Shown here: positions 1-61,585 of the stretch, piece by piece
Position numbering within the stretch: the first letter of the stretch is position 1
How the letters are laid out: each line of letters starts with the position of its first letter
Source: Verrucomicrobiota bacterium
GTDB lineage: Bacteria > Verrucomicrobiota > Verrucomicrobiia > Opitutales > Opitutaceae
Assembly: GCA_016871755.1 (NCBI GenBank)
Contig: VHCJ01000017.1
Location: 1 to 61,585, forward strand
Direction of reading: 5' to 3'
DNA: 61,585 bases
Notes under the pieces: generated by a model
What the model was told of the DNA's origin: nothing
Seen by the model: the letters and a program-made list of their open reading frames with translations, nothing else
Databases searched by the model: none
Program-made: the position numbers and the translations under genes

Positions 1-557
1 CCGCGCAGGATCTTGATTTCCAAATTCACCGAGGCGGCGCTTAGTCCGCGTTTCACTTCGGCATCCCGGAATGACTGCACCTCGCGGGCGGTGAGACGCT
101 CGAGCGGCTGATCGGCGCGCTTGCCGAGATGATCGAGGAACCGACTCAAGACGCCCTTGTAACGGACCGCCGTGCCGGCCGCGCGGGCAACCGTCTTCTC
201 TTCTCCGTAGGCGCTGAAGAATTCACGGACGGTTTCCGTGCGGAGTCGGTCCTGTCCGGTGGCGGCGAGCAGATCGGAGACGTACGTTTCCGCGTCCTTG
301 AGCGTGAGGGCTCCGGCGGTCGCCTTCTGGGTGAGAGTGATGAATCTTTCCGAGAGTTCAGGAGCCATGCTCGCCGGGATCGTAGGATCCGATGCGGCAG
401 CGAGCGTTTCGGCCTCACGCTGCCACCGTTCCGCTATGGCAACGGCAGCGGCCCGGTCTTCGGTCTTGGTGCAAAGCTGGCGGCGCTTGCCGTTGGGGGC
501 GGTGAACGTCGCGTAGAAGTACCGACTGCGCTTGGGATCGCGAAAGACTGAGGACAT
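1..557 (-). CDS. tyrosine-type site-specific integrase, N-terminal part (gene runs off the left edge)
   Basis: Partial gene: ATG at 557 reading left, about 185 residues in the window, no stop. The N-terminus (MSSVFRDPKRSRYFYATF...) has the look of an Arm-type DNA-binding domain: a short beta element with aromatic and basic residues and a 'NGKRRQLCTKTEDRAAA' segment. It is followed by a helical core-binding (SAM-like) domain ending 'LTAREVQSFRDAEVKRGLSAASVN'. The catalytic domain with the R-H-R-Y residues lies outside the window, so the call rests on the first two domains and the context. It starts 114 bp from a tRNA 3' fragment with repeated short sequences in between, the usual arrangement of an integrase beside its attachment site. 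The gene probably belongs to an island or prophage extending left of the window. Confidence 0.75.
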   Translation of the reverse strand, partial: MSSVFRDPKRSRYFYATFTAPNGKRRQLCTKTEDRAAAVAIAERWQREAETLAAASDPTIPASMAPELSERFITLTQKATAGALTLKDAETYVSDLLAATGQDRLRTETVREFFSAYGEEKTVARAAGTAVRYKGVLSRFLDHLGKRADQPLERLTAREVQSFRDAEVKRGLSAASVNLEIKILR

Positions 558-581
558 GGCGGAGAGCTTACACGCGGCGAC

Positions 582-602
582 TTACTAACACAATTACTAA
601 CA
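582..602. repeat. tandem direct repeat TTACTAACA x2, candidate integrase arm sites
   Basis: TTACTAACA occurs at 582-590 and again at 594-602, a 12-bp period, just upstream of the integrase start in an otherwise GC-rich region. Direct repeats near int are often arm-type binding sites for the integrase or sites for its excisionase. The sequence repeat is seen; the binding role is inference. Confidence 0.4.
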
Positions 603-623
603 ACGCCAGCGATTACCGAGGAC

Positions 624-640
624 GCAAATGCCTGCAAATG
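624..640. repeat. tandem direct repeat GCAAATG x2
   Basis: GCAAATG occurs at 624-630 and 634-640, a 10-bp period (one helical turn), between the TTACTAACA pair and the tRNA fragment. It may be a second set of recombination-protein sites. Short repeats can occur by chance. Confidence 0.3.
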
Positions 641-671
641 AGGCACTTATGAAAGCACTGAGGGGCGGGAT

Positions 672-705
672 CGAAGTGCCGGTTCGAATCCGGCTCCGGG
701 TACCA
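672..705 (+). other. attachment site: 3' fragment of a tRNA gene (most like tRNA-Leu)
   Basis: A complete T arm (GCCGG-TTCGAAT-CCGGC, 678-694) is followed by the 3' acceptor strand TCCGGGT, discriminator A and encoded CCA (703-705). The combination 'TCCGGGTACCA' after a variable-arm-like stretch matches the 3' end of bacterial tRNA-Leu(UAA). No matching 5' acceptor strand (G/ACCCGGA) or anticodon arm occurs upstream, so this is a displaced 3' fragment, not a working tRNA. Such fragments are left at the far end of elements that integrate into a tRNA 3' end. The intact gene should lie to the left, at the other end of the island. Confidence 0.7.
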
Positions 706-1060
706 GGCGTTCATAAACGGTTCACCGTGGGTGCTTAAGACAACTCCGAAGGGCTGTCCGGCCCGGCTGAACGCAGCGCGGCGCAGTACGGTGCCGTCGG
801 CGTGCGCCCGCCGTGCCGGCCTGGTCCTGCCGTAGCGCGGCCCTCGGCGGGAGGCTGACGAGGAGCGAGGGCGGCGAAGGGGGAGCGGGGAAGGGCGGGA
901 GCGCACCGATCGGCGGTAAGGATAAGCTGGACGGTGGCGGGTTCGAGCGGTGCTTATTCCATGCGCTGCTGGAGGAAGCGCGTGATTTCGGGAGTTGACG
1001 GTCCGGGGGCGTTGGCTTCGTGTTTTCCTTTTCGGGCTTTCCCGTCCTCCCCTCGTGACC
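706..1060. other. intergenic region between the island end and the atp operon
   Basis: No credible gene: the ORFs here are short, overlap in several frames and have arginine/proline-rich shadow composition. The region presumably carries the atp operon promoter, but I see no confident -35/-10 pair. No atpI/atpZ-like gene, which often precedes atpB, is present. Confidence 0.5.
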
Positions 1061-1972
1061 ATGTCCAGGCTTCCCTCGTTCGCGGTTTTTGTCCTTTCGC
1101 TGGTATCGGGCGCTTCGGCGTTTGGGGCGGGGGAGGAGCACGGAGTGGCGACGGCGGCGGAACCACTCTTCCGCATCGCCGGGCTGCCGGTCACCAACAG
1201 CATGGTGACCAGCTGGGTGATCGCCCTCGTGCTGATTGCCGTGGTGCGTCTCGTGGTGGGGCGTCCGAAGTTGGTGCCCTCGCGGGGCCAGTCCGTGGTG
1301 GAGAACCTCGTGCAGGGTGTGCTTGACCTGACCTCGCCGATCGTGGGCAGCACCGTGGCCCGGAAAACCTTCCCCCTTCTGGTGGGCCTGTTCACCTACA
1401 TCCTGATCCAGAACTGGAGCGGCCTGCTGCCGGGCGTCGGCACGATCAAGCACTTCGACGCTGCGTCGGGGCATTGGCAGGACGTGGTGCGGCCGGGGAA
1501 TGCGGACATGAACGGCACCATCGCGCTCGCCCTCGTGGCATTCATCGCGTGGTTCTACTTCATCATGCGCTACGCGGGGCCGGGAGTGGTGCTCTACGAC
1601 ATCTTCGGCAACAAGGCGGACAAGAATGAAATCCCGGCGGCGATCTACTACTTCCTGTTCGTCATCTTCTTTGCGGTGGGCATCATTGAGCTGATCTCAA
1701 TCGCGTTCCGCCCCCTCTCGCTGTCCTTCCGTCTGTTCGGCAACGTCTTCGGGGGCGAGAACCTGATCCACGCGATGCTCGGGATGCAGAAGTTCATCCT
1801 CCCGGTGCCGTTCTACTTCCTCGAGGTCCTCATCGGCTTCGTCCAGGCGCTGGTCTTCACGCTGCTGGTCAGCGTCTACATTGGCCTGATCTGCAACCAT
1901 GGTGACGGCCACGAGGGCGGTCATGGCGGCGGCGAGGGGCACGGTGGCAAGCCCGGGGAGGCTGCGCACTGA
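1061..1972 (+). CDS. atpB: F-type ATP synthase subunit a
   Basis: 303-residue membrane subunit forming the proton half-channels beside the c-ring. The ATG at 1061 is preferred over an upstream GTG-type start because it opens directly on a hydrophobic export-like segment (MSRLPSFAVFVLSLVSG). The family hallmark 'SLSFRLFGN' is present, with the essential arginine at about residue 224, as are 'GNVFGGENLIHAM' and the C-terminal helix 'FVQALVFTLLVSVYIGL'. The C-terminus carries a His/Gly-rich tail (HGDGHEGGHGGGEGHGG), an ornament not needed for the family function. First gene of the atp operon, 90 bp before atpE. Confidence 0.96.
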   Translation: MSRLPSFAVFVLSLVSGASAFGAGEEHGVATAAEPLFRIAGLPVTNSMVTSWVIALVLIAVVRLVVGRPKLVPSRGQSVVENLVQGVLDLTSPIVGSTVARKTFPLLVGLFTYILIQNWSGLLPGVGTIKHFDAASGHWQDVVRPGNADMNGTIALALVAFIAWFYFIMRYAGPGVVLYDIFGNKADKNEIPAAIYYFLFVIFFAVGIIELISIAFRPLSLSFRLFGNVFGGENLIHAMLGMQKFILPVPFYFLEVLIGFVQALVFTLLVSVYIGLICNHGDGHEGGHGGGEGHGGKPGEAAH

Positions 1973-2062
1973 ACCACGACCCTTTCTCGCCGGGAGCGTG
2001 CCACCGTTGCGCGCACGGCGGAAAACCAACCACAACGCTCCGTCAACGAAAGTAACCACCAC

Positions 2063-2272
2063 ATGATCACCATCCTCGCTGAAATGTCCGGCAGCATCCA
2101 GGGCGCGCTCGGCTGTCTGGGCGCCGCCATTGGCGTGGGTCTCGTCGGCACGAAGGCCGTCGAGGCCGTCGGCCGCAACCCCGGTGCCTCGGGCAAGATC
2201 CTCGTCCAGGGCATCATCGGCATGGCGCTGGCTGAGGCGGTCGCGTTCTACGCGCTGTTCCTTGGCAAGTAA
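2063..2272 (+). CDS. atpE: F-type ATP synthase subunit c
   Basis: 69-residue hairpin forming the rotor ring. Two hydrophobic helices flank the polar loop 'GRNPGAS' (residues 37-43; Arg38, Asn39 and Pro40 match the conserved RQP/RNP loop). The ion-binding carboxylate is Glu58 in 'GMALAEAVAFYALFLG'. The position equivalent to the sodium-ligating Gln of Ilyobacter is Val25, and the residues after Glu58 are Ala-Val rather than Ser-Thr, so this looks like a proton-binding c subunit (inference by hand alignment). It is shorter than the 79 residues of E. coli but complete. Confidence 0.95.
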   Translation: MITILAEMSGSIQGALGCLGAAIGVGLVGTKAVEAVGRNPGASGKILVQGIIGMALAEAVAFYALFLGK

Positions 2273-2349
2273 GCCGGCCCTCCCCGGTCCGTTTCCCGCC
2301 GCGGCGGAGATCCTCCGCCGCGGCCCCTTTCCCCCCGACTCCTTTCGTC

Positions 2350-2928
2350 ATGCTCTCCTCACTGCTCCCCCTTGCCGTCTCCACCGGTCATGACGCCGCA
2401 GCCCATGCGGCGGCGGCGGGCGGCATCACCAAGATCGCGGGCGACTTCGGCATCAGCGTGCCCTTCATCGTCGCCCAGATGGTCAACTTCGCGATCGTCG
2501 CATTCGTGCTCTGGCGCTTCGCGTTCAAGCCGGTGCTCGCGACGCTTGAGGAGCGGCAGGCGAAGATCGCCGCCGGCCTGAAGTACGCCGAGGAGACGAA
2601 GGCCCAGCTCGCCGCGGCCCAGCAGGAGTGCGCGGCGCTGCTCAAAGCCGCCCAGCAGGACGCGACGCGCGTGATTGACGAGGCCCGCAAGACCGCGAAG
2701 GAGTTCGCCGAGCGCGAGACGGCCGCCGCCACCGAGCGCGCGAACGGCATCATCACCAAGGCCCAGCAGGCGATCGACCTCGAACACCGCAAGATGCTGG
2801 ATCAGGCCCGCGGCGAGATCGCCCGCCTCGTCGTCGCCACCACGCAGCGCGTGCTGGCCAAGGAGCTCTCCGACGCGGAGCGTTCCCGCTACAACGAGGC
2901 CGCCGCCCGCGAGCTCACCGGCGTCTAA
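2350..2928 (+). CDS. atpF: F-type ATP synthase subunit b
   Basis: 192-residue peripheral-stalk subunit. It has a leading Ala/His-rich stretch, one transmembrane helix (about 36-56, 'VAQMVNFAIVAFVLWRFAF'), then 'KPVLATLEERQAKIAAGL' and a long charged Ala/Glu/Lys coiled coil to the C-terminus, as expected of the b dimer reaching F1. The motif 'FKPVL...LEERQ.KI' just after the membrane helix is typical of the family. Only one b-type gene is present, so the stalk is probably a homodimer. It lies between atpE and atpH, 27 bp before atpH. Confidence 0.94.
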   Translation: MLSSLLPLAVSTGHDAAAHAAAAGGITKIAGDFGISVPFIVAQMVNFAIVAFVLWRFAFKPVLATLEERQAKIAAGLKYAEETKAQLAAAQQECAALLKAAQQDATRVIDEARKTAKEFAERETAAATERANGIITKAQQAIDLEHRKMLDQARGEIARLVVATTQRVLAKELSDAERSRYNEAAARELTGV

Positions 2929-2955
2929 TCCGCGCCCCTTTTCTCTTCCCGCGCC

Positions 2956-3336
2956 ATGACGAAGCAGGACCAGCAGCTCGCCCGTCAGCTCTTCTCCCTC
3001 AGTCTCGTCGGGGGCAACCTCTCGACCGAGCATGTGGGCGCGGTGCTGCAGTACCTCGAGAAGCATCCGCCCGCGCGGCCCGTCGCCGTGCTGCGCGCCT
3101 ACCAGCGTCTCGTTCGCGCGGAGTACGCCAAGGGCCAGGCCGTGATCGAGCACGCCGGTCCGATCGCTGACTCCCTCGTGCAGTCCATCGCCACCCTGAT
3201 GGCCCGGCGCTACGGGCGTCCGGTCTCCGGCGTCGCGAGGGACAATCCCGGCCTGCTTGCCGGCCTGCGCGTGCGCGTTGGCGACGACGTCTATGAGTCC
3301 TCCGTCGCGCAGCAGCTCGCCGGCCTTTCCCTCTAG
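2956..3336 (+). CDS. atpH: F-type ATP synthase subunit delta, short form
   Basis: 126-residue protein in the canonical delta position (b-delta-alpha). The C-terminal part 'NPGLLAGLRVRVGDDVYESSVAQQLAGL' fits the conserved delta signature (D/NP.L.GG..v.vGd.v.D.Sv...L..L). The N-terminal helical part is compact. Usual delta subunits are about 175-185 residues, so roughly 50 are missing, probably from the N-terminal six-helix domain that binds the alpha subunit. No upstream in-frame start extends it convincingly. Function in joining F1 to the b stalk is inferred from position and C-terminal similarity. Confidence 0.85.
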   Translation: MTKQDQQLARQLFSLSLVGGNLSTEHVGAVLQYLEKHPPARPVAVLRAYQRLVRAEYAKGQAVIEHAGPIADSLVQSIATLMARRYGRPVSGVARDNPGLLAGLRVRVGDDVYESSVAQQLAGLSL

Positions 3337-3387
3337 CCTCCCCTTTCCTTTCCAACCCGCAGTCTTCCCCCGCAACCCTCTCGTCGC

Positions 3388-4914
3388 ATGAGCACGGTCC
3401 TCGAACAAATCGAACAGCAGATCGCCAAGCTTTCCAGCAAGGCCGTCCGCAAGAACACGGGTGTCATCCGCACCGTCGCCGACGGCGTCGCCAAGATCGA
3501 CGGCCTGTCCGACGTCATGTACAACGAGATGGTCTCGTTCCCCGGCGGCGCGATCGGCATCGCGCTGAACCTCGAGCAGGACGAGGTCGGTTGCGTCGTC
3601 CTCGGCGACGTCTCGCGCCTCAAGGAAGGCGACGAGGTCCAGACGACCGGCAAGCTTCTCTCCGTCCCGGTCGGCAAGGGCCTGCTCGGCCGCGTGGTCG
3701 ACGCCCTCGGCGCACCGGTTGACGGCAAGGGTCCGATCACCGCGACGGAGAGCTACCCGGTCGAGAAAATCGCCCCCGGCATCGTGGTGCGCAAGTCCGT
3801 CTCCCAGCCGCTCTTCACCGGCATCATGGCGATCGACTCCATGATCCCGATCGGCCGTGGCCAGCGCGAGCTGATCATCGGCGACCGCGGCACGGGCAAG
3901 ACGACCATCGCGATCGACACGATCATCAACCAGGCGAAGATCAACAAAGTCGGCCTCGCGAGCGGCGATCCGAAGTTCCGCCCGGTCTACTCGATCTACG
4001 TCGCCGTCGGTCAGAAGAATTCCAACATCGTCCGCACCATCGGTGCCCTCGAGGCCGCCGGCGCGCTCGAGTACACCGTGATCGTCGCGGCCCCCGCCGC
4101 CGACAACCCGGCCAATCAGTACCTCGCCCCGTACTCCGGTGCGGCGATCGGCGAGTGGTTCATGGAAAACGGCATGGACGCGCTGATCGTGTACGACGAT
4201 CTCTCCAAGCACGCCGTCGCCTACCGCCAGATTTCGCTCATCCTCAAGCGTCCGTCCGGCCGCGAGGCTTACCCGGGCGACGTGTTCTACCTGCACAGCC
4301 GCCTGCTCGAGCGCTCCGCGCGCCTCGACGGCAAGGGCTCGCTGACCGCGCTGCCGATCATCGAGACGCTGGCCGGCGACGTCTCGGCGTACATCCCGAC
4401 CAACGTCATCTCCATCACCGACGGCCAGATCTTCCTCGAGACCGATCTCTTCAATCAGGGCATCCGCCCGGCCGTGTCCGTCGGCCTCTCGGTGTCCCGC
4501 GTCGGCTCGTCCGCGCAGATCAAGGCGACCAAGCAGGTCGGCGGCAAGCTGAAGGGCGAGCTCGCGCAGTTCCGCGAGCTGGCGGCGTTCGCGCAGTTCG
4601 GTTCCGACCTCGACGCGAAGACGAAGTCCCAGCTCGACCGCGGCAGCCGCATCGTCGAACTCTTCAAGCAGCCGGCCTTCAACCCGATCCCGATCGAGCA
4701 GCAGGTCGTCACCCTCTGGGCGATGCAGAAGGGTTTCTACGACAGCCTCGACCTCAAGGGAGTGACCGCCGCGAGCGTCGCGCTCCGCGAGTTCTTCGCC
4801 ACGCGCAAGGACGCCGTGCTCGCCGAGATCCGCACGAAGGCGGCGCTCGACAAGGACCTTGAGGAAAAGATCAAGGGTGGCGTCGAGGAGTGGAAGGCCA
4901 GCTTCTCCGCCTAA
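3388..4914 (+). CDS. atpA: F-type ATP synthase subunit alpha
   Basis: 508-residue non-catalytic nucleotide-binding subunit of F1. The P-loop is GDRGTGKT at residues 165-172; the usual alpha sequence is GDRQTGKT, so the conserved Gln is replaced by Gly. Other family blocks are clear: '[18 protein letters not shown]'-like region, '[17 protein letters not shown]', '[15 protein letters not shown]', '[19 protein letters not shown]' (here KRPSGR...), and '[17 protein letters not shown]'. Length is normal. ATG at 3388 follows atpH by 51 bp. Confidence 0.98.
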
Positions 4915-4955
4915 GCCCGTCCCGCTTCCGTTTTCTCTTCGGTCACCGCTGAACC

Positions 4956-5831
4956 ATGGCTTCCACCCGCGATATCCGACGCCGCATCAAGTCGGTCAAG
5001 AACACCCGCCAGATCACCAAGGCGATGGAGCTGGTCGCGGCGTCGAAGATGAAGAAGGCGCAGCAGGCGGCCCTCGCCGGCCGGCCCTACTCGCAGCTGA
5101 TGTCCCGCATGCTCGCCGCGCTGGCCTCCCGCGTCGAGGAGTCGCAGCATCCTTTCCTCGTGACCCGCGAGGTCCGCACCCGCGGCGTGCTGGTGATCTC
5201 CACCGACAAGGGCCTCTGCGGGCCGCTGAACAGCAACCTGTTCAAGCTCATCACCGACGTGAAGACGCCGGCCAAGTTCGTCGCGACCGGGCGCAAGGGC
5301 GCCCAGTTCCTCGCCCGCACCAAGCGTGACCTCGTGGCGGAGTTCCCGATCTCCGACCGGGTCGCCTTCGCCGAGGTGCGCGTCGCGGTCGAGTTCATGG
5401 TGAAGCTCTACCTCGAGGGCACGATCGACACCTTCGAGGTCATCTACTCCCGCTTCCGCAACACGCTCGTGCAGGAGGCCATGATCCGCCCGATCCTGCC
5501 GCTCGGCAACCTCCGCTCCTTCATCGAGTCCGCCCGCGGCTCGGCGAAGGCCGAGGGCGACTCCTTCGCCGACACGCGCGACATCCTCTTCGAGCCGGAC
5601 GCGCAGACCGTCCTCGAGGCGCTGCTTCCCTTCTACGTCAACCGCCACGTCTACCAGCTCGCCCTCTCCGCCAAGGCGTCCGAGCAGAGCGCCCGCATGG
5701 TCGCGATGAAGACCGCCAAGGACAATGCGACCAAGCTGCTCGGCGATCTCACGCTCGAGTACAACAAGGCGCGCCAGGCCGCGATCACCCAGGAGATCCT
5801 CGAGATCGCCGCCGCCTCGTTCGCCGCCTGA
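4956..5831 (+). CDS. atpG: F-type ATP synthase subunit gamma
   Basis: 291-residue rotor shaft. The N-terminus 'MASTRDIRRRIKSVKNTRQI' followed by 'TKAMELVAASKMKKAQ' is the canonical gamma start, and the C-terminal helix 'MVAMKTAKDNATKLLGDLTL' with 'YNKARQAAITQEILEIAAA' is the other half of the coiled coil. The central Rossmann-like region contains 'VISTDKGLCGPLNSN'. Normal length and position between alpha and beta. Confidence 0.97.
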   Translation: MASTRDIRRRIKSVKNTRQITKAMELVAASKMKKAQQAALAGRPYSQLMSRMLAALASRVEESQHPFLVTREVRTRGVLVISTDKGLCGPLNSNLFKLITDVKTPAKFVATGRKGAQFLARTKRDLVAEFPISDRVAFAEVRVAVEFMVKLYLEGTIDTFEVIYSRFRNTLVQEAMIRPILPLGNLRSFIESARGSAKAEGDSFADTRDILFEPDAQTVLEALLPFYVNRHVYQLALSAKASEQSARMVAMKTAKDNATKLLGDLTLEYNKARQAAITQEILEIAAASFAA

Positions 5832-7301
<1,470 letters not shown>

Positions 7302-7349
7302 TCGACGCGCCGCCGCGCCCGCGGCGGCCGTCCCTCGTTCGTCCCCTCC

Positions 7350-7757
7350 ATGCCTCTCACCCTCGAAATCGTCACCCCCGAAGCCCGGGTGTATTCCGAC
7401 ACCATCGACACCGTGGTCATCCCCACGGTCGAGGGTGAGATCGGCATCCTTCCCGGCCACATCCCGCTGCTCACGCAGGTGGCGGCCGGCGAACTGCGCG
7501 TCACCAAGGACGGCAAGACCGCCCACCTCGCCGTCGGCGGAGGTTTCGCCGACGTGAAGGGTGATCGCGTGTCCGTGCTCGCCGAGAGTGCGATCGCCGA
7601 GGAGAAGATCGACGTGAACGCGGTCGAGGAAGCCCGCGCCCGCGCGGAGAAGACCTTGAAGGAGAAGTTCGATCTCGAACCCGCCGAGGTCGAGCGCCTC
7701 GAGGGCGTCGTCCGCTTCGCGGTCGCCCAGCTCACCGTCAAGGCGCGCCGCCGGTAG
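7350..7757 (+). CDS. atpC: F-type ATP synthase subunit epsilon
   Basis: 135-residue rotor-foot subunit. The N-terminal beta-sandwich has 'TLEIVTPEARVYSDTIDTVV' and the family motif 'VEGEIGILPGHIPLLT', plus 'LAVGGGFADVKGDRVSVLAE'. The C-terminal helical hairpin is Glu/Lys/Arg-rich (residues about 85-120). It ends the atp operon; the next gene starts 74 bp later and may have its own promoter. Confidence 0.96.
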   Translation: MPLTLEIVTPEARVYSDTIDTVVIPTVEGEIGILPGHIPLLTQVAAGELRVTKDGKTAHLAVGGGFADVKGDRVSVLAESAIAEEKIDVNAVEEARARAEKTLKEKFDLEPAEVERLEGVVRFAVAQLTVKARRR

Positions 7758-7831
7758 TCGCCGCCAGGCGGGTCTGCGGGCCCGGGGGCAATTTGCTTGC
7801 CTTGTGCCTTGGGCGGTACAAGTTCCCTCGC

Positions 7832-8068
7832 ATGAAGCTCTTCCGCGCTCTCGTGGTCTCTCTTTCCGCCGCGGTTTTTGCCGTGGGTGTTGTGTTCGCC
7901 GCTGAAAATGCCGCCCCCAAGGCCAAGCCCGAGGGCAATCCCGGAAAGTGCTGCGTCAAGGCGGAGAGCGCGGGCAAGACCTGCGACCACAAGTGCTGCG
8001 TTGAGGCCAACGCTGCGGGCAAGAACTGCGAGAAGTGCGGTGGCGCCAATCCCGCGAAGAAGGCCTGA
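7832..8068 (+). CDS. small Cys-rich secreted protein of unknown function
   Basis: 78 residues. The ATG at 7832 is chosen because it opens directly on a signal peptide (MKLFRALVVSLSAAVFAVGVVFA-AEN). The mature part is about 55 residues, Ala/Lys-rich, with seven cysteines in the patterns KCCVK, TCDHKCCVE and NCEKCGG. The two KCCV blocks suggest an internal duplication of about 21 residues. The cysteines could bind a metal or form disulfides. I do not recognise a family. It lies between atpC and a strong terminator, with a weak TTGCTT-N18-TACAAG promoter-like pair ahead of it, so it may be read both from atp and alone. Confidence 0.7.
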   Translation: MKLFRALVVSLSAAVFAVGVVFAAENAAPKAKPEGNPGKCCVKAESAGKTCDHKCCVEANAAGKNCEKCGGANPAKKA

Positions 8069-8093
8069 ACGCCCGTCAATTTCTGACTCTCCG

Positions 8094-8125
8094 GCCGGGT
8101 GCCCTCGCGGGCACCCGGCTTTTTT
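8094..8125 (+). terminator. Rho-independent terminator closing the atp block
   Basis: Perfect 11-bp stem GCCGGGTGCCC / GGGCACCCGGC (8094-8104 with 8109-8119), TCGC loop, then six T (8120-8125). It lies 25 bp after the Cys-rich gene and upstream of the feo operon, insulating the two. Confidence 0.93.
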
Positions 8126-8277
8126 GGGGTCGCCCGCCACGGGTTCGCGGCGGCCCTGATGGCGTTGACGGCGTCGCACGCGTCGCCGGCCTCGATTGGC
8201 CGCCTATGGCACCCGACAAGCAGAGGGAGGCGTCATCGCCGCAGGCCAGGGGAGCCGCTTTCCGCAGTGCCGAAGGT

Positions 8278-8298
8278 TGACTCTGAAACTCAGTCTCA
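8278..8298 (+). promoter_or_regulatory. Fur-box-like dyad overlapping a possible feo promoter
   Basis: A 21-bp imperfect palindrome of form TGA-N2-CTGA-N3-TCAG-N2-TCA. Aligned by hand to the 19-bp E. coli Fur consensus plus its flanking T and A, it matches at 14 of 21 positions. It begins inside a TTGACT (8277-8282) resembling a -35 element, with CAGCAT 17 bp later as a poor -10. The first feoA starts 22 bp downstream. Iron repression through Fur is the expected control of feo operons; that this dyad is the site is inference. Confidence 0.5.
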
Positions 8299-8320
8299 GC
8301 AGCATCCGTGGAGTAAGGCC

Positions 8321-8587
8321 ATGCCTTCGTCGTCGCAATCGTCAGCTCCGTCCGCGCTCGTTCCGTTGTGCCAGCTTCTGGCGGGGGCAAGTGGCCGCGT
8401 GCATGAATTGGCCGGAGCGGGGGCGTTTCGGGAGCGAATCCGCGAACTTGGCTTGGGTGAGTCGACCATGGTCACGAAGGTCTCGGGGCAGTCTCCGGTG
8501 ATTTGCCGGATCAATGGAACCCGCATCGCGTTGAGTCACGGTGCGGCGAGCCAGATCCTCGTGGAGCCGTTCGGCGGAGCCTCCTGA
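8321..8587 (+). CDS. feoA: FeoA-domain protein, first copy
   Basis: 88 residues. The FeoA SH3-like domain covers about 14-82 ('PLCQLLAGASGRVHELAG', 'RIRELGLGESTMVTKVSG', 'RINGTRIALSHGAASQILVEP'), preceded by a Ser-rich leader. FeoA proteins are small cytosolic partners of the ferrous iron permease FeoB. The ATG at 8321 follows a GGAG (8310-8313); longer readings upstream run into the terminator and regulatory region. It is 11 bp ahead of a second FeoA gene. Confidence 0.85.
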   Translation: MPSSSQSSAPSALVPLCQLLAGASGRVHELAGAGAFRERIRELGLGESTMVTKVSGQSPVICRINGTRIALSHGAASQILVEPFGGAS

Positions 8588-8598
8588 AGCGGTCGGAG

Positions 8599-8844
8599 AT
8601 GTCCGGGCCGATTTCTCTCTCGAAGCTCGCCCTCGGGCAGCAGGCGGTTCTGCGCTCTTTCCCGCCGGCGGGGGCTGCGTTCCTGCGTCTGCGCGAGATG
8701 GGGCTGCTGCCCGGCACGCGGCTCATCTTGGTCCGGCAGGCCCCGCTGGGTGATCCGCTTGAGATCGAGGTCCGCGGCTACCGGCTGAGCCTCCGTCGAG
8801 CCGAGGCGGAGTGCATCCTCGTAGACCCTGACTCCCCGTCATGA
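8599..8844 (+). CDS. feoA: FeoA-domain protein, second copy
   Basis: 81 residues, almost entirely one FeoA domain: 'ISLSKLALGQQAVLRSF', 'AFLRLREMGLLPGTRLILVR', 'PLGDPLEIEVRGYRLSLRR', 'AECILV'. It is closer to the classical FeoA consensus than the upstream copy. The ATG at 8599 is used because translation upstream would overlap the first feoA; its stop overlaps the feoB start (ATGA at 8841-8844), so it is translationally coupled to feoB. Confidence 0.9.
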   Translation: MSGPISLSKLALGQQAVLRSFPPAGAAFLRLREMGLLPGTRLILVRQAPLGDPLEIEVRGYRLSLRRAEAECILVDPDSPS

Positions 8845-10970
8845 ACGCGTCGTCCGCGGTTTCGAAGACGGTTGGGGGCCCCCCGGGGCGCGCCCCGGTT
8901 TACGCCCTCGTCGGCAACCCGAATTGCGGGAAATCGACGCTCTTCAACGCGCTGACCGGGCTCAAGCAGAAGGTCGGCAACTACCCGGGCGTCACCGTCG
9001 AGAAGAAGGTTGGCACCGCGTATTCCCAGCACGGGCAGCCCATGCCGGTCATCGACCTCCCGGGAGCCTACTCGCTGGCGGCGCGTTCGCCGGATGAGGC
9101 GGTGACGCGTGATATGCTGCTCGGGCGGCGCCTGGATACGGCGGCTCCAGATCGGATTCTCTGCATCGTCGACGCGTCGAACCTCGAGCGGAATCTCTAC
9201 CTCGTCCACCAGATCCTCGATCTCGGGCGCCCCGTGATCGTGGTCCTGAACATGATGGACCTCGCGGCGAAAGCCGGGGTGCGCATCAAGGTCGAGCGCT
9301 TGGAAAAAGAACTCGGGATCCCGGTGATTCCCTGCGAGGCCGCCCATGGCCGTGGCCTGATCGAGCTCAAGCTCGCGATGAGCCGCCCGGACCTGCCGCT
9401 GCCGCGCCATCGCTGGGACATCCCTTCGCCGATCGCTCCGGCGGTGTCGGAGTTGCAGGCCTCCCTGCTGGAGAACGACCGCAAGGCCCCCCTGAGTGCG
9501 CGTGCGGAGGCATTGCTGCTGCTCACCGACCAGGATTCGGTCCGGGTCGCGGGGTCGACTCCGCTCAGCTCACGCACGACCGACATCCTGCAATCGTGGA
9601 AAGTACGCTGGGAAGGTCAGGGCGTCGATTGGGCGGCGACGCTCGTCGCGTCGCGTTACGATGCCATCGCGCGTCTGTGTGCCGACGTCCTCGAACGCGG
9701 AACTCCGGAGCAGGAGGGAGCGAGCCTGAGTGACCGCATCGACGGCGTGGTCACGCATCCGGTCTGGGGCTGGCTCGTGCTCGGCGGTCTGATGGGGGCG
9801 CTTTTCCTGAGCATCTTCACGCTGGCGGAGTACCCGATGACGTGGATCGACGACCACATCGCGCAGGCGGCGGATGCGGTGAAGGCGGCGATGCCGCCGG
9901 GTGACCTCCGGGACCTGATCACGGACGGCGCGATTGCCGGCGTGGGCGGGGTTCTGATCTTCCTTCCGCAGATCCTGATTCTGTTCTTCTTCATCGGCCT
10001 GCTGGAGAGCACCGGCTACATGGCGCGGGCGGCGTTCATCATGGACCGCCTGATGAGCCGGGTGGGCCTGAACGGCAAGAGCTTCATCCCGCTGCTCAGC
10101 TCCTACGCCTGTGCGATTCCCGGCATCATGGCGACGCGCACGATCGAGGATGCGAAGGATCGCCTTGTGACGATCCTGGTGGCGCCGTTGATGAGTTGCT
10201 CGGCGCGCCTCCCCGTGTACCTGCTGATGATCGCCGCGCTGGTGCCCGGGGACACCATTCCCGTGGGCACGAAGGTGGGCCTCATGCTCCTGATGTACGC
10301 GCTCGGGACCTCGGCCGCGTTCGGGTTTGCCTGGCTGTTCAAGCGGACGCTGCTGAAGGGCGAGCCCCCGCTGATGATCATGGAACTCCCGCCGTACCGG
10401 TTGCCGCGGGTGCGGGACGTGATCCTGCAGATGGTGGAGCGTGGCGGACTCTTCCTGCGCCGGGCCGGCACCCTCATTCTCGGCATTTCCATCGTGCTCT
10501 GGTTCCTCTCAACGTACCCGAAGGCGCCGGAAGGCGCGACGGCCCAGGCGCAGATGGCGCACAGCTTTGCGGGTCAGGCCGGCCAGCTCATCGAGCCGGT
10601 GATCCGCCCGCTCGGCTTTGACTGGCAGATCGGCATCGGCTTGATCGCCTCCTTCGCCGCGCGCGAAGTCTTTGTTTCGACGATGGGGGTGGTGTTCAAC
10701 GCTCAAAGCGATGCGGACGACACCGCACCGCTGCGGCAGGCGCTGGCCTCGGCCCGCTGGCCGGACGGCGCGCCGCTGTTCACACCGCTGGTCTGTTTGA
10801 CCCTGATGATCTTCTACGTCTTCGCCATGCAGTGCGTCAGCACCATCGCGGTCGTGCGGCGCGAGACCAACTCATGGCGGTGGCCGCTCTTCCAGCTCGC
10901 GTACATGACTGGCACCGCGTGGGTGGTCTGCTTCGCGGTCGCGTCGATCGGACGCCTGCTGGGCTATTGA
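8841..10970 (+). CDS. feoB: ferrous iron transport protein B
   Basis: 709-residue inner-membrane Fe(II) permease with a cytosolic GTPase domain. G1 GNPNCGKS is followed by 'LKQKVGNYPGVTVEKKVG' (switch I), 'DLPGAYSLAARSPDE' (G3) and 'NMMD' (G4). The membrane part carries both Gate motifs, 'LLSSYACAIPGIMATRTI' and 'ASFAAREVFVSTMGVVFN', with conserved cysteine in the first. Length is slightly under E. coli FeoB (773). Translationally coupled to the second feoA. Confidence 0.97.
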   Translation: MNASSAVSKTVGGPPGRAPVYALVGNPNCGKSTLFNALTGLKQKVGNYPGVTVEKKVGTAYSQHGQPMPVIDLPGAYSLAARSPDEAVTRDMLLGRRLDTAAPDRILCIVDASNLERNLYLVHQILDLGRPVIVVLNMMDLAAKAGVRIKVERLEKELGIPVIPCEAAHGRGLIELKLAMSRPDLPLPRHRWDIPSPIAPAVSELQASLLENDRKAPLSARAEALLLLTDQDSVRVAGSTPLSSRTTDILQSWKVRWEGQGVDWAATLVASRYDAIARLCADVLERGTPEQEGASLSDRIDGVVTHPVWGWLVLGGLMGALFLSIFTLAEYPMTWIDDHIAQAADAVKAAMPPGDLRDLITDGAIAGVGGVLIFLPQILILFFFIGLLESTGYMARAAFIMDRLMSRVGLNGKSFIPLLSSYACAIPGIMATRTIEDAKDRLVTILVAPLMSCSARLPVYLLMIAALVPGDTIPVGTKVGLMLLMYALGTSAAFGFAWLFKRTLLKGEPPLMIMELPPYRLPRVRDVILQMVERGGLFLRRAGTLILGISIVLWFLSTYPKAPEGATAQAQMAHSFAGQAGQLIEPVIRPLGFDWQIGIGLIASFAAREVFVSTMGVVFNAQSDADDTAPLRQALASARWPDGAPLFTPLVCLTLMIFYVFAMQCVSTIAVVRRETNSWRWPLFQLAYMTGTAWVVCFAVASIGRLLGY

Positions 10971-11007
10971 GCTGGGCCCGCGATTCGCCGCCGAACGACT
11001 CCACGTC

Positions 11008-11409
11008 ATGGCCCGGCTCCCGCTTCCCTTCGCCGCTCGGTTCGCGCTCCCTGCTTCGCTCGCGCTGGCTGCCGCGGTGGCGCTGGCGGGACCGATCGGA
11101 GCGCCGAGCGTGGCGCCCGCCACGCCGTCTGGCACGACGGTGGCCATGGCCGTTGGGTCCGGCTCGGGTCTGGCTTCGGAGTTGATTCCGATGATGGCAA
11201 CGGCGACCGCCGAGTCGGCCGCGTCGCCTCACGGCTGGCAGACCCCGGCAGCGTTGGCGGTGGTGGCGGTGACGATGCTGGCGCTGGGCTGGCGCGTGCG
11301 CGCGAACGCCCGGCGTCGCCGCTGCGGGTGTGGCGGCGATGCCTGCGCGGCGGTCAACCCCGAGGTCGAGCGCCTGCGCGCGCGGCTCAGCGCGAAGAGG
11401 GATCGGTAG
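11008..11409 (+). CDS. FeoB-associated Cys-rich membrane protein-like
   Basis: 133 residues, 37 bp after feoB. It has an Ala-rich hydrophobic N-terminus (signal-like, about 8-30), a Ser/Thr/Gly-rich stretch, a second membrane helix (about 80-96, 'ALAVVAVTMLALGWRV') and then basic residues leading into 'RRRRCGCGGDACAAV'. A single helix followed by a basic Cys-Gly-Cys cluster immediately downstream of feoB matches the FeoB-associated Cys-rich membrane proteins, which are normally only about 50 residues; the N-terminal extension is unusual. Its 3' end overlaps the convergent glcF by 23 bp. Confidence 0.6.
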   Translation: MARLPLPFAARFALPASLALAAAVALAGPIGAPSVAPATPSGTTVAMAVGSGSGLASELIPMMATATAESAASPHGWQTPAALAVVAVTMLALGWRVRANARRRRCGCGGDACAAVNPEVERLRARLSAKRDR

Positions 11410-12766
11410 CCTTGGCCTCGGCCGCGTAGGCTTGGGCAAGCAGGACGATCGGGTGCACGACGCTCGGCACGGGAGCACCTGCCGGGGTGGCGCGCTTCAG
11501 ACCATTTTCGAGCTGCAGGTGGCAGCCGGGATTCGCGGTCGCGACGAGCGTCGCTCCGGTGGCCTGGACGTGTCCCACCTTGCGCTGTTGGAGCCATCCG
11601 GCGGTCTCGGGTTGGGTGATGTTGTAGATGCCGGCGCTGCCGCAGCACCACGTGGCCTCGGCGCACTCGCGGAGCTCGACCCCGGGCAGGGCGCGGAGGA
11701 TTTCACGTGGCTGCCGGCTGACCTTTTGCCCGTGGCACAGGTGGCAAGACTCGTGGTACGTGAGTCGTTGCGGTTCGGTCGCGAACGCGCTCGCGGGCGC
11801 CGCCGGCTTCCGGAAACCGATTTCAGCGAGCCATTCGTGGATGTCGCGAAGCTTGCGCGACCACGTGGCGGCGCGGGCGGCGTAGACGGGATCATCGGCG
11901 AGCAGGTGATCGTAGTGACGCAGGTGGGAGCCGCAGCCGCCGGCGTTGCTGATGATCGCGTCGACGGAGTCCGGATCGATCGCGTCGATCTGCCGCCGCG
12001 CCAGTTCGCGGGCGGTGGCGGCATCGCCGTTGTGGGCGTGCAGGGAACCGCAGCAGGCCTGCGCCCGGGGCGTCACGACCTCGCAGCCATTGGCGACCAG
12101 CACATCAACCGTGGCGCGGTTGACGTCGGAGAACGCGAGGTCCTGCACGCAGCCGGTGAGGACGGCGACCCGGTGGCGCGCGGGCCCGGAGGGCCGCTCG
12201 ATCGGGGCGATAAGGGCGTCGGAGAAGTGGCGCTGGATGCGCGGCGTCTGCGGTTCGAGATCGGCGAGTTGACCCGGCAGCAACCGGGTGAGACCGATGC
12301 GGCGACTGAGACCCTGCAGGCCGCTGGCCTGCCACAGCCAGAGCAGTCGGCCGAGGGCGCGGAGCAGGCGCGGGCGCGTGAAGACGAGGCGCAGGGCGAA
12401 CCAGCGGACCCCGCGGCGCTTCGGGGTGTCGAGCACCCCGCGGCGCTCGATCTCGGCGCGGGCGGTCTCGAAGAGATTCGGGTAATCGACCCCGGCGGGG
12501 CAGGCGGTGGTGCAGGCGAGGCAGCCGAGGCAGTAGTACATTTCCTCACCGAAGTCGGCGTTGACCTCGAGTTCACCGTCAGCGATCGCGCGCATCAGGG
12601 CGATGCGGCCGCGGGGGGAGTGCCGTTCGCGGCCGGTCTCGACGTAGGTCGGACACGTCGGCAGGCACATTCCGCAATGCATGCATTGCTGCAGCACTGA
12701 GTAGTCGAGGCTGCGCAGCAGGTTGCCCGTGGCGTCGGGCGGGGAAGAGCGAGGCGCTGAGCTCAT
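11387..12766 (-). CDS. glcF: glycolate oxidase iron-sulfur subunit
   Basis: 459 residues. Two [4Fe-4S] ferredoxin motifs lie near the N-terminus ('CMHCGMCLPTCP' and 'CLGCLACTTACPAGV'), followed by two CCG domains ('ACCGSLHAHNG' and 'WCCGSAGIYN') found in GlcF and related electron-transfer subunits. It passes electrons from the FAD subunit to the quinone pool. The ATG at 12766 follows the glcD stop by 19 bp, so the two are co-transcribed; an upstream start would overlap glcD. No glcE is present, as in several bacteria where GlcD and GlcF suffice or a second FAD subunit is encoded elsewhere. Confidence 0.92.
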   Translation of the reverse strand: MSSAPRSSPPDATGNLLRSLDYSVLQQCMHCGMCLPTCPTYVETGRERHSPRGRIALMRAIADGELEVNADFGEEMYYCLGCLACTTACPAGVDYPNLFETARAEIERRGVLDTPKRRGVRWFALRLVFTRPRLLRALGRLLWLWQASGLQGLSRRIGLTRLLPGQLADLEPQTPRIQRHFSDALIAPIERPSGPARHRVAVLTGCVQDLAFSDVNRATVDVLVANGCEVVTPRAQACCGSLHAHNGDAATARELARRQIDAIDPDSVDAIISNAGGCGSHLRHYDHLLADDPVYAARAATWSRKLRDIHEWLAEIGFRKPAAPASAFATEPQRLTYHESCHLCHGQKVSRQPREILRALPGVELRECAEATWCCGSAGIYNITQPETAGWLQQRKVGHVQATGATLVATANPGCHLQLENGLKRATPAGAPVPSVVHPIVLLAQAYAAEAKATDPSSR

Positions 12767-12785
12767 GGCGGTGTGGGCGAAGGGC

Positions 12786-14201
12786 TCAGTCGAAGATCTT
12801 GCCCGGGTTGAGCAAGCCGTCGGGATCAAGCGTGCGCTTGATCGAGCGCAGCAGTTCGAGGGTCGGATCGCCGAGCTGGCGGGGCAGGAAGGATTTCTTG
12901 GCGAGGCCGACCCCGTGTTCGCCGGTGAGCGTGCCGCCGAGGGAGACGGCGTAGTCGAAGATTTCCTTCATCGCGGCCTCGACGCGGTGCATTTCCGCTT
13001 CGTTGCGCTCATCGGTGAGGAACGTGGGATGGAGATTGCCGTCGCCGAAGTGGCCGAACGTCGCGACCTCGACCTGGTGGCGGGCGGCGGTCTCGTTGAT
13101 GAAGCGGATCATCTTGGCGAGCTCGCTGCGCGGGACGGTGGCGTCCTCGAGGATCGTGGTCGGCCGCAGCCGGGCGAGGGCGGAGAACGCGCTGCGGCGG
13201 GCGGTGGCGAGGCGGGTGGCCTCGTCGGCGGAGGCGGCGCGGCGCACGGCGAGGGCGGACTGGGCGCGGCAGATCTGCTCGATCCGGTCGGCCTCGTCGG
13301 CGACGGCGGCCGGATGGCCGTCGGTCTCGATCAGGAGCAAGGCCTCGGCCTCGGTCGGAAGGCCGACCTTGGCGTAGGCCTCCACGCAGCGCAGCGTGCG
13401 CTGGTCGAGGAACTCGAGCGTGCACGGAATGATCTTCTCCGCGATGATGGCGGAGACCGTCTCGGCGGCGGCGTCCATGGATGCATAGGTGGCGAGGAGC
13501 GTCTGGCGGGCGGCGGGTTTCGGGAGCAGGCGGAGCAGGACCTTGGTGATGATGCCGAGCGTGCCCTCGCTGCCGATGAAGAGATCGCGCAGATTGTAGC
13601 CGGCGACGTCCTTGACGCACTTGTTGCCCAGCCAGACGGTGGAGCCGTCGGCGAGGACGACCTCGAGGCCCATGACGTAATTGCGGGTGACGCCGTACTT
13701 CAGGCCGCGGAGGCCGCCGGCGTTTTCCGAGACATTGCCGCCAATGGTGCTGATCTTCATCGATCCCGGGTCCGGCGGGTAGAAGAGTCCCGCGCCGTCG
13801 GCGGTGTCGTAGATCCGCTGGGTGATGACCCCCGGCTCGGCCAGCAGCGTCAGGTTGCGCGTATCGAGTTCGAGGATGCGATTCATGTCGCCGAGGCAGA
13901 GCACGACGCAGCCCGGTACGGGAACGCTGCCGCCGGAGAGCCCGGTGCCGCTGCCCCGGGATACGACGGGGACGCGGTGGGTGCGGGCGAGCCGCAGGAC
14001 GGCGGCGACGCCGACGGCGTCGCGCGGGAAGACCACGGCCCCCGGCAGCTGGCGGAGGGCGGCGGTGCCATCGAAGCCGTACGGGATCAGGTCCTCGTGG
14101 CGGGTCAGGACTGCGCTCTCGGGAAAGGCGGCGCGGAGGTCACGGAGAAAGAGATCGGGCAGCGACCCGCGCGGCGCGGGCTGGGGTGAGGGGGAGCTCA
14201 T
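12786..14201 (-). CDS. glcD: glycolate oxidase FAD-binding subunit (FAD-linked oxidase)
   Basis: 471 residues. FAD-binding type 4 domain with 'PVVSRGSGTGLSGGSVPV', 'DPGSMKISTIGGNVSENAGG' and 'GSEGTLGIITKVLLRLLP', then the C-terminal FAD-oxidase domain with 'FGHFGDGNLHPTFL' and 'GTLTGEHGVGLAKKSFL'. Glycolate or D-lactate is the likely substrate; the pairing with glcF and a GlcC-like regulator favours glycolate. The start is the ATG at 14201 beginning MSSPSPQPAPRG; the longer reading upstream overlaps glcC out of phase with any homology. Confidence 0.92.
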   Translation of the reverse strand: MSSPSPQPAPRGSLPDLFLRDLRAAFPESAVLTRHEDLIPYGFDGTAALRQLPGAVVFPRDAVGVAAVLRLARTHRVPVVSRGSGTGLSGGSVPVPGCVVLCLGDMNRILELDTRNLTLLAEPGVITQRIYDTADGAGLFYPPDPGSMKISTIGGNVSENAGGLRGLKYGVTRNYVMGLEVVLADGSTVWLGNKCVKDVAGYNLRDLFIGSEGTLGIITKVLLRLLPKPAARQTLLATYASMDAAAETVSAIIAEKIIPCTLEFLDQRTLRCVEAYAKVGLPTEAEALLLIETDGHPAAVADEADRIEQICRAQSALAVRRAASADEATRLATARRSAFSALARLRPTTILEDATVPRSELAKMIRFINETAARHQVEVATFGHFGDGNLHPTFLTDERNEAEMHRVEAAMKEIFDYAVSLGGTLTGEHGVGLAKKSFLPRQLGDPTLELLRSIKRTLDPDGLLNPGKIFD

Positions 14202-14227
14202 GGAAGTCGGAGGGAACGGAGGGACTG

Positions 14228-15001
14228 TCAGGTGATTGCCGTCGCCCTCGTGGCCGCGCTCCGCCGCCGGGGAGCCGGAGTGTCGGCGGTGGCTGCAGCG
14301 GTGGTTGCGGCGGTGGCGGTGGCGTCGTCGGAGAAGGCGGGGAGGGGGGTGGTGGCGGCGGCTTGGGCGGCGCGGACGTGGGCGAGCATGGCGGCGTGGG
14401 CGGCATCGCCGTCGCCCCGCTCGACGGCGGTGACGATGCGGGCGTGCTGGGCGGCGGCCTCGGCGAGTCCGACGTGGGCGAGCGTGATCCGGCGCGTCTC
14501 GGCCTCCAACCCGGCGATCGAGTTCAGCATGAGCGACAGCACGCGGTTCCCGGCGAGGTCGGCGAGCAGGCGGTGAAAGTCCAGATCCGCCAGCACGGCT
14601 TCGTCGAGGGACGAGCCCAGGCGCTCGTGCGCGGCGCGCAGGGCGGCCCGCTCGGCGGGACCCGCGCGCTCGGCGGCGGCCCGGGCGATGGCGGGCTCCA
14701 CCCAGAGGCGGACTTCGGCGAACTGCCGCAGGCGCTCGCCCGGATCCGGCAGTTCGCGGGCCAGCGTCGCGCGGACCGGGGCCTGCGGCCGGTTCACCAC
14801 CCGCACCCCGACCCCATGCTGCACCTCCAGCAGGCCCTGGATTTCCAGCCGCTGGACCGCCTCCCGCAGCGCGGATCGGCTGACTCCGAGCCGGGCCGAC
14901 AAGGCGCGCTCCGGCGGCAGCCATTGCGCGGAGCGGTACTGCCGGGCGAGCCGTTCGCAGATCGCGTCGACCAAGGGACCGCGGCGCAGGGTGGCGGGCA
15001 T
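14228..15001 (-). CDS. glcC: GntR/FadR-family regulator, GlcC-like
   Basis: 257 residues. The N-terminal winged helix has 'LPPERALSARLGVSRSALRE' and 'AVQRLEIQGLLEVQHGVGV', the standard GntR pattern. The C-terminal FCD domain has acidic and His metal/effector-binding residues ('DLDFHRLLADLAGNRVLSLML' contains the first of them). The last about 30 residues are an Ala/Thr-rich tail. It is followed after 26 bp by glcD-glcF, so it is probably their regulator, and a palindromic FadR-type operator lies just before its start codon, suggesting autoregulation. Confidence 0.85.
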   Translation of the reverse strand: MPATLRRGPLVDAICERLARQYRSAQWLPPERALSARLGVSRSALREAVQRLEIQGLLEVQHGVGVRVVNRPQAPVRATLARELPDPGERLRQFAEVRLWVEPAIARAAAERAGPAERAALRAAHERLGSSLDEAVLADLDFHRLLADLAGNRVLSLMLNSIAGLEAETRRITLAHVGLAEAAAQHARIVTAVERGDGDAAHAAMLAHVRAAQAAATTPLPAFSDDATATAATTAAATADTPAPRRRSAATRATAIT

Positions 15002-15010
15002 GGAGGTAGG

Positions 15011-15021
15011 AGGTCAGACCA
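15011..15021 (-). promoter_or_regulatory. FadR-type operator in front of glcC-glcD-glcF
   Basis: AGGTCAGACCA contains the perfect palindrome GGTC-A-GACC (15012-15020). The FadR subfamily consensus is TGGT-N3-ACCA, matched at 10 of 11 positions (including the free N3). It is 10 bp upstream of the glcC start codon, where binding would block the operon. Confidence 0.6.
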
Positions 15022-15101
15022 CTGGACGAAAGGCAATCCGGAACGCCGGGGGCGGATCGGCCCGCTTGACGGCGGCGGGCAATCCGCATTGCCTGCGAGG
15101 G

Positions 15102-15686
15102 ATGCGTGGCTGCGGGGCGACTTGTTTTCTGGTGGGCGTGATCGGGGGCGGATCGTTCCTCGGTGCTGCCCCGTTGCCGTCGTCCGTCTCGCCGTTCCTG
15201 CCCCCGGATGCCCCGGCGGCGGTGGCGGGTACGGCGGCGCAGGGGGCGCCGGTCGAGTTTCGCGGCGTGGTGGTGATGGGCGGCAGGCAGCGCTTCAACT
15301 TCTTCGATCCGGCCCGCAAGCAGAGCGTGTGGATCGGGCTCGACGAGCCGGGGACGCCGTATCGCGTGACGGCCTATGACGACGCCCGCGAGAGTGTGAC
15401 GGTCGAGGTGGAGGGGCGGGTGCTGGCGCTGACGCTGGAGAAGACGAAGATCGCGTCGTCGCCGCCGCCCGGGAACGTGCCGATGGCGGGAGCCGTTCCC
15501 GCGGTGGCGGGGGCGCCCGCCCCCGGGGTGCCGCCGGTGGTGCTGAACCCTACGGCTGCCGATGAAGCGAAGCGGCTCGAGGCGATCGCTGCGGAGGTGC
15601 GCCGTCGGCGTGCGCTCCGTCAGCAGGGTGGTGCCGCGACGCCCGCGCCGGGAGGCGCGGCGACGGCGGTGGAGAAGGCGAACTAG
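15102..15686 (+). CDS. secreted protein of unknown function, possibly GspC/PilP-like
   Basis: 194 residues. The ATG at 15102 opens on 'MRGCGATCFLVGVIGGGSFLGAA', a hydrophobic export signal. A small beta domain follows (about 50-115): 'VEFRGVVVMGGRQRFNFFD', 'KQSVWIGLDEPGTPYRV', 'ESVTVEVEGRVLALTLEKTK'. Its pattern of a displayed property being recalled and strengthened resembles HR/PilP domains of secretion and pilus machinery, but there is no pilus gene near it. The C-terminus is Pro/Ala-rich with a charged helix 'EAKRLEAIAAEVRRRRALRQ'. It is divergent from glcC. Confidence 0.55.
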   Translation: MRGCGATCFLVGVIGGGSFLGAAPLPSSVSPFLPPDAPAAVAGTAAQGAPVEFRGVVVMGGRQRFNFFDPARKQSVWIGLDEPGTPYRVTAYDDARESVTVEVEGRVLALTLEKTKIASSPPPGNVPMAGAVPAVAGAPAPGVPPVVLNPTAADEAKRLEAIAAEVRRRRALRQQGGAATPAPGGAATAVEKAN

Positions 15687-15763
15687 GTGCCGGCTTCGCG
15701 TGCGGCCGGAGCGCGCGAAAAAAGCCGTGCGCCGGCCGCGGCGCGGGCTAGGATCGTCTTCCC

Positions 15764-17677
15764 ATGTCCCTCCCCCCGCCGACTCCGGTCGCCGCGTCCA
15801 TCTCCAACTGGATGCTGGTGCGGCGGCTTTGGGGGTTGGCGTGGCGATATCGCCTCCGGTGCCTGCAGGTCCTCGGCCTCCAGTTGGTGCTGCTTTCCCT
15901 GGGGTTGGCCGGGCTGAGCCTGACGGGTGTCGGCATCGACTATATCCGGTACGTGCTGGGGAAGGAGCACCCGTCGCTCGAGACACCCGAGATTGCGATC
16001 CCCGCGATTCAGTTCGGGCCAACGCTGCCCGCCGCTTGGACCCCCACCCAGGTGCTCCTGCTCATCGCCGGCCTGATCCTCGCGATGGCGGCGGTGCGGG
16101 CGTACCTGAACTACGCCTATTCCGTTGCGATCAACGGCCTCGTGCAACTGCGCCTGGTCGTCGACCTCCGGGCGGAAATCTACGACAAGCTCCAGCGATT
16201 GAGCTTCCGGTTCTTTGATGCGAATACAACCGGCTCGATCATCACCCGCGTCACGGGTGATGTGCAAAGCGTGCGCATGTTCGTCGATCAAGTGCTGATC
16301 CAGAGCCTGATCATGGTCATCTCGCTCGCGGTCTACGTCATCTACATGGTCAGCCTTCATCCCGGCCTGACCCTGGCGTGTCTTGCGACCACCCCGGTGC
16401 TGGCGCTCATGTCGATGCGGTTCTCGCGCCAGATCCAGCCGGCCTATGCCCACAACCGTACGCTGGTGGAGCGGATGGTGCAGACCCTCGCGGAGAGCAT
16501 CCAGGGGATCCAGGTGACGAAGGGGTTCGGCCGCGAGGCGGAGGACCGGGCGCGGTTCGATGCGAGCAACGACGCGGTGTTTGCGCAGCAGCGCAGCATC
16601 TTCTGGCGGGTGAGCCTCTTTTCTCCCGCGGTCGGCCTGCTCACGCGGGTGAACATGGTCGTACTGCTCGGCTACGGCGGCTGGCTGGTCCTGGAAGGCA
16701 AGCTGCCGCTGGGCGCGGGGCTCATCGTCTTTGCCGGCCTGCTCGAGCAGTTCTCGGGTCAGGTCAACCAAGTCGCCACCGTCGTGAACAGCGTGCAGCA
16801 GTCCCTGATCGGGGCGCGGCGGGTGTTTGAGATCCTTGATGCGCCGGTCGAGGTGCGGAGCCGGCCGGATGCGATCCGGCGCCCGCGGCTGACCGGGGCG
16901 GTGGCGTTCGAGCGGGTGAGCTTCGCCTACGACGGCATCGATCCGGTGCTGCGCGACATCACGCTGGAGGTGAAGCCGGGGCAGTGCGTGGCGATCCTCG
17001 GCGCGACGGGGGCGGGCAAGAGCGTGTTGATGAGCCTGACTCCGCGGTTCTGGGATCCGACTGCCGGGCGGGTGTTGCTGGACGGCATGGATGCGCGCGA
17101 CCTCGAACTCGACGACCTGCGCCGGAACATCGGTTTGGTGTTCCAGGAGAGTTTCCTGTTCTCGAACACGGTGGCGGCGAACATCGCGTTCGGGCACCCC
17201 CACGCGACGCGCGAGCAGATCGAGAAAGCGGCGCGGATCGCGGCGGCGCATGAGTTCATCATGGCGCTGCCGAAGGGCTACGACACGATCCTCGGCGAGA
17301 GCGGGAACACCCTCTCGGGCGGGCAGCGGCAGCGGCTCGCGATCGCGCGGGCGGTGCTCCTGGAGCCCCCGATCCTGCTCCTCGATGATCCCACGGCGGC
17401 GATCGACAGCGAGACGGAGCACGAGATCTTCGAGGCGCTGGATCGCGCGATCGCGGGCCGCACCACCTTCATCGTCGCGCACCGCCTCAGCACACTGCGC
17501 CGGGCGGACTTCATCATTGTGATGGAGGACGGACGCATCGTGCAGCGCGGGCGGCACGAGGAACTCATGCGTGAACCGGGCCCGTACCTGCGGGTGGCCA
17601 ACCTGCAGCTCCGGGACGGACGTGAACTGCAGCAGCAGGCCCTCGGGCAGGGCGTCCAGCCGAGAGGTGCCGCGTGA
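15764..17677 (+). CDS. ABC exporter half-transporter, subunit with degenerate ATP site
   Basis: 637 residues: an ABC type 1 membrane domain (six helices, about 25-330) fused to an ATPase domain. Walker A 'GATGAGKS' (about 412-420), signature LSGGQRQRLAIARA, Walker B 'ILLLDDPTAAID', H-loop 'IVAHRLSTLRRAD'. The catalytic Glu after Walker B is Asp (DD instead of DE). The intact LSGGQ signature serves the partner's ATP site. It overlaps the next gene (GTGA), so the two are coupled and form a heterodimer of the TM287/288 or BmrCD kind. Substrate unknown; lipids or drugs are usual. Confidence 0.9.
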   Translation: MSLPPPTPVAASISNWMLVRRLWGLAWRYRLRCLQVLGLQLVLLSLGLAGLSLTGVGIDYIRYVLGKEHPSLETPEIAIPAIQFGPTLPAAWTPTQVLLLIAGLILAMAAVRAYLNYAYSVAINGLVQLRLVVDLRAEIYDKLQRLSFRFFDANTTGSIITRVTGDVQSVRMFVDQVLIQSLIMVISLAVYVIYMVSLHPGLTLACLATTPVLALMSMRFSRQIQPAYAHNRTLVERMVQTLAESIQGIQVTKGFGREAEDRARFDASNDAVFAQQRSIFWRVSLFSPAVGLLTRVNMVVLLGYGGWLVLEGKLPLGAGLIVFAGLLEQFSGQVNQVATVVNSVQQSLIGARRVFEILDAPVEVRSRPDAIRRPRLTGAVAFERVSFAYDGIDPVLRDITLEVKPGQCVAILGATGAGKSVLMSLTPRFWDPTAGRVLLDGMDARDLELDDLRRNIGLVFQESFLFSNTVAANIAFGHPHATREQIEKAARIAAAHEFIMALPKGYDTILGESGNTLSGGQRQRLAIARAVLLEPPILLLDDPTAAIDSETEHEIFEALDRAIAGRTTFIVAHRLSTLRRADFIIVMEDGRIVQRGRHEELMREPGPYLRVANLQLRDGRELQQQALGQGVQPRGAA

Positions 17678-19587
17678 GCCCGCTGCCGGATCCCAATCCC
17701 CGGCCCCAGCCGGGACCCGGGGGACGCGATCTCATGCTCGTCTACCGGGCGAAGGATGACGACGACGAGGAGCAGTTCCGTCCCCTCGAGTGGGGCCTGA
17801 TCCGGCGGCTTTTCACGTACGCCAGTCCGGTTCGCCGCAAGCTGATCGCCCTGTCGATCCTGACCGTGATCCGCGCGGCGCAACTGCCCCTGCTGCCGTG
17901 GCTGGTCTCGGCGGTGATCGGCCTGATCAGTCAGGGCGTGATCACGCGCGACGACGCCCGCTGGCTGTGGTGGGGGGTGGGGGCGTACGCGGTCCTCGCC
18001 CTGTTCACGGACGTGCTCTTCCACTTCCGCCAGCGCTATGCGCTCGAGGTGGGGGAGGTGGTGGTGAACCGACTCCGGGCCGACATCTTCGCGAAGGTCC
18101 AGCGCCAGCCGATGAGCTTCTTCCATCGCGTGAAGCTGGGGCGGATCATCAGCCGCGTGACCAGCGACGTGGAGGCCTTGCGCGTGGGCATCCAGGACGT
18201 GCTCTTCGTGTCGGTCGTCCAGGCGGGCCAGATGCTGTTCGCCGCGGTGATCATGGCCTTCTGCGACTGGGTCCTCTTTCTCGTGGTGGTCGGGATGGCG
18301 CCGGTGCTCTGGGCCGTGAATCGGCGCTTCCGCATGCGCCTCAGCCAGCTGACCCGCGCCTCGCAGGAGAGCTTCAGTCGCGTGACGGCGACGCTGGCGG
18401 AGTCGGTGAGCGGCATCCGCGTGACGCAGGGCTTCGTCCGCCAGGACACGAATGCGGGCCTGTTCCGGAACCTCCTGATGGATCATTCGCGGTACAACAT
18501 CGCGCTGGCGCGAACCTCGGCGCGTCTCCTCCCGATCCTGGAACTGAACAGCCAGTTCTTCATCGCGATCCTGCTCATGCTCGGTGGGTGGCGGACCTTC
18601 CACGGCCTGATGACCGTCTCGGACCTGATCCAATTCTTCTTCCTCGCCAACCTGTTCTTCTCGCCGATCCAGATCATCGGCAACCAGTACAATCAGGCCC
18701 TCGTGGCGATGGCCGGGGCGGAGCGGGTGTTCCGCTTGGTGGATACGCCGCCGGACTGGATTGATGCGCCGGAGGCGACGGCGCTCGCCGATGTGCGTCA
18801 GGCGATGCCGGCCGGTGTGGTCGGGGCGCGGGTGGAGTTCAGCCACGTCTCGTTCGGCTACACCCCGGAGCGCCGGGTGCTGCACGGCATCTCCTTCACG
18901 GCGGAGCCCGGTCAGTCGATCGCGCTCGTCGGTCACACCGGCAGCGGCAAGAGCTCGATCATCAACCTCGTGGCGAAGTTCTATTTGCCGACGGAGGGCG
19001 AGGTGCGGATCGACGGGCGGGAGATCTGCACGCTGACGAGCCAGTCGCTGCACCGGCAGATGGGCATGGTGCAGCAGCAGAACTTCCTCTTCAGCGGCAC
19101 CCTGATGGACAACATCCGCATGGCGCGGCCGGAGGCGACGGACGAGGAGATCCGGGCGGCGGCGGCGCGGCTTGACTGCCTCGACATCCTGGAGGCTCTG
19201 CCGCGCGGCCTCCTCACCGAGGTGGGCGAACGCGGGGCGGGACTCTCCGTCGGGCAGCGTCAGCTGGTGTGCTTCACCCGCGCCCTCCTCGCGGATCCCC
19301 GCATCCTGATTCTTGATGAAGCGACGAGTTCGATCGACGCCCTCACCGAAGCGCGTCTCCAGAAGGCGCTGCGCACGCTGCTCGTCGGCCGCACCAGCTT
19401 CGTCGTCGCGCACCGCCTGAGCACGAGCCGCAGCGCCGATCAGGTGCTCGTGCTCGACGACGGCCGCATCATCGAGCGCGGCACCCATGACCAACTGCTG
19501 TCGATGAAAGGTCACTACGCGGCGCTCTACCAGCAGTTCGTGCAGATCGATGACCCCGGCGCGCCGGCGCGGGCGGGGCGCGGCTGA
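17674..19587 (+). CDS. ABC exporter half-transporter, catalytically complete subunit
   Basis: 637 residues, the same length as its partner. Starts with GTG at 17674 inside the partner's stop region. About 45 charged residues ('RAKDDDDEEQFRPLEW') precede the membrane domain. Walker A 'GHTGSGKSS', Walker B 'ILILDEATSSID' with the catalytic Glu, H-loop 'VVAHRLSTSRSAD'. Its signature is LSVGQRQLVCFTRA instead of LSGGQ. Together the two chains build one full ATP site (this Walker A/B with the partner's LSGGQ) and one degenerate site, the asymmetric layout of heterodimeric ABC exporters. Confidence 0.9.
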   Translation: MSPLPDPNPRPQPGPGGRDLMLVYRAKDDDDEEQFRPLEWGLIRRLFTYASPVRRKLIALSILTVIRAAQLPLLPWLVSAVIGLISQGVITRDDARWLWWGVGAYAVLALFTDVLFHFRQRYALEVGEVVVNRLRADIFAKVQRQPMSFFHRVKLGRIISRVTSDVEALRVGIQDVLFVSVVQAGQMLFAAVIMAFCDWVLFLVVVGMAPVLWAVNRRFRMRLSQLTRASQESFSRVTATLAESVSGIRVTQGFVRQDTNAGLFRNLLMDHSRYNIALARTSARLLPILELNSQFFIAILLMLGGWRTFHGLMTVSDLIQFFFLANLFFSPIQIIGNQYNQALVAMAGAERVFRLVDTPPDWIDAPEATALADVRQAMPAGVVGARVEFSHVSFGYTPERRVLHGISFTAEPGQSIALVGHTGSGKSSIINLVAKFYLPTEGEVRIDGREICTLTSQSLHRQMGMVQQQNFLFSGTLMDNIRMARPEATDEEIRAAAARLDCLDILEALPRGLLTEVGERGAGLSVGQRQLVCFTRALLADPRILILDEATSSIDALTEARLQKALRTLLVGRTSFVVAHRLSTSRSADQVLVLDDGRIIERGTHDQLLSMKGHYAALYQQFVQIDDPGAPARAGRG

Positions 19588-19707
19588 GGGTGGGGTGCCG
19601 GATGATCAATCAAACACTTGCGAAAGTTTTCTCCTCTTAAAAACGGCTATTTACCTTTAAGAAATGCATTGCAATCGTCCGGCGGTCAGGTCACGGTTTC
19701 AGTCGTT

Positions 19708-19968
19708 ATGGCTAAACGCAAACCCAACGCTGCCTTCCTTAAACCGGTTCAGCCTGACGAAGCCCTAGCGGCGGTTGTCGGGTCCAAACCCCTCCCTCGT
19801 ACCGATCTCACCAAGAAGCTCTGGGACTACATCAAGAAGAATGGTCTCCAGGACAAGAAGGTGAGGACCCAGATCAATGCCGACGACAAGCTGAAGCCCG
19901 TCTTCAACGGCAAGAAGTCCGTCAGCATGTTCGAGATGACGAAGCTCGTCTCGGGCCACCTGACGTAA
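19708..19968 (+). CDS. SWIB/MDM2-domain protein
   Basis: 86 residues, nearly all one SWIB domain: 'LPRTDLTKKLWDYIKKNGLQ', 'DKKVRTQINADDKLKPVF', 'KKSVSMFEMTKLVSGHL'. SWIB domains occur in eukaryotic chromatin remodellers and in bacteria mainly in the Chlamydiae/Verrucomicrobia and a few other groups, as short single-domain proteins or fused to topoisomerase I. The cellular role in bacteria is not settled; DNA or chromatin-type binding is suspected. The ATG at 19708 (MAKRKPNAAFLKPVQP) is preferred to the TTG-type start upstream. About 90 bp of AT-rich DNA precedes it, likely its promoter and leader, and a strong terminator follows, so it is a single-gene unit. Confidence 0.88.
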   Translation: MAKRKPNAAFLKPVQPDEALAAVVGSKPLPRTDLTKKLWDYIKKNGLQDKKVRTQINADDKLKPVFNGKKSVSMFEMTKLVSGHLT

Positions 19969-19993
19969 TCCTCGGTCGCTCCGATCTTTCTGA

Positions 19994-20028
19994 CGCCGGC
20001 CCCCGTTGCGGGGCCGGCGTTTTTTTTT
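19994..20028 (+). terminator. Rho-independent terminator after the SWIB gene
   Basis: Ten-bp stem CGCCGGCCCC / GGGGCCGGCG (19994-20003 with 20010-20019), six-base loop, then nine T (20020-20028). It lies 25 bp after the SWIB stop codon. Confidence 0.93.
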
Positions 20029-20123
20029 GCCCCTCGCCGGCCGGGGACGTTTGTGCGTCCTCCGGCGAGTCCGCGCTTGCCAACGAATTTGCGCCGGGGT
20101 CAGGGTGACGGCCCGTTTTCCGC

Positions 20124-20600
20124 ATGGCTGGCCGTCTCACCGCCCTCCTTGATCCGTCCCGCATCCACCTGCAGGTGCATGCGGCGAAGCGCACGGCCGC
20201 CCTCCACGAGGTGGCGCGCCTGCTTGAGGGGCATCCCGAGGTCGCGAACTTCCAGGGCTTTTATCAGGAGCTGCTCGCGCGGGAGCGTCTGGATACGACC
20301 TGCCTCGGCAACGAGGTGGCCCTGCCGCACGCGCGGACGGAGCATGTGCGCTCGATCGTGCTCGCGGTGGGTCGCAGCGACTCCGGCATCCTCTTCGAGA
20401 ACAGCAACCAGACTGTCCGACTGCTCTTCGTCCTCGGCACGCCGAAGTCCAACCCCGGTGACTACCTGCAGGTGGTGAGCGCACTCTGCCGTCTCCTGAA
20501 GGAGGCGTCGACCCGCGACGCCTTGATGCGGACCTCCACCCCGGAGGACTTCATCGCCGTGGTCCGGCGATTCGAGGAAGGCACCCTTTCCCCGGCCTAG
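20124..20600 (+). CDS. PTS EIIA type-2 domain protein (PtsN-like)
   Basis: 158 residues forming one EIIA domain of the fructose/nitrogen class. The phosphoacceptor is His69 in 'CLGNEVALPHARTEHV'; other family blocks are 'LLARERLDTTCLGN', 'VRLLFVLGTPKSNPGDYLQV' and 'LCRLLKEASTRDALM'. No HPr, EI or sugar permease gene is nearby, so a regulatory role like that of PtsN is more likely than sugar uptake. ATG at 20124, single gene. Confidence 0.85.
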   Translation: MAGRLTALLDPSRIHLQVHAAKRTAALHEVARLLEGHPEVANFQGFYQELLARERLDTTCLGNEVALPHARTEHVRSIVLAVGRSDSGILFENSNQTVRLLFVLGTPKSNPGDYLQVVSALCRLLKEASTRDALMRTSTPEDFIAVVRRFEEGTLSPA

Positions 20601-20708
20601 GCGTGAGGTTTCAGGAGGGGGGCCGAACATGATGGGACTGGGAAGGTTGGGATCGACCCGGAACTGACCTTCAACGCCATTGCCTCGGCGGGTGTCGGCC
20701 CGCCGGGT

Positions 20709-20915
20709 TCAGTAGTGCGGTGGTCGCTCCTCTGCCGGCACCGCGCCGCCCTCCGGTGAGCCCGATGACTCCGTCCGCTCCCGCAGGCGCACGCATTCGC
20801 GCCGGATCAAATCCAGCGTTTCGCTCATCTCCAGCATCGCCTTGTCCTGCTTGGTCACGTGGTGCTCGAGCCACGCGATGCGTTCCTCGAGGCGTTCAAT
20901 GCGGGGATCGGACAT
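20709..20915 (-). CDS. slyX: SlyX-family protein
   Basis: 68 residues: 'RIERLEERIAWLEHHVTKQD' and 'KAMLEMSETLDLIRRECVRL' form the heptad coiled coil of SlyX, followed by a Pro-rich tail ending RPPHY, close to the usual 'PPHY' terminus of this family. Function unknown. It starts at 20915, convergent with the EIIA gene. Confidence 0.85.
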   Translation of the reverse strand: MSDPRIERLEERIAWLEHHVTKQDKAMLEMSETLDLIRRECVRLRERTESSGSPEGGAVPAEERPPHY

Positions 20916-21068
20916 GGCGGAGAGCGCGGTTCGATCAGAACCGTGGGTGGCTTTTCACCCGGACGCGAGCTTGCGGGGGCACTGTCTCAAGAAAGCCTCG
21001 ATTCTGAGTGGCACGACGGGGTCGCGGATCCGTGCGGCGACCGGGCGTGCGAAGCGCCCGCTGGAGTC

Positions 21069-23234
<2,166 letters not shown>

Positions 23235-23258
23235 CGCCTACAAAGGTGCAGAAACCGG

Positions 23259-23298
23259 CAAAAGGAAAGCGCGGCCCCGGGGAATCCGGAGGCCGCGC
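23259..23298 (-). terminator. probable terminator of the deoxyhypusine-synthase-like gene
   Basis: On the minus strand GCGCGGCC ... GGCCGCGC (23298-23291 with 23276-23269) forms an 8-bp stem with additional inner CCGG pairing, then TTTCCTTTT (23268-23260). It lies about 65 bp past the stop of the minus-strand gene at 23363 and before the DUF255 start at 23234. The T run is interrupted, so strength is uncertain. Confidence 0.6.
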
Positions 23299-23362
23299 GG
23301 GAGGGAGATCGAGGGCGGGAGGACTCCGCCCGGACCTCAGCGCCGGGGACGGGCGGAAGCGG

Positions 23363-24409
23363 TTACTGCCCGAGCACCCACGAGAAGATGAGCGGGGCCA
23401 CGATCGTGGCGTCGCTCTCAACGATGAACTTCGGGGTCTTGGAGCCGAGCTTGCCCCAGGTGATCTTCTCGTTCGGGACGGCGCCGGAGTAGCTGCCGTA
23501 GCTGGTGGTGGAGTCGCTGATCTGGGCGAAGTAGCCCCAGAGCGGCACGTTGGTGCGTTGGAGATCCTGGTGCAGCATCGGCACGACGCAGATCGGGAAG
23601 TCGCCGGCGATGCCGCCGCCGATCTGGAAGAAGCCGATGGAGCCTTCGCCGTTGCGCAGCGTGCGCGCGGAGCCGGTGTACCACTCGGCCAGCCACATCA
23701 TGTATTCGATGCCGGTGCGGACCGTGTGAACGTTCTTCACGTCGCCGCTGATCACGTGGCCGGCGTACATGTTGCCGAGGGTGGCGTCCTCCCAGCCCGG
23801 GACGATGATCGGGAGGTTGCGCTCGGCGGCGGCGAGCATCCACGAGTGCTGCGGGTCGATCTGGTAGCTCTTCTTGAGTTTTCCGGAGCGGAGCACCTTG
23901 TACATGAACTCGTGCGGGAAGAAACGCTGGCCGGCGCGGTCGGCGGCGACCCATTCCTCGAGGACGGCGGCCTCGATGCGGCGCATCGCCTCGTGTTCGG
24001 GGATGCAGGTGTCCGTGACGCGGTTCATGTGCCGGTCGAGCAGCGCCTGCTCGTCCTCGGTGGTGAGGTGGCGGTAGTGCGGGACGCGCTCGTAGTAGTC
24101 GTGCGCGACCAGGTTGAAGATGTCCTCCTCGAGATTGGCGCCGGTGCAGACGATCGCGTGCACCTTGTCGCGGCGGATCATCTCGGCGAGCGAGATGCCG
24201 AGCTCGGCGGTGGACATCGCGCCGGCGAGCGTGACGAGCATCTTGCCGCCGGCCTTGAGATGGGCCTCGTAGCCCTTGGCCGTGTCGACGAGGGCGGCGG
24301 CGTTGAAGTGGCGGTAGTTCCGGGCGATGAACTGGGACACCGGGCCCTTCTTGCTCGCGAGGGCGGCGTTGACGTCTTCGGGGCGGCGGGTCTTGCGCTT
24401 GGCGGTCAT
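23363..24409 (-). CDS. deoxyhypusine-synthase-family protein
   Basis: 348 residues. Family features: 'GGKMLVTLAGAMSTAELGIS' (NAD-binding Gly-rich region), 'HAIVCTGANLEEDIFNLVAH', 'IIVPGWEDATLGNMYAGHVI', 'GGGIAGDFPICVVPM', and 'ITWGKLGSKTPKFIVESDAT' with the catalytic lysine at about residue 320. Eukaryotic deoxyhypusine synthase modifies eIF5A with spermidine; bacteria have no eIF5A, and bacterial homologues are thought to make homospermidine or a related polyamine. Substrates cannot be told from sequence. ATG at 24409, divergent from the EamA gene; a probable terminator follows. Confidence 0.88.
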   Translation of the reverse strand: MTAKRKTRRPEDVNAALASKKGPVSQFIARNYRHFNAAALVDTAKGYEAHLKAGGKMLVTLAGAMSTAELGISLAEMIRRDKVHAIVCTGANLEEDIFNLVAHDYYERVPHYRHLTTEDEQALLDRHMNRVTDTCIPEHEAMRRIEAAVLEEWVAADRAGQRFFPHEFMYKVLRSGKLKKSYQIDPQHSWMLAAAERNLPIIVPGWEDATLGNMYAGHVISGDVKNVHTVRTGIEYMMWLAEWYTGSARTLRNGEGSIGFFQIGGGIAGDFPICVVPMLHQDLQRTNVPLWGYFAQISDSTTSYGSYSGAVPNEKITWGKLGSKTPKFIVESDATIVAPLIFSWVLGQ

Positions 24410-24588
24410 AGAAGGCGAAGCGTGAAAAGCCGCCGGACTCCGGGCGACAAAAAAGCGCGCGTCCGCGGCGGGGCTCCGGGATTGCGCCCCGCGGAGGGTC
24501 GGCCATTGTCCTCGGCTCCCGGGACTTCATCCCTTCCGCGTTCGCACCCTCTGCCCGCGCGGGCGGGTCGGCTCCTGGTCCCGCCGCC

Positions 24589-25503
24589 ATGTTCGCCGCC
24601 GTCCTGACCACCGTCTTCTTTTCGCTCTCCGCGATCTTCGCGCAGCGGAGCGTGCGGGCCGTGGGGGCGAGCCGCGCGAATCTCGGGCGGCTCGCCTTCG
24701 CCGCCGTCGCGCTCGGGATCGTCGCGCACGGCTGGGGTGGCGGACTCGGCGGGGCGGGCCGCGATTGGCTGGCGTGGAGCGGGGTGGTGGGCATGGGCCT
24801 CGGCGACCTGGCGTCGTTCGCGGCGCTGCCGCGGCTCGGCACGCGCCTGACGGTCCTGATCACGCAGTGCGTGGCGGCGCCGCTGGCCGGCATCGCGGAG
24901 TACCTTTGGCTGGGCACGACGCTGTCGATGGCGCAAGTGGCCTGGGGCAGCGTCGTCCTGATCGGCGTCGGCCTTGCCCTGCGTCCGGGTCCGGAGGAGT
25001 CGGGTGGGGCGGTGCGGGTGGGTTGGTTGGGCCTGCTCTACGGCCTTGGCGCGGCGGCGGGGCAGGGGTTCGGGGCGGTCCTGAGCCGCAAGGCCCGGGA
25101 AGTGGCCGAGCAAGCGGGGGAGGTGACGGACGGCTTCACGGCGGCGTACCAGCGGATCTTGGGCGGGCTGGTCATCACGCTGGCCTTCCTGGCGATCCGC
25201 GCGCTGTGGAACCGCTGGGGGCGGCGCGGCGAGGCTGCTTCCGAGACATCGGCACGGCCGCGGCCGCGCGACTACCTGTGGATCCCGGCGAACGCGCTCT
25301 GCGGGGCGGTCATCGGCGTCAGTTGCTACCAGTGGGCGCTGTTCACGACCCCAAGCGGCTTGGTGCTGCCGATCGTCGCGACCACGCCGTTGGTCATCGT
25401 TCCGCTCTCCTTCTGGATAGAGGGTGAGCGCCCCACGCCGCGGTCCCTGATCGGCGGGGTGGTGGCGGTGGCCGGAGCGGTGGCTCTGACCCTGGTGCGC
25501 TGA
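24589..25503 (+). CDS. EamA/DMT-family transporter
   Basis: 304 residues, about ten hydrophobic helices in two EamA repeats (about 1-128 and 142-303). Typical features are 'SLSAIFAQRSVRAVGASRAN' at the start, 'QWALFTTPSGLVLPIVATTP', 'LVIVPLSFWIEGERPT' and 'IGGVVAVAGAVAL' at the end. These are drug/metabolite exporters, often for amino acids or nucleosides; substrate not predictable. Starts with ATG at 24589, 67 bp before the ABC-F gene in the same direction. Confidence 0.85.
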   Translation: MFAAVLTTVFFSLSAIFAQRSVRAVGASRANLGRLAFAAVALGIVAHGWGGGLGGAGRDWLAWSGVVGMGLGDLASFAALPRLGTRLTVLITQCVAAPLAGIAEYLWLGTTLSMAQVAWGSVVLIGVGLALRPGPEESGGAVRVGWLGLLYGLGAAAGQGFGAVLSRKAREVAEQAGEVTDGFTAAYQRILGGLVITLAFLAIRALWNRWGRRGEAASETSARPRPRDYLWIPANALCGAVIGVSCYQWALFTTPSGLVLPIVATTPLVIVPLSFWIEGERPTPRSLIGGVVAVAGAVALTLVR

Positions 25504-25569
25504 AACGGTGCGGCAGCGCAAAATCAGGCTGGGTTTTCCTCGCCGGCTGGCTTTGTCTTGGGGGTTCGC

Positions 25570-27456
<1,887 letters not shown>

Positions 27457-27568
27457 ACGGGGTGGGGCGTCCCGCCGCTCTGAGACCTTTGCGCTCGTCG
27501 GAGTGCGGGTTCCCAGAGGTCTTGCGTGACGGGGAGCGGGGTCCGCGTTGGCCGGTGCGACGCGATTG

Positions 27569-27580
27569 CGGTTCGAACCG
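27569..27580. repeat. 12-bp perfect palindrome CGGTTCGAACCG
   Basis: Perfect 12-bp dyad in the gene-free stretch. It resembles a tRNA T-loop core but has no 5-bp T stem or acceptor around it. Possible protein-binding site. Confidence 0.35.
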
Positions 27581-28060
27581 GGGAGCGGGTCGTGCCGCTG
27601 CCGACGGGGAGGTTGGTCGCCGCGTGTGCCCGCGATCGGCGCTCGGCGGATTTGAAGTCCATTCAACGGAGGCTTCACGCTCGCCTCACGTGCCGTCGGT
27701 TACGTTGATGTCCTTGGATCCATCCGGGCGAGAGCCCTGGTCGCCGACGGGCGCCCCGCGCGTGGGTCGCCCCAGACCGCCGGGGGCTCCAGTCCAACAT
27801 CATGAACCTGCACCCTCCTCCGACTCCGCGAACGTTGCGGGAAGCCTCGCGAACGCCCCCCTTGAAGGAAGTGGCGGCCAGTGCGCCGCTGCCGCTCGGC
27901 GCGCGCTTTCGCCTTTCAGGCAGGGGAAACGACGGTTCATCCCTCCGGAATCGCTCCTCGCGGCACTTCCTTCCACGACGAGGGTCAAGCCTACGCCGAT
28001 GCCACTTTTCCCCTTTGCCACCGTCCGGACCTGTGCCTGCTCCGCGGTCGCTCCCCGAGC

Positions 28061-28078
28061 CCACGCTCTGGAGCGTGG
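28061..28078. repeat. short hairpin CCACGCTC-TG-GAGCGTGG
   Basis: Perfect 8-bp inverted repeat with a 2-base centre, no T run after it, so not a terminator. Might be one copy of a dispersed repeat; only a genome-wide search can show that. Confidence 0.35.
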
Positions 28079-28393
28079 AGCGCTTGACCTCGAATCAGCT
28101 GGCCTCGACGGAGTCGCATGGCTTGATCGCCAGCGGTCCGGAGCCCGCGCGGAGGCGCGCCGACGAGCGAACCGCCTTCGAAGCGATAGTTGCAGCGCGA
28201 TTACTAGAACTGACCTCGGAGCCAGGGCTTTGGCCGCCTCTCGTCGCCTCCGGGGAGTTGGCCGGAGACCTCGTTTCGAGGTCGCCGCGGGAGCTCGGAT
28301 TCCGGTGGAGCCGCCGACCGTGTCGTGGGCGCGGATGTGTCAGGGTCACAGAGATGGAACATCGCGTTTGCATTCCCTTCGCCCTCGCGATTC

Positions 28394-28407
28394 GTTAGGC
28401 GCCTAAC
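28394..28407. promoter_or_regulatory. 14-bp perfect palindrome GTTAGGCGCCTAAC, possible operator of the MCE operon
   Basis: Perfect dyad 95 bp ahead of the first gene of the operon, in the shift from GC-rich to slightly AT-richer DNA (TAACTATTTT follows). Position and symmetry fit a repressor site. Confidence 0.4.
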
Positions 28408-28502
28408 TATTTTCGCAGGTTCTCACACCGGTGACGCCTCGTGGTACACCTCTTTGCGCCTCCGGCGCCCTTGCCGTTCGGCCTGCTGGCCGGAGCGGGT
28501 GG

Positions 28503-30044
28503 GTGCGCATCATGTGGGCAGGCCTCGGTCTGATTCTCGGTCTGAGTCCGGGCCGGGCCGCGGAGGACGCGAAGACCCTGCGCTGGGAGGACAACGCCTG
28601 GCCCGTGTGGGTGGGGCAGTGGCGCGGAGGTACTTCCTCAGGTGCGGCGCCGGAGCTTGAATCGTGGACGGCGGGCGGGCCGCTGGTGTTTCACCGAGGG
28701 GCCCGGGAGGGCCGGCCGGAGGTGGGCGGCGTGCGGCCCCTGTGGATCGAGCAGCGGCGCGACGGCGGTTTGGCGCGGAACAGCTGGGTGTTGCATCCCT
28801 TGTTGAGCACGCGTCGTGAGCGTGACGGGGTGGAGGCGGGCAGCGTGTTTGAACTCATCAAGTGGCAGACGGTGCCGGGCGACGGCTCTGGTCAGCGGGC
28901 TGACGGCGCGGGTGCGGCGCCGCCGTGGCGTGCCTTGGATGTCTGGCCGTTCTACTTTTCGCGGGCGACGGGCGAAGCCCCGACCTCCTACCAAGCGTGG
29001 TTCCCGCTGGGCGGGACGATGGTGAACCGGTTCGGACAGGACCGATTGTCCTGGGTTCTCTTCCCGCTCTACGCCCGCTTTGAAAAGCGCGGCGTGGTGA
29101 CGACTGCGGCGCCGTGGCCGCTGCTGCGCTGGAGTGAAGGCGGAGGGCAGTCCGGCTTCGCGCTGTGGCCCCTCTACGGGGAGACCCTGCGGGCCGACGG
29201 CGGGAGCGAACGCTACGCGCTGTGGCCGCTTGTCTATCACCGTGAGATGCCGGTTGACGGCAACACGTCCGAGCGCGCGGTCAACCGGGGATTCCTGCCC
29301 TTCTACGCCTCCGATGTGGCGCCGGGCTACCGCTCGGAGACCTGGCTCTGGCCCTTCTTTGGCCACGTGGACCGTTCGGCGCCGTTTCAGTACCGGGCGA
29401 ACAACTACCTCTGGCCGCTCTGGGTTCAGGGGCGCGGCGACGATCGGCGGGTCAACCGGTGGGCTCCTTTCTACACGCACTCGGTGATCAAGGGTACGGA
29501 AAAGCACTGGGTGCTCTGGCCGCTGTGGCGGCGGCAGCGCTGGCCCGATGGGGCGATCGAGCAGACCCGGACGCAGGTGCTGTTCGCGCTGTATCACGAC
29601 ACGGTGCAGCGCAGCCGGACCACGCCCTCGCTTGCCCCCGCGCGGAAGCGTCATCTGTGGCCGCTTTTCTCGGAGTGGGACAACGGGGCCGGACGGCGGC
29701 AGGTGCAGGTGCTGAGTCCGCTGGAGGTCTTTCTCCCGCACAGCGAGGAGGTCCGGCAGGCGTGGTCCCCGCTCTTCTCAGTCTATCGCTATGAACGTCA
29801 GTCCGATGGCGCCTCGCGGCACTCCCTGCTTTGGGACGGCGTCACCTACCGGAGCGCGCCGGGGGCGCAGGAGCGGGAGTGGCATTTCGGCCCGCTGCTC
29901 GGCTTTGCGTCGCGTCCGGAGGCGGGACGCTTCGCGCTCCTCCGTGGCGTGCTGGGCTTGAAGCGTGGCCCCGTCGGCTCAGGCTGGCGCCTGTTCGTCG
30001 GCGACTTCCGGCCCGTCGGTGCACCCTCTTATTCTCAGCCATGA
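28503..30044 (+). CDS. secreted WPL-repeat protein of unknown function, first gene of an MCE operon
   Basis: 513 residues from the GTG at 28503 (a GGAG lies six bases upstream; the ATG at 28512 is the alternative). A short signal peptide (MRIMWAGLGLILGLSPGRA-AED) precedes about eighteen short repeats centred on an aromatic-Pro-hydrophobic core: LWPLY, LWPLV, LWPFF, LWPLW, LWPLF, VWPFY, LFPLY, FLPFY, WAPFY, WSPLF and others, spaced roughly 20-40 residues. Charged or polar residues alternate with aromatics around each core, suggesting short amphipathic beta strands, as in a propeller or barrel. I recognise no family. It overlaps mlaE by four bases (ATGA), so it is coupled to the lipid-transport genes and may be their envelope partner. 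Confidence 0.75.
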   Translation: MRIMWAGLGLILGLSPGRAAEDAKTLRWEDNAWPVWVGQWRGGTSSGAAPELESWTAGGPLVFHRGAREGRPEVGGVRPLWIEQRRDGGLARNSWVLHPLLSTRRERDGVEAGSVFELIKWQTVPGDGSGQRADGAGAAPPWRALDVWPFYFSRATGEAPTSYQAWFPLGGTMVNRFGQDRLSWVLFPLYARFEKRGVVTTAAPWPLLRWSEGGGQSGFALWPLYGETLRADGGSERYALWPLVYHREMPVDGNTSERAVNRGFLPFYASDVAPGYRSETWLWPFFGHVDRSAPFQYRANNYLWPLWVQGRGDDRRVNRWAPFYTHSVIKGTEKHWVLWPLWRRQRWPDGAIEQTRTQVLFALYHDTVQRSRTTPSLAPARKRHLWPLFSEWDNGAGRRQVQVLSPLEVFLPHSEEVRQAWSPLFSVYRYERQSDGASRHSLLWDGVTYRSAPGAQEREWHFGPLLGFASRPEAGRFALLRGVLGLKRGPVGSGWRLFVGDFRPVGAPSYSQP

Positions 30045-30793
30045 ATCGCATCAACGAGGTCTTCGAAGCGTTCGGCAGCGCCCTGATCCTGGCGTGGCGC
30101 GCCTTCCGCTCCCTGCCGTCGGCTCCGCGCATCCTCCGGCGTGTTTCCGAGCAGGGTTACTTGGCGGGCTACACCACGCTGCCGATCGTGGCCATCCTCC
30201 TCTTCTTCATCGGGGCGGTGCTGGCGCTGCAGGCCGGCAACACGCTCCGCGACTTCGGCGCCAAGCAACTCATCGGCACGCTCGTCGGCGAGTCGATCGC
30301 CCGCGAACTCGGTCCGGTGATGGTGGCCATCCTGCTCGCCGGACGGGTGGGCTCGGCGGTGACGGCGGAATTGGCCTCGATGCGGGTCTCCGGCGAAGTC
30401 GACGCCTTGGTCACAATGAACATCCCGCCGGAGCGCATGCTCGTCCTGCCGCGCCTGCTCGCCGTGCTCCTGATCACCCCGGTGCTCACCATCATCGGCA
30501 ACATCATCGGGTGGTTCGGCGGCGCCGTCGTCTGCGCCGGGGTTAGCACGATCGGCGTGGAGCCGGAGATGTATTTCCAGGCACTCAAGCAGTACCTGAC
30601 CGTGCGGGACATCATGGACGGGCTGATCAAGGCCGAGGTCTTCGGCTTCGTGGTCATGCTCATCGCCTGCTCCACCGGCCTGCGCACGCGCGGCGGCCCG
30701 CGTGAGATCGGCTTCGCCGTCACCAAGTCGGTCGTGTTCTCGCTCATCGCGATTCTCACGCTCGACTACTTCATCACCAAGGCGCTCGACTGA
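30041..30793 (+). CDS. mlaE: MlaE-type lipid ABC transporter permease
   Basis: 250 residues, MlaE/DUF140 family. Membrane helices at about 45-68, 92-112, 143-170, 195-220 and 225-247. Family blocks: 'YLAGYTTLPIVAILLFFIGA', 'FGAKQLIGTLVGESIARELG', 'PVMVAILLAGRVGSAVTAEL', 'MRVSGEVDALVTMNI' and 'RTRGGPREIGFAVTKSVV'. It forms the inner-membrane core for phospholipid or other lipid transport across the envelope. Starts inside the stop codon of the WPL-repeat gene; longer starts upstream would overlap that gene heavily. Confidence 0.94.
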   Translation: MNRINEVFEAFGSALILAWRAFRSLPSAPRILRRVSEQGYLAGYTTLPIVAILLFFIGAVLALQAGNTLRDFGAKQLIGTLVGESIARELGPVMVAILLAGRVGSAVTAELASMRVSGEVDALVTMNIPPERMLVLPRLLAVLLITPVLTIIGNIIGWFGGAVVCAGVSTIGVEPEMYFQALKQYLTVRDIMDGLIKAEVFGFVVMLIACSTGLRTRGGPREIGFAVTKSVVFSLIAILTLDYFITKALD

Positions 30794-30795
30794 CT

Positions 30796-31614
30796 ATGGC
30801 CTCGCTCCGTCGCAAATCCCCTCCCGCGCCCGTGCGCGACGACCGCAGCCCGGTGCGGATCACCGTGTCCGGTCTGAGCAAGAGCTACGGCCCGCAGAGC
30901 GTGCTCCGGGAGGTCTCGCTTGAAGTGCAGCCGGGGGAGATCTTCGTGATCATGGGGCCGAGCGGATCGGGCAAGAGCGTGCTGCTGCGCCACGTCGCCG
31001 GGCTGGAGGTTCCCACCGGAGGAACGGTCGCGATCAACGGCCATGATCCCCGCCTGCCCGAGACGCGCGACCGCTTCGCGCTCGCCCTCGTCTTCCAGAG
31101 CGGCGCGCTCTTCAACTCGCTCAGCGTCTACGAGAACCTAGCGCTCTACCCGCTCGAGCACCGCCTCTGCCCCAAGCCGGAAATCCGCGAGCGCGTGGTG
31201 CGCGCCCTGCGCATCCTCTCCATCGAGAACGCCGTCCATAAGTTTCCGTCCGAGCTGTCCGGCGGGATGAAGAAGCGCGTCGCCATCGCCCGCGCGCTCG
31301 TGATGGAGCCGCAGGTCATGCTCTACGACGAGCCGACCAGCGAACTCGACCCGGTGATGGCGGCGACCATCGCGGAGATCATTGCCACGCTGAAGGAGCA
31401 GTTCAGCGTGACTTCGGTGGTGGTGTCGCACGATCGTGATCTCGCCTTCGCCATCGCGGATCGCATCGCCGTGCTGCACCAGGGTCGGCTGCTGGCCGTC
31501 CAGACCCCGGCCGAACTCCGGGAGAACCGCGATCCGATCATCCGCGAGTTCCTCCGTCCGGTGATCAATCTTCAGGAACCCCGTTTCAAGAAACTCGAAG
31601 CCAACCATGACTAG
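30796..31614 (+). CDS. mlaF: MlaF-type ABC ATPase
   Basis: 272 residues. Walker A GPSGSGKS (54-61), Q-loop 'LVFQSGALFNSLSVYEN' (typical of MlaF with its 'FQ.gALF.sl'), signature 'LSGGMKKRVAIARAL', Walker B 'VMLYDEPTSELDP', H-loop 'VVSHD'. It powers the MlaE permease. Starts 2 bp after the mlaE stop and overlaps mlaD by 8 bp. Confidence 0.95.
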   Translation: MASLRRKSPPAPVRDDRSPVRITVSGLSKSYGPQSVLREVSLEVQPGEIFVIMGPSGSGKSVLLRHVAGLEVPTGGTVAINGHDPRLPETRDRFALALVFQSGALFNSLSVYENLALYPLEHRLCPKPEIRERVVRALRILSIENAVHKFPSELSGGMKKRVAIARALVMEPQVMLYDEPTSELDPVMAATIAEIIATLKEQFSVTSVVVSHDRDLAFAIADRIAVLHQGRLLAVQTPAELRENRDPIIREFLRPVINLQEPRFKKLEANHD

Positions 31615-32596
31615 CGCGCAAATGTCGGCCCGCGTGGGCCTTTTCTTCCTGCTCGGTGTCGCCCTCATCTGGGTGACGTTCGAGTCCCTCAGCTCCGGCA
31701 ACGTCCGCCGCGACCGCGGGTACCGGCTCGTCGCCCACTTCGCCAGCGTCAAGGAACTCAAGGGTGGCGACGAGGTCCGCATGGCCGGCGTCAAGGTCGG
31801 CTCGGTCGCCGAGACACGCCTCGCCAACCGCCGCGCCGAGGTGGTCCTCCTCATCAACTCCGACGTGGCGGTCGCTCAGGACTCCGTCGCCACGATCGGG
31901 ATGGCCGGCCTGCTGGGCTCAAACTATGTATCGCTCGACCTCGGCACCGAGGCCGCCGGCGTGCTGCAACCGGGGAGCCTGATCCGCACGGCCGACACGC
32001 CGGACCTCAATGCCGTCGTGTCCCAACTCGGCGAGGTCAGCCGCAAGATCGATACGGCGCTCACCCAGTTCACCGGGGCCATGGGCTCCGCCGGAGGCTC
32101 CGGCCTGCTCGGAAAGATCGATCGCCTCGTGGACGAGAACAGCGCGCGGATCGGTCAGATCACGACCGATCTCAGCGCGATCTCCGGCAAGGTGAACTCC
32201 GGCCAGGGCACCCTTGGACGGCTGGTCAATGATCCCGCCGCCTACGACTCCTTGGTCGCCGCGCTCGGCGAGATCCGTGGCGCCGCCGCCGAGGCGAAGA
32301 CGTTCGTCGCCAGCTCCCAGTCGATCATTGACCAGGTCAAGAGCGGTCGTGGCACTTTGGGCGCACTCGTCTTCGACCAGCAGGCCGGCGATGACATCCG
32401 GGTCGTGGCCCGCAATCTTCGTGAGGTATCCGACCGCCTGAGCAAGGGCGAGGGGACGCTGGGACGGTTGCTCACCGACGACACCCTCTTCCGGGATGCG
32501 CAGGGCGTCATGCGCAAGGTCGACCGGGCCGTTGATGGTCTCACGGATCAAGGCCCGATCACCGCCGTGGGTGTGGCGGCGAACGCCTTGTTCTGA
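31607..32596 (+). CDS. mlaD: MCE-domain lipid-binding protein (MlaD-like)
   Basis: 329 residues: one N-terminal membrane anchor (about 8-25), a single MCE domain (about 38-118, 'YRLVAHFASVKELKGGDEVR', 'MAGVKVGSVAETRL', 'DSVATIGMAGLLGSNYVSLD') and a long C-terminal helical region. The tail carries three repeats of the form SG.GTLG.LV / RGTLGALV / EGTLGRLL, seen in MCE proteins of Verrucomicrobia and Bacteroidetes. It should hexamerise in the periplasm as a lipid conduit on MlaE. Last gene of the operon; no MlaA, MlaB or MlaC homologue lies nearby. Confidence 0.93.
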   Translation: MTSAQMSARVGLFFLLGVALIWVTFESLSSGNVRRDRGYRLVAHFASVKELKGGDEVRMAGVKVGSVAETRLANRRAEVVLLINSDVAVAQDSVATIGMAGLLGSNYVSLDLGTEAAGVLQPGSLIRTADTPDLNAVVSQLGEVSRKIDTALTQFTGAMGSAGGSGLLGKIDRLVDENSARIGQITTDLSAISGKVNSGQGTLGRLVNDPAAYDSLVAALGEIRGAAAEAKTFVASSQSIIDQVKSGRGTLGALVFDQQAGDDIRVVARNLREVSDRLSKGEGTLGRLLTDDTLFRDAQGVMRKVDRAVDGLTDQGPITAVGVAANALF

Positions 32597-32651
32597 GCCG
32601 CATCGCCCCGGGGCCCGGCCCGTCCGCGCCCGTCCCGACGGGCAGCCGATC

Positions 32652-33062
32652 CTAGCTCGCCGGCTTGACCTCTTCGAGCCACCAGCCGTCCGGCTTGCGC
32701 ACCAGCAGGCCGGTGATGGCTTGATCCTTCTTTGCCGCCGCCAAGGTGGCCGCGTCGACCTTGAGCAGCATGGTCATCGCGCGCATCACGCCGGGCACCT
32801 CCTCGTGCTTCACGATGAGCGCGCCGCGGTCAGCCCGGATTTCCAAGACGACGCCCTTGAGCGGGTGCCGGGCTGGTGCCTTCGCCGGAGCGGCCTCGGC
32901 CGCAGGGGGCTTGGCCTCGCTTGTCACCGGGGCCTTGGCGTCCGCGCCGGCAGCGGCACCGAGCAAGCCGGGGGACGGCACGGCCAGAGCCGCGAGTGCG
33001 AGGGCGGTCGGGAGGGTACGGTTGAAACGACGGACAGCGGAGTGGGGAAGGAGCGATTTCAT
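32652..33062 (-). CDS. CusF-like periplasmic copper-binding protein
   Basis: 136 residues. The ATG at 33062 opens on a signal peptide ('MKSLLPHSAVRRFNRTLP' then 'TALALAALAVPSPGLLGAAAG'). A Pro/Ala/Lys-rich linker precedes a CusF-type small barrel (about 70-134) with 'LIVKHEEVPGVMRAMTMLL': the His, and the Met-x-x-Met-Thr-Met cluster, correspond to the copper ligands of CusF-like domains. The same HEE[IV]PG-x-M-x-x-MTM motif occurs in the neighbouring SCO1 fusion. Last gene of a minus-strand block of metal-related genes; gap to the fusion gene is 229 bp. Confidence 0.8.
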   Translation of the reverse strand: MKSLLPHSAVRRFNRTLPTALALAALAVPSPGLLGAAAGADAKAPVTSEAKPPAAEAAPAKAPARHPLKGVVLEIRADRGALIVKHEEVPGVMRAMTMLLKVDAATLAAAKKDQAITGLLVRKPDGWWLEEVKPAS

Positions 33063-33291
33063 GGGAAAGGGTGCGGACAGGGAAGGGGAGAGGTCAGGGG
33101 GATGCTGCGGGCCGCGAGGGAAAGGGGTCGTTCCGGCGCGTGGAGAAGTGGGCGTTGCGAGATAATCAGTCGGCGCAGCTGGGGCGGGTGTCGGAGCGGC
33201 GGGAGGGAGAACCGTGAAGAAGACACGAGCGACGCCGGTTTTGAAGCGGTGCGGCCAAGGCGTGGGGGTGGTCGGGGGAGGGAAGGCGGCG

Positions 33292-34221
33292 TCACGAACG
33301 CTTGAGCCGGGCGGCCACGTCGGCGGGCGACCACTGCGAGCCGTCGATGCGGTGCACGATCCGGCCATCCCGGTCGATCACGAGGGTGGCCAAGGTGTGC
33401 TTGAACAGATTCTCGCCCGGTTCCACGAGTACGCCGAACTGCATCAGGAGGTCTCGGATCGCGACCTCCGGGCCGGTGAGGAACGAAAAGTTGCCGGAGT
33501 CGATGCCGTAGCCGGCTGCATACGAGCGCAGGATCGCCGGGGTGTCGTGCGTGGGGTCGAGGGTGATCGACACGAATTCCACGTCGGGGATCGCCTGCTC
33601 CCGGGCCAGTCGCTGGAGCTGGGTCATCTTCGTCGTCGCCGCCGGGCACATCGTCGCGATCGGGCAGCGCGTGAAGATGAAGTTCAGGACCACGCGGCGC
33701 CCGCGGAATCGGTCGAACGAGACGAGTTCACCCTCTTGGTTGTAGAGGACGAAACGGGGCGCGTTTTCGCCAACCTCGCGATGGACCGCCCGGCCGCGGA
33801 TCTGCGTCTCCTGGCGCAGTTCCGCCGCGGCGGCTGCGATCACGCGTTCCTTGTCCGCATCGATGATCCGGATCCGGTCGAGCTGCAGGTCGCCAGGCGA
33901 GGGCTGGATCATGCGGCCGGTGATGCGCTGGCCTTCCTTGAAAACGCTGAAGTCCGCCGCCCCGACCCTGAACTCCATCGTCATCTCCGGCATGTAGCCG
34001 GGAATCTCCTCGTGATGGACGAGCAGCGTGCGGCGCTCGGCCGACAGCCCGACAATCTCGCCGCGCAAGTCGTGCTCCTCGAAGGCGAGCGGATCCTTGG
34101 GCTTCTCCGCCGTCGTGGTCGGCGGAGCGCTTGACGGGCTGCATCCGGTGAGAGGCGCCACGAGGGCGAGGGCGGCGGCCAAGGGTGCTAGGCCGGCGGG
34201 GAAAAGGCGGCGACGGGTCAT
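33292..34221 (-). CDS. lipoprotein with CusF-like and SCO1/SenC domains
   Basis: 309 residues. Lipoprotein signal with lipobox L-T-G-C27. A CusF-like domain follows (about 52-121) with 'VHHEEIPGYMPEMTMEF', then an SCO1/SenC thioredoxin fold (about 145-305). The SCO metal site is C186-PIATM-C192 (CX5C instead of the usual CX3C) with the conserved His at about 275 ('ENLFKHTLATLVIDRDG'). SCO proteins insert copper into cytochrome oxidase CuA or act in redox control. The fusion of copper carrier and SCO in one chain suggests intramolecular metal handover. No cytochrome oxidase gene is in the window. Confidence 0.88.
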   Translation of the reverse strand: MTRRRLFPAGLAPLAAALALVAPLTGCSPSSAPPTTTAEKPKDPLAFEEHDLRGEIVGLSAERRTLLVHHEEIPGYMPEMTMEFRVGAADFSVFKEGQRITGRMIQPSPGDLQLDRIRIIDADKERVIAAAAAELRQETQIRGRAVHREVGENAPRFVLYNQEGELVSFDRFRGRRVVLNFIFTRCPIATMCPAATTKMTQLQRLAREQAIPDVEFVSITLDPTHDTPAILRSYAAGYGIDSGNFSFLTGPEVAIRDLLMQFGVLVEPGENLFKHTLATLVIDRDGRIVHRIDGSQWSPADVAARLKRS

Positions 34222-34308
34222 TGCGGTGAAGGCGATGGGCGGATGCAGAGGGGGGCCCAGGGAAGGGAGGGAGTGGTTCGGGGAATGGAGACGCCGAGGG
34301 GTCAGAGC

Positions 34309-35667
34309 TCAGGCCTTGCGGGGCGGGGTGGACGGACACCGCTCCGGGTTGACTGGCCCCGGGCTGGCCGGGGCCTCGAGAATGCCGACCGCCGGGCCCA
34401 GGGAAGACGGATCCCACTCGCGGACGCGGACGCGGGTCAGGGGCGACTTGCCTTCGCCGACCTCGGTCCACGCGAAGACAACAGTGCCCGAGGCGCGAAC
34501 CGCCGCGCGCGGGAATCCTCCGGCGCGCGCTGCGGACACATCCGCGAGAAGTTCGGCGGCGAACAACGACCCGTCTGCGAAGACACGCCGCGTGTACAGG
34601 CCGGTGGCCTCCGCGCCACGCTTCGACTCCAGCCAGAGCACGACCGCCGACCCATCCGGAAGACTCACCACGTCGACCCGGCCAAGGGGCTGGCCGAGGT
34701 CAATGGGCAGCGGGGCGCCGAAGCTCACGCCGCCGTCGCGCGAGACCTTCGCCTGCACGCGCGCCCGGCCCTGCGCGAGCGTGAACCACGCCACGCAGAC
34801 GGCGCCCGCCCGGGCGTCGCCGGCCGGTCCGTTCACGGGGCACGCCGCGATCTTCCAACCGTCGTCGTGCAGGGACTGGGGCCTGCTCCAGTCTCCGTCC
34901 GCGAAACGGGCGCAGCAATGATCGCGGATTTCCTGCGGCGTGCGCCCGCGATAGAAAACCAGGGTCTCGTCGCCCGGCAGGCTCACCAGCGAGGTCTGGC
35001 AGCACGTGCACACGTCCGCGTCGACCACCCACTCCCGGACCGTGGAGCCGTCCGCCGCGAGCAAACGCGACTTGAGTTGCATCGACGCGGGGGTCGGCTC
35101 ATCGGGCTTGGGGATGATCCGCGCCGGGCGTGGCGCGCCGGCCGGCCGCGGAGGACGGAGGCTTTCCAGCCAGACGGCGAGGATGCGGCCGGACGAAAGC
35201 GGCGCGAGGCTGACGAATTCGTGGCCGAGCGGGTTCGGCACCGACCACGTGCGGCCGTCGTCGCCGGAACGCGCGAACCAGCCCGAGTAGCCTTCCCCGG
35301 CGGAGGGCTCGCGCCGCTCAAACCACTGCGCCCACAGCGTGCCGTCGGTGCCCCGGACCAGCGAGGGGAAGTCCGCCCAGTTTTTCATCAGGCGGGGCGA
35401 GGTCGCAATCGCCCGGGGCTGGCTCCACGCTGCAGCCGCGGGTTCCAGCAGGGAGAGCCAGACCGAGCGTTCGCCGGGACGGGCGCCGGGGCCGCACCAC
35501 GTCAGATGGAGCCGGCCGTCATGATCGGCGTGGAGACTCGCCTCCCCCGAATCCGCCGTGGCCGGTGAGGCCAGATCGCGCAGGCTCCCCGCCCCGTGGC
35601 TCCGGGGGACCGCGGCCACCGCCAGCAGCGTGAGGCCAAGCACAAGGCGAAGAACGGGGGACTTCAT
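34309..35667 (-). CDS. secreted sialidase-like beta-propeller with a Cys-x-Cys-Cys cluster
   Basis: 452 residues. The ATG at 35667 opens on a signal peptide (MKSPVLRLVLGLTLLAVAAV). The body has BNR/Asp-box type repeats ('SGDDGRTWSVPNPLG' about 134-148, 'SRDGGVSFGAPLPIDLG') and repeated short beta blades, giving the sialidase/neuraminidase propeller fold. Sialidase catalytic residues are not evident. Instead there is D-V-C220-T-C222-C223-Q and then H250-C251-C252, arrangements suited to binding a soft metal. In context between a TonB receptor and copper-protein genes it is more likely a metal-binding surface or periplasmic protein than a glycosidase. That is inference. Confidence 0.7.
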   Translation of the reverse strand: MKSPVLRLVLGLTLLAVAAVPRSHGAGSLRDLASPATADSGEASLHADHDGRLHLTWCGPGARPGERSVWLSLLEPAAAAWSQPRAIATSPRLMKNWADFPSLVRGTDGTLWAQWFERREPSAGEGYSGWFARSGDDGRTWSVPNPLGHEFVSLAPLSSGRILAVWLESLRPPRPAGAPRPARIIPKPDEPTPASMQLKSRLLAADGSTVREWVVDADVCTCCQTSLVSLPGDETLVFYRGRTPQEIRDHCCARFADGDWSRPQSLHDDGWKIAACPVNGPAGDARAGAVCVAWFTLAQGRARVQAKVSRDGGVSFGAPLPIDLGQPLGRVDVVSLPDGSAVVLWLESKRGAEATGLYTRRVFADGSLFAAELLADVSAARAGGFPRAAVRASGTVVFAWTEVGEGKSPLTRVRVREWDPSSLGPAVGILEAPASPGPVNPERCPSTPPRKA

Positions 35668-35829
35668 GAGGCAGGACCGGTCGAGTCGGAGGCGGCTGAG
35701 AAGGCAGAACGTTAGGCGGCGGCGCGCGGGCCGCAAGCGGTTGGGGCGTGATCGGGCAGGACGACGGGCGCGGGCGCGGACGCGCCGGGGCCGCGTCCGC
35801 GGAGGCACGGGCCAAGGCCGGGCGGCGGA

Positions 35830-38045
35830 CTAAAACTCAACGCGGGTGCTCAACTCCACGCTGCGCGGATCGGCGAGGCGGCGCATTGTGGTTCCGGCCA
35901 CCGGCTCGTACTCCTCATCGAGCAGGTTCCGACCACGCAGCGTCACGTGCCAGCGCCCCCAGGTCTGACTCACCGAGAGATCGAGTGTCGTGTAGCCCTC
36001 CGCGACGACGCTGTTGAGGTTGTTGCCGAAGCGGTCGCCGACGTAACGCGGACCGCCACTGATGACGAGGCCGCCGGGAAAGCGTCGCGAAACAAACAGG
36101 TTGGCGACCCACTCCGGCACGTTTGGCGGCTGCTTGCCGGAGCGGGAAATCACCCCGCTCCCGAGCGCCTCGTTGAAGTCGACGAAGGCGGCGTCGGTGA
36201 ACGCCGCATTGGCCTCGATCCGCCAGCCGTCGCTGGGGGTCAGCGCGACCGCCGCCTCGACGCCCTGCGAGGTCTGCGCCCCGATCTGCTGGCTGATGCG
36301 CTGACCCGAGGCGGCGTCCAACGTGGAGCTGAGGAGGTCTGTCTTCTCGATGTCGAAGAGCGCGAGCGTGAAGTCGGCGCGGCCGCGGAGGAGGGAGCCC
36401 TTAAGCCCGGCCTCCCACTGTCGACCCCGCTGGAGCGAAAAGTTGGCTTGGGCGGCGCCGAAGCTGACCAGCTGGGTGACCGGCTCGGCGGCGGTCCTGT
36501 AGGCCGCATACGCGTTGAGCGCTGACGAGACCTCGTACACCACGCCGGCGCGTCCGGTCCACGGGCGGTATCGCTTGTGGAAGGTGGAGAACGTGGTCGC
36601 GGGCGTGACGGTTGGGTTGGCGAGCGTATCGCGTTGGACGTGGATCGCATCGGTGCGGAGCCCGGTCACCAGCCGCAGCTTGGGAGCGAGATCGAGGGTG
36701 TTCTCGACGAAGGCGGCGCCGGTCTCCAGGCGGATGCGGGCGGTTTTCTGGAAGCGTGCGGCGGGGCCGACGCCGACCTCGGGATTGAGCAGGCTGACGC
36801 TCGACAACGTGGTGGGCACGCCGCCGGGCGTGCCGCCGCGGATCTGGTCGTTGCGCTCGACGCTGAACCCGGCGATCCACCGGGTCGGCTTCCCCGCGAT
36901 CGTGCCCCGCCACGCGAGATCGGTGCGGTTGCCCGCGAGAACATCGTCGCGGTAGATGTGGAGGAACGAGGAACGGGCGACCAGACGCGTGACGGGATTC
37001 CAAGTGTTGGTTTCGAGGTTGCGCCATTTCAGCAGCTGGGTGGTGACGTAGGCTTCGCTGCGGAGATCGAGGCTCGGCGAAAGCCGCAGTTCGGCGCGCA
37101 GGCGCTGGAAGCTGTTTTCGGTGTCGGCGTAGTTGTCGAGGATGTTGTAGTTGGTGCGGCGGGCGGCCGGATCGATCCGCGCGTTGACCATCCGGTCGGT
37201 TGCGGCGTTGAAGGTCCGCACCTCCGGCTGGGCATTCACGAGCGTGGTGTTGATCACGGAATCGTTGATCACCGGGGATCCGTAGTAGCTTTCGACCGAG
37301 TCGGAGAGCCACGTTGAGAACCACGTGACGGTGAGCCGTTCCGATGCCTTCCATCGGAGCGCGGCGGAGGCGCCGAAGTAGTCCTGATGATTCCGATCCT
37401 GGTAGCCATCGGTCGTGTTGGAGCTCACGTCGACGCGGTAGGCGAGGGCGGGACCTGCGAGAGGGCCGCCGATCCCGGCGCCGAGCCGGTAGGATCCCCA
37501 CGGCCCCACGCTGGCGGCGACCTCGCGATGGACCCGACCATCCGGGACCTTGGAGACGTAGTTCACGGCTCCCCGACCGCGCCCTCGCCAAACATGAGGG
37601 AGGCGGGCCCCTTGAGGACCTCGATCCGGTCGAGCAGGAACGCGTCGATCGTGCGGGACGACTGGGAGGCGGTGTTCTGGCGGATGCCATCGCGGAGGAC
37701 GGTCACGTTGTTGCCGCCGAAGCCGTGGGTGGAGTAGGTCGGAATCGAGCCGAACTGCGTGCCGCCGGTCATGCCGACGGCGGCCTCCACGGCTTCGACG
37801 GCGGTGCGCAGGCCGCGGGCCTGCATGACCTCCTGCGCGATGACGGATACGCTCGCGGGAACCTCCCGGAGCGTGAGACTCAGTCGTGAGCCGGTGCCGA
37901 CGGGGGCGTCGATCGGCAACGAGAACGTCTTTTCCTTTTCGGAAATGACATCGACGCGGTCGAGTTGGACGACGGGCTGCGCGACCGCAGCCATCGTGAA
38001 CGTAAGGAGACTGAGTGGGAGAGCGAAACGGGAAGAGGAAAACAT
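35830..38045 (-). pseudogene. TonB-dependent outer-membrane receptor, interrupted by a one-base frameshift
   Basis: The reading starts at ATG 38045 (MFSSSRFALPLSLLTFTMAAVAQ, signal peptide) and covers the plug ('LREVPASVSVIAQEVMQARG', 'GFGGNNVTVLRDGIRQN', 'LDRIEVLKGPASLMFGEGAVG'), then stops at 37563. The continuation 'GAVNYVSKVPDGRVHREVAA' is in the next frame and runs to 35830 as a normal 22-strand barrel ending 'RSVELSTRVEF'. The expected plug sequence is ...GAVGGAVNYVS. One G missing from the minus-strand run GGGG (plus 37571-37574) explains the break. The repaired protein would be about 738 residues, closest in style to siderophore/metal receptors. It may be a real mutation, a phase-variable run or a sequencing error. 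Confidence 0.88.
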
Positions 38046-38296
38046 GGAAGGAATCGTTTTGGGTTGCGGTGGGTCTTGTGCGCGTGGCGGTGCCAGCAGG
38101 GTGCGCGTGCGCGATGCGATGCGGCAGGGCGTGAGGCACGACGGTGGTCCGGCGGCTGCGCTCAATGCCTCCCTCACGGCAATGGTGCCGGCAGGGTGAG
38201 TCGCCTTGCGACGCGCGCCCGCGCGGGGCGGGCGGATCGCGTGCAGGCGGCGACGTCCGGAGTCGGGACGCGGGGCGTCCCGGACGGAGCGGTGGC

Positions 38297-38686
38297 TCAG
38301 GCCAGCCGCGGAGGCGGGGTCGGCGGGGCGCTACGGCTTGCGCCGTCAGCGGTGTGGTCCTCGGCGAGCCACGGAGCGAGCGGCGGAGCGCCCAGGACGA
38401 ACAGTGAACTCGGTTGGAACGCGAGGATCACCTTGGTGCTGGACGTCCCGGCCGGGGCGGGCGCGGCCTGACCATCGCGGGACTGCTTGGACGTCTGCAC
38501 GAACGCACACACGTCGCAGTAATTGTCGGAGACGAAGGTGAGACGCGCGGCCTCGGTGAGTGACATCGTCTTCGCGTAGCTGGCGAACATGCGTCCCCAG
38601 CCGACCGTTTGGACCACATCCAAGTGACTGCCCGTGGCGAGGAGCCACGCGGACAAGGCGAGGATGAGCGAGACGCGTTGCCGCAC
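38297..38686 (-). CDS. small secreted protein with a CxxC motif, upstream of the TonB receptor
   Basis: 129 residues if it starts at the GTG at 38686 (MRQRVSLILALSAWLLATGS, export signal); a TTG at 38722 would add 12 residues. Near the middle is 'SDNYCDVCAFVQTSKQ', a CxxC beside aromatics. After it come a Ser/Ala/Pro-rich region and a hydrophobic stretch 'KVILAFQPSSLFVLGAPPLA', a layout seen in DUF2946-like small proteins often found beside metal receptors; I am not certain it belongs to that family. Same strand as the receptor, 251 bp upstream. Confidence 0.6.
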   Translation of the reverse strand: MRQRVSLILALSAWLLATGSHLDVVQTVGWGRMFASYAKTMSLTEAARLTFVSDNYCDVCAFVQTSKQSRDGQAAPAPAGTSSTKVILAFQPSSLFVLGAPPLAPWLAEDHTADGASRSAPPTPPPRLA

Positions 38687-38960
38687 GGGATGGGGAAAAC
38701 CAGCCGGGGGTGGATACGGCAAGTCAATTCAGGGTGGGAGCGGGTCCAGGCGTCTCCCGATGCGGTGCGATGACCCGGTGCGACGATGCCCTGAACTGGG
38801 CGGCGGTCCGGTGGAAATGAGATTGGCGACGCGCGAGAGGCGAGGCACGGGGAAGTGTGGGCGTGGATGATGAGCAGACCGGATGGGCGCGGGGTGGCGG
38901 GGGGTGCCGGCGGCGTGGCTCCCTGCCGCCGCGTGGGTGCGGAGCGGGGAGGAGGAGCCG

Positions 38961-39698
38961 GTGACGGGTGCGATCCTGATCGTGAAGTGGGATGCACTCT
39001 ACGGCCGGCTGTTAGCAGAGGCGGTCCGGCTGGTTTTTCCGCTGGCGCAGGTCGTGGTGGAGCGAACGACGGCGGAGGCGCGGCGGCGGGTGGCGACGGG
39101 GCCGCACGAGATGGTGATCCTGGGTGCGTCGTTCGCCGATGACGACGGACTCCCGTTGGTGCAGGAACTTGCGGCGGAGACCCGGGTGCGGGCCCTGCTG
39201 GTGGTGACCCTGCGGCGCGATGCGCAGGTGCTGGCGTTGCTTCGCCGCTCCCGATCGGTATCGGCGTTCGATCCGGCAGGAGATGAACCGGGGCGTTTCA
39301 CGCTCGCGCTGGCGCATGCCGCGCAGGGGCGCCGCTACCTGAGCCCGGGGCTGCAGGAGGCGTTGCTGGGAGGCGCAGGAGCGCCGTTGGACCTCGCACG
39401 GATGCTGACTCCCACGGAGTGGCAGGTCTTGGCGGTGATTGGGGGCGGATCCGACGACAAGGAGGCGAGCGCGGCCCTGGGCTTGGAGCCCGGCAGCGTT
39501 CACTCCCACCGGAAACGCCTGATGCGCAAGCTTGGGGTGAGAAGCCGGATCGAACTCCTGCGCCGCTGCGTGGAACTGGGGGTCGTGCGGGTGCTGCCGG
39601 ACGGTCGGGTGACGCATCCCGCGTGGGATGGGGTGCGGGCGGAGATCGACGCGAGCCGGCGCGAGCGGGAGCGGCGGCGGGAGCGGCGGCGCGGGTGA
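38961..39698 (+). CDS. LuxR-type response-regulator-like protein with a degenerate receiver
   Basis: 245 residues. GTG at 38961 is chosen because GGAGGAGG lies 6-12 bases upstream; earlier starts in frame have no ribosome-binding site. The N-terminal half has a receiver-like fold ('AILIVKWDALYGRLLAEAV', 'HEMVILGASFADDDGLPLVQ') but the phosphoacceptor Asp position reads Gly ('ILGASF') and the acidic N-terminal pair is absent, so phosphorylation is unlikely. The C-terminal LuxR helix-turn-helix is intact: 'LTPTEWQVLAVIGGGSDDKE', 'SVHSHRKRLMRKLGV'. It is divergent from the putative metal locus and may control it. Highly basic tail. Confidence 0.75.
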   Translation: MTGAILIVKWDALYGRLLAEAVRLVFPLAQVVVERTTAEARRRVATGPHEMVILGASFADDDGLPLVQELAAETRVRALLVVTLRRDAQVLALLRRSRSVSAFDPAGDEPGRFTLALAHAAQGRRYLSPGLQEALLGGAGAPLDLARMLTPTEWQVLAVIGGGSDDKEASAALGLEPGSVHSHRKRLMRKLGVRSRIELLRRCVELGVVRVLPDGRVTHPAWDGVRAEIDASRRERERRRERRRG

Positions 39699-39761
39699 CG
39701 GACCTGCCGGGGCGGAAGATCCGGCTTCCCGTGAACCCCTTCCCTCGGTTGAATTGCCCCC

Positions 39762-40745
39762 ATGAACGCTGTCGTGATCGGAGCCGGGGCCTGGGGAACT
39801 GCTTTCGCCGTTCACCTCAGTCGCCGCGGCCACGCCACCGCCCTCGTGCCCCGTCGGGTGGAGCAGGTCGAGGCGCTTCGCGCGGCGCGGGAAAATCAAG
39901 CTTACCTGCCCGGAGTCGCCCTGCCGGAGACGCTGCGCGTGATGACGGAGAGGGAAGCGCCGTGGGCGGAGGCGCAACTCGCGCTGGTGGCCTGTCCCTC
40001 CCAGGCGCTGCGGGAGACCCTTGGGCGTCTGGCGCCCGTTCTGTCACCGGGGGTGCCGGTGATCAGTCTGACCAAAGGCTTGGAGCGCGGCACGCACCTG
40101 CGGCCCTCCCAGGTCATTCGGGCGGTCCTGCCCGCAGCGCCGGTCGGTGTCCTGACCGGACCCACCAATGCGGCTGAGTTCGCGCGGGGCTTGCCCGGGG
40201 CGATGGTGCTGGCAGGGTTGGACTTCGACCTCGCGGCGGTGCAGGCGGCGGTCAGCGGCGGATCGCTCCGCGTTTACACGAGCGGGGATCTGGCCGGGGT
40301 CGAATTTGGCGGCTGCCTCAAGAACATCTACGCCATTGCGGCGGGGTGTTGCGATGGACTGAAGCTGGGCGACAACGCGAAGGCGGCGCTGCTCACCCGG
40401 GCCCTCGCGGAAATGGTCCGCCTGGGCGCGGCGCTGGGGGCTCAGCCGGAGACGTTCTATGGGCTGAGCGGCTTTGGAGACCTCATTGCCACGTGCAACG
40501 GTGCGTGGAGCCGGAATCGAGGCTTTGGGGAACACCTTGGCCAAGGCCGGACCGTGGCGGCGCTGCTGGCCGAGAGCCGCTCGGTGGTCGAAGGTTACCG
40601 CACGGCCGAATCGTTCCACGGCTTGTGCCGCGAACGCGGGATCGATGCCCCGATTCTCGCGGAGGTCTACCGCATGCTCTACGAATCCAAGCCTCCGGCG
40701 GCGGTGCTGGCGGCGCTGATGAACCGAGGCCTCCGCCGCGAGTGA
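39762..40745 (+). CDS. gpsA: glycerol-3-phosphate dehydrogenase [NAD(P)+]
   Basis: 327 residues. N-terminal Rossmann motif 'VVIGAGAWGTAFAVHLSRRG', then 'VISLTKGLERGTHLRPSQVI', 'VLTGPTNAAEFARGLPGAMV', 'EFGGCLKNIYAIAAGCCDGL' with the catalytic lysine, and 'YGLSGFGDLIATCNG', 'RNRGFGEHLGQG'. It makes sn-glycerol 3-phosphate from dihydroxyacetone phosphate for phospholipid synthesis. Normal length, single gene. Confidence 0.95.
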   Translation: MNAVVIGAGAWGTAFAVHLSRRGHATALVPRRVEQVEALRAARENQAYLPGVALPETLRVMTEREAPWAEAQLALVACPSQALRETLGRLAPVLSPGVPVISLTKGLERGTHLRPSQVIRAVLPAAPVGVLTGPTNAAEFARGLPGAMVLAGLDFDLAAVQAAVSGGSLRVYTSGDLAGVEFGGCLKNIYAIAAGCCDGLKLGDNAKAALLTRALAEMVRLGAALGAQPETFYGLSGFGDLIATCNGAWSRNRGFGEHLGQGRTVAALLAESRSVVEGYRTAESFHGLCRERGIDAPILAEVYRMLYESKPPAAVLAALMNRGLRRE

Positions 40746-40809
40746 GCCGCAGGGCCGACGCGCCGGCGCGTGGCGCGTCCCGCCGGAGATGAGCGCCGGG
40801 AGGACGGGC

Positions 40810-41361
40810 TCAAGGATGTCGGCGGGGCGGTGCCGGCTGGTGGGGCCGCGCCTTCGAACGCGAGCCGTCTGGGTGTTTCCAGAGGTTGCGGATCAAGGCG
40901 TAGCCGAGGGAACCACCGAGAATGCCGAGGGCGAAGGCCCCTGAGTAGAGTGAGGCCACGCTGCCCCCGGTCAGGAGATCCATCGGCGTCGATTGCAGGT
41001 GTCGCCAGACGGCGACCGGGGAGTGACCGCGCAGCAACTCGCCGACGAAGTAGCAGGCGGGCAGGTGGACGGGGGCGGTGAACGGGTTCGAAAGGTACTG
41101 CAGCGCGATGGCCAGCGGCAGGTTGCCGCGGAGCAGCAGCGCGGCCACGGCGGCGAGCAGCGACTGGGCCGGCAGGAACGGCATCATCGTGATCGGAAAA
41201 CCGACCAGCCACGCCCGCGCGAGCGACTCCGGCGTAGGGCGCCAGAGATCCTTGCTGAGAATCCGGTCGCCGAGCCACGAGTGAAGGAATGTGCCCTTCA
41301 GGCGACTGCGCGACAGCCGGCTGCGGTGCAGCCAGCGCAGGGTCCACATCGGCAGCTTCAT
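40810..41361 (-). CDS. DUF2062 membrane protein
   Basis: 183 residues with the ATG at 41361. The family pattern is visible: 'LWRPTPESLARAWLVGFPIT', 'MMPFLPAQSLLAAVAALLLR', 'NLPLAIALQYLSNPFTAPV', with two to three membrane helices and a C-terminal helix about 140-163. DUF2062 proteins are small inner-membrane proteins of unknown role. It is convergent with gpsA. Confidence 0.82.
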   Translation of the reverse strand: MKLPMWTLRWLHRSRLSRSRLKGTFLHSWLGDRILSKDLWRPTPESLARAWLVGFPITMMPFLPAQSLLAAVAALLLRGNLPLAIALQYLSNPFTAPVHLPACYFVGELLRGHSPVAVWRHLQSTPMDLLTGGSVASLYSGAFALGILGGSLGYALIRNLWKHPDGSRSKARPHQPAPPRRHP

Positions 41362-41783
41362 CGGGCGCCGCCGTTGACCGGACCGGTGTGTTGCGCCCGG
41401 TACGGCGGAGGGCAGGATGCGGGCCCGATGGGCGCGACCATCGCCGGACGGTGAAGAGGGCTCGGAGGCGGAGGAGACGAAGGCGCGCGCATGCGGATCA
41501 ACGGACGATGCTCGACGATCGCCGCGCCATCCGCAAGACGCGGCGTAGAGTTTCGTCCGGCCCCTTTGGGTCGCACAACCCGTGATCCTCGCCACCACCG
41601 CTCTCCGGAGCCGGACCGGGCCGAAGGACGCCAGACGCGGGCGTGTTACCGACTGATCAGCAGGCGGTAATGCAAAATTGGAAAAGGCATCAGATTTTTT
41701 CATTCGCGGGCATGGAAGGTGCTAAAAAGACGCGTTCTCCCCTGGAGAGCGCTTTCCTTCAACGCCGAGTTCACACCACCTCC
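41362..41783. other. intergenic region between DUF2062 and amtB
   Basis: No gene. It presumably holds the promoters of the divergent DUF2062 gene and amtB. It includes an inverted repeat TTACCG-N13-CGGTAA (41646-41670) enclosing the palindrome CTGATCAG (41653-41660), then an AT-rich stretch and a possible sigma-54 promoter listed separately. Confidence 0.5.
41708..41723 (+). promoter_or_regulatory. possible sigma-54 (-24/-12) promoter of amtB-glnK
   Basis: GGGCATG-GAAG-GTGCT has the invariant GG and GC exactly ten bases apart and agrees with the consensus TGGCACG-N4-TTGCW at nine of twelve defined positions. It is 61 bp ahead of the amtB start, and ammonium-transporter operons are commonly nitrogen-controlled through sigma-54. 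No sigma-54 or NtrC gene is in the window, so this is a hypothesis. Confidence 0.4.
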
Positions 41784-43579
<1,796 letters not shown>

Positions 43580-43616
43580 CCGATCCGTTCCCTCCTGCCC
43601 TTGCCGTGCAACCTTC

Positions 43617-43648
43617 GGCGGCGCCCTCTCCCAGGGCGCCGCCTTTTT
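43617..43648 (+). terminator. Rho-independent terminator after glnK
   Basis: Perfect 11-bp stem GGCGGCGCCCT / AGGGCGCCGCC (43617-43627 with 43633-43643), five-base loop, five T (43644-43648). It lies between glnK and the convergent lactonase gene (stop at 43655). Confidence 0.92.
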
Positions 43649-43654
43649 GTTCGT

Positions 43655-44740
43655 TCAGCGCAGTGGCCCGGCGACGCGGGTGCGCACGCGGGCGAGAATG
43701 CTGTCCGAGGTGAGGTAGAGGGTGCGGCCGTCGTCGCCCCAGGCGCAGTTGGCGGTGGTGTGGCCGGGGAGAAGGCGGCCGAGGAGGCGGCCTTCGGGGC
43801 TGAGGATGAGCACGCCGCCGGGGCCGGTGGCCCAGAGGTTGCCGCGCTCGTCGACCTTGAGCCCGTCCGGCACGCCGCCATGGCCGGGCCGGTCGCCGAA
43901 CAGGGGCGTTGCGTCGAAGAGCGTCGTCCCGGTGCCGATCGCGCCCGAGGCGTCCAGCGGGTAGGCCATGATGACCGGCCGCGGGCGATGGGAGTTGGCG
44001 ACGTAGAGCCGCTTCCGGTCGGGCGACAGGGCGATGCCGTTGGGTCGCTCAAGTTCCTTGGTCAGGAGCGTCACGCGGCCATCCGGATCGAGGCGGTACA
44101 CGCCGTGGAAGTCGAGGTCGCGGGCATCCTCCTTTGCGAGTCCGTAGGGCGGGTCGGTAAAGTAGAGGCGGCCGGCGTCGTCCTGACAGAGGTCGTTGGG
44201 GCTGTTGAAGCGGCGATTATCCCAGCGATCGGCGAGAGTCGTGAAGGTGCGGCCGTCGGGGTTGAGCCGGGCGATGCGGCGGTCGCCGTGCTGGCAGAGC
44301 AGGAGGCGTCCGGTGGCGTCGAGGGTGAGTCCGTTGGAGCCTTGGCGGCGCCGGCCTTCCGCGACGCCGGTGAATCCGCTGGGATCCAGAAAGAGGCTCA
44401 GCCCTTGCAGAGGATGCCAGCGGTAGACCTTGTTCTGCGGGACGTCGCTGAAGAGCAGGTGGCCCGCCCGGGGATCCCAGACCGGGCCCTCGGACCAGTC
44501 GAACCCCTCGGCGAGTTGCTCGATCACGGCGTCCGGCGCGAGCAGGGCGTCGAGTGCCGGATCCCGCCGCTCGATCTCGCCGACCGGCTTCGAGGGCGTG
44601 CCGACGGGCGCCGTGGCACCGTCGGCGCTGAAGGTGGGGAGCAGCAGCGCGGTGCTGATCGAGAGCAGGCGAAGCAGGCGGTGCCCGGGCCCGGTCGAAC
44701 GGACGGCTCGGGCGGCAGGGTTCTCAGGAATCGTTTTCAT
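43655..44740 (-). CDS. secreted SMP-30/gluconolactonase-family protein
   Basis: 361 residues from the ATG at 44740. A basic N-terminus and a hydrophobic segment ('LLRLLSISTALLLPTFSADG') give an export signal, so the enzyme acts outside the cytoplasm. The six-bladed propeller carries the metal and catalytic motifs of the family: 'EGPVWDPRAGHLLFSD' (Glu), 'RRFNSPNDLCQDDAGRLYFTD' (Asn), 'ERPNGIALSPDRKRLYVANS' (Asn) and 'GVPDGLKVDERGNLWAT' (Asp). It likely hydrolyses a sugar lactone. The substrate is not predictable. Confidence 0.88.
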   Translation of the reverse strand: MKTIPENPAARAVRSTGPGHRLLRLLSISTALLLPTFSADGATAPVGTPSKPVGEIERRDPALDALLAPDAVIEQLAEGFDWSEGPVWDPRAGHLLFSDVPQNKVYRWHPLQGLSLFLDPSGFTGVAEGRRRQGSNGLTLDATGRLLLCQHGDRRIARLNPDGRTFTTLADRWDNRRFNSPNDLCQDDAGRLYFTDPPYGLAKEDARDLDFHGVYRLDPDGRVTLLTKELERPNGIALSPDRKRLYVANSHRPRPVIMAYPLDASGAIGTGTTLFDATPLFGDRPGHGGVPDGLKVDERGNLWATGPGGVLILSPEGRLLGRLLPGHTTANCAWGDDGRTLYLTSDSILARVRTRVAGPLR

Positions 44741-45019
44741 GGCGGGGTAGGGAGGGCGGGCTGACACGGCGTCGCGTTTTCGGCGGCGCCGTTCCCCGAA
44801 AAGGGAGCGACATCGCACGCGGCGGGCGACGGAACGTCGCGCAACCCTTTCAGCATGGGAGTACTGGTGTGGAATCTCAAGGCCCTTGCGTTAGTTTCCG
44901 GCGGGCGCGGGGGATCGGCGGTGTCGAACGACCGCGATGCGCCCCTCGGGGCGGGGATGCAGAGGGCGGCGGATCGCCGTTGCCTTGCCGCGCTTCACCC
45001 CTAGAAACAGCGCTCGCTC

Positions 45020-48000
45020 ATGTCCTCGCCGACCGCCGCTTCCGCGTCTCCCTCTTCCTCCAACATCCGCCCCGTCCAAAAGTTGATGGCGGCGAACCGC
45101 AGCGAGATCGCGGTGCGCATCTTCCGGGCGGGAACGGAGCTCGGGATCCGCACCGTGGCGGTGTTCGCGCACGAGGATCGCTTCAGCATCCACCGCTACA
45201 AGGCGGACGAGGCGTATCAGGTGGGGCAGGGCAAGGGTCCGGTCGCGGCGTACCTCGACATCGAGAGCATTGTCGGGGTGGCGAAGGAGCACGGGGTTGA
45301 CGCGATTCATCCCGGCTATGGCTTCCTTTCGGAGAACGCTGAATTCGCGCGGGCGTGCCAGCGTGCCAGCATCATCTTCGTCGGTCCGCGGCCGGAACTG
45401 CTTGAGATGATGGGCGACAAGACGGCGGCCCGCGGGCTCGCGAAGAAGATCAACGTACCGGTCCTTCCCGGGACCGAGGAGCCGGTGACGGACCGCGACG
45501 AGGCGCTGCGGATCGCGAAGACGATTGGCTTTCCCCTGATCATCAAGGCGGCCTTCGGCGGCGGCGGGCGCGGCATGCGCGTGGTGCATCAGGCGGCGGA
45601 CCTCGATTCGCTTCTCGACGAGGCGCAGGGCGAGGCGGACCGCGCCTTCGGCAACCCGGCCGTCTTCCTCGAGAAGTACATTCCCTGCGCCAAGCACATC
45701 GAGGTCCAGATCCTCGGCGACCAGCACGGCAACGTCATCCATCTCCACGAGCGCGACTGCTCGGTGCAGCGCCGGCACCAGAAGGTCGTCGAGGTCGCTC
45801 CCAGCTTCGGCCTCCCCCCGCACGTCGTGACCGAACTCTGCGAGGCGGCCGCGCGCATGGCCCGCGAGATCCGCTACGACAACGCGGGCACGATCGAATT
45901 CCTCTACGACCTCGACCGGCACGAGTGGTTCTTCATCGAGATGAACCCGCGCATCCAGGTTGAGCACACGGTGACCGAGGTGATCACGGGCCTCGATCTG
46001 GTGCGCTCCCAGGTGCTGATCGCGCAGGGCCACGCGCTGCATTCCGCCGAGGTGGGCATGCCGGTGCAGGCCGCGGTGCCGCGCAACGGCTACGCCGTGC
46101 AGTGCCGCATCACGACGGAGGATCCGGAGAACAAGTTCATCCCCGACTACGGTCGCATCCTTGCCTACCGCTCGCCTGGCGGCTTCGGGGTGCGTCTCGA
46201 CGGCGGCATGGGCTTCTCCGGCGCGGTCGTCACGCCCTTCTACGACTCGATGCTGGTGAAGCTCATCACCAGCGGCCAGACCTACGAGGTCGCGCTCGCC
46301 CGCGCCAAGCGCACCCTCGCCGAGTTCCGCATCCGCGGCGTCAAGACCAACATTCCCTTCCTCGAGAACGTCATCGCGCATCCGATCTTCCGCTCGGGTC
46401 AGGCGACCACCACGCTGATCGACACGACGCCGGAGCTCTTCGCCTTCAAGCCGCGCCGCGACCGCGCGACGCGCCTGCTCAACTTCCTCGGCAACGTCAT
46501 CGTCAACGGCAACCCCCAGGCCAAGGGCTACCGCCCGGACCGACCGCTGCCGACGCCGGTCATCCCGGCCCACGTCCATCAACCGCCGCAGCCCGGGACC
46601 CGCCAGCGCCTGCTTGAACTCGGCCCGCGCGGCTTCGCCCGCTGGACGCGCGACCAGCAGCGCCTGCTGGTCACCGACACGACGTTCCGCGACGCCCACC
46701 AGTCGCTCATGGCGACGCGCGTGCGCTCCTACGACATGCTGGCGTGCGCGGATGCCGTGGCCCACCACCTCGATGGGCTCTACTCGCTGGAACTGTGGGG
46801 CGGCGCGACCTTCGACACCGCGATGCGGTTCCTCAACGAGGATCCGTGGGACCGCCTGCGCCAGCTGCGTGCCCGGATCCCGAACATCTGCTTCCAGATG
46901 CTCCTCCGCGGCGCCAACGCCGTCGGCTACACGAACTATCCCGACTCGGTCGTCGCCGGATTCGTCCGCCACTCCGCCGCGAGCGGCATGGACATCTTCC
47001 GCGTCTTCGACTCGCTGAACTACCTCCCGAACCTCCGGGTGGCGATGGAGGCGGTGCAGGAGACGCACGCGGTGTGCGAGTCGGCGATCTGCTACACCGG
47101 CGACATCCTCGACCCGAAGCGCGACAAGTATTCGCTGAAGTACTACGTCAAGCTCGCCAAGGAGCTGGAGCGCATGGGCGCGCACGTCCTGGCGATCAAG
47201 GACATGGCGGGCCTCTGCCGGCCCTACGCGGCCGAGAAGCTGGTCCGCACGCTGCGCGAGGAGACCGGCCTGCCGATCCACTTCCACACGCACGACACGA
47301 GCGGCATCGCAGCCTCGTCGGTGCTCCGCGCTGCGGATGCGGGTGTCGACGTGGTGGACCTCGCGCTGGCGTCGATGAGCGGCAGCACGTCCCAGCCGAA
47401 CTTCAACTCCGTCGTCGCTTCACTGCAGCACACGCCGCGCGACACGGGCCTGAACCTCGAGCGTCTCGATCGGCTCTCTGATTACTGGGAGGCGGTGCGC
47501 GAGCATTACCGTCCGTTCGACACGGCGCCGCGCACCGGATCCGCCGAAGTCTACCTGCACGAGATGCCGGGTGGCCAGTACACGAACCTCAAGGAGCAGG
47601 CGTCGTCGATGGGCATGTCCCACCGCTGGCCGGAGATCGCGCGCACGTACGCGGAGGTCAACCAGCTCTTCGGCGACATCGTGAAGGTGACGCCCTCGTC
47701 GAAGGTCGTCGGCGACCTTGCGCTCTTCCTCTTCTCGCGGGGAATCAAGCCCGCGGACGTGGTCAACCTCGAGCCGGGCTCGATGCCCTTTCCGGAGAGC
47801 GTGATCGACATGCTGATGGGCGGGCTTGGCTGGCCGGAAGGCGGCTGGCCGGACGCCATGTGGCGGGCGATCCTCGGCGGGGCCCGCTACACCGAGGCGA
47901 AAGCGCGGTATGAGCTGTCGCTGCAGGCGGCAGCCCGCCCGGCCCCGGCGCGGGATGCGGCTCGCGACGCCGCCGAGCTGGCCCGCCTCTCGCGCGAGTT

Positions 48001-48559
48001 GGCGGACAAGCTCAAGCGCGAGCCCACCACCGATGAACTGTTCTCGCACCTGATGTACCCGCAGGTCTTCGCGGACTTCCAGCGGCACCAGCGCGAGTAC
48101 GGGGACGTCAGCGTGCTGCCGACCCCGGCCTTCTTCTTCGGCCTCAAGCCCGGCGAGGAGATTTCCGTCGAGATCGAGCGCGGCAAGGTGCTCATCATCC
48201 GCCTCGTCAGCGTCGGCGCTCCCGACAAGGATGGGCGCCGCACGGTCAACTTCGACCTCAACGGCATGGCCCGCGAGGCGTCCATCCCGGATCGCAGTGT
48301 CGCTGCCAAGACAGTCGCGCGGGCGAAGGCGGACCTCGCGGATCCGTTGCAGATCGCGGCCCCGATCCCGGGTCTCATCGCCGCGCTCTCCGTCTCGGTC
48401 GGCGCCAAGGTCGCGAAGGGCGACAAGCTCCTCATGATGGAGGCGATGAAGATGCAGACCACGGTCTATGCGCCGTGCGCCGGCGTCGTCTCCGAGCTCT
48501 CCGTCGCCCTCGGCGACACGGTGGAATCCAAGGATCTTCTCCTCCGCCTGCGCGCCTGA
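45020..48559 (+). CDS. pyc: pyruvate carboxylase
   Basis: 1179 residues, the single-chain alpha4 type. Domains in order: biotin carboxylase (about 15-470, 'KAAFGGGGRGMRVVHQAADL', 'EMNPRIQVEHTVTEVITGLD'), carboxyltransferase (about 545-825, 'DTTFRDAHQSLMATRVRSYD', 'AIKDMAGLCRPYAAEKLVRT' with the carbamylated Lys region), PYC/OADA domain (about 850-1050) and biotinyl carrier (about 1105-1179, 'MMEAMKMQTTVYAP', biotinylated Lys at about 1144). It makes oxaloacetate from pyruvate and bicarbonate for anaplerosis and gluconeogenesis. Short Ser-rich leader before the first domain. Single gene. Confidence 0.97.
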   Translation: MSSPTAASASPSSSNIRPVQKLMAANRSEIAVRIFRAGTELGIRTVAVFAHEDRFSIHRYKADEAYQVGQGKGPVAAYLDIESIVGVAKEHGVDAIHPGYGFLSENAEFARACQRASIIFVGPRPELLEMMGDKTAARGLAKKINVPVLPGTEEPVTDRDEALRIAKTIGFPLIIKAAFGGGGRGMRVVHQAADLDSLLDEAQGEADRAFGNPAVFLEKYIPCAKHIEVQILGDQHGNVIHLHERDCSVQRRHQKVVEVAPSFGLPPHVVTELCEAAARMAREIRYDNAGTIEFLYDLDRHEWFFIEMNPRIQVEHTVTEVITGLDLVRSQVLIAQGHALHSAEVGMPVQAAVPRNGYAVQCRITTEDPENKFIPDYGRILAYRSPGGFGVRLDGGMGFSGAVVTPFYDSMLVKLITSGQTYEVALARAKRTLAEFRIRGVKTNIPFLENVIAHPIFRSGQATTTLIDTTPELFAFKPRRDRATRLLNFLGNVIVNGNPQAKGYRPDRPLPTPVIPAHVHQPPQPGTRQRLLELGPRGFARWTRDQQRLLVTDTTFRDAHQSLMATRVRSYDMLACADAVAHHLDGLYSLELWGGATFDTAMRFLNEDPWDRLRQLRARIPNICFQMLLRGANAVGYTNYPDSVVAGFVRHSAASGMDIFRVFDSLNYLPNLRVAMEAVQETHAVCESAICYTGDILDPKRDKYSLKYYVKLAKELERMGAHVLAIKDMAGLCRPYAAEKLVRTLREETGLPIHFHTHDTSGIAASSVLRAADAGVDVVDLALASMSGSTSQPNFNSVVASLQHTPRDTGLNLERLDRLSDYWEAVREHYRPFDTAPRTGSAEVYLHEMPGGQYTNLKEQASSMGMSHRWPEIARTYAEVNQLFGDIVKVTPSSKVVGDLALFLFSRGIKPADVVNLEPGSMPFPESVIDMLMGGLGWPEGGWPDAMWRAILGGARYTEAKARYELSLQAAARPAPARDAARDAAELARLSRELADKLKREPTTDELFSHLMYPQVFADFQRHQREYGDVSVLPTPAFFFGLKPGEEISVEIERGKVLIIRLVSVGAPDKDGRRTVNFDLNGMAREASIPDRSVAAKTVARAKADLADPLQIAAPIPGLIAALSVSVGAKVAKGDKLLMMEAMKMQTTVYAPCAGVVSELSVALGDTVESKDLLLRLRA

Positions 48560-48761
48560 GCCGGCTCCGGCGATCGGGAGCTCGGAACGGTTTGAACGAA
48601 CGCGGGCGGCGTGGGCCCCGGAGGAACTTGAACGGAGCCGTGGCGTCGGAGCGCCCGCCGCCCGCGACGGGGAAGCGGAGCGCGCGGCGCGGGTGACCTC
48701 GGTCGGAGACCTTGCGCCCCGCCGTCGCCGGGCCGCGCCCGCAGCACCGCCCGGCGGGCCT

Positions 48762-50210
<1,449 letters not shown>

Positions 50211-50223
50211 GGGCGGGGTGCGC

Positions 50224-53200
50224 TCAGCGCTTCATCAGGGTCTCGTCAAGATTGAGCAGGACATTGGCCACGGCGGTCCACGCGGCGAGGGTGGGGGCGG
50301 GCAGGTGGGAGGGCGGTGGACGCTCCGCGTTGGCGACGAACGCCGACGCCCGCCCCGGATCGGCGGTGTACGAGGCGAGGGTATCGGCGAACAAGGTCTC
50401 AAGCGCGCGCAGTTCCGCCGCCGTCGGGGGGCGGACGAGGACGCGCTCGAAACCGAGACGGATGCCGTCGGCCGGGTGGGGTCCCGCGTCCGCCAGCGAG
50501 GCACCGAGGGCCTGGGCGGCCTCGACGTAGACGGGATCGTTCATGGTCACAAGCGCCTGCAAGGGGGTGTTGCTGCGGTCGCGGCGGAGCGTGCAGACCT
50601 CGCGGTTCGGCGCGTCAAAGGCCGCCATCGATGGGTAGGGACTGCTGCGCCGCCATTCGGTGTAGAGGCCACGGCGCAGGCGGCCTTCGCCGACATCGGT
50701 CTTCCAGTCCAGCGTGGCGCCGAAGGCGGCGTTGAGTCCGGAGACCGGCTGGTAGGGGCGGGAGGACGGACCGTGGCTGCGCGGACTGAGCAGGCCGCTG
50801 ACCGCGAGCGCCTGGTCGCGGATCATTTCCGCGCTGAGGCGGAAGCGCGGGCCGCGGGAGACGAGGCGATTCTCCGGATCGGCGGCCAGCGCCTCCGGGG
50901 TCACCCGGGCGCTCTGCCGGTAGGCGGCGGAGGTGACGAGCAGGCGGAGGAAGGCCTTCTGGTCCCAGCCGAGCCGGATGAACTCGGTCGCCAGCCAGTC
51001 GAGCAGTTCCGGATGCGTCGGGGCATCGCCCTGGGAGCCAAACTCCTCGGTGGTGCGGACGATGCCGATGCCGAAGATGGATTCCCAGAGCCGGTTTGCC
51101 TGCACGCGGGCGGTGAGCGGATTCTCGGGGCTGACCAGCCAGTGGGCGAGGGCGAGGCGATCCGCCGGGCGGTCGGGTGTGAGGGCGGGGAAGACGGCGG
51201 GGACGCCGGGCTTCACCTCGTCGCCGAGTTCCCGGAAGTTGCCGCGCAGCTGCACATGAGTCGTGCGCTGCTTACCGGCGGGCAGTTCGCGCATGACGAG
51301 GGTGGAGTTGACCGGCATGTCCTTGAGGGAACGGTTCAGGTCCGCGATCCGGGCCTGATCCGCGGCGAACGCCGGGGAGACCGCCAGCGCGTAGTGCTCG
51401 AGAATCGTGCGGCGTTCCGCGTCGGTGCGTGACGAGACCGGGACGCGGAGGGCGGCGAGCGCGGCGGCCGGGGTGTGGATCTGCTCGGCCACGCGTGGCT
51501 CGGTCGAATGGGTGACCCGGAAATGATTCAGAGTCGCCTTCGGCAGGTCGGAGGCCTGTTCGAGGGTGACCACCAGCGATTCACCGGGGCCGAGGACCAC
51601 CGGCTTGGCGGGCTCGAGGTAGAGCTGGTGAGCCTCGGTCAGCGCGCCGCCGTTGCCCCAGCCCTTGCGCGTCGCGGTGCGCTTCCGCGGGTTGGGACGC
51701 TTGGGCTCGGCATCGGTGATGATGTAGGACTCGTCGAACTCGGGGTCGGCGTAGCTGGCGGTGACGCGGGCGATGCGGACGTCGATCGGATCGCTCATGC
51801 GGTGCTCCCGGGTGGGGCGCGGGGCTTCGCGGCCCATCTGGGCCCAGACCGGTCGGCGGTCCTCGTCGAGCACCACGACCCGGATCCACCCCGGCGTGGA
51901 CTCGGCGCCGGTCCGTCCCCAGAGGACCACGCGTTCGACCTCTCGGGTGGCTCCGAGGTCGACCTCCCACCAGGCATCGTCGTTCGGGGCGGTGAGGGCG
52001 ACGGATCCCTGCGTAAAGTCGCCATCGGTCCGGCCGTCGATCGCGCGTGCGGCCACGGCGCCGTCGGCGACGGAGGTCTGGTAGGCCCGGCCCTCGCGGG
52101 CGAGGTTGCGGCCCTCGCCAAAGACCTCGACCTCGGCGAGCGGCAGCGTGCGGTTCGGACCGGGCAGTTCGACCCGGACGTAGCGGGCCGGCCGCGCGGT
52201 GGGGCCCTTCACGCCGAGGCGGGCTCGCGTGACGACGAAGCGCCCGTCGGCCGCCCCGGCGCCGCCGCCCGGCAGCGACGCGTGCGGGAGCGCCTCGACT
52301 TGGACGGCGGTGACCGCCTGGCCGGGCGCAGTCGTGAGCTCGACCGCAACCGTTTCCTTGGCTTCTCCGGTCGGTACGAGGATGCGGGCTTCGGAGTCGA
52401 TCGCGGGCGAGGCCTTGCCGGAAGCGAATGTGAGGGCCTTCGGGGCGACGGCCTGCCAGGACGGTTGCGCGGGGAACGCGGCGGCCCAGTCCGCGGCGGC
52501 CGATGCGTGGGCGGGCGCGGCGGTGAGGATGCGGCGGTGGGCATCCTCGATCTGGCGTTTCCACTGGACCCGGAGACTCTCCTGCTCGGCGGTGTAGAAG
52601 TCCACGAAGGGCGCTTCATCGTCGCGGTCTGCGTCCTCCGTCTGGTTGAGGATGGCGTAGAACTGGAAATACTCGGTGAGCGTGAAGGGGTCGTACTTGT
52701 GGGTGTGGCACTGGGCGCACGCCATGGAGGAACCCATCCAGACGGCGAACGTGGTGTTGACGCGGTCGACGACGGCGACGGAACGAAACTCCTCGTCATC
52801 CGTTCCCCCCTCCGTGTTGTTCATCGTATTGCGGTGGAATCCGGTCGCGTACACTTGCTCCGGCGTTGGATTTGGCAGGAGGTCCCCGGCGATTTGCTCC
52901 ACCGTGAATTGATCGAACGGGATGTTGCGGTTGAACGCATCGATCACGTAGTCGCGGTAGCGCCAGATGGACCGGGGCTGATCGTCTGCGTAGCCGCGCG
53001 AGTCGGCGTAGCGCGCTAGGTCCAGCCAGGAACGAGCCCAGTGCTCGCCGTAGGCCGGTCGGGCGAGTTGGGTGTCGACAAAACGCTCGTAGGCGTCGGG
53101 CCGCGGATCGGTGACGAAGGCTTCCACCTCGGCCGGCGTGGGTGGCAGGCCGGTGAGGTCGAGGGCAACGCGGCGGGCGAGCGCGCGGCGATCGGCTTCG

Positions 53201-53727
53201 GGCTGCGGCTTGAGTTGGGCGGCCTCGAGGCGGGCCAGAATGAACCGGTCGATCGGCGTGCGCGCCCAGTCCCCTTGTTGGACCGCGGGAGGCTCGGGCC
53301 GCTTTGGTGCCTCGTAGGCCCAGTGCTGGGCGTAGGAGCCTCCTTGGGCGATCCAGCGCCGCAGCAGGTCCGCCTCGGCCGGGGTGACCGACTTGCCGGT
53401 CTTGCGCGGGGGCATGACCTCGTCCTCATCAGCCGAGAGCACACGCTTGAGCAACTCGCTCTGATCGGGATTCCCCGGCACCAACGCGTGGTAGCCACCG
53501 AGATCCTCGCGGGCACCGGCGAATGTGTCGAGGCGCAGTCCGTCGTTGCCGCCCTTCCGCTCCGCCTCGTCGGGGCCGTGGCACCAGAAGCAGTTGTTGG
53601 AAAGGATGGGGCGGATGTCGCGGTTGAAGTCGATCGGCTTCTCCGGCGTGGCGACGGCACTCAAGCCGCCGGTCACGAACAACGCGAGTGCAGCCAAGCT
53701 CCGGGGACGTGCAAAGGGGGAGGGCAT
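50224..53727 (-). CDS. secreted PSCyt1/PSCyt2 (DUF1549, DUF1553) cytochrome-like protein
   Basis: 1167 residues from the ATG at 53727, with a signal peptide (MPSPFARPRSLAALALFVTG). The first haem-like motif C-F-W-C-H lies in the PSCyt1 domain at about 50, and a second C-A-Q-C-H in the PSCyt2/DUF1549 domain at about 350. A carbohydrate-binding F5/8-type beta region is plausible about 540-680 ('NDDAWWEVDLGATREVERVV', 'LWGRTGAESTPGWIRVVVLD'). The C-terminal third is DUF1553 ('NPLTARVQANRLWESIFGIG', 'TPLQALVTMNDPVYVEAAQA'). Role unknown, possibly electron transfer linked to polysaccharide breakdown. Confidence 0.93.
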   Translation of the reverse strand: MPSPFARPRSLAALALFVTGGLSAVATPEKPIDFNRDIRPILSNNCFWCHGPDEAERKGGNDGLRLDTFAGAREDLGGYHALVPGNPDQSELLKRVLSADEDEVMPPRKTGKSVTPAEADLLRRWIAQGGSYAQHWAYEAPKRPEPPAVQQGDWARTPIDRFILARLEAAQLKPQPEADRRALARRVALDLTGLPPTPAEVEAFVTDPRPDAYERFVDTQLARPAYGEHWARSWLDLARYADSRGYADDQPRSIWRYRDYVIDAFNRNIPFDQFTVEQIAGDLLPNPTPEQVYATGFHRNTMNNTEGGTDDEEFRSVAVVDRVNTTFAVWMGSSMACAQCHTHKYDPFTLTEYFQFYAILNQTEDADRDDEAPFVDFYTAEQESLRVQWKRQIEDAHRRILTAAPAHASAAADWAAAFPAQPSWQAVAPKALTFASGKASPAIDSEARILVPTGEAKETVAVELTTAPGQAVTAVQVEALPHASLPGGGAGAADGRFVVTRARLGVKGPTARPARYVRVELPGPNRTLPLAEVEVFGEGRNLAREGRAYQTSVADGAVAARAIDGRTDGDFTQGSVALTAPNDDAWWEVDLGATREVERVVLWGRTGAESTPGWIRVVVLDEDRRPVWAQMGREAPRPTREHRMSDPIDVRIARVTASYADPEFDESYIITDAEPKRPNPRKRTATRKGWGNGGALTEAHQLYLEPAKPVVLGPGESLVVTLEQASDLPKATLNHFRVTHSTEPRVAEQIHTPAAALAALRVPVSSRTDAERRTILEHYALAVSPAFAADQARIADLNRSLKDMPVNSTLVMRELPAGKQRTTHVQLRGNFRELGDEVKPGVPAVFPALTPDRPADRLALAHWLVSPENPLTARVQANRLWESIFGIGIVRTTEEFGSQGDAPTHPELLDWLATEFIRLGWDQKAFLRLLVTSAAYRQSARVTPEALAADPENRLVSRGPRFRLSAEMIRDQALAVSGLLSPRSHGPSSRPYQPVSGLNAAFGATLDWKTDVGEGRLRRGLYTEWRRSSPYPSMAAFDAPNREVCTLRRDRSNTPLQALVTMNDPVYVEAAQALGASLADAGPHPADGIRLGFERVLVRPPTAAELRALETLFADTLASYTADPGRASAFVANAERPPPSHLPAPTLAAWTAVANVLLNLDETLMKR

Positions 53728-53944
53728 GACGGGGAAGCAGATGGCGCCGCCGATGGGTCGGGCTCGCCAGTCGCCCCTACTTTGGATTCCACCCGCGAAA
53801 CTGGCAAGTCGCACCGGCGGTGATTTTCATCGATGCGATGATATTTCATCGCGATCGCGGGTGCGCGTACCGCAACGACCGCTGCGGTTTGTTCTCCCGA
53901 GTCGCGCCCGTGCTGTGCACCGCGCGTTGGGTGGAGGTCCGTGC

Positions 53945-54616
53945 GGGTCGGCCGTCCCCGCCCTGCGCGGGCTCTACTTCTTCGGCGACATCCCGAGAGG
54001 GCGGATGTTCTACATCAAGGCCGATGCCATCACCCCTGGCAGCCAGACAACCGTTTACGAGCTGGGACTCACGCGCAACCGCACCGACGTCAAGCTGACG
54101 GCGCTTGCGGGGACGACGCGGGCCGACGTGCGCTTCGGCATCGATCTGGACGGCGAGGTCTACGTCATGACCAAGGGTGACGGGCGCATCCGCCGCGTTG
54201 CCGCCGTCCCCGCGCCCCCGGCCGTGACCGGGCGGATGATCAACGTCTCGACGCGTGGGCGCGTCGAGACGGGCGATCGCATCCTGATCGCCGGCTTCGT
54301 CGTCGAAGGCGGACCGCGCCGCGTCGTGATCCGCGGCGTCGGTCCGGCTCTGGGCAACCTCGCGGTCGCCGACTTCCTCGTGGATCCGGAAATCATCGTC
54401 CTGCGCGGCTCGACGGTGGTGGCGACGAACGACAACTGGGGACAGGGCGTGAACGCCGCTTCGTTTGCCGCGACCTCGGGAGCGTTCCCGTATGCGGCGG
54501 GGAGTGCCGACGCCGGCCTGCTGCTCGATCTCGACGCCGGAGCCTACACCGTGCAGCTGCGCGGGCGGAACGGGGGGACCGGCGTCGCCCTCGTCGAGGT
54601 GTATGAGGCGCGTTGA
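53945..54616 (+). pseudogene. truncated PQQ-type sugar dehydrogenase remnant carrying an LSTR-type surface domain
   Basis: The homology begins abruptly at 'GSAVPALRGLYFFGDIPRGR', the C-terminal part of secreted glucose/sorbosone dehydrogenase-like propellers, then 'FGIDLDGEVYVMTKGDGRIR'. After this comes a complete LSTR-type module ('INVSTRGRVETGDRILIAGF' ... 'TNDNWGQG' ... 'VALVEVYEAR'). No catalytic N-terminal part and no signal peptide precede it; upstream in-frame sequence has shadow composition. An in-frame ATG at 54005 could yield 203 residues. It looks like the 3' remains of a larger gene. It abuts the GH130 gene. Confidence 0.65.
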
Positions 54617-54669
54617 TCCGCCTCGCTCCGCGCGCCCGTACCCACCGCTCCCTCACCGTTTTCTCCGTC

Positions 54670-55704
54670 ATGATCTCCCCCGCTGACTTTCAACTGGCTC
54701 GTCATCCGCAGCCGATCCTTTCCCCGAATCCCGCCCGGGACTGGGAATCCCTCGTCACCACCAACCCTGGGGCGTGGCATGACGAGGAGACCGGGGAGAC
54801 GCTGCTGCTCTACCGGGCGGCCGGCGACGACGCCGAACATCGGGTGCACCTCGCGATCGCCCGCAGCCGCGATGGACGCACCTTCGTGCGCGACTCCGGG
54901 GGGCCCGCTGCCTCGCCGATCCCGCTTACTCCCGATGGCGGATGTCTCGAGGATCCTCGAATCATCAAGATCGGCGACTGGTATTACGTGACGGTGGCCT
55001 CGCGGGCGTTCCCGCCGGGGCGTTACTGGGACGAGAAGGCGCTCGCGGCCCGGCCGCACCTGCAGTTTCCCAGTCACTTCCCCGCCGCGTTGCGGCAGAA
55101 CCTCACCTCAACGCACCTGTTCCTGACGCAGGATTTCCGGGAGTGGATCCGGGCCGGTCGCCTGACGGACCCCTCGCTGGACGAGCGCGACGTGGTCATC
55201 TTTCCGGACAAGGTGGGCGGCAAGTGGATCACGCTGCACCGGCCGATGCAGTGGCATGGACAGGGATTCCCCAACGCGCAGCCGGCCATCTGGATCGCGG
55301 CCACCGACGACCTGCTCGGCTGGAAGCAACTGCACCTGCTGGCCAAGGCCGAGTACGACTGGGAGCGCAAAGTCGGAGCCAACAATCCCCCGCTGCGCAC
55401 GCCCCATGGCTGGCTGCAGATCTACCATGCCGTGGGCGATGACCGGCACTACCGACTGGGAGCGCTGCTGCTGGATCTTGAGAATCCCTTCAAGGTGACC
55501 CATCGCACGCGGCGCCCCATCTTCGAGCCGCAGGCCACTTGGGAGACAAAGGGACTGTACAACGGCGTGTGCTTCCCGTGCGGTCACGCCGTGATCGGCG
55601 GGGTGTACCACCTCTACTACGGCAGCGGCGACGTCGTGTGCGGGCTGGCGACGGCTCCCCTCGATGGCTTGATCGAGTGCCTGCTGCGTCAACCCGTCGC
55701 TTGA
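54670..55704 (+). CDS. glycoside hydrolase/phosphorylase family 130 protein
   Basis: 344 residues. Five-bladed propeller family acting on beta-mannosides by phosphorolysis or hydrolysis. Seen: 'LSPNPARDWESLVTTNPGAW', 'DGGCLEDPRIIKIGDWYYVT' (the family ED-P-R motif), 'RDVVIFPDKVGGKWITLHRP', 'IWIAATDDLLGWKQLHLLAK', 'GANNPPLRTPHGWLQIYHAV' and 'IGGVYHLYYGSGDVVCGLAT'. It has no signal peptide, so it is cytoplasmic. The ATG at 54670 (MISPADFQLARHPQPIL) is used; it begins inside the trailing part of the remnant gene's neighbourhood but does not overlap it. Exact substrate not predictable. Confidence 0.88.
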   Translation: MISPADFQLARHPQPILSPNPARDWESLVTTNPGAWHDEETGETLLLYRAAGDDAEHRVHLAIARSRDGRTFVRDSGGPAASPIPLTPDGGCLEDPRIIKIGDWYYVTVASRAFPPGRYWDEKALAARPHLQFPSHFPAALRQNLTSTHLFLTQDFREWIRAGRLTDPSLDERDVVIFPDKVGGKWITLHRPMQWHGQGFPNAQPAIWIAATDDLLGWKQLHLLAKAEYDWERKVGANNPPLRTPHGWLQIYHAVGDDRHYRLGALLLDLENPFKVTHRTRRPIFEPQATWETKGLYNGVCFPCGHAVIGGVYHLYYGSGDVVCGLATAPLDGLIECLLRQPVA

Positions 55705-55801
55705 TCGCGCGGGGTGGACCGGTGCAGCGGCGAACGGGGCCCGACTGTTGCCGGCCGGCCGCGCGGACGTGGCCGGCTCTGGCGCACGAGGCCCCGGCGG
55801 G

Positions 55802-56392
55802 CTAGAAGTTGCGCGGCCACGGCGCCCACTCGGCGTCGTCATCGGTGCCGAAGCGGCGGTCCGGTCCGGCGGACCGGATTTCCATCTGCAGGCGACTGAG
55901 CACGTGGAAGCGGAACGGCGTGCCCCAGCGGTCGCAGAGTTCCCCGCGGGCGTTAAGGGCCGGGTGATCCGCTGGAACGAAGGCGTAGCCGAGCGAGTTG
56001 GCGCCGGTCAGGGCGGCGGTGATTTCACGGTTGTCGCCGATCGGAATGCCCGCGTCGCGGTAGTGGGTCAGCCAGGCCGAGAATACCTCGTTCAGGAGCT
56101 GGAGATCGTTCGCGATGGTCCCGCGGGGATCGTTGAGTCCGTCGACCAGTTCGCTGCGCGGTTCCGCGGCCCGCGGGGCGACGTCAGGCGCCGGGGTGGG
56201 TGCCGTGCCCAGCGTCACCGTGGCGGTGCGCGGCGTCGACTCTCCGGAGGGGGTTGACCGGTCGGTCGCAGCCTTCGGCCCGGCGGAGGGCGGCGGTGCG
56301 GGTTCACGCGTGAACCAGAGCGCCACGAGGACGAGCGCGCATGCGAGCGCGAGCGCGCCGGCCAGAGGCAGTCGGGAGGGACGATGCTGCAT
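55802..56392 (-). CDS. membrane-anchored protein with pseudopilin-like C-terminus
   Basis: 196 residues. One N-terminal hydrophobic helix (about 8-27) after a basic start, a Pro/Ala/Thr-rich stretch (28-75), then a folded part ending 'LCDRWGTPFRFHVLSRLQME' and 'IRSAGPDRRFGTDDDAEW'. The 'D.WG.P..' and 'S.G.D..FGTDDD' pieces match the C-terminus of GspG-type major pseudopilins, but the N-terminal prepilin cleavage motif is missing. Such genes occur beside DUF1501/DUF1800 pairs in this group. It lies directly downstream of the DUF1501 gene. Confidence 0.65.
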   Translation of the reverse strand: MQHRPSRLPLAGALALACALVLVALWFTREPAPPPSAGPKAATDRSTPSGESTPRTATVTLGTAPTPAPDVAPRAAEPRSELVDGLNDPRGTIANDLQLLNEVFSAWLTHYRDAGIPIGDNREITAALTGANSLGYAFVPADHPALNARGELCDRWGTPFRFHVLSRLQMEIRSAGPDRRFGTDDDAEWAPWPRNF

Positions 56393-56452
56393 GGCGGGCG
56401 GTGGCGCGGGCCGCCGGGCTTCGGACGGAGGACGCGGTCGAGCGGACGGCGC

Positions 56453-57910
56453 TCAGGCCTTCATGAAGCCGAGGTCTGGCTTCGCGAAACGGCCGAGGTT
56501 CGGGAAGACGAGGGGGAGGTCGGTTGCGCTGACCCCGAACCACCTTGCCAGCGTGGCGCTGTACTCGTCGACGCTGGTCGAGGGAATCCACATCCCGCGG
56601 GACCCGGCGTCATCCGGACCCCGGATGGTGAAGTCGGGCATCGTGCCGTAGATGCTGCCGCCGTTGACGGCGCCGCCGACGATGAAGTGGTGGGAGCCCC
56701 ACGCGTGATCGGAGCCGTCGCCGTTGGTGTCGAAGGTGCGCCCGAAGTCGGAGGCGGTGAAGGTCGTCACCTGATTCTCGGCGCCGATGGTGCCGAGCGC
56801 GCGGTAGAAGGCGTTGATGGAACGGCTGACGTCGTTGAGCAGGGTGGCGTGGGCGCCGCTGGAGCGCTGGCCGACGTTGAGTTGGTTGTCGTGGAGGTCC
56901 CAGCCGCCGATGCGGGCGAAGAAGACCTGACGCTTGAGTCCGAGCGCCCCCTGCGCGTTGACCAGCCGCGCGATCATGTGCAGTTGCTGGGACAGGTTGG
57001 TGTTCATGCCGGCGAACTGCGCCTGGAACGGACTCGTCCCGGTGATCACTGAGGACAGGAAAGTGCTGTCGTCGATCGCCTCCTTGGTGAGGCCGGCGAA
57101 AGCGGTCTCGAAGAGGTTGCGGTTCTGCGCGGTGAGAAGGTCGGTCAGCGCGGCGGTGCGGACGCCGTTTACGGATGTGCCGGAGCCGGAGCCGGTGAGG
57201 CTGGGCACGGCGTTGGTGCCGACCGCGTATTGGGAGACGGTGCGGCCGACCTGGAAGAAATTCTGCCCGGCGAGGGTGATCGCCATCGAGACGCGGTTAT
57301 TGGCGTTGAGCGCGTTGGTGAGGTCGGCGACGCGCCCGCCCCAGCCGCTGGCGAACGCCCGGTCGGGCACGCTCGACTGCCACTCGATCTGCTGATCGTT
57401 GTGGGAGAACAGGGCGGGCGGGAGGGGCACGGACCGGGCGGTGTACTGGGCCTTGGTGGTGGGGTAGACGAGGGTGCCGACGTTGCCGAGGATCGCGACC
57501 TTGCCCTGATCGTACATTGCCTTGAGGTCGGCCATGGCCGGATGCATGCCGAAACGGCGGCCGTCGGCCACGGTTCCGGCGAGCGGCAGCAGATCGGCCT
57601 GCGGGATCGCGAGCGCGCCGCGGCCAGTGGCGTACTGGCCGTGCGTGGAGGCGTCGAGCGGCACGATCATGTTGTTGGCGTCGTTGCCGCCGGCGAGGAA
57701 CAGGCACACCAGTGCCTTGTAGTCCGACTGCGGTGCGCCGGCCATGCGGGGGCCGGCCGGGGTGAAGGCACTGCCGGTGTCAGCCACGGCTCCCAGCATC
57801 CGCAACTGGGCGAGTTGGGAGAGCAGGCCGGTGGCGGTGACGGCGGCGCAACACGAACCAAGGAAGCGGCGCCGGGACGGATCGTACAGACGGGAGGAGG
57901 ATGGGTTCAT
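56453..57910 (-). CDS. DUF1501 protein with Tat signal, paired with DUF1800
   Basis: 485 residues. Twin-arginine signal 'DPSRRRFLGSCCAAVTATGL'. DUF1501 domain with 'LVCLFLAGGNDANNMIVPLD', 'DLKAMYDQGKVAILGNVGTL', 'WGGRVADLTNALNANNRVSM', 'VFFARIGGWDLHDNQLNVGQ', 'QVTTFTASDFGRTFDTNGDG' and 'DHAWGSHHFIVGGAVNGGSI'. It starts 18 bp after the DUF1800 gene and is surely co-expressed with it. The reaction is unknown; the fold is related to the alkaline phosphatase/sulfatase superfamily. Confidence 0.93.
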   Translation of the reverse strand: MNPSSSRLYDPSRRRFLGSCCAAVTATGLLSQLAQLRMLGAVADTGSAFTPAGPRMAGAPQSDYKALVCLFLAGGNDANNMIVPLDASTHGQYATGRGALAIPQADLLPLAGTVADGRRFGMHPAMADLKAMYDQGKVAILGNVGTLVYPTTKAQYTARSVPLPPALFSHNDQQIEWQSSVPDRAFASGWGGRVADLTNALNANNRVSMAITLAGQNFFQVGRTVSQYAVGTNAVPSLTGSGSGTSVNGVRTAALTDLLTAQNRNLFETAFAGLTKEAIDDSTFLSSVITGTSPFQAQFAGMNTNLSQQLHMIARLVNAQGALGLKRQVFFARIGGWDLHDNQLNVGQRSSGAHATLLNDVSRSINAFYRALGTIGAENQVTTFTASDFGRTFDTNGDGSDHAWGSHHFIVGGAVNGGSIYGTMPDFTIRGPDDAGSRGMWIPSTSVDEYSATLARWFGVSATDLPLVFPNLGRFAKPDLGFMKA

Positions 57911-57928
57911 GGCGGGCGGTGGGGTCGG

Positions 57929-60900
57929 TTACTTCTGGATGGCGCCGGCGGGCGAGGAGACGATGAGGTAGGCGGCGGATCGCACCCGTTCGAGGCGGGT
58001 GGCGTCGCTGGTGGCGGGCATGGCGGTGATGGCTTGGGTGATCCGGTCGGTGGTGGCCTTGGGCAGGGCGCCCGACGCCAGGTGCAGCCCGAGTCGCTCG
58101 ACGAGGGCGGCCGGCGTGTTGGCGAGGCTGAGCATGGCGGCGTCGAAGCGCACGCCCACCGTCTGGTTGTCGGTGTCGGTGACCGCGGCGCGGGTGGCGT
58201 AGATCTGGTTCCAGAGGAAGTTCGGGACCGTCATCGCCGTGGTGTCGTTGAGAATCTGATACTCCGGCGCGTACAGGCCGGCCCCGGCGAGAAGGCCGGG
58301 TTGAACGTAGTCCGGTTCGAAGAAGTTGAACACCGTCGGCGCGCGCATCGGGGTCTGGGCCAGACTCGGGTCGGTCTGCCCGGCGAGGTAGGGGATGCGG
58401 CCGCTGTTGGATCCGGCGCCGAGCCCGCGCGCGAGGGCGGTGGCGCGGAGGATGGGCTCGCGCAGCTTGCCGAAGCTGGCCGACTCGAGCATCTGGGGTG
58501 AGCGGGCCTCGTAGTCGGTGAGGATCGCCCGGACCACGGCACCAAGGTCGCCCCGGATCCCATTGCCATTGTCGGCAAAGACCCGTCCCACCCGGTAGAC
58601 GTAGCCGGGGCTGGGGTTGCTGGTGACGAGGCGCTGGATGAGCTGGCGCCCGATGAACACGCCCGTGTTCGGGTGCTGGAAGAGCGCGTCGAGCGTGTCG
58701 GCGAGATCCTTCTGCGCGGTCTGGCCGGCCGGCAGGACCCGGCCGCCGACGATCGTCTTGGCCGAGACGTCGTGGAACGCCGCGTAGGCCTGCATCGGAC
58801 GGAGGTAGTTCGCGCCGCCGCCGGTGAAGTTGGGATTGGCCGCCGTGGAGGCGTAGGACCAGCCGGTGAAGACCTTCGCGGTCTCCGAGATTGTCTTTTG
58901 GTCGTAGGTGGGGATCGGCGCGCCGGTGGGATCGAGCTTCAGCGATCCATCGGGATGCAGTTGGTTGATCCCGATCGTGAAGAGCTGCATCACCTCGCGG
59001 GCATAGTTCTCGTCGGGGAAGCTCGTCTGGACACCCTGGGCATTGTAGGTGCCATTCCGGTTGCGCAGGTGACTCAGGTACACGCCCATGGCGGGACTGA
59101 GCGTGACCTCTTCGAGGAGCGTGCGGAAGTTGCCGAACGCGTTCTTCGCGAGGAGATCGTAGTAGAACGCGAGTGCGGAGGGCTGGTAGGTGAGGACCGC
59201 GTTGTTCTCCGAGACGACGAAGATTTGGCTGAGCGCGAAGGCCACCCGCTGGCGGAGCTGGTCCGGGCCCTCGACAGCGATCTTCCACCACGCCGCCTGG
59301 CGGTTGGAGTGGGTGAGTTGCGCGTTGCCGGCCGGTTTGCTGAACGTGATGAAGTCCGCGTCCGTGGCCGCGTCATGGGATGACGGAGCGATGGCCATCT
59401 GGCTGGTGATCCACTGGTCGAGCGCGGCCGGCGTCTTGTCGGTCAACGCCGTGATCGCTTCCGTCGTGGGCCCGAACGTCGCCTGCGTGAGGAAGCGCGC
59501 GGCGTCGGAGGGGGTGAGCGCAGCGCTGGAGACGGCCGGCGGCGCGGCGGGCGGAGTGAACGCGAGGGAACCGGTGGTGCGGACGAACGACCCGCGGAGT
59601 TCGCCGGTCGGAGCGTTGGCGGTCTCGATCGCGATGAACACCCGGCCCTCGCGGATGGCGTTGACGATGTCGCCGCCCGACAGATTGCCGCTCGGGGAGA
59701 TGGCCCATCGCAGCCCGGAGATCTGACCGGTGGGCAACTGCAGGAGGTCCACGCCGACCTGGCCCGGTTCGCCGAGCCGGACGTAGGCGAGGGTCTGCGC
59801 GGAGCTGAGGCCGTTGAAGCTGACGTTGATCACCGCATAACGGTTGTCGCTGCTGAGTTGGAGTGAGGCGGAGCCGGAGGCGGTGGAACCGGTGACGCTG
59901 CTGGGCACGCGCAGGGTTGAGCTGTAGAGCGTGCCGGGGTTGTAGAAGATCGTCGCGCTGGCGAAGTTGCTCGATCCCACCGAGTAGGCCGGTCCATTGG
60001 CGAGGGTGAGGACGACCGACTTGTTCGGGGTCATTCCCGAGGATGCATCTTTGACCACGGGCGTGAGGGTGACGGTGGCGCTCTCCGCGCCGGCCGGGAT
60101 GGTGACCGAGCCAGTGAGGGGGCGGTAGTCGGACTCGCTGGTCGCGGAGCCTGCCGTGGTGAAGTAGACGGTGAGCGGGGCGTTGGTCGGGCCCGTGCGC
60201 GAAACGGTGAAGACTGCGGGCGGCGCATTCAGCGTGTCGGTGGAGGCCACGGAGGCGGCGATGGCAACGGAGGGCCGCTGTTCGGTGGTGAGGTCGTAGA
60301 GCTCGACCAGCGCCAGACCGGTCGCGCCGTTGACCCCGGACACCTGGACGCTGTAGCTGCCGGGGGCGAGTTCCGCGAGCAGTGAGGCGTCGCGCGAACC
60401 GGCGGCGAAGGCGAAGGCTCCGGCGCGGGTCGACGCCGCGCTCATCGCTGCGGCGCTGACGGAGCCCCAGTTGTCGTTGGTCGCGACGGCGACGTTGGCT
60501 CTGTTCAGCACCGAGATGGTGGGGTCAGCGAGCGTGTCGCTGAGTCCGAAGTTGGAAAGTGCCGGACCCGCGGCGCGAACCAGCAACTGGCGGGTACCGG
60601 AGCCGGGAGCGACGACGATGCCCGTGATCAGGATCCCGCTGCCGGTGCCGACCATGGCGCGGGTGGAGAGGTTGATCAGCCGCGACGAACCGCTCACGTC
60701 GTAAACCTCAAGCAGAGAGATGCCCGTCCTTGCCGTACCCAAGCCCGTTACCTGAGCCGTGTAACCGCCGGGGGGAAGGGTGAGCAGGATCGCCGCATCG
60801 CGGCTGTTGGCGGTGAACGGAAAGGCGCCGACCGTGGTGAGCGTGCCGGTGCCACCGATGCTCGTGGCCGACCAGTTGTCGTTCACGCCGATCGATTTGT

Positions 60901-61156
60901 TTTGCCCGTCGAACACCTCGAGTCGCGGGTCGGCGAGCACGCCGCTCACACCGAAGCTCGTCAGCGCGGGTCCGGCGGCGCGGATCAGGACCCGCTTGGG
61001 CTCGCCCGCCTCGACGACGAAGCCGATGATGGGGGCGCTGGCGCCGGTGCCGACCTGCGTGCGGGTGGAAAGGTTGGCGAGCCGCTGCGCGTGCAGCGAG
61101 GCGACGAGGGCGGAGGCGAGGATCGCGAGATGGAGGGGGAGCGTCAGGAACTTCAT
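57929..61156 (-). CDS. large secreted DUF1800 protein with LSTR, Calx-beta and CHRD-like domains
   Basis: 1075 residues from the ATG at 61156 (signal peptide MKFLTLPLHLAILASALVAS). Two copies of the LSTR-type module follow (about 26-153 and 159-288; each reads L.NLSTR...VLIRA/VRAAGPAL...NDNW...VYD/LYD), then a Calx-beta-like domain (about 296-405, 'VFTVSRTGPTNAPLTVYFTT'), a CHRD-like domain (about 411-530, 'APTGELRGSFVRTTGSL') and DUF1800 (about 560-1070, 'FLTQATFGPTTEAITAL', 'ARVEVMQLFTIGINQLH'-type block). A large surface or extracellular protein; partner of the downstream DUF1501 protein. Role unknown. Confidence 0.92.
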   Translation of the reverse strand: MKFLTLPLHLAILASALVASLHAQRLANLSTRTQVGTGASAPIIGFVVEAGEPKRVLIRAAGPALTSFGVSGVLADPRLEVFDGQNKSIGVNDNWSATSIGGTGTLTTVGAFPFTANSRDAAILLTLPPGGYTAQVTGLGTARTGISLLEVYDVSGSSRLINLSTRAMVGTGSGILITGIVVAPGSGTRQLLVRAAGPALSNFGLSDTLADPTISVLNRANVAVATNDNWGSVSAAAMSAASTRAGAFAFAAGSRDASLLAELAPGSYSVQVSGVNGATGLALVELYDLTTEQRPSVAIAASVASTDTLNAPPAVFTVSRTGPTNAPLTVYFTTAGSATSESDYRPLTGSVTIPAGAESATVTLTPVVKDASSGMTPNKSVVLTLANGPAYSVGSSNFASATIFYNPGTLYSSTLRVPSSVTGSTASGSASLQLSSDNRYAVINVSFNGLSSAQTLAYVRLGEPGQVGVDLLQLPTGQISGLRWAISPSGNLSGGDIVNAIREGRVFIAIETANAPTGELRGSFVRTTGSLAFTPPAAPPAVSSAALTPSDAARFLTQATFGPTTEAITALTDKTPAALDQWITSQMAIAPSSHDAATDADFITFSKPAGNAQLTHSNRQAAWWKIAVEGPDQLRQRVAFALSQIFVVSENNAVLTYQPSALAFYYDLLAKNAFGNFRTLLEEVTLSPAMGVYLSHLRNRNGTYNAQGVQTSFPDENYAREVMQLFTIGINQLHPDGSLKLDPTGAPIPTYDQKTISETAKVFTGWSYASTAANPNFTGGGANYLRPMQAYAAFHDVSAKTIVGGRVLPAGQTAQKDLADTLDALFQHPNTGVFIGRQLIQRLVTSNPSPGYVYRVGRVFADNGNGIRGDLGAVVRAILTDYEARSPQMLESASFGKLREPILRATALARGLGAGSNSGRIPYLAGQTDPSLAQTPMRAPTVFNFFEPDYVQPGLLAGAGLYAPEYQILNDTTAMTVPNFLWNQIYATRAAVTDTDNQTVGVRFDAAMLSLANTPAALVERLGLHLASGALPKATTDRITQAITAMPATSDATRLERVRSAAYLIVSSPAGAIQK

Positions 61157-61585
61157 CGGGCGGAGGGGTCGGGGCGCCCGCTTTCCACCGCAAGCGTCGG
61201 TGGCGGCTGGAAGAGCGGCGTTTTGTGTGCAAATAAAGACGTGCACCAGCAAAGGTCGAGCCTAGACCGTGCAAATAGGTGTTAATTCTAGGTTGTCATT
61301 CGGGTGTCCGGCATTGGCCGAGCGACCGCGCTCCGGTCGGATGGATCTCTTTAAGCGTTTTTCATCAGGGGAATAACTTTCGATCGCGATGGGAGTCGGA
61401 ACGGCGGATGCGGTCCCGGGGTGATGCCGGTGCCTCGGCTTCTGGGCGGGCCGGCGTCTAGCCCAAGTTCCGCAGTTCGAAAATCCGGATCGTTCATTTA
61501 CAGGCACTTACGTGATTTAGGGGGTGATTTTCGGCACTACATGGCTGATTTCGCGAGAGCCTCTGGGGAGGCGGAGACCGAGGTG
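61157..61585. other. intergenic region to the right edge
   Basis: Upstream region of the DUF1800 gene. It contains a direct repeat (listed separately). At 61541 an ATG opens a frame that stays open to the window end (MADFARASGEAETEV...), but no ribosome-binding site precedes it, so I cannot claim a gene. Confidence 0.45.
61227..61277. repeat. direct repeat GTGCAAATA, two copies 42 bp apart, upstream of DUF1800
   Basis: GTGCAAATA occurs at 61227-61235 and 61269-61277. The 42-bp period is four helical turns, so both copies face the same side of the DNA. They lie 71-121 bp upstream of the DUF1800 start, a position suited to an activator or repressor pair. Could be chance. Confidence 0.35.

Follow-up and report, generated by a model that had tools for sequence, protein, structure and literature searches.

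The WPL Gene and the mlaEFD Operon

The window (the whole stretch of 61,585 nucleotides that was analysed) contains four genes in the order WPL gene, mlaE, mlaF and mlaD. The features of this operon are as follows.

28503..30044, + strand: gene of the WPL protein (513 aa, exported); open reading frame and stop, no Pfam or NCBIfam match, family alignment A1
28503..28565, + strand: putative signal peptide of the WPL protein, residues 1–21, without a lipobox; read by eye, N termini of relatives similar
28581..29999, + strand: predicted 45-strand beta-meander of WPL with 22 hydrophobic xPL-type joints on alternate loops; AlphaFold2 model and joint analysis
29712..29777, + strand: predicted helical insertion within one WPL joint, residues 404–425; seen in both models
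30041..30044, + strand: ATGA stop/start overlap of the WPL gene and mlaE; sequence
30041..30793, + strand: mlaE, permease; PF02405 1.1e-70, TIGR00056 above its cut-off
30796..31614, + strand: mlaF, ABC ATPase; PF00005 1.6e-32
31607..32596, + strand: mlaD, long type, 329 aa, 8-base overlap with mlaF; PF02470 1.6e-16, length class
31715..31942, + strand: MCE domain of MlaD; PF02470 match
32552..32593, + strand: conserved hydrophobic C-terminal tip of MlaD, GPITAVGVAANALF; MlaD C termini at WPL loci

The WPL open reading frame extends from 28431 to 30044 with a GTG start, and the GTG at 28503 gives the protein of 513 aa. Its TGA stop lies at 30042–30044, and the ATG of mlaE is at 30041. The sequence-only reading had described an exported protein of 513 residues overlapping mlaE by ATGA; the ends of the reading frame and the N terminus, read by eye, agree with this. 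The operon encodes an MlaE permease, an MCE-domain protein (PF02470, 60.7 bits against a Pfam cut-off of 25.1) and a co-encoded ATPase. Judged by these genes, it is an MCE/Mla-type lipid ABC transporter, a putative mover of phospholipids between membranes.

Sequence Features of the WPL Protein

The N terminus of the WPL protein, MRIMWAGLGLILGLSPGRAAED, looks by eye like a signal peptide, as do the N termini of many of its relatives. The protein had no match in Pfam or NCBIfam, and neither it nor any of 62 relatives gave a Pfam match for PF04333 (MlaA), PF05494 (MlaC), PF03886 (PqiC) or the MORN motif. Searches of PDB sequences with one WPL protein and two profiles returned no chains at E 10, except three weak matches (E 0.1 to 0.65), and none of the papers listed for the full-text PMC literature dealt with the protein.

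We counted 13 motifs of the form [WFYLH]-P-[LFVWIY] after residue 26, compared with 3.2 on average and at most 11 in 20,000 shuffles. In the distant WPL alignment, 14 of the 21 invariant columns were Pro. The conserved residues in the alignments were mostly the Pro, Trp and Gly of the joints, with no obvious catalytic set.

A lipoprotein signal was seen by eye in 13 of 101 relatives, and Asp never follows the Cys; under the +2 rule for lipoproteins, such a signal would be as for an outer-membrane lipoprotein. In most relatives, and in the window's protein, no lipobox was seen by eye. Because most members have no lipobox, the protein could be free in the periplasm, and it might be a lipid shuttle, or an adaptor bound along the MlaD stalk, that replaces MlaC only, with another protein serving the outer membrane. 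The absence of MlaC along with MlaA from the window's genome would suit such a role. However, WPL does not resemble MlaC in sequence (no Pfam match), some members look like lipoproteins (the same 13 of 101), and a long MlaD would lessen the need for a shuttle. We consider this explanation unlikely.

Predicted Fold

The AlphaFold2 model of the WPL protein had a pLDDT of 86.4 and a pTM of 0.72. Two confident models contained 45 short strands, with a W-P-L-type joint after every second strand; the chain of the window's protein has 22 hydrophobic joints, 18 of them with Pro. The sequence-only reading had counted about eighteen repeats, a number that agrees with the joints containing Pro; by the motif count, the repeat exceeds chance. 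The predicted strands were 6.0 and 5.8 residues long on average in the two models, with one strand of 11 residues in the window's WPL, and they were polar on both sides of the joints. The strands of usual membrane-spanning barrels have about nine or more residues, a length that the predicted WPL strands do not reach on average.

The best aligned structures were open single-layer meanders, namely MORN1, the TCP10 G-box and OspA (best Z 8.4–10.8). TCP10 was aligned with Z 10.8 and rmsd 13.4 over 179 residues, and MORN1 with Z 8.4 and rmsd 5.6 over 174 residues; in a second set, MORN1 had Z 9.4 and rmsd 11.4 over 163 residues. In the Foldseek searches against the PDB, the TM-scores on the model were at most 0.19 among the 50 matches listed for each search, and therefore no whole-length structural match was seen. 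WD40, IFT, megalin and teneurin chains headed the listings with TM-scores below 0.2, and they were not taken as evidence of kinship.

Two other readings of the fold were rejected. An outer-membrane beta-barrel pore would agree with an all-beta protein rich in aromatic residues, and WPL aligned weakly with VDAC, OmpU, LptD and a porin complex (Z about 4.6–7.2, rmsd about 5–25). However, the strands average six residues, short for an ordinary porin, and are polar on either side of the joints; the open meanders align better, and a lipoprotein signal is visible in 13 of 101 relatives, so that a pore is very improbable. A soluble enzyme or classical beta-propeller, to which the tandem WD40 proteins near the top of the Foldseek listings might point, is hardly credible: the WD40 alignments were poor (TM-scores about 0.09–0.16 on the model, rmsd > 22), and the conserved joint residues contain no obvious catalytic set. 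Thus, WPL is predicted to be a beta-meander, neither an ordinary porin nor an enzyme, and the fold may be an unusual closed ring. The sequence-only reading had proposed short beta strands of a barrel or propeller and had named an enzyme fold as the result that would speak against it. The short strands were retained in the models, the barrel or propeller was not favoured by strand length and the best alignments, and no enzyme fold emerged when WPL was predicted alone.

Spread of WPL and Its Place before mlaE

WPL relatives were found in 106 of the 150 genomes of the host's family and in 120 of 288 genomes of the phylum. Among the opened loci, which cover about 30 of the 106 WPL genomes of the family and 20 of 51 class matches, WPL ends at most 450 bases before mlaE on the same strand at 37 of 37 loci in the family, 18 of 21 in the order, 10 of 17 in the class and 67 of 80 in the phylum. 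Loci L038–L078, at which WPL is close before mlaE in 40 of 41 cases, were left out of these counts as mostly already-counted places or family genomes. The class search gave 20 loci, 13 of them close; L243, L244 and L246 repeat opened genomes of the family or order, leaving 10 of 17. The order in which WPL precedes mlaEFD is thus widely kept, also between highly diverged relatives, and the case of homologues never standing beside MCE genes, which the earlier reading had set against itself, did not occur.

WPL was not close before mlaE at 3 of 21 loci in the order, 7 of 17 in the class and 13 of 80 in the phylum. Two of the 13 displaced phylum loci and one of the seven class loci end close to the border of a contig or stretch; at L095, L235 and L240, mlaE lies about 650 bases past WPL. 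Small genomes of 0.7–1.1 Mb (f26) retain the WPL gene, which is in the operon at L097 and L098. A scan of genome contigs with a single WPL protein reached near relatives only. Gene-neighbour clustering around WPL gave many shadow reading frames. At L105, the WPL gene overlaps an upstream gene of the phosphoglucosamine-mutase type. For a longer repeat protein of the WPL kind (f19, 738–879 aa), two loci were opened, and their 6-kb stretches contain no MCE gene; the WPL-type repeat is therefore not confined to MCE systems.

Alternatively, WPL could serve envelope building independently and share only its regulation with the transporter, as the overlap at L105 and the displaced loci of the class (7 of 17) and phylum (13 of 80) could suggest. 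However, the mlaEFD operon is the neighbour that persists at most WPL loci, and co-regulation would leave the near-exclusion described below unexplained. We therefore regard it as quite unlikely.

WPL versus MlaA and MlaC

No MlaA or MlaC was found in the window's own genome (G000), with E. coli and Caulobacter as positive controls, and the genome does not hold the six-part Mla system of E. coli, to which MlaA and MlaC belong. The earlier claim that these partners are not present is consistent with this search. Among the 150 family genomes, 7 had both WPL and MlaC, 99 had WPL without MlaC, 38 had MlaC without WPL and 6 had neither; that is, MlaC occurred in 7 of 106 genomes with WPL versus 38 of 44 without it. 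In the order, MlaA was found in 0 of 67 WPL genomes versus 43 of 156 without WPL. Fisher values on these counts treat genomes as independent, an assumption that does not hold. Of 49 family MlaC matches at E 0.001, 45 were counted, including a weak one in G093 (46.6 bits); the four left out, below the curated cut-off (G047, G130, G133, G149), were all in WPL genomes.

Two or more MlaE were present in 77 genomes, of which 50 had WPL, 26 had MlaA and one had neither. Contrasts were also found within genera: G003 has WPL versus MlaC in G052 (g4), and G032 has WPL versus MlaC in G070 (g32). The phylum sample adds two genomes with both WPL and MlaC, G403 and G438, and MlaA was found in long frames alongside WPL in some genomes (G384, G389, G393, G428). 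In G123, the one genome opened among those with WPL and MlaC, a second MlaEFD is separate and has a short MlaD. In the MlaE tree (FastTree, 116 sequences), the operons of MlaA genomes (12) and the STAS-length type (6) formed clades; the former stood beside the order-level WPL clade with a support of 0.896, which is too weak for the order of states.

WPL seems to stand in for MlaA and MlaC, and this replacement pattern is the strongest new evidence for WPL as a partner of the transporter.

Form of MlaD

The 85 uncut MlaD proteins at WPL loci had a median length of 334 aa (range 256–370; a stray L151 frame and the displaced locus L136 are not counted), compared with 148–171 aa in 11 MlaE operons of MlaA-positive genomes. 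A hydrophobic C-terminal end was conserved in all 85, and the last residue was F (72) or L (13). The window's MlaD has no Pfam domain above cut-off beyond MCE. Length alone does not set the MlaD of WPL systems apart; the MCE protein of a second, PqiC-type system is also long (338–346 aa), but without the tip. In known MCE proteins, the MlaD-type oligomer is a hexamer, and a tiny barrel built from six MlaD tips is possible.

Proposed Role of WPL

Because the operon order is widely kept in the phylum and WPL nearly excludes MlaA and MlaC, WPL as a candidate partner of the MlaEFD transporter, hitherto unrecognised, is well supported by sequence comparison. It probably serves a long-tailed MlaEFD phospholipid transporter as a dedicated outer-side partner, positioned at the outer membrane on its periplasmic face, in place of MlaA and MlaC. 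The sequence-only reading had suggested an unrecognised outer partner or lipid channel: the partnership is supported by gene order and near-exclusion, the outer side is what we infer, and a lipid channel would be a candidate role.

The location of WPL, its contact with MlaD and the lipid path can be pictured conditionally. MlaEF would power lipid movement at the inner membrane, and the MlaD oligomer would span the periplasm by its long tail. The hydrophobic C-terminal tips of MlaD would dock on WPL, whose hydrophobic joint edge may lie at the inner leaflet of the outer membrane or act as a slide for acyl chains. More tentatively, WPL could be a novel type of element on which MCE transporters dock at the outer side and which acts as their conduit. 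Its single chain of about 45 short strands would then form either a superhelical ribbon, long enough to bridge a large part of the periplasm, or a wide closed ring at the outer membrane. The W-P-L-type joints, about 22 in a row on one side, would touch the lipid layer and accept the hydrophobic tips of the hexameric MlaD. If true, this would be a further MCE route to the outer membrane besides MlaA/MlaC, PqiC-type rings and barrel-ended MlaD, and the element would belong to a wider repeat family with members outside MCE operons.

For the PVC group, the question is how an MlaEFD without MlaA/MlaC and without an MlaD barrel reaches the outer membrane. The passages on this point in the Veillonella paper note that PVC-group MlaD is without the C-terminal barrel proposed as an outer-membrane bridge in Veillonella, and they name no separate partner protein (PMC10665443). 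WPL, tied to the operon by the ATGA overlap, wide in the phylum and almost never found with MlaA/MlaC in its order and family, is a candidate for the previously missing counterpart of MlaA/MlaC in these bacteria. This would suggest that MCE transporters can exchange their outer partners as modules, each suited to the form of MlaD. WPL also points to a large protein family without a label, whose fold is predicted with confidence and has no whole-length PDB match among the matches listed.

Comparison with Known Systems

As in the E. coli Mla system (MlaFEDB with MlaC and MlaA), MlaE, MlaF and an MCE-domain MlaD are co-encoded here. Unlike in E. coli, the window's genome has no MlaA or MlaC, MlaD is long (329 aa), and the gene of an unrelated exported beta protein overlaps mlaE. 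MORN repeat proteins, the TCP10 G-box and OspA have single-layer antiparallel strands joined in sequence, as predicted for WPL; however, no sequence relation to WPL was found, and the likeness is structural only. AsmA-like bridges (TamB, YhdP) have a beta-sheet structure. They are lipid bridges that span the periplasm with a taco-like shape, according to the part of the literature cited here (PMC12436622), and they offer only an analogy to WPL, which has no Pfam match to such families and has short strands with Pro joints.

The MlaEFD of Veillonella parvula, as far as the cited passages describe it, likewise has a long MlaD, no MlaA/MlaC and a proposed bridge; there the barrel is part of MlaD, whereas here a short hydrophobic MlaD tip is combined with a separate protein (PMC10665443). 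The window's genome itself holds a gene for a PqiC-type lipoprotein in its second MCE system (PF03886). Unlike PqiC, WPL has no PF03886 match and is a predicted 45-strand repeat protein. However, in the accounts cited for PqiABC with its PqiC lipoprotein ring (PMC10897342) and for Brucella Mpc (PMC12436622), a partner on the outer-membrane side takes the C terminus of the MCE protein, which is the arrangement that we propose for WPL.

Gene Order at WPL Loci

The WPL gene encodes an unnamed exported repeat protein and precedes three Mla genes in the window, whose host genome measures 3.67 Mb and is 97% complete. Among named genomes, those closest to this one are MAGs of Opitutaceae and other Verrucomicrobia.

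Features of the window
28503-30044, same strand as mlaE, mlaF and mlaD: WPL gene, from the sequence
30041-30793, same strand as the WPL gene: mlaE, strong family match
30796-31614, same strand as the WPL gene: mlaF, strong family match
31607-32596, same strand as the WPL gene: mlaD, strong family match
32552-32593: conserved hydrophobic tip of MlaD, ending in Phe or Leu at 85/85 WPL loci examined

The coupling of the WPL gene to mlaE, claimed in the sequence-only reading, is borne out by an ATGA overlap in the sequence, and mlaF and mlaD overlap by 8 bases. The window WPL had no match in Pfam or NCBIfam, and PDB sequence searches gave no informative match. Among 62 distant WPL relatives, NCBIfam matched 0/62 and Pfam gave a single stray match in one (SET_TTL, E 0.0005).

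Gene order was examined at 37 loci of the family (7 named contigs and 30 others, at least 5 of the 7 duplicating genomes among the 30), 21 of the order, 17 of the class and 80 of the phylum, the last from 79 genomes. WPL was considered close if it ended ≤450 bases upstream of mlaE on the same strand. This arrangement was found at 37/37 family, 18/21 order, 67/80 phylum and 10/17 class loci, the class loci covering only 1.5 kb beyond the WPL gene. Some misses run out at a contig edge (L140, L171) or have only 331 bases left (L233); at L095, L235 and L240, mlaE lies about 650 bases further on. Past mlaE, loci of the order and phylum usually continue with mlaF and mlaD. The WPL gene was displaced or cut in 14 genomes, and in 14/14 an MlaE gene lies on another contig. 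One of them, G161, has a lone mlaEFD (L136) that retains a long MlaD with the conserved tip.

At locus L105, the WPL gene is overlapped at its start by a phosphoglucosamine-mutase-type gene (6859-8214). In this lineage the overlap ties the operon to the synthesis of cell-envelope sugars.

Distribution of WPL

WPL was present in 106/150 genomes of the family (single-protein search) and 120/288 of the phylum (27-row profile). The same profile gave 67/223 in the order, including weak matches in G245 and G293 (frames of 738 and 832 residues); where a locus was opened, frames of this type were a longer repeat protein. The 62-row profile of distant members gave 51/188 in the class, among them G185 and G199, whose proteins belong to the longer type.

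Two W-P-L repeat proteins, of 738 residues (L252, 2254-4467) and 825 residues (L253, 1358-3832; lipobox by eye), have no MCE gene within the opened stretch. Thus, the repeat family extends beyond Mla operons.

Small genomes (0.7-1.1 Mb) of family f26 retain the WPL gene (G174, G191, G205, G261, G279, G286, G295, G311); it is split in G279, and the operon is visible at L097 and L098. The same order search found no WPL in small genomes of f7, f25, f27 and f28.

MlaA, MlaC and the Second MCE System

In the family sample, MlaC exceeded the cut-off in 7/106 WPL genomes versus 38/44 genomes without WPL; in the order sample, MlaA occurred in 0/67 versus 43/156. Among the 77 order genomes with at least two MlaE matches, 50 had WPL, 26 had MlaA and one (G287) had neither; WPL occurred in 0/18 order genomes without MlaE. 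Both the WPL and the MlaC state were found within each of two genera (g4 and g32). In G123, which has WPL and MlaC, a separate MlaEFD with a short MlaD adjoins the MlaC (L254). The phylum sample was less clean: MlaC was found in 15/145, two of which (G403 and G438) have WPL as well, and MlaA in 52/145, many in frames of about 600-880 residues.

MlaA in lipoprotein-like frames of 668-750 residues
L249, 2642-4891
L250, 2520-4760
L251, 1545-3548

Two of these three frames, taken from the long MlaA frames of the phylum sample, showed a weak alpha/beta-hydrolase match behind MlaA, and in the third a similar region was recognized by eye only. Such frames may represent a lipase joined to an outer-membrane lipid extractor.

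Second MCE system of the window's genome
L119 (G000, contig C6, 18000-33000), 4711-8353: 376-aa STAS-length MlaE, ATPase, MCE protein, PqiC-type (PF03886) lipoprotein

With the PF03886 lipoprotein in this set and WPL in the other, both MCE systems of the genome have a separate exported protein as candidate partner.

Location and Predicted Fold of WPL

Many WPL N termini look like signal peptides by eye. A lipobox was recognized by eye in 13/101 order and phylum members, 6 of the 13 belonging to displaced WPL genes; a loose script pattern flagged 17, some wrongly, and missed L139. The residue after the lipobox Cys was never Asp. At least some of the family therefore appear to be anchored to a membrane outside the cytoplasm, and the outer membrane would be the site.

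The models of the window WPL (27-row alignment; pLDDT 86.4, pTM 0.72) and of the distant lipoprotein L110 (62-row profile; pLDDT 95.3, pTM 0.84) each have 45 strands averaging about 6 residues, with one helical insertion at the same position. The 22 loops following odd strands are hydrophobic (WFYLIVMP fraction 0.76 in the window, 0.82 in L110) and contain Pro in 18/22 and 19/22; those following even strands are polar (0.19 and 0.10). Invariant Pro lay outside strands in 18/18 and 14/14 cases in the two alignments.

The best-aligning structures were MORN1, OspA and TCP10 chains, although most Z values were near the tool's stated noise level, and no whole-length match to a PDB structure was among the matches listed. 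Each loop in these proteins reverses the chain, and the same geometry is supposed for WPL; if every loop does so, all the hydrophobic joints would lie on one edge.

MlaD Tip and Comparison with Known Systems

MlaD at the 85 WPL loci uncut by an end has 256-370 aa (median 334), versus 148-171 aa in 11 MlaE operons (L123-L133) of MlaA-holding genomes; in G181, G159 and G169, MlaC and MlaA share a cluster with the mlaE of the short-MlaD operon. Length by itself does not set WPL loci apart, since the MCE protein of STAS-length MlaE systems has 339-346 aa (five loci), but the C-terminal tip does. The tip ends in Phe at 72/85 and Leu at 13/85 loci, reads GPITAVGVxANALF in family members and ...ETxPITTFxSIFFGAF-like in distant ones, and differs from the ends of the short and STAS-length types.

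Comparative genomics argues strongly that WPL is a partner of MlaEFD; WPL-MlaD contact, location, lipid binding and the direction of transport are presumed. The WPL operon would represent an MCE transport variant with a partner family so far unnamed. The paper on the Veillonella system (PMC10665443) presents hexamer models of two barrel-less MlaD proteins in which a tiny barrel is built from six single C-terminal strands, and by analogy the MlaD tips at WPL loci could form a similar one.
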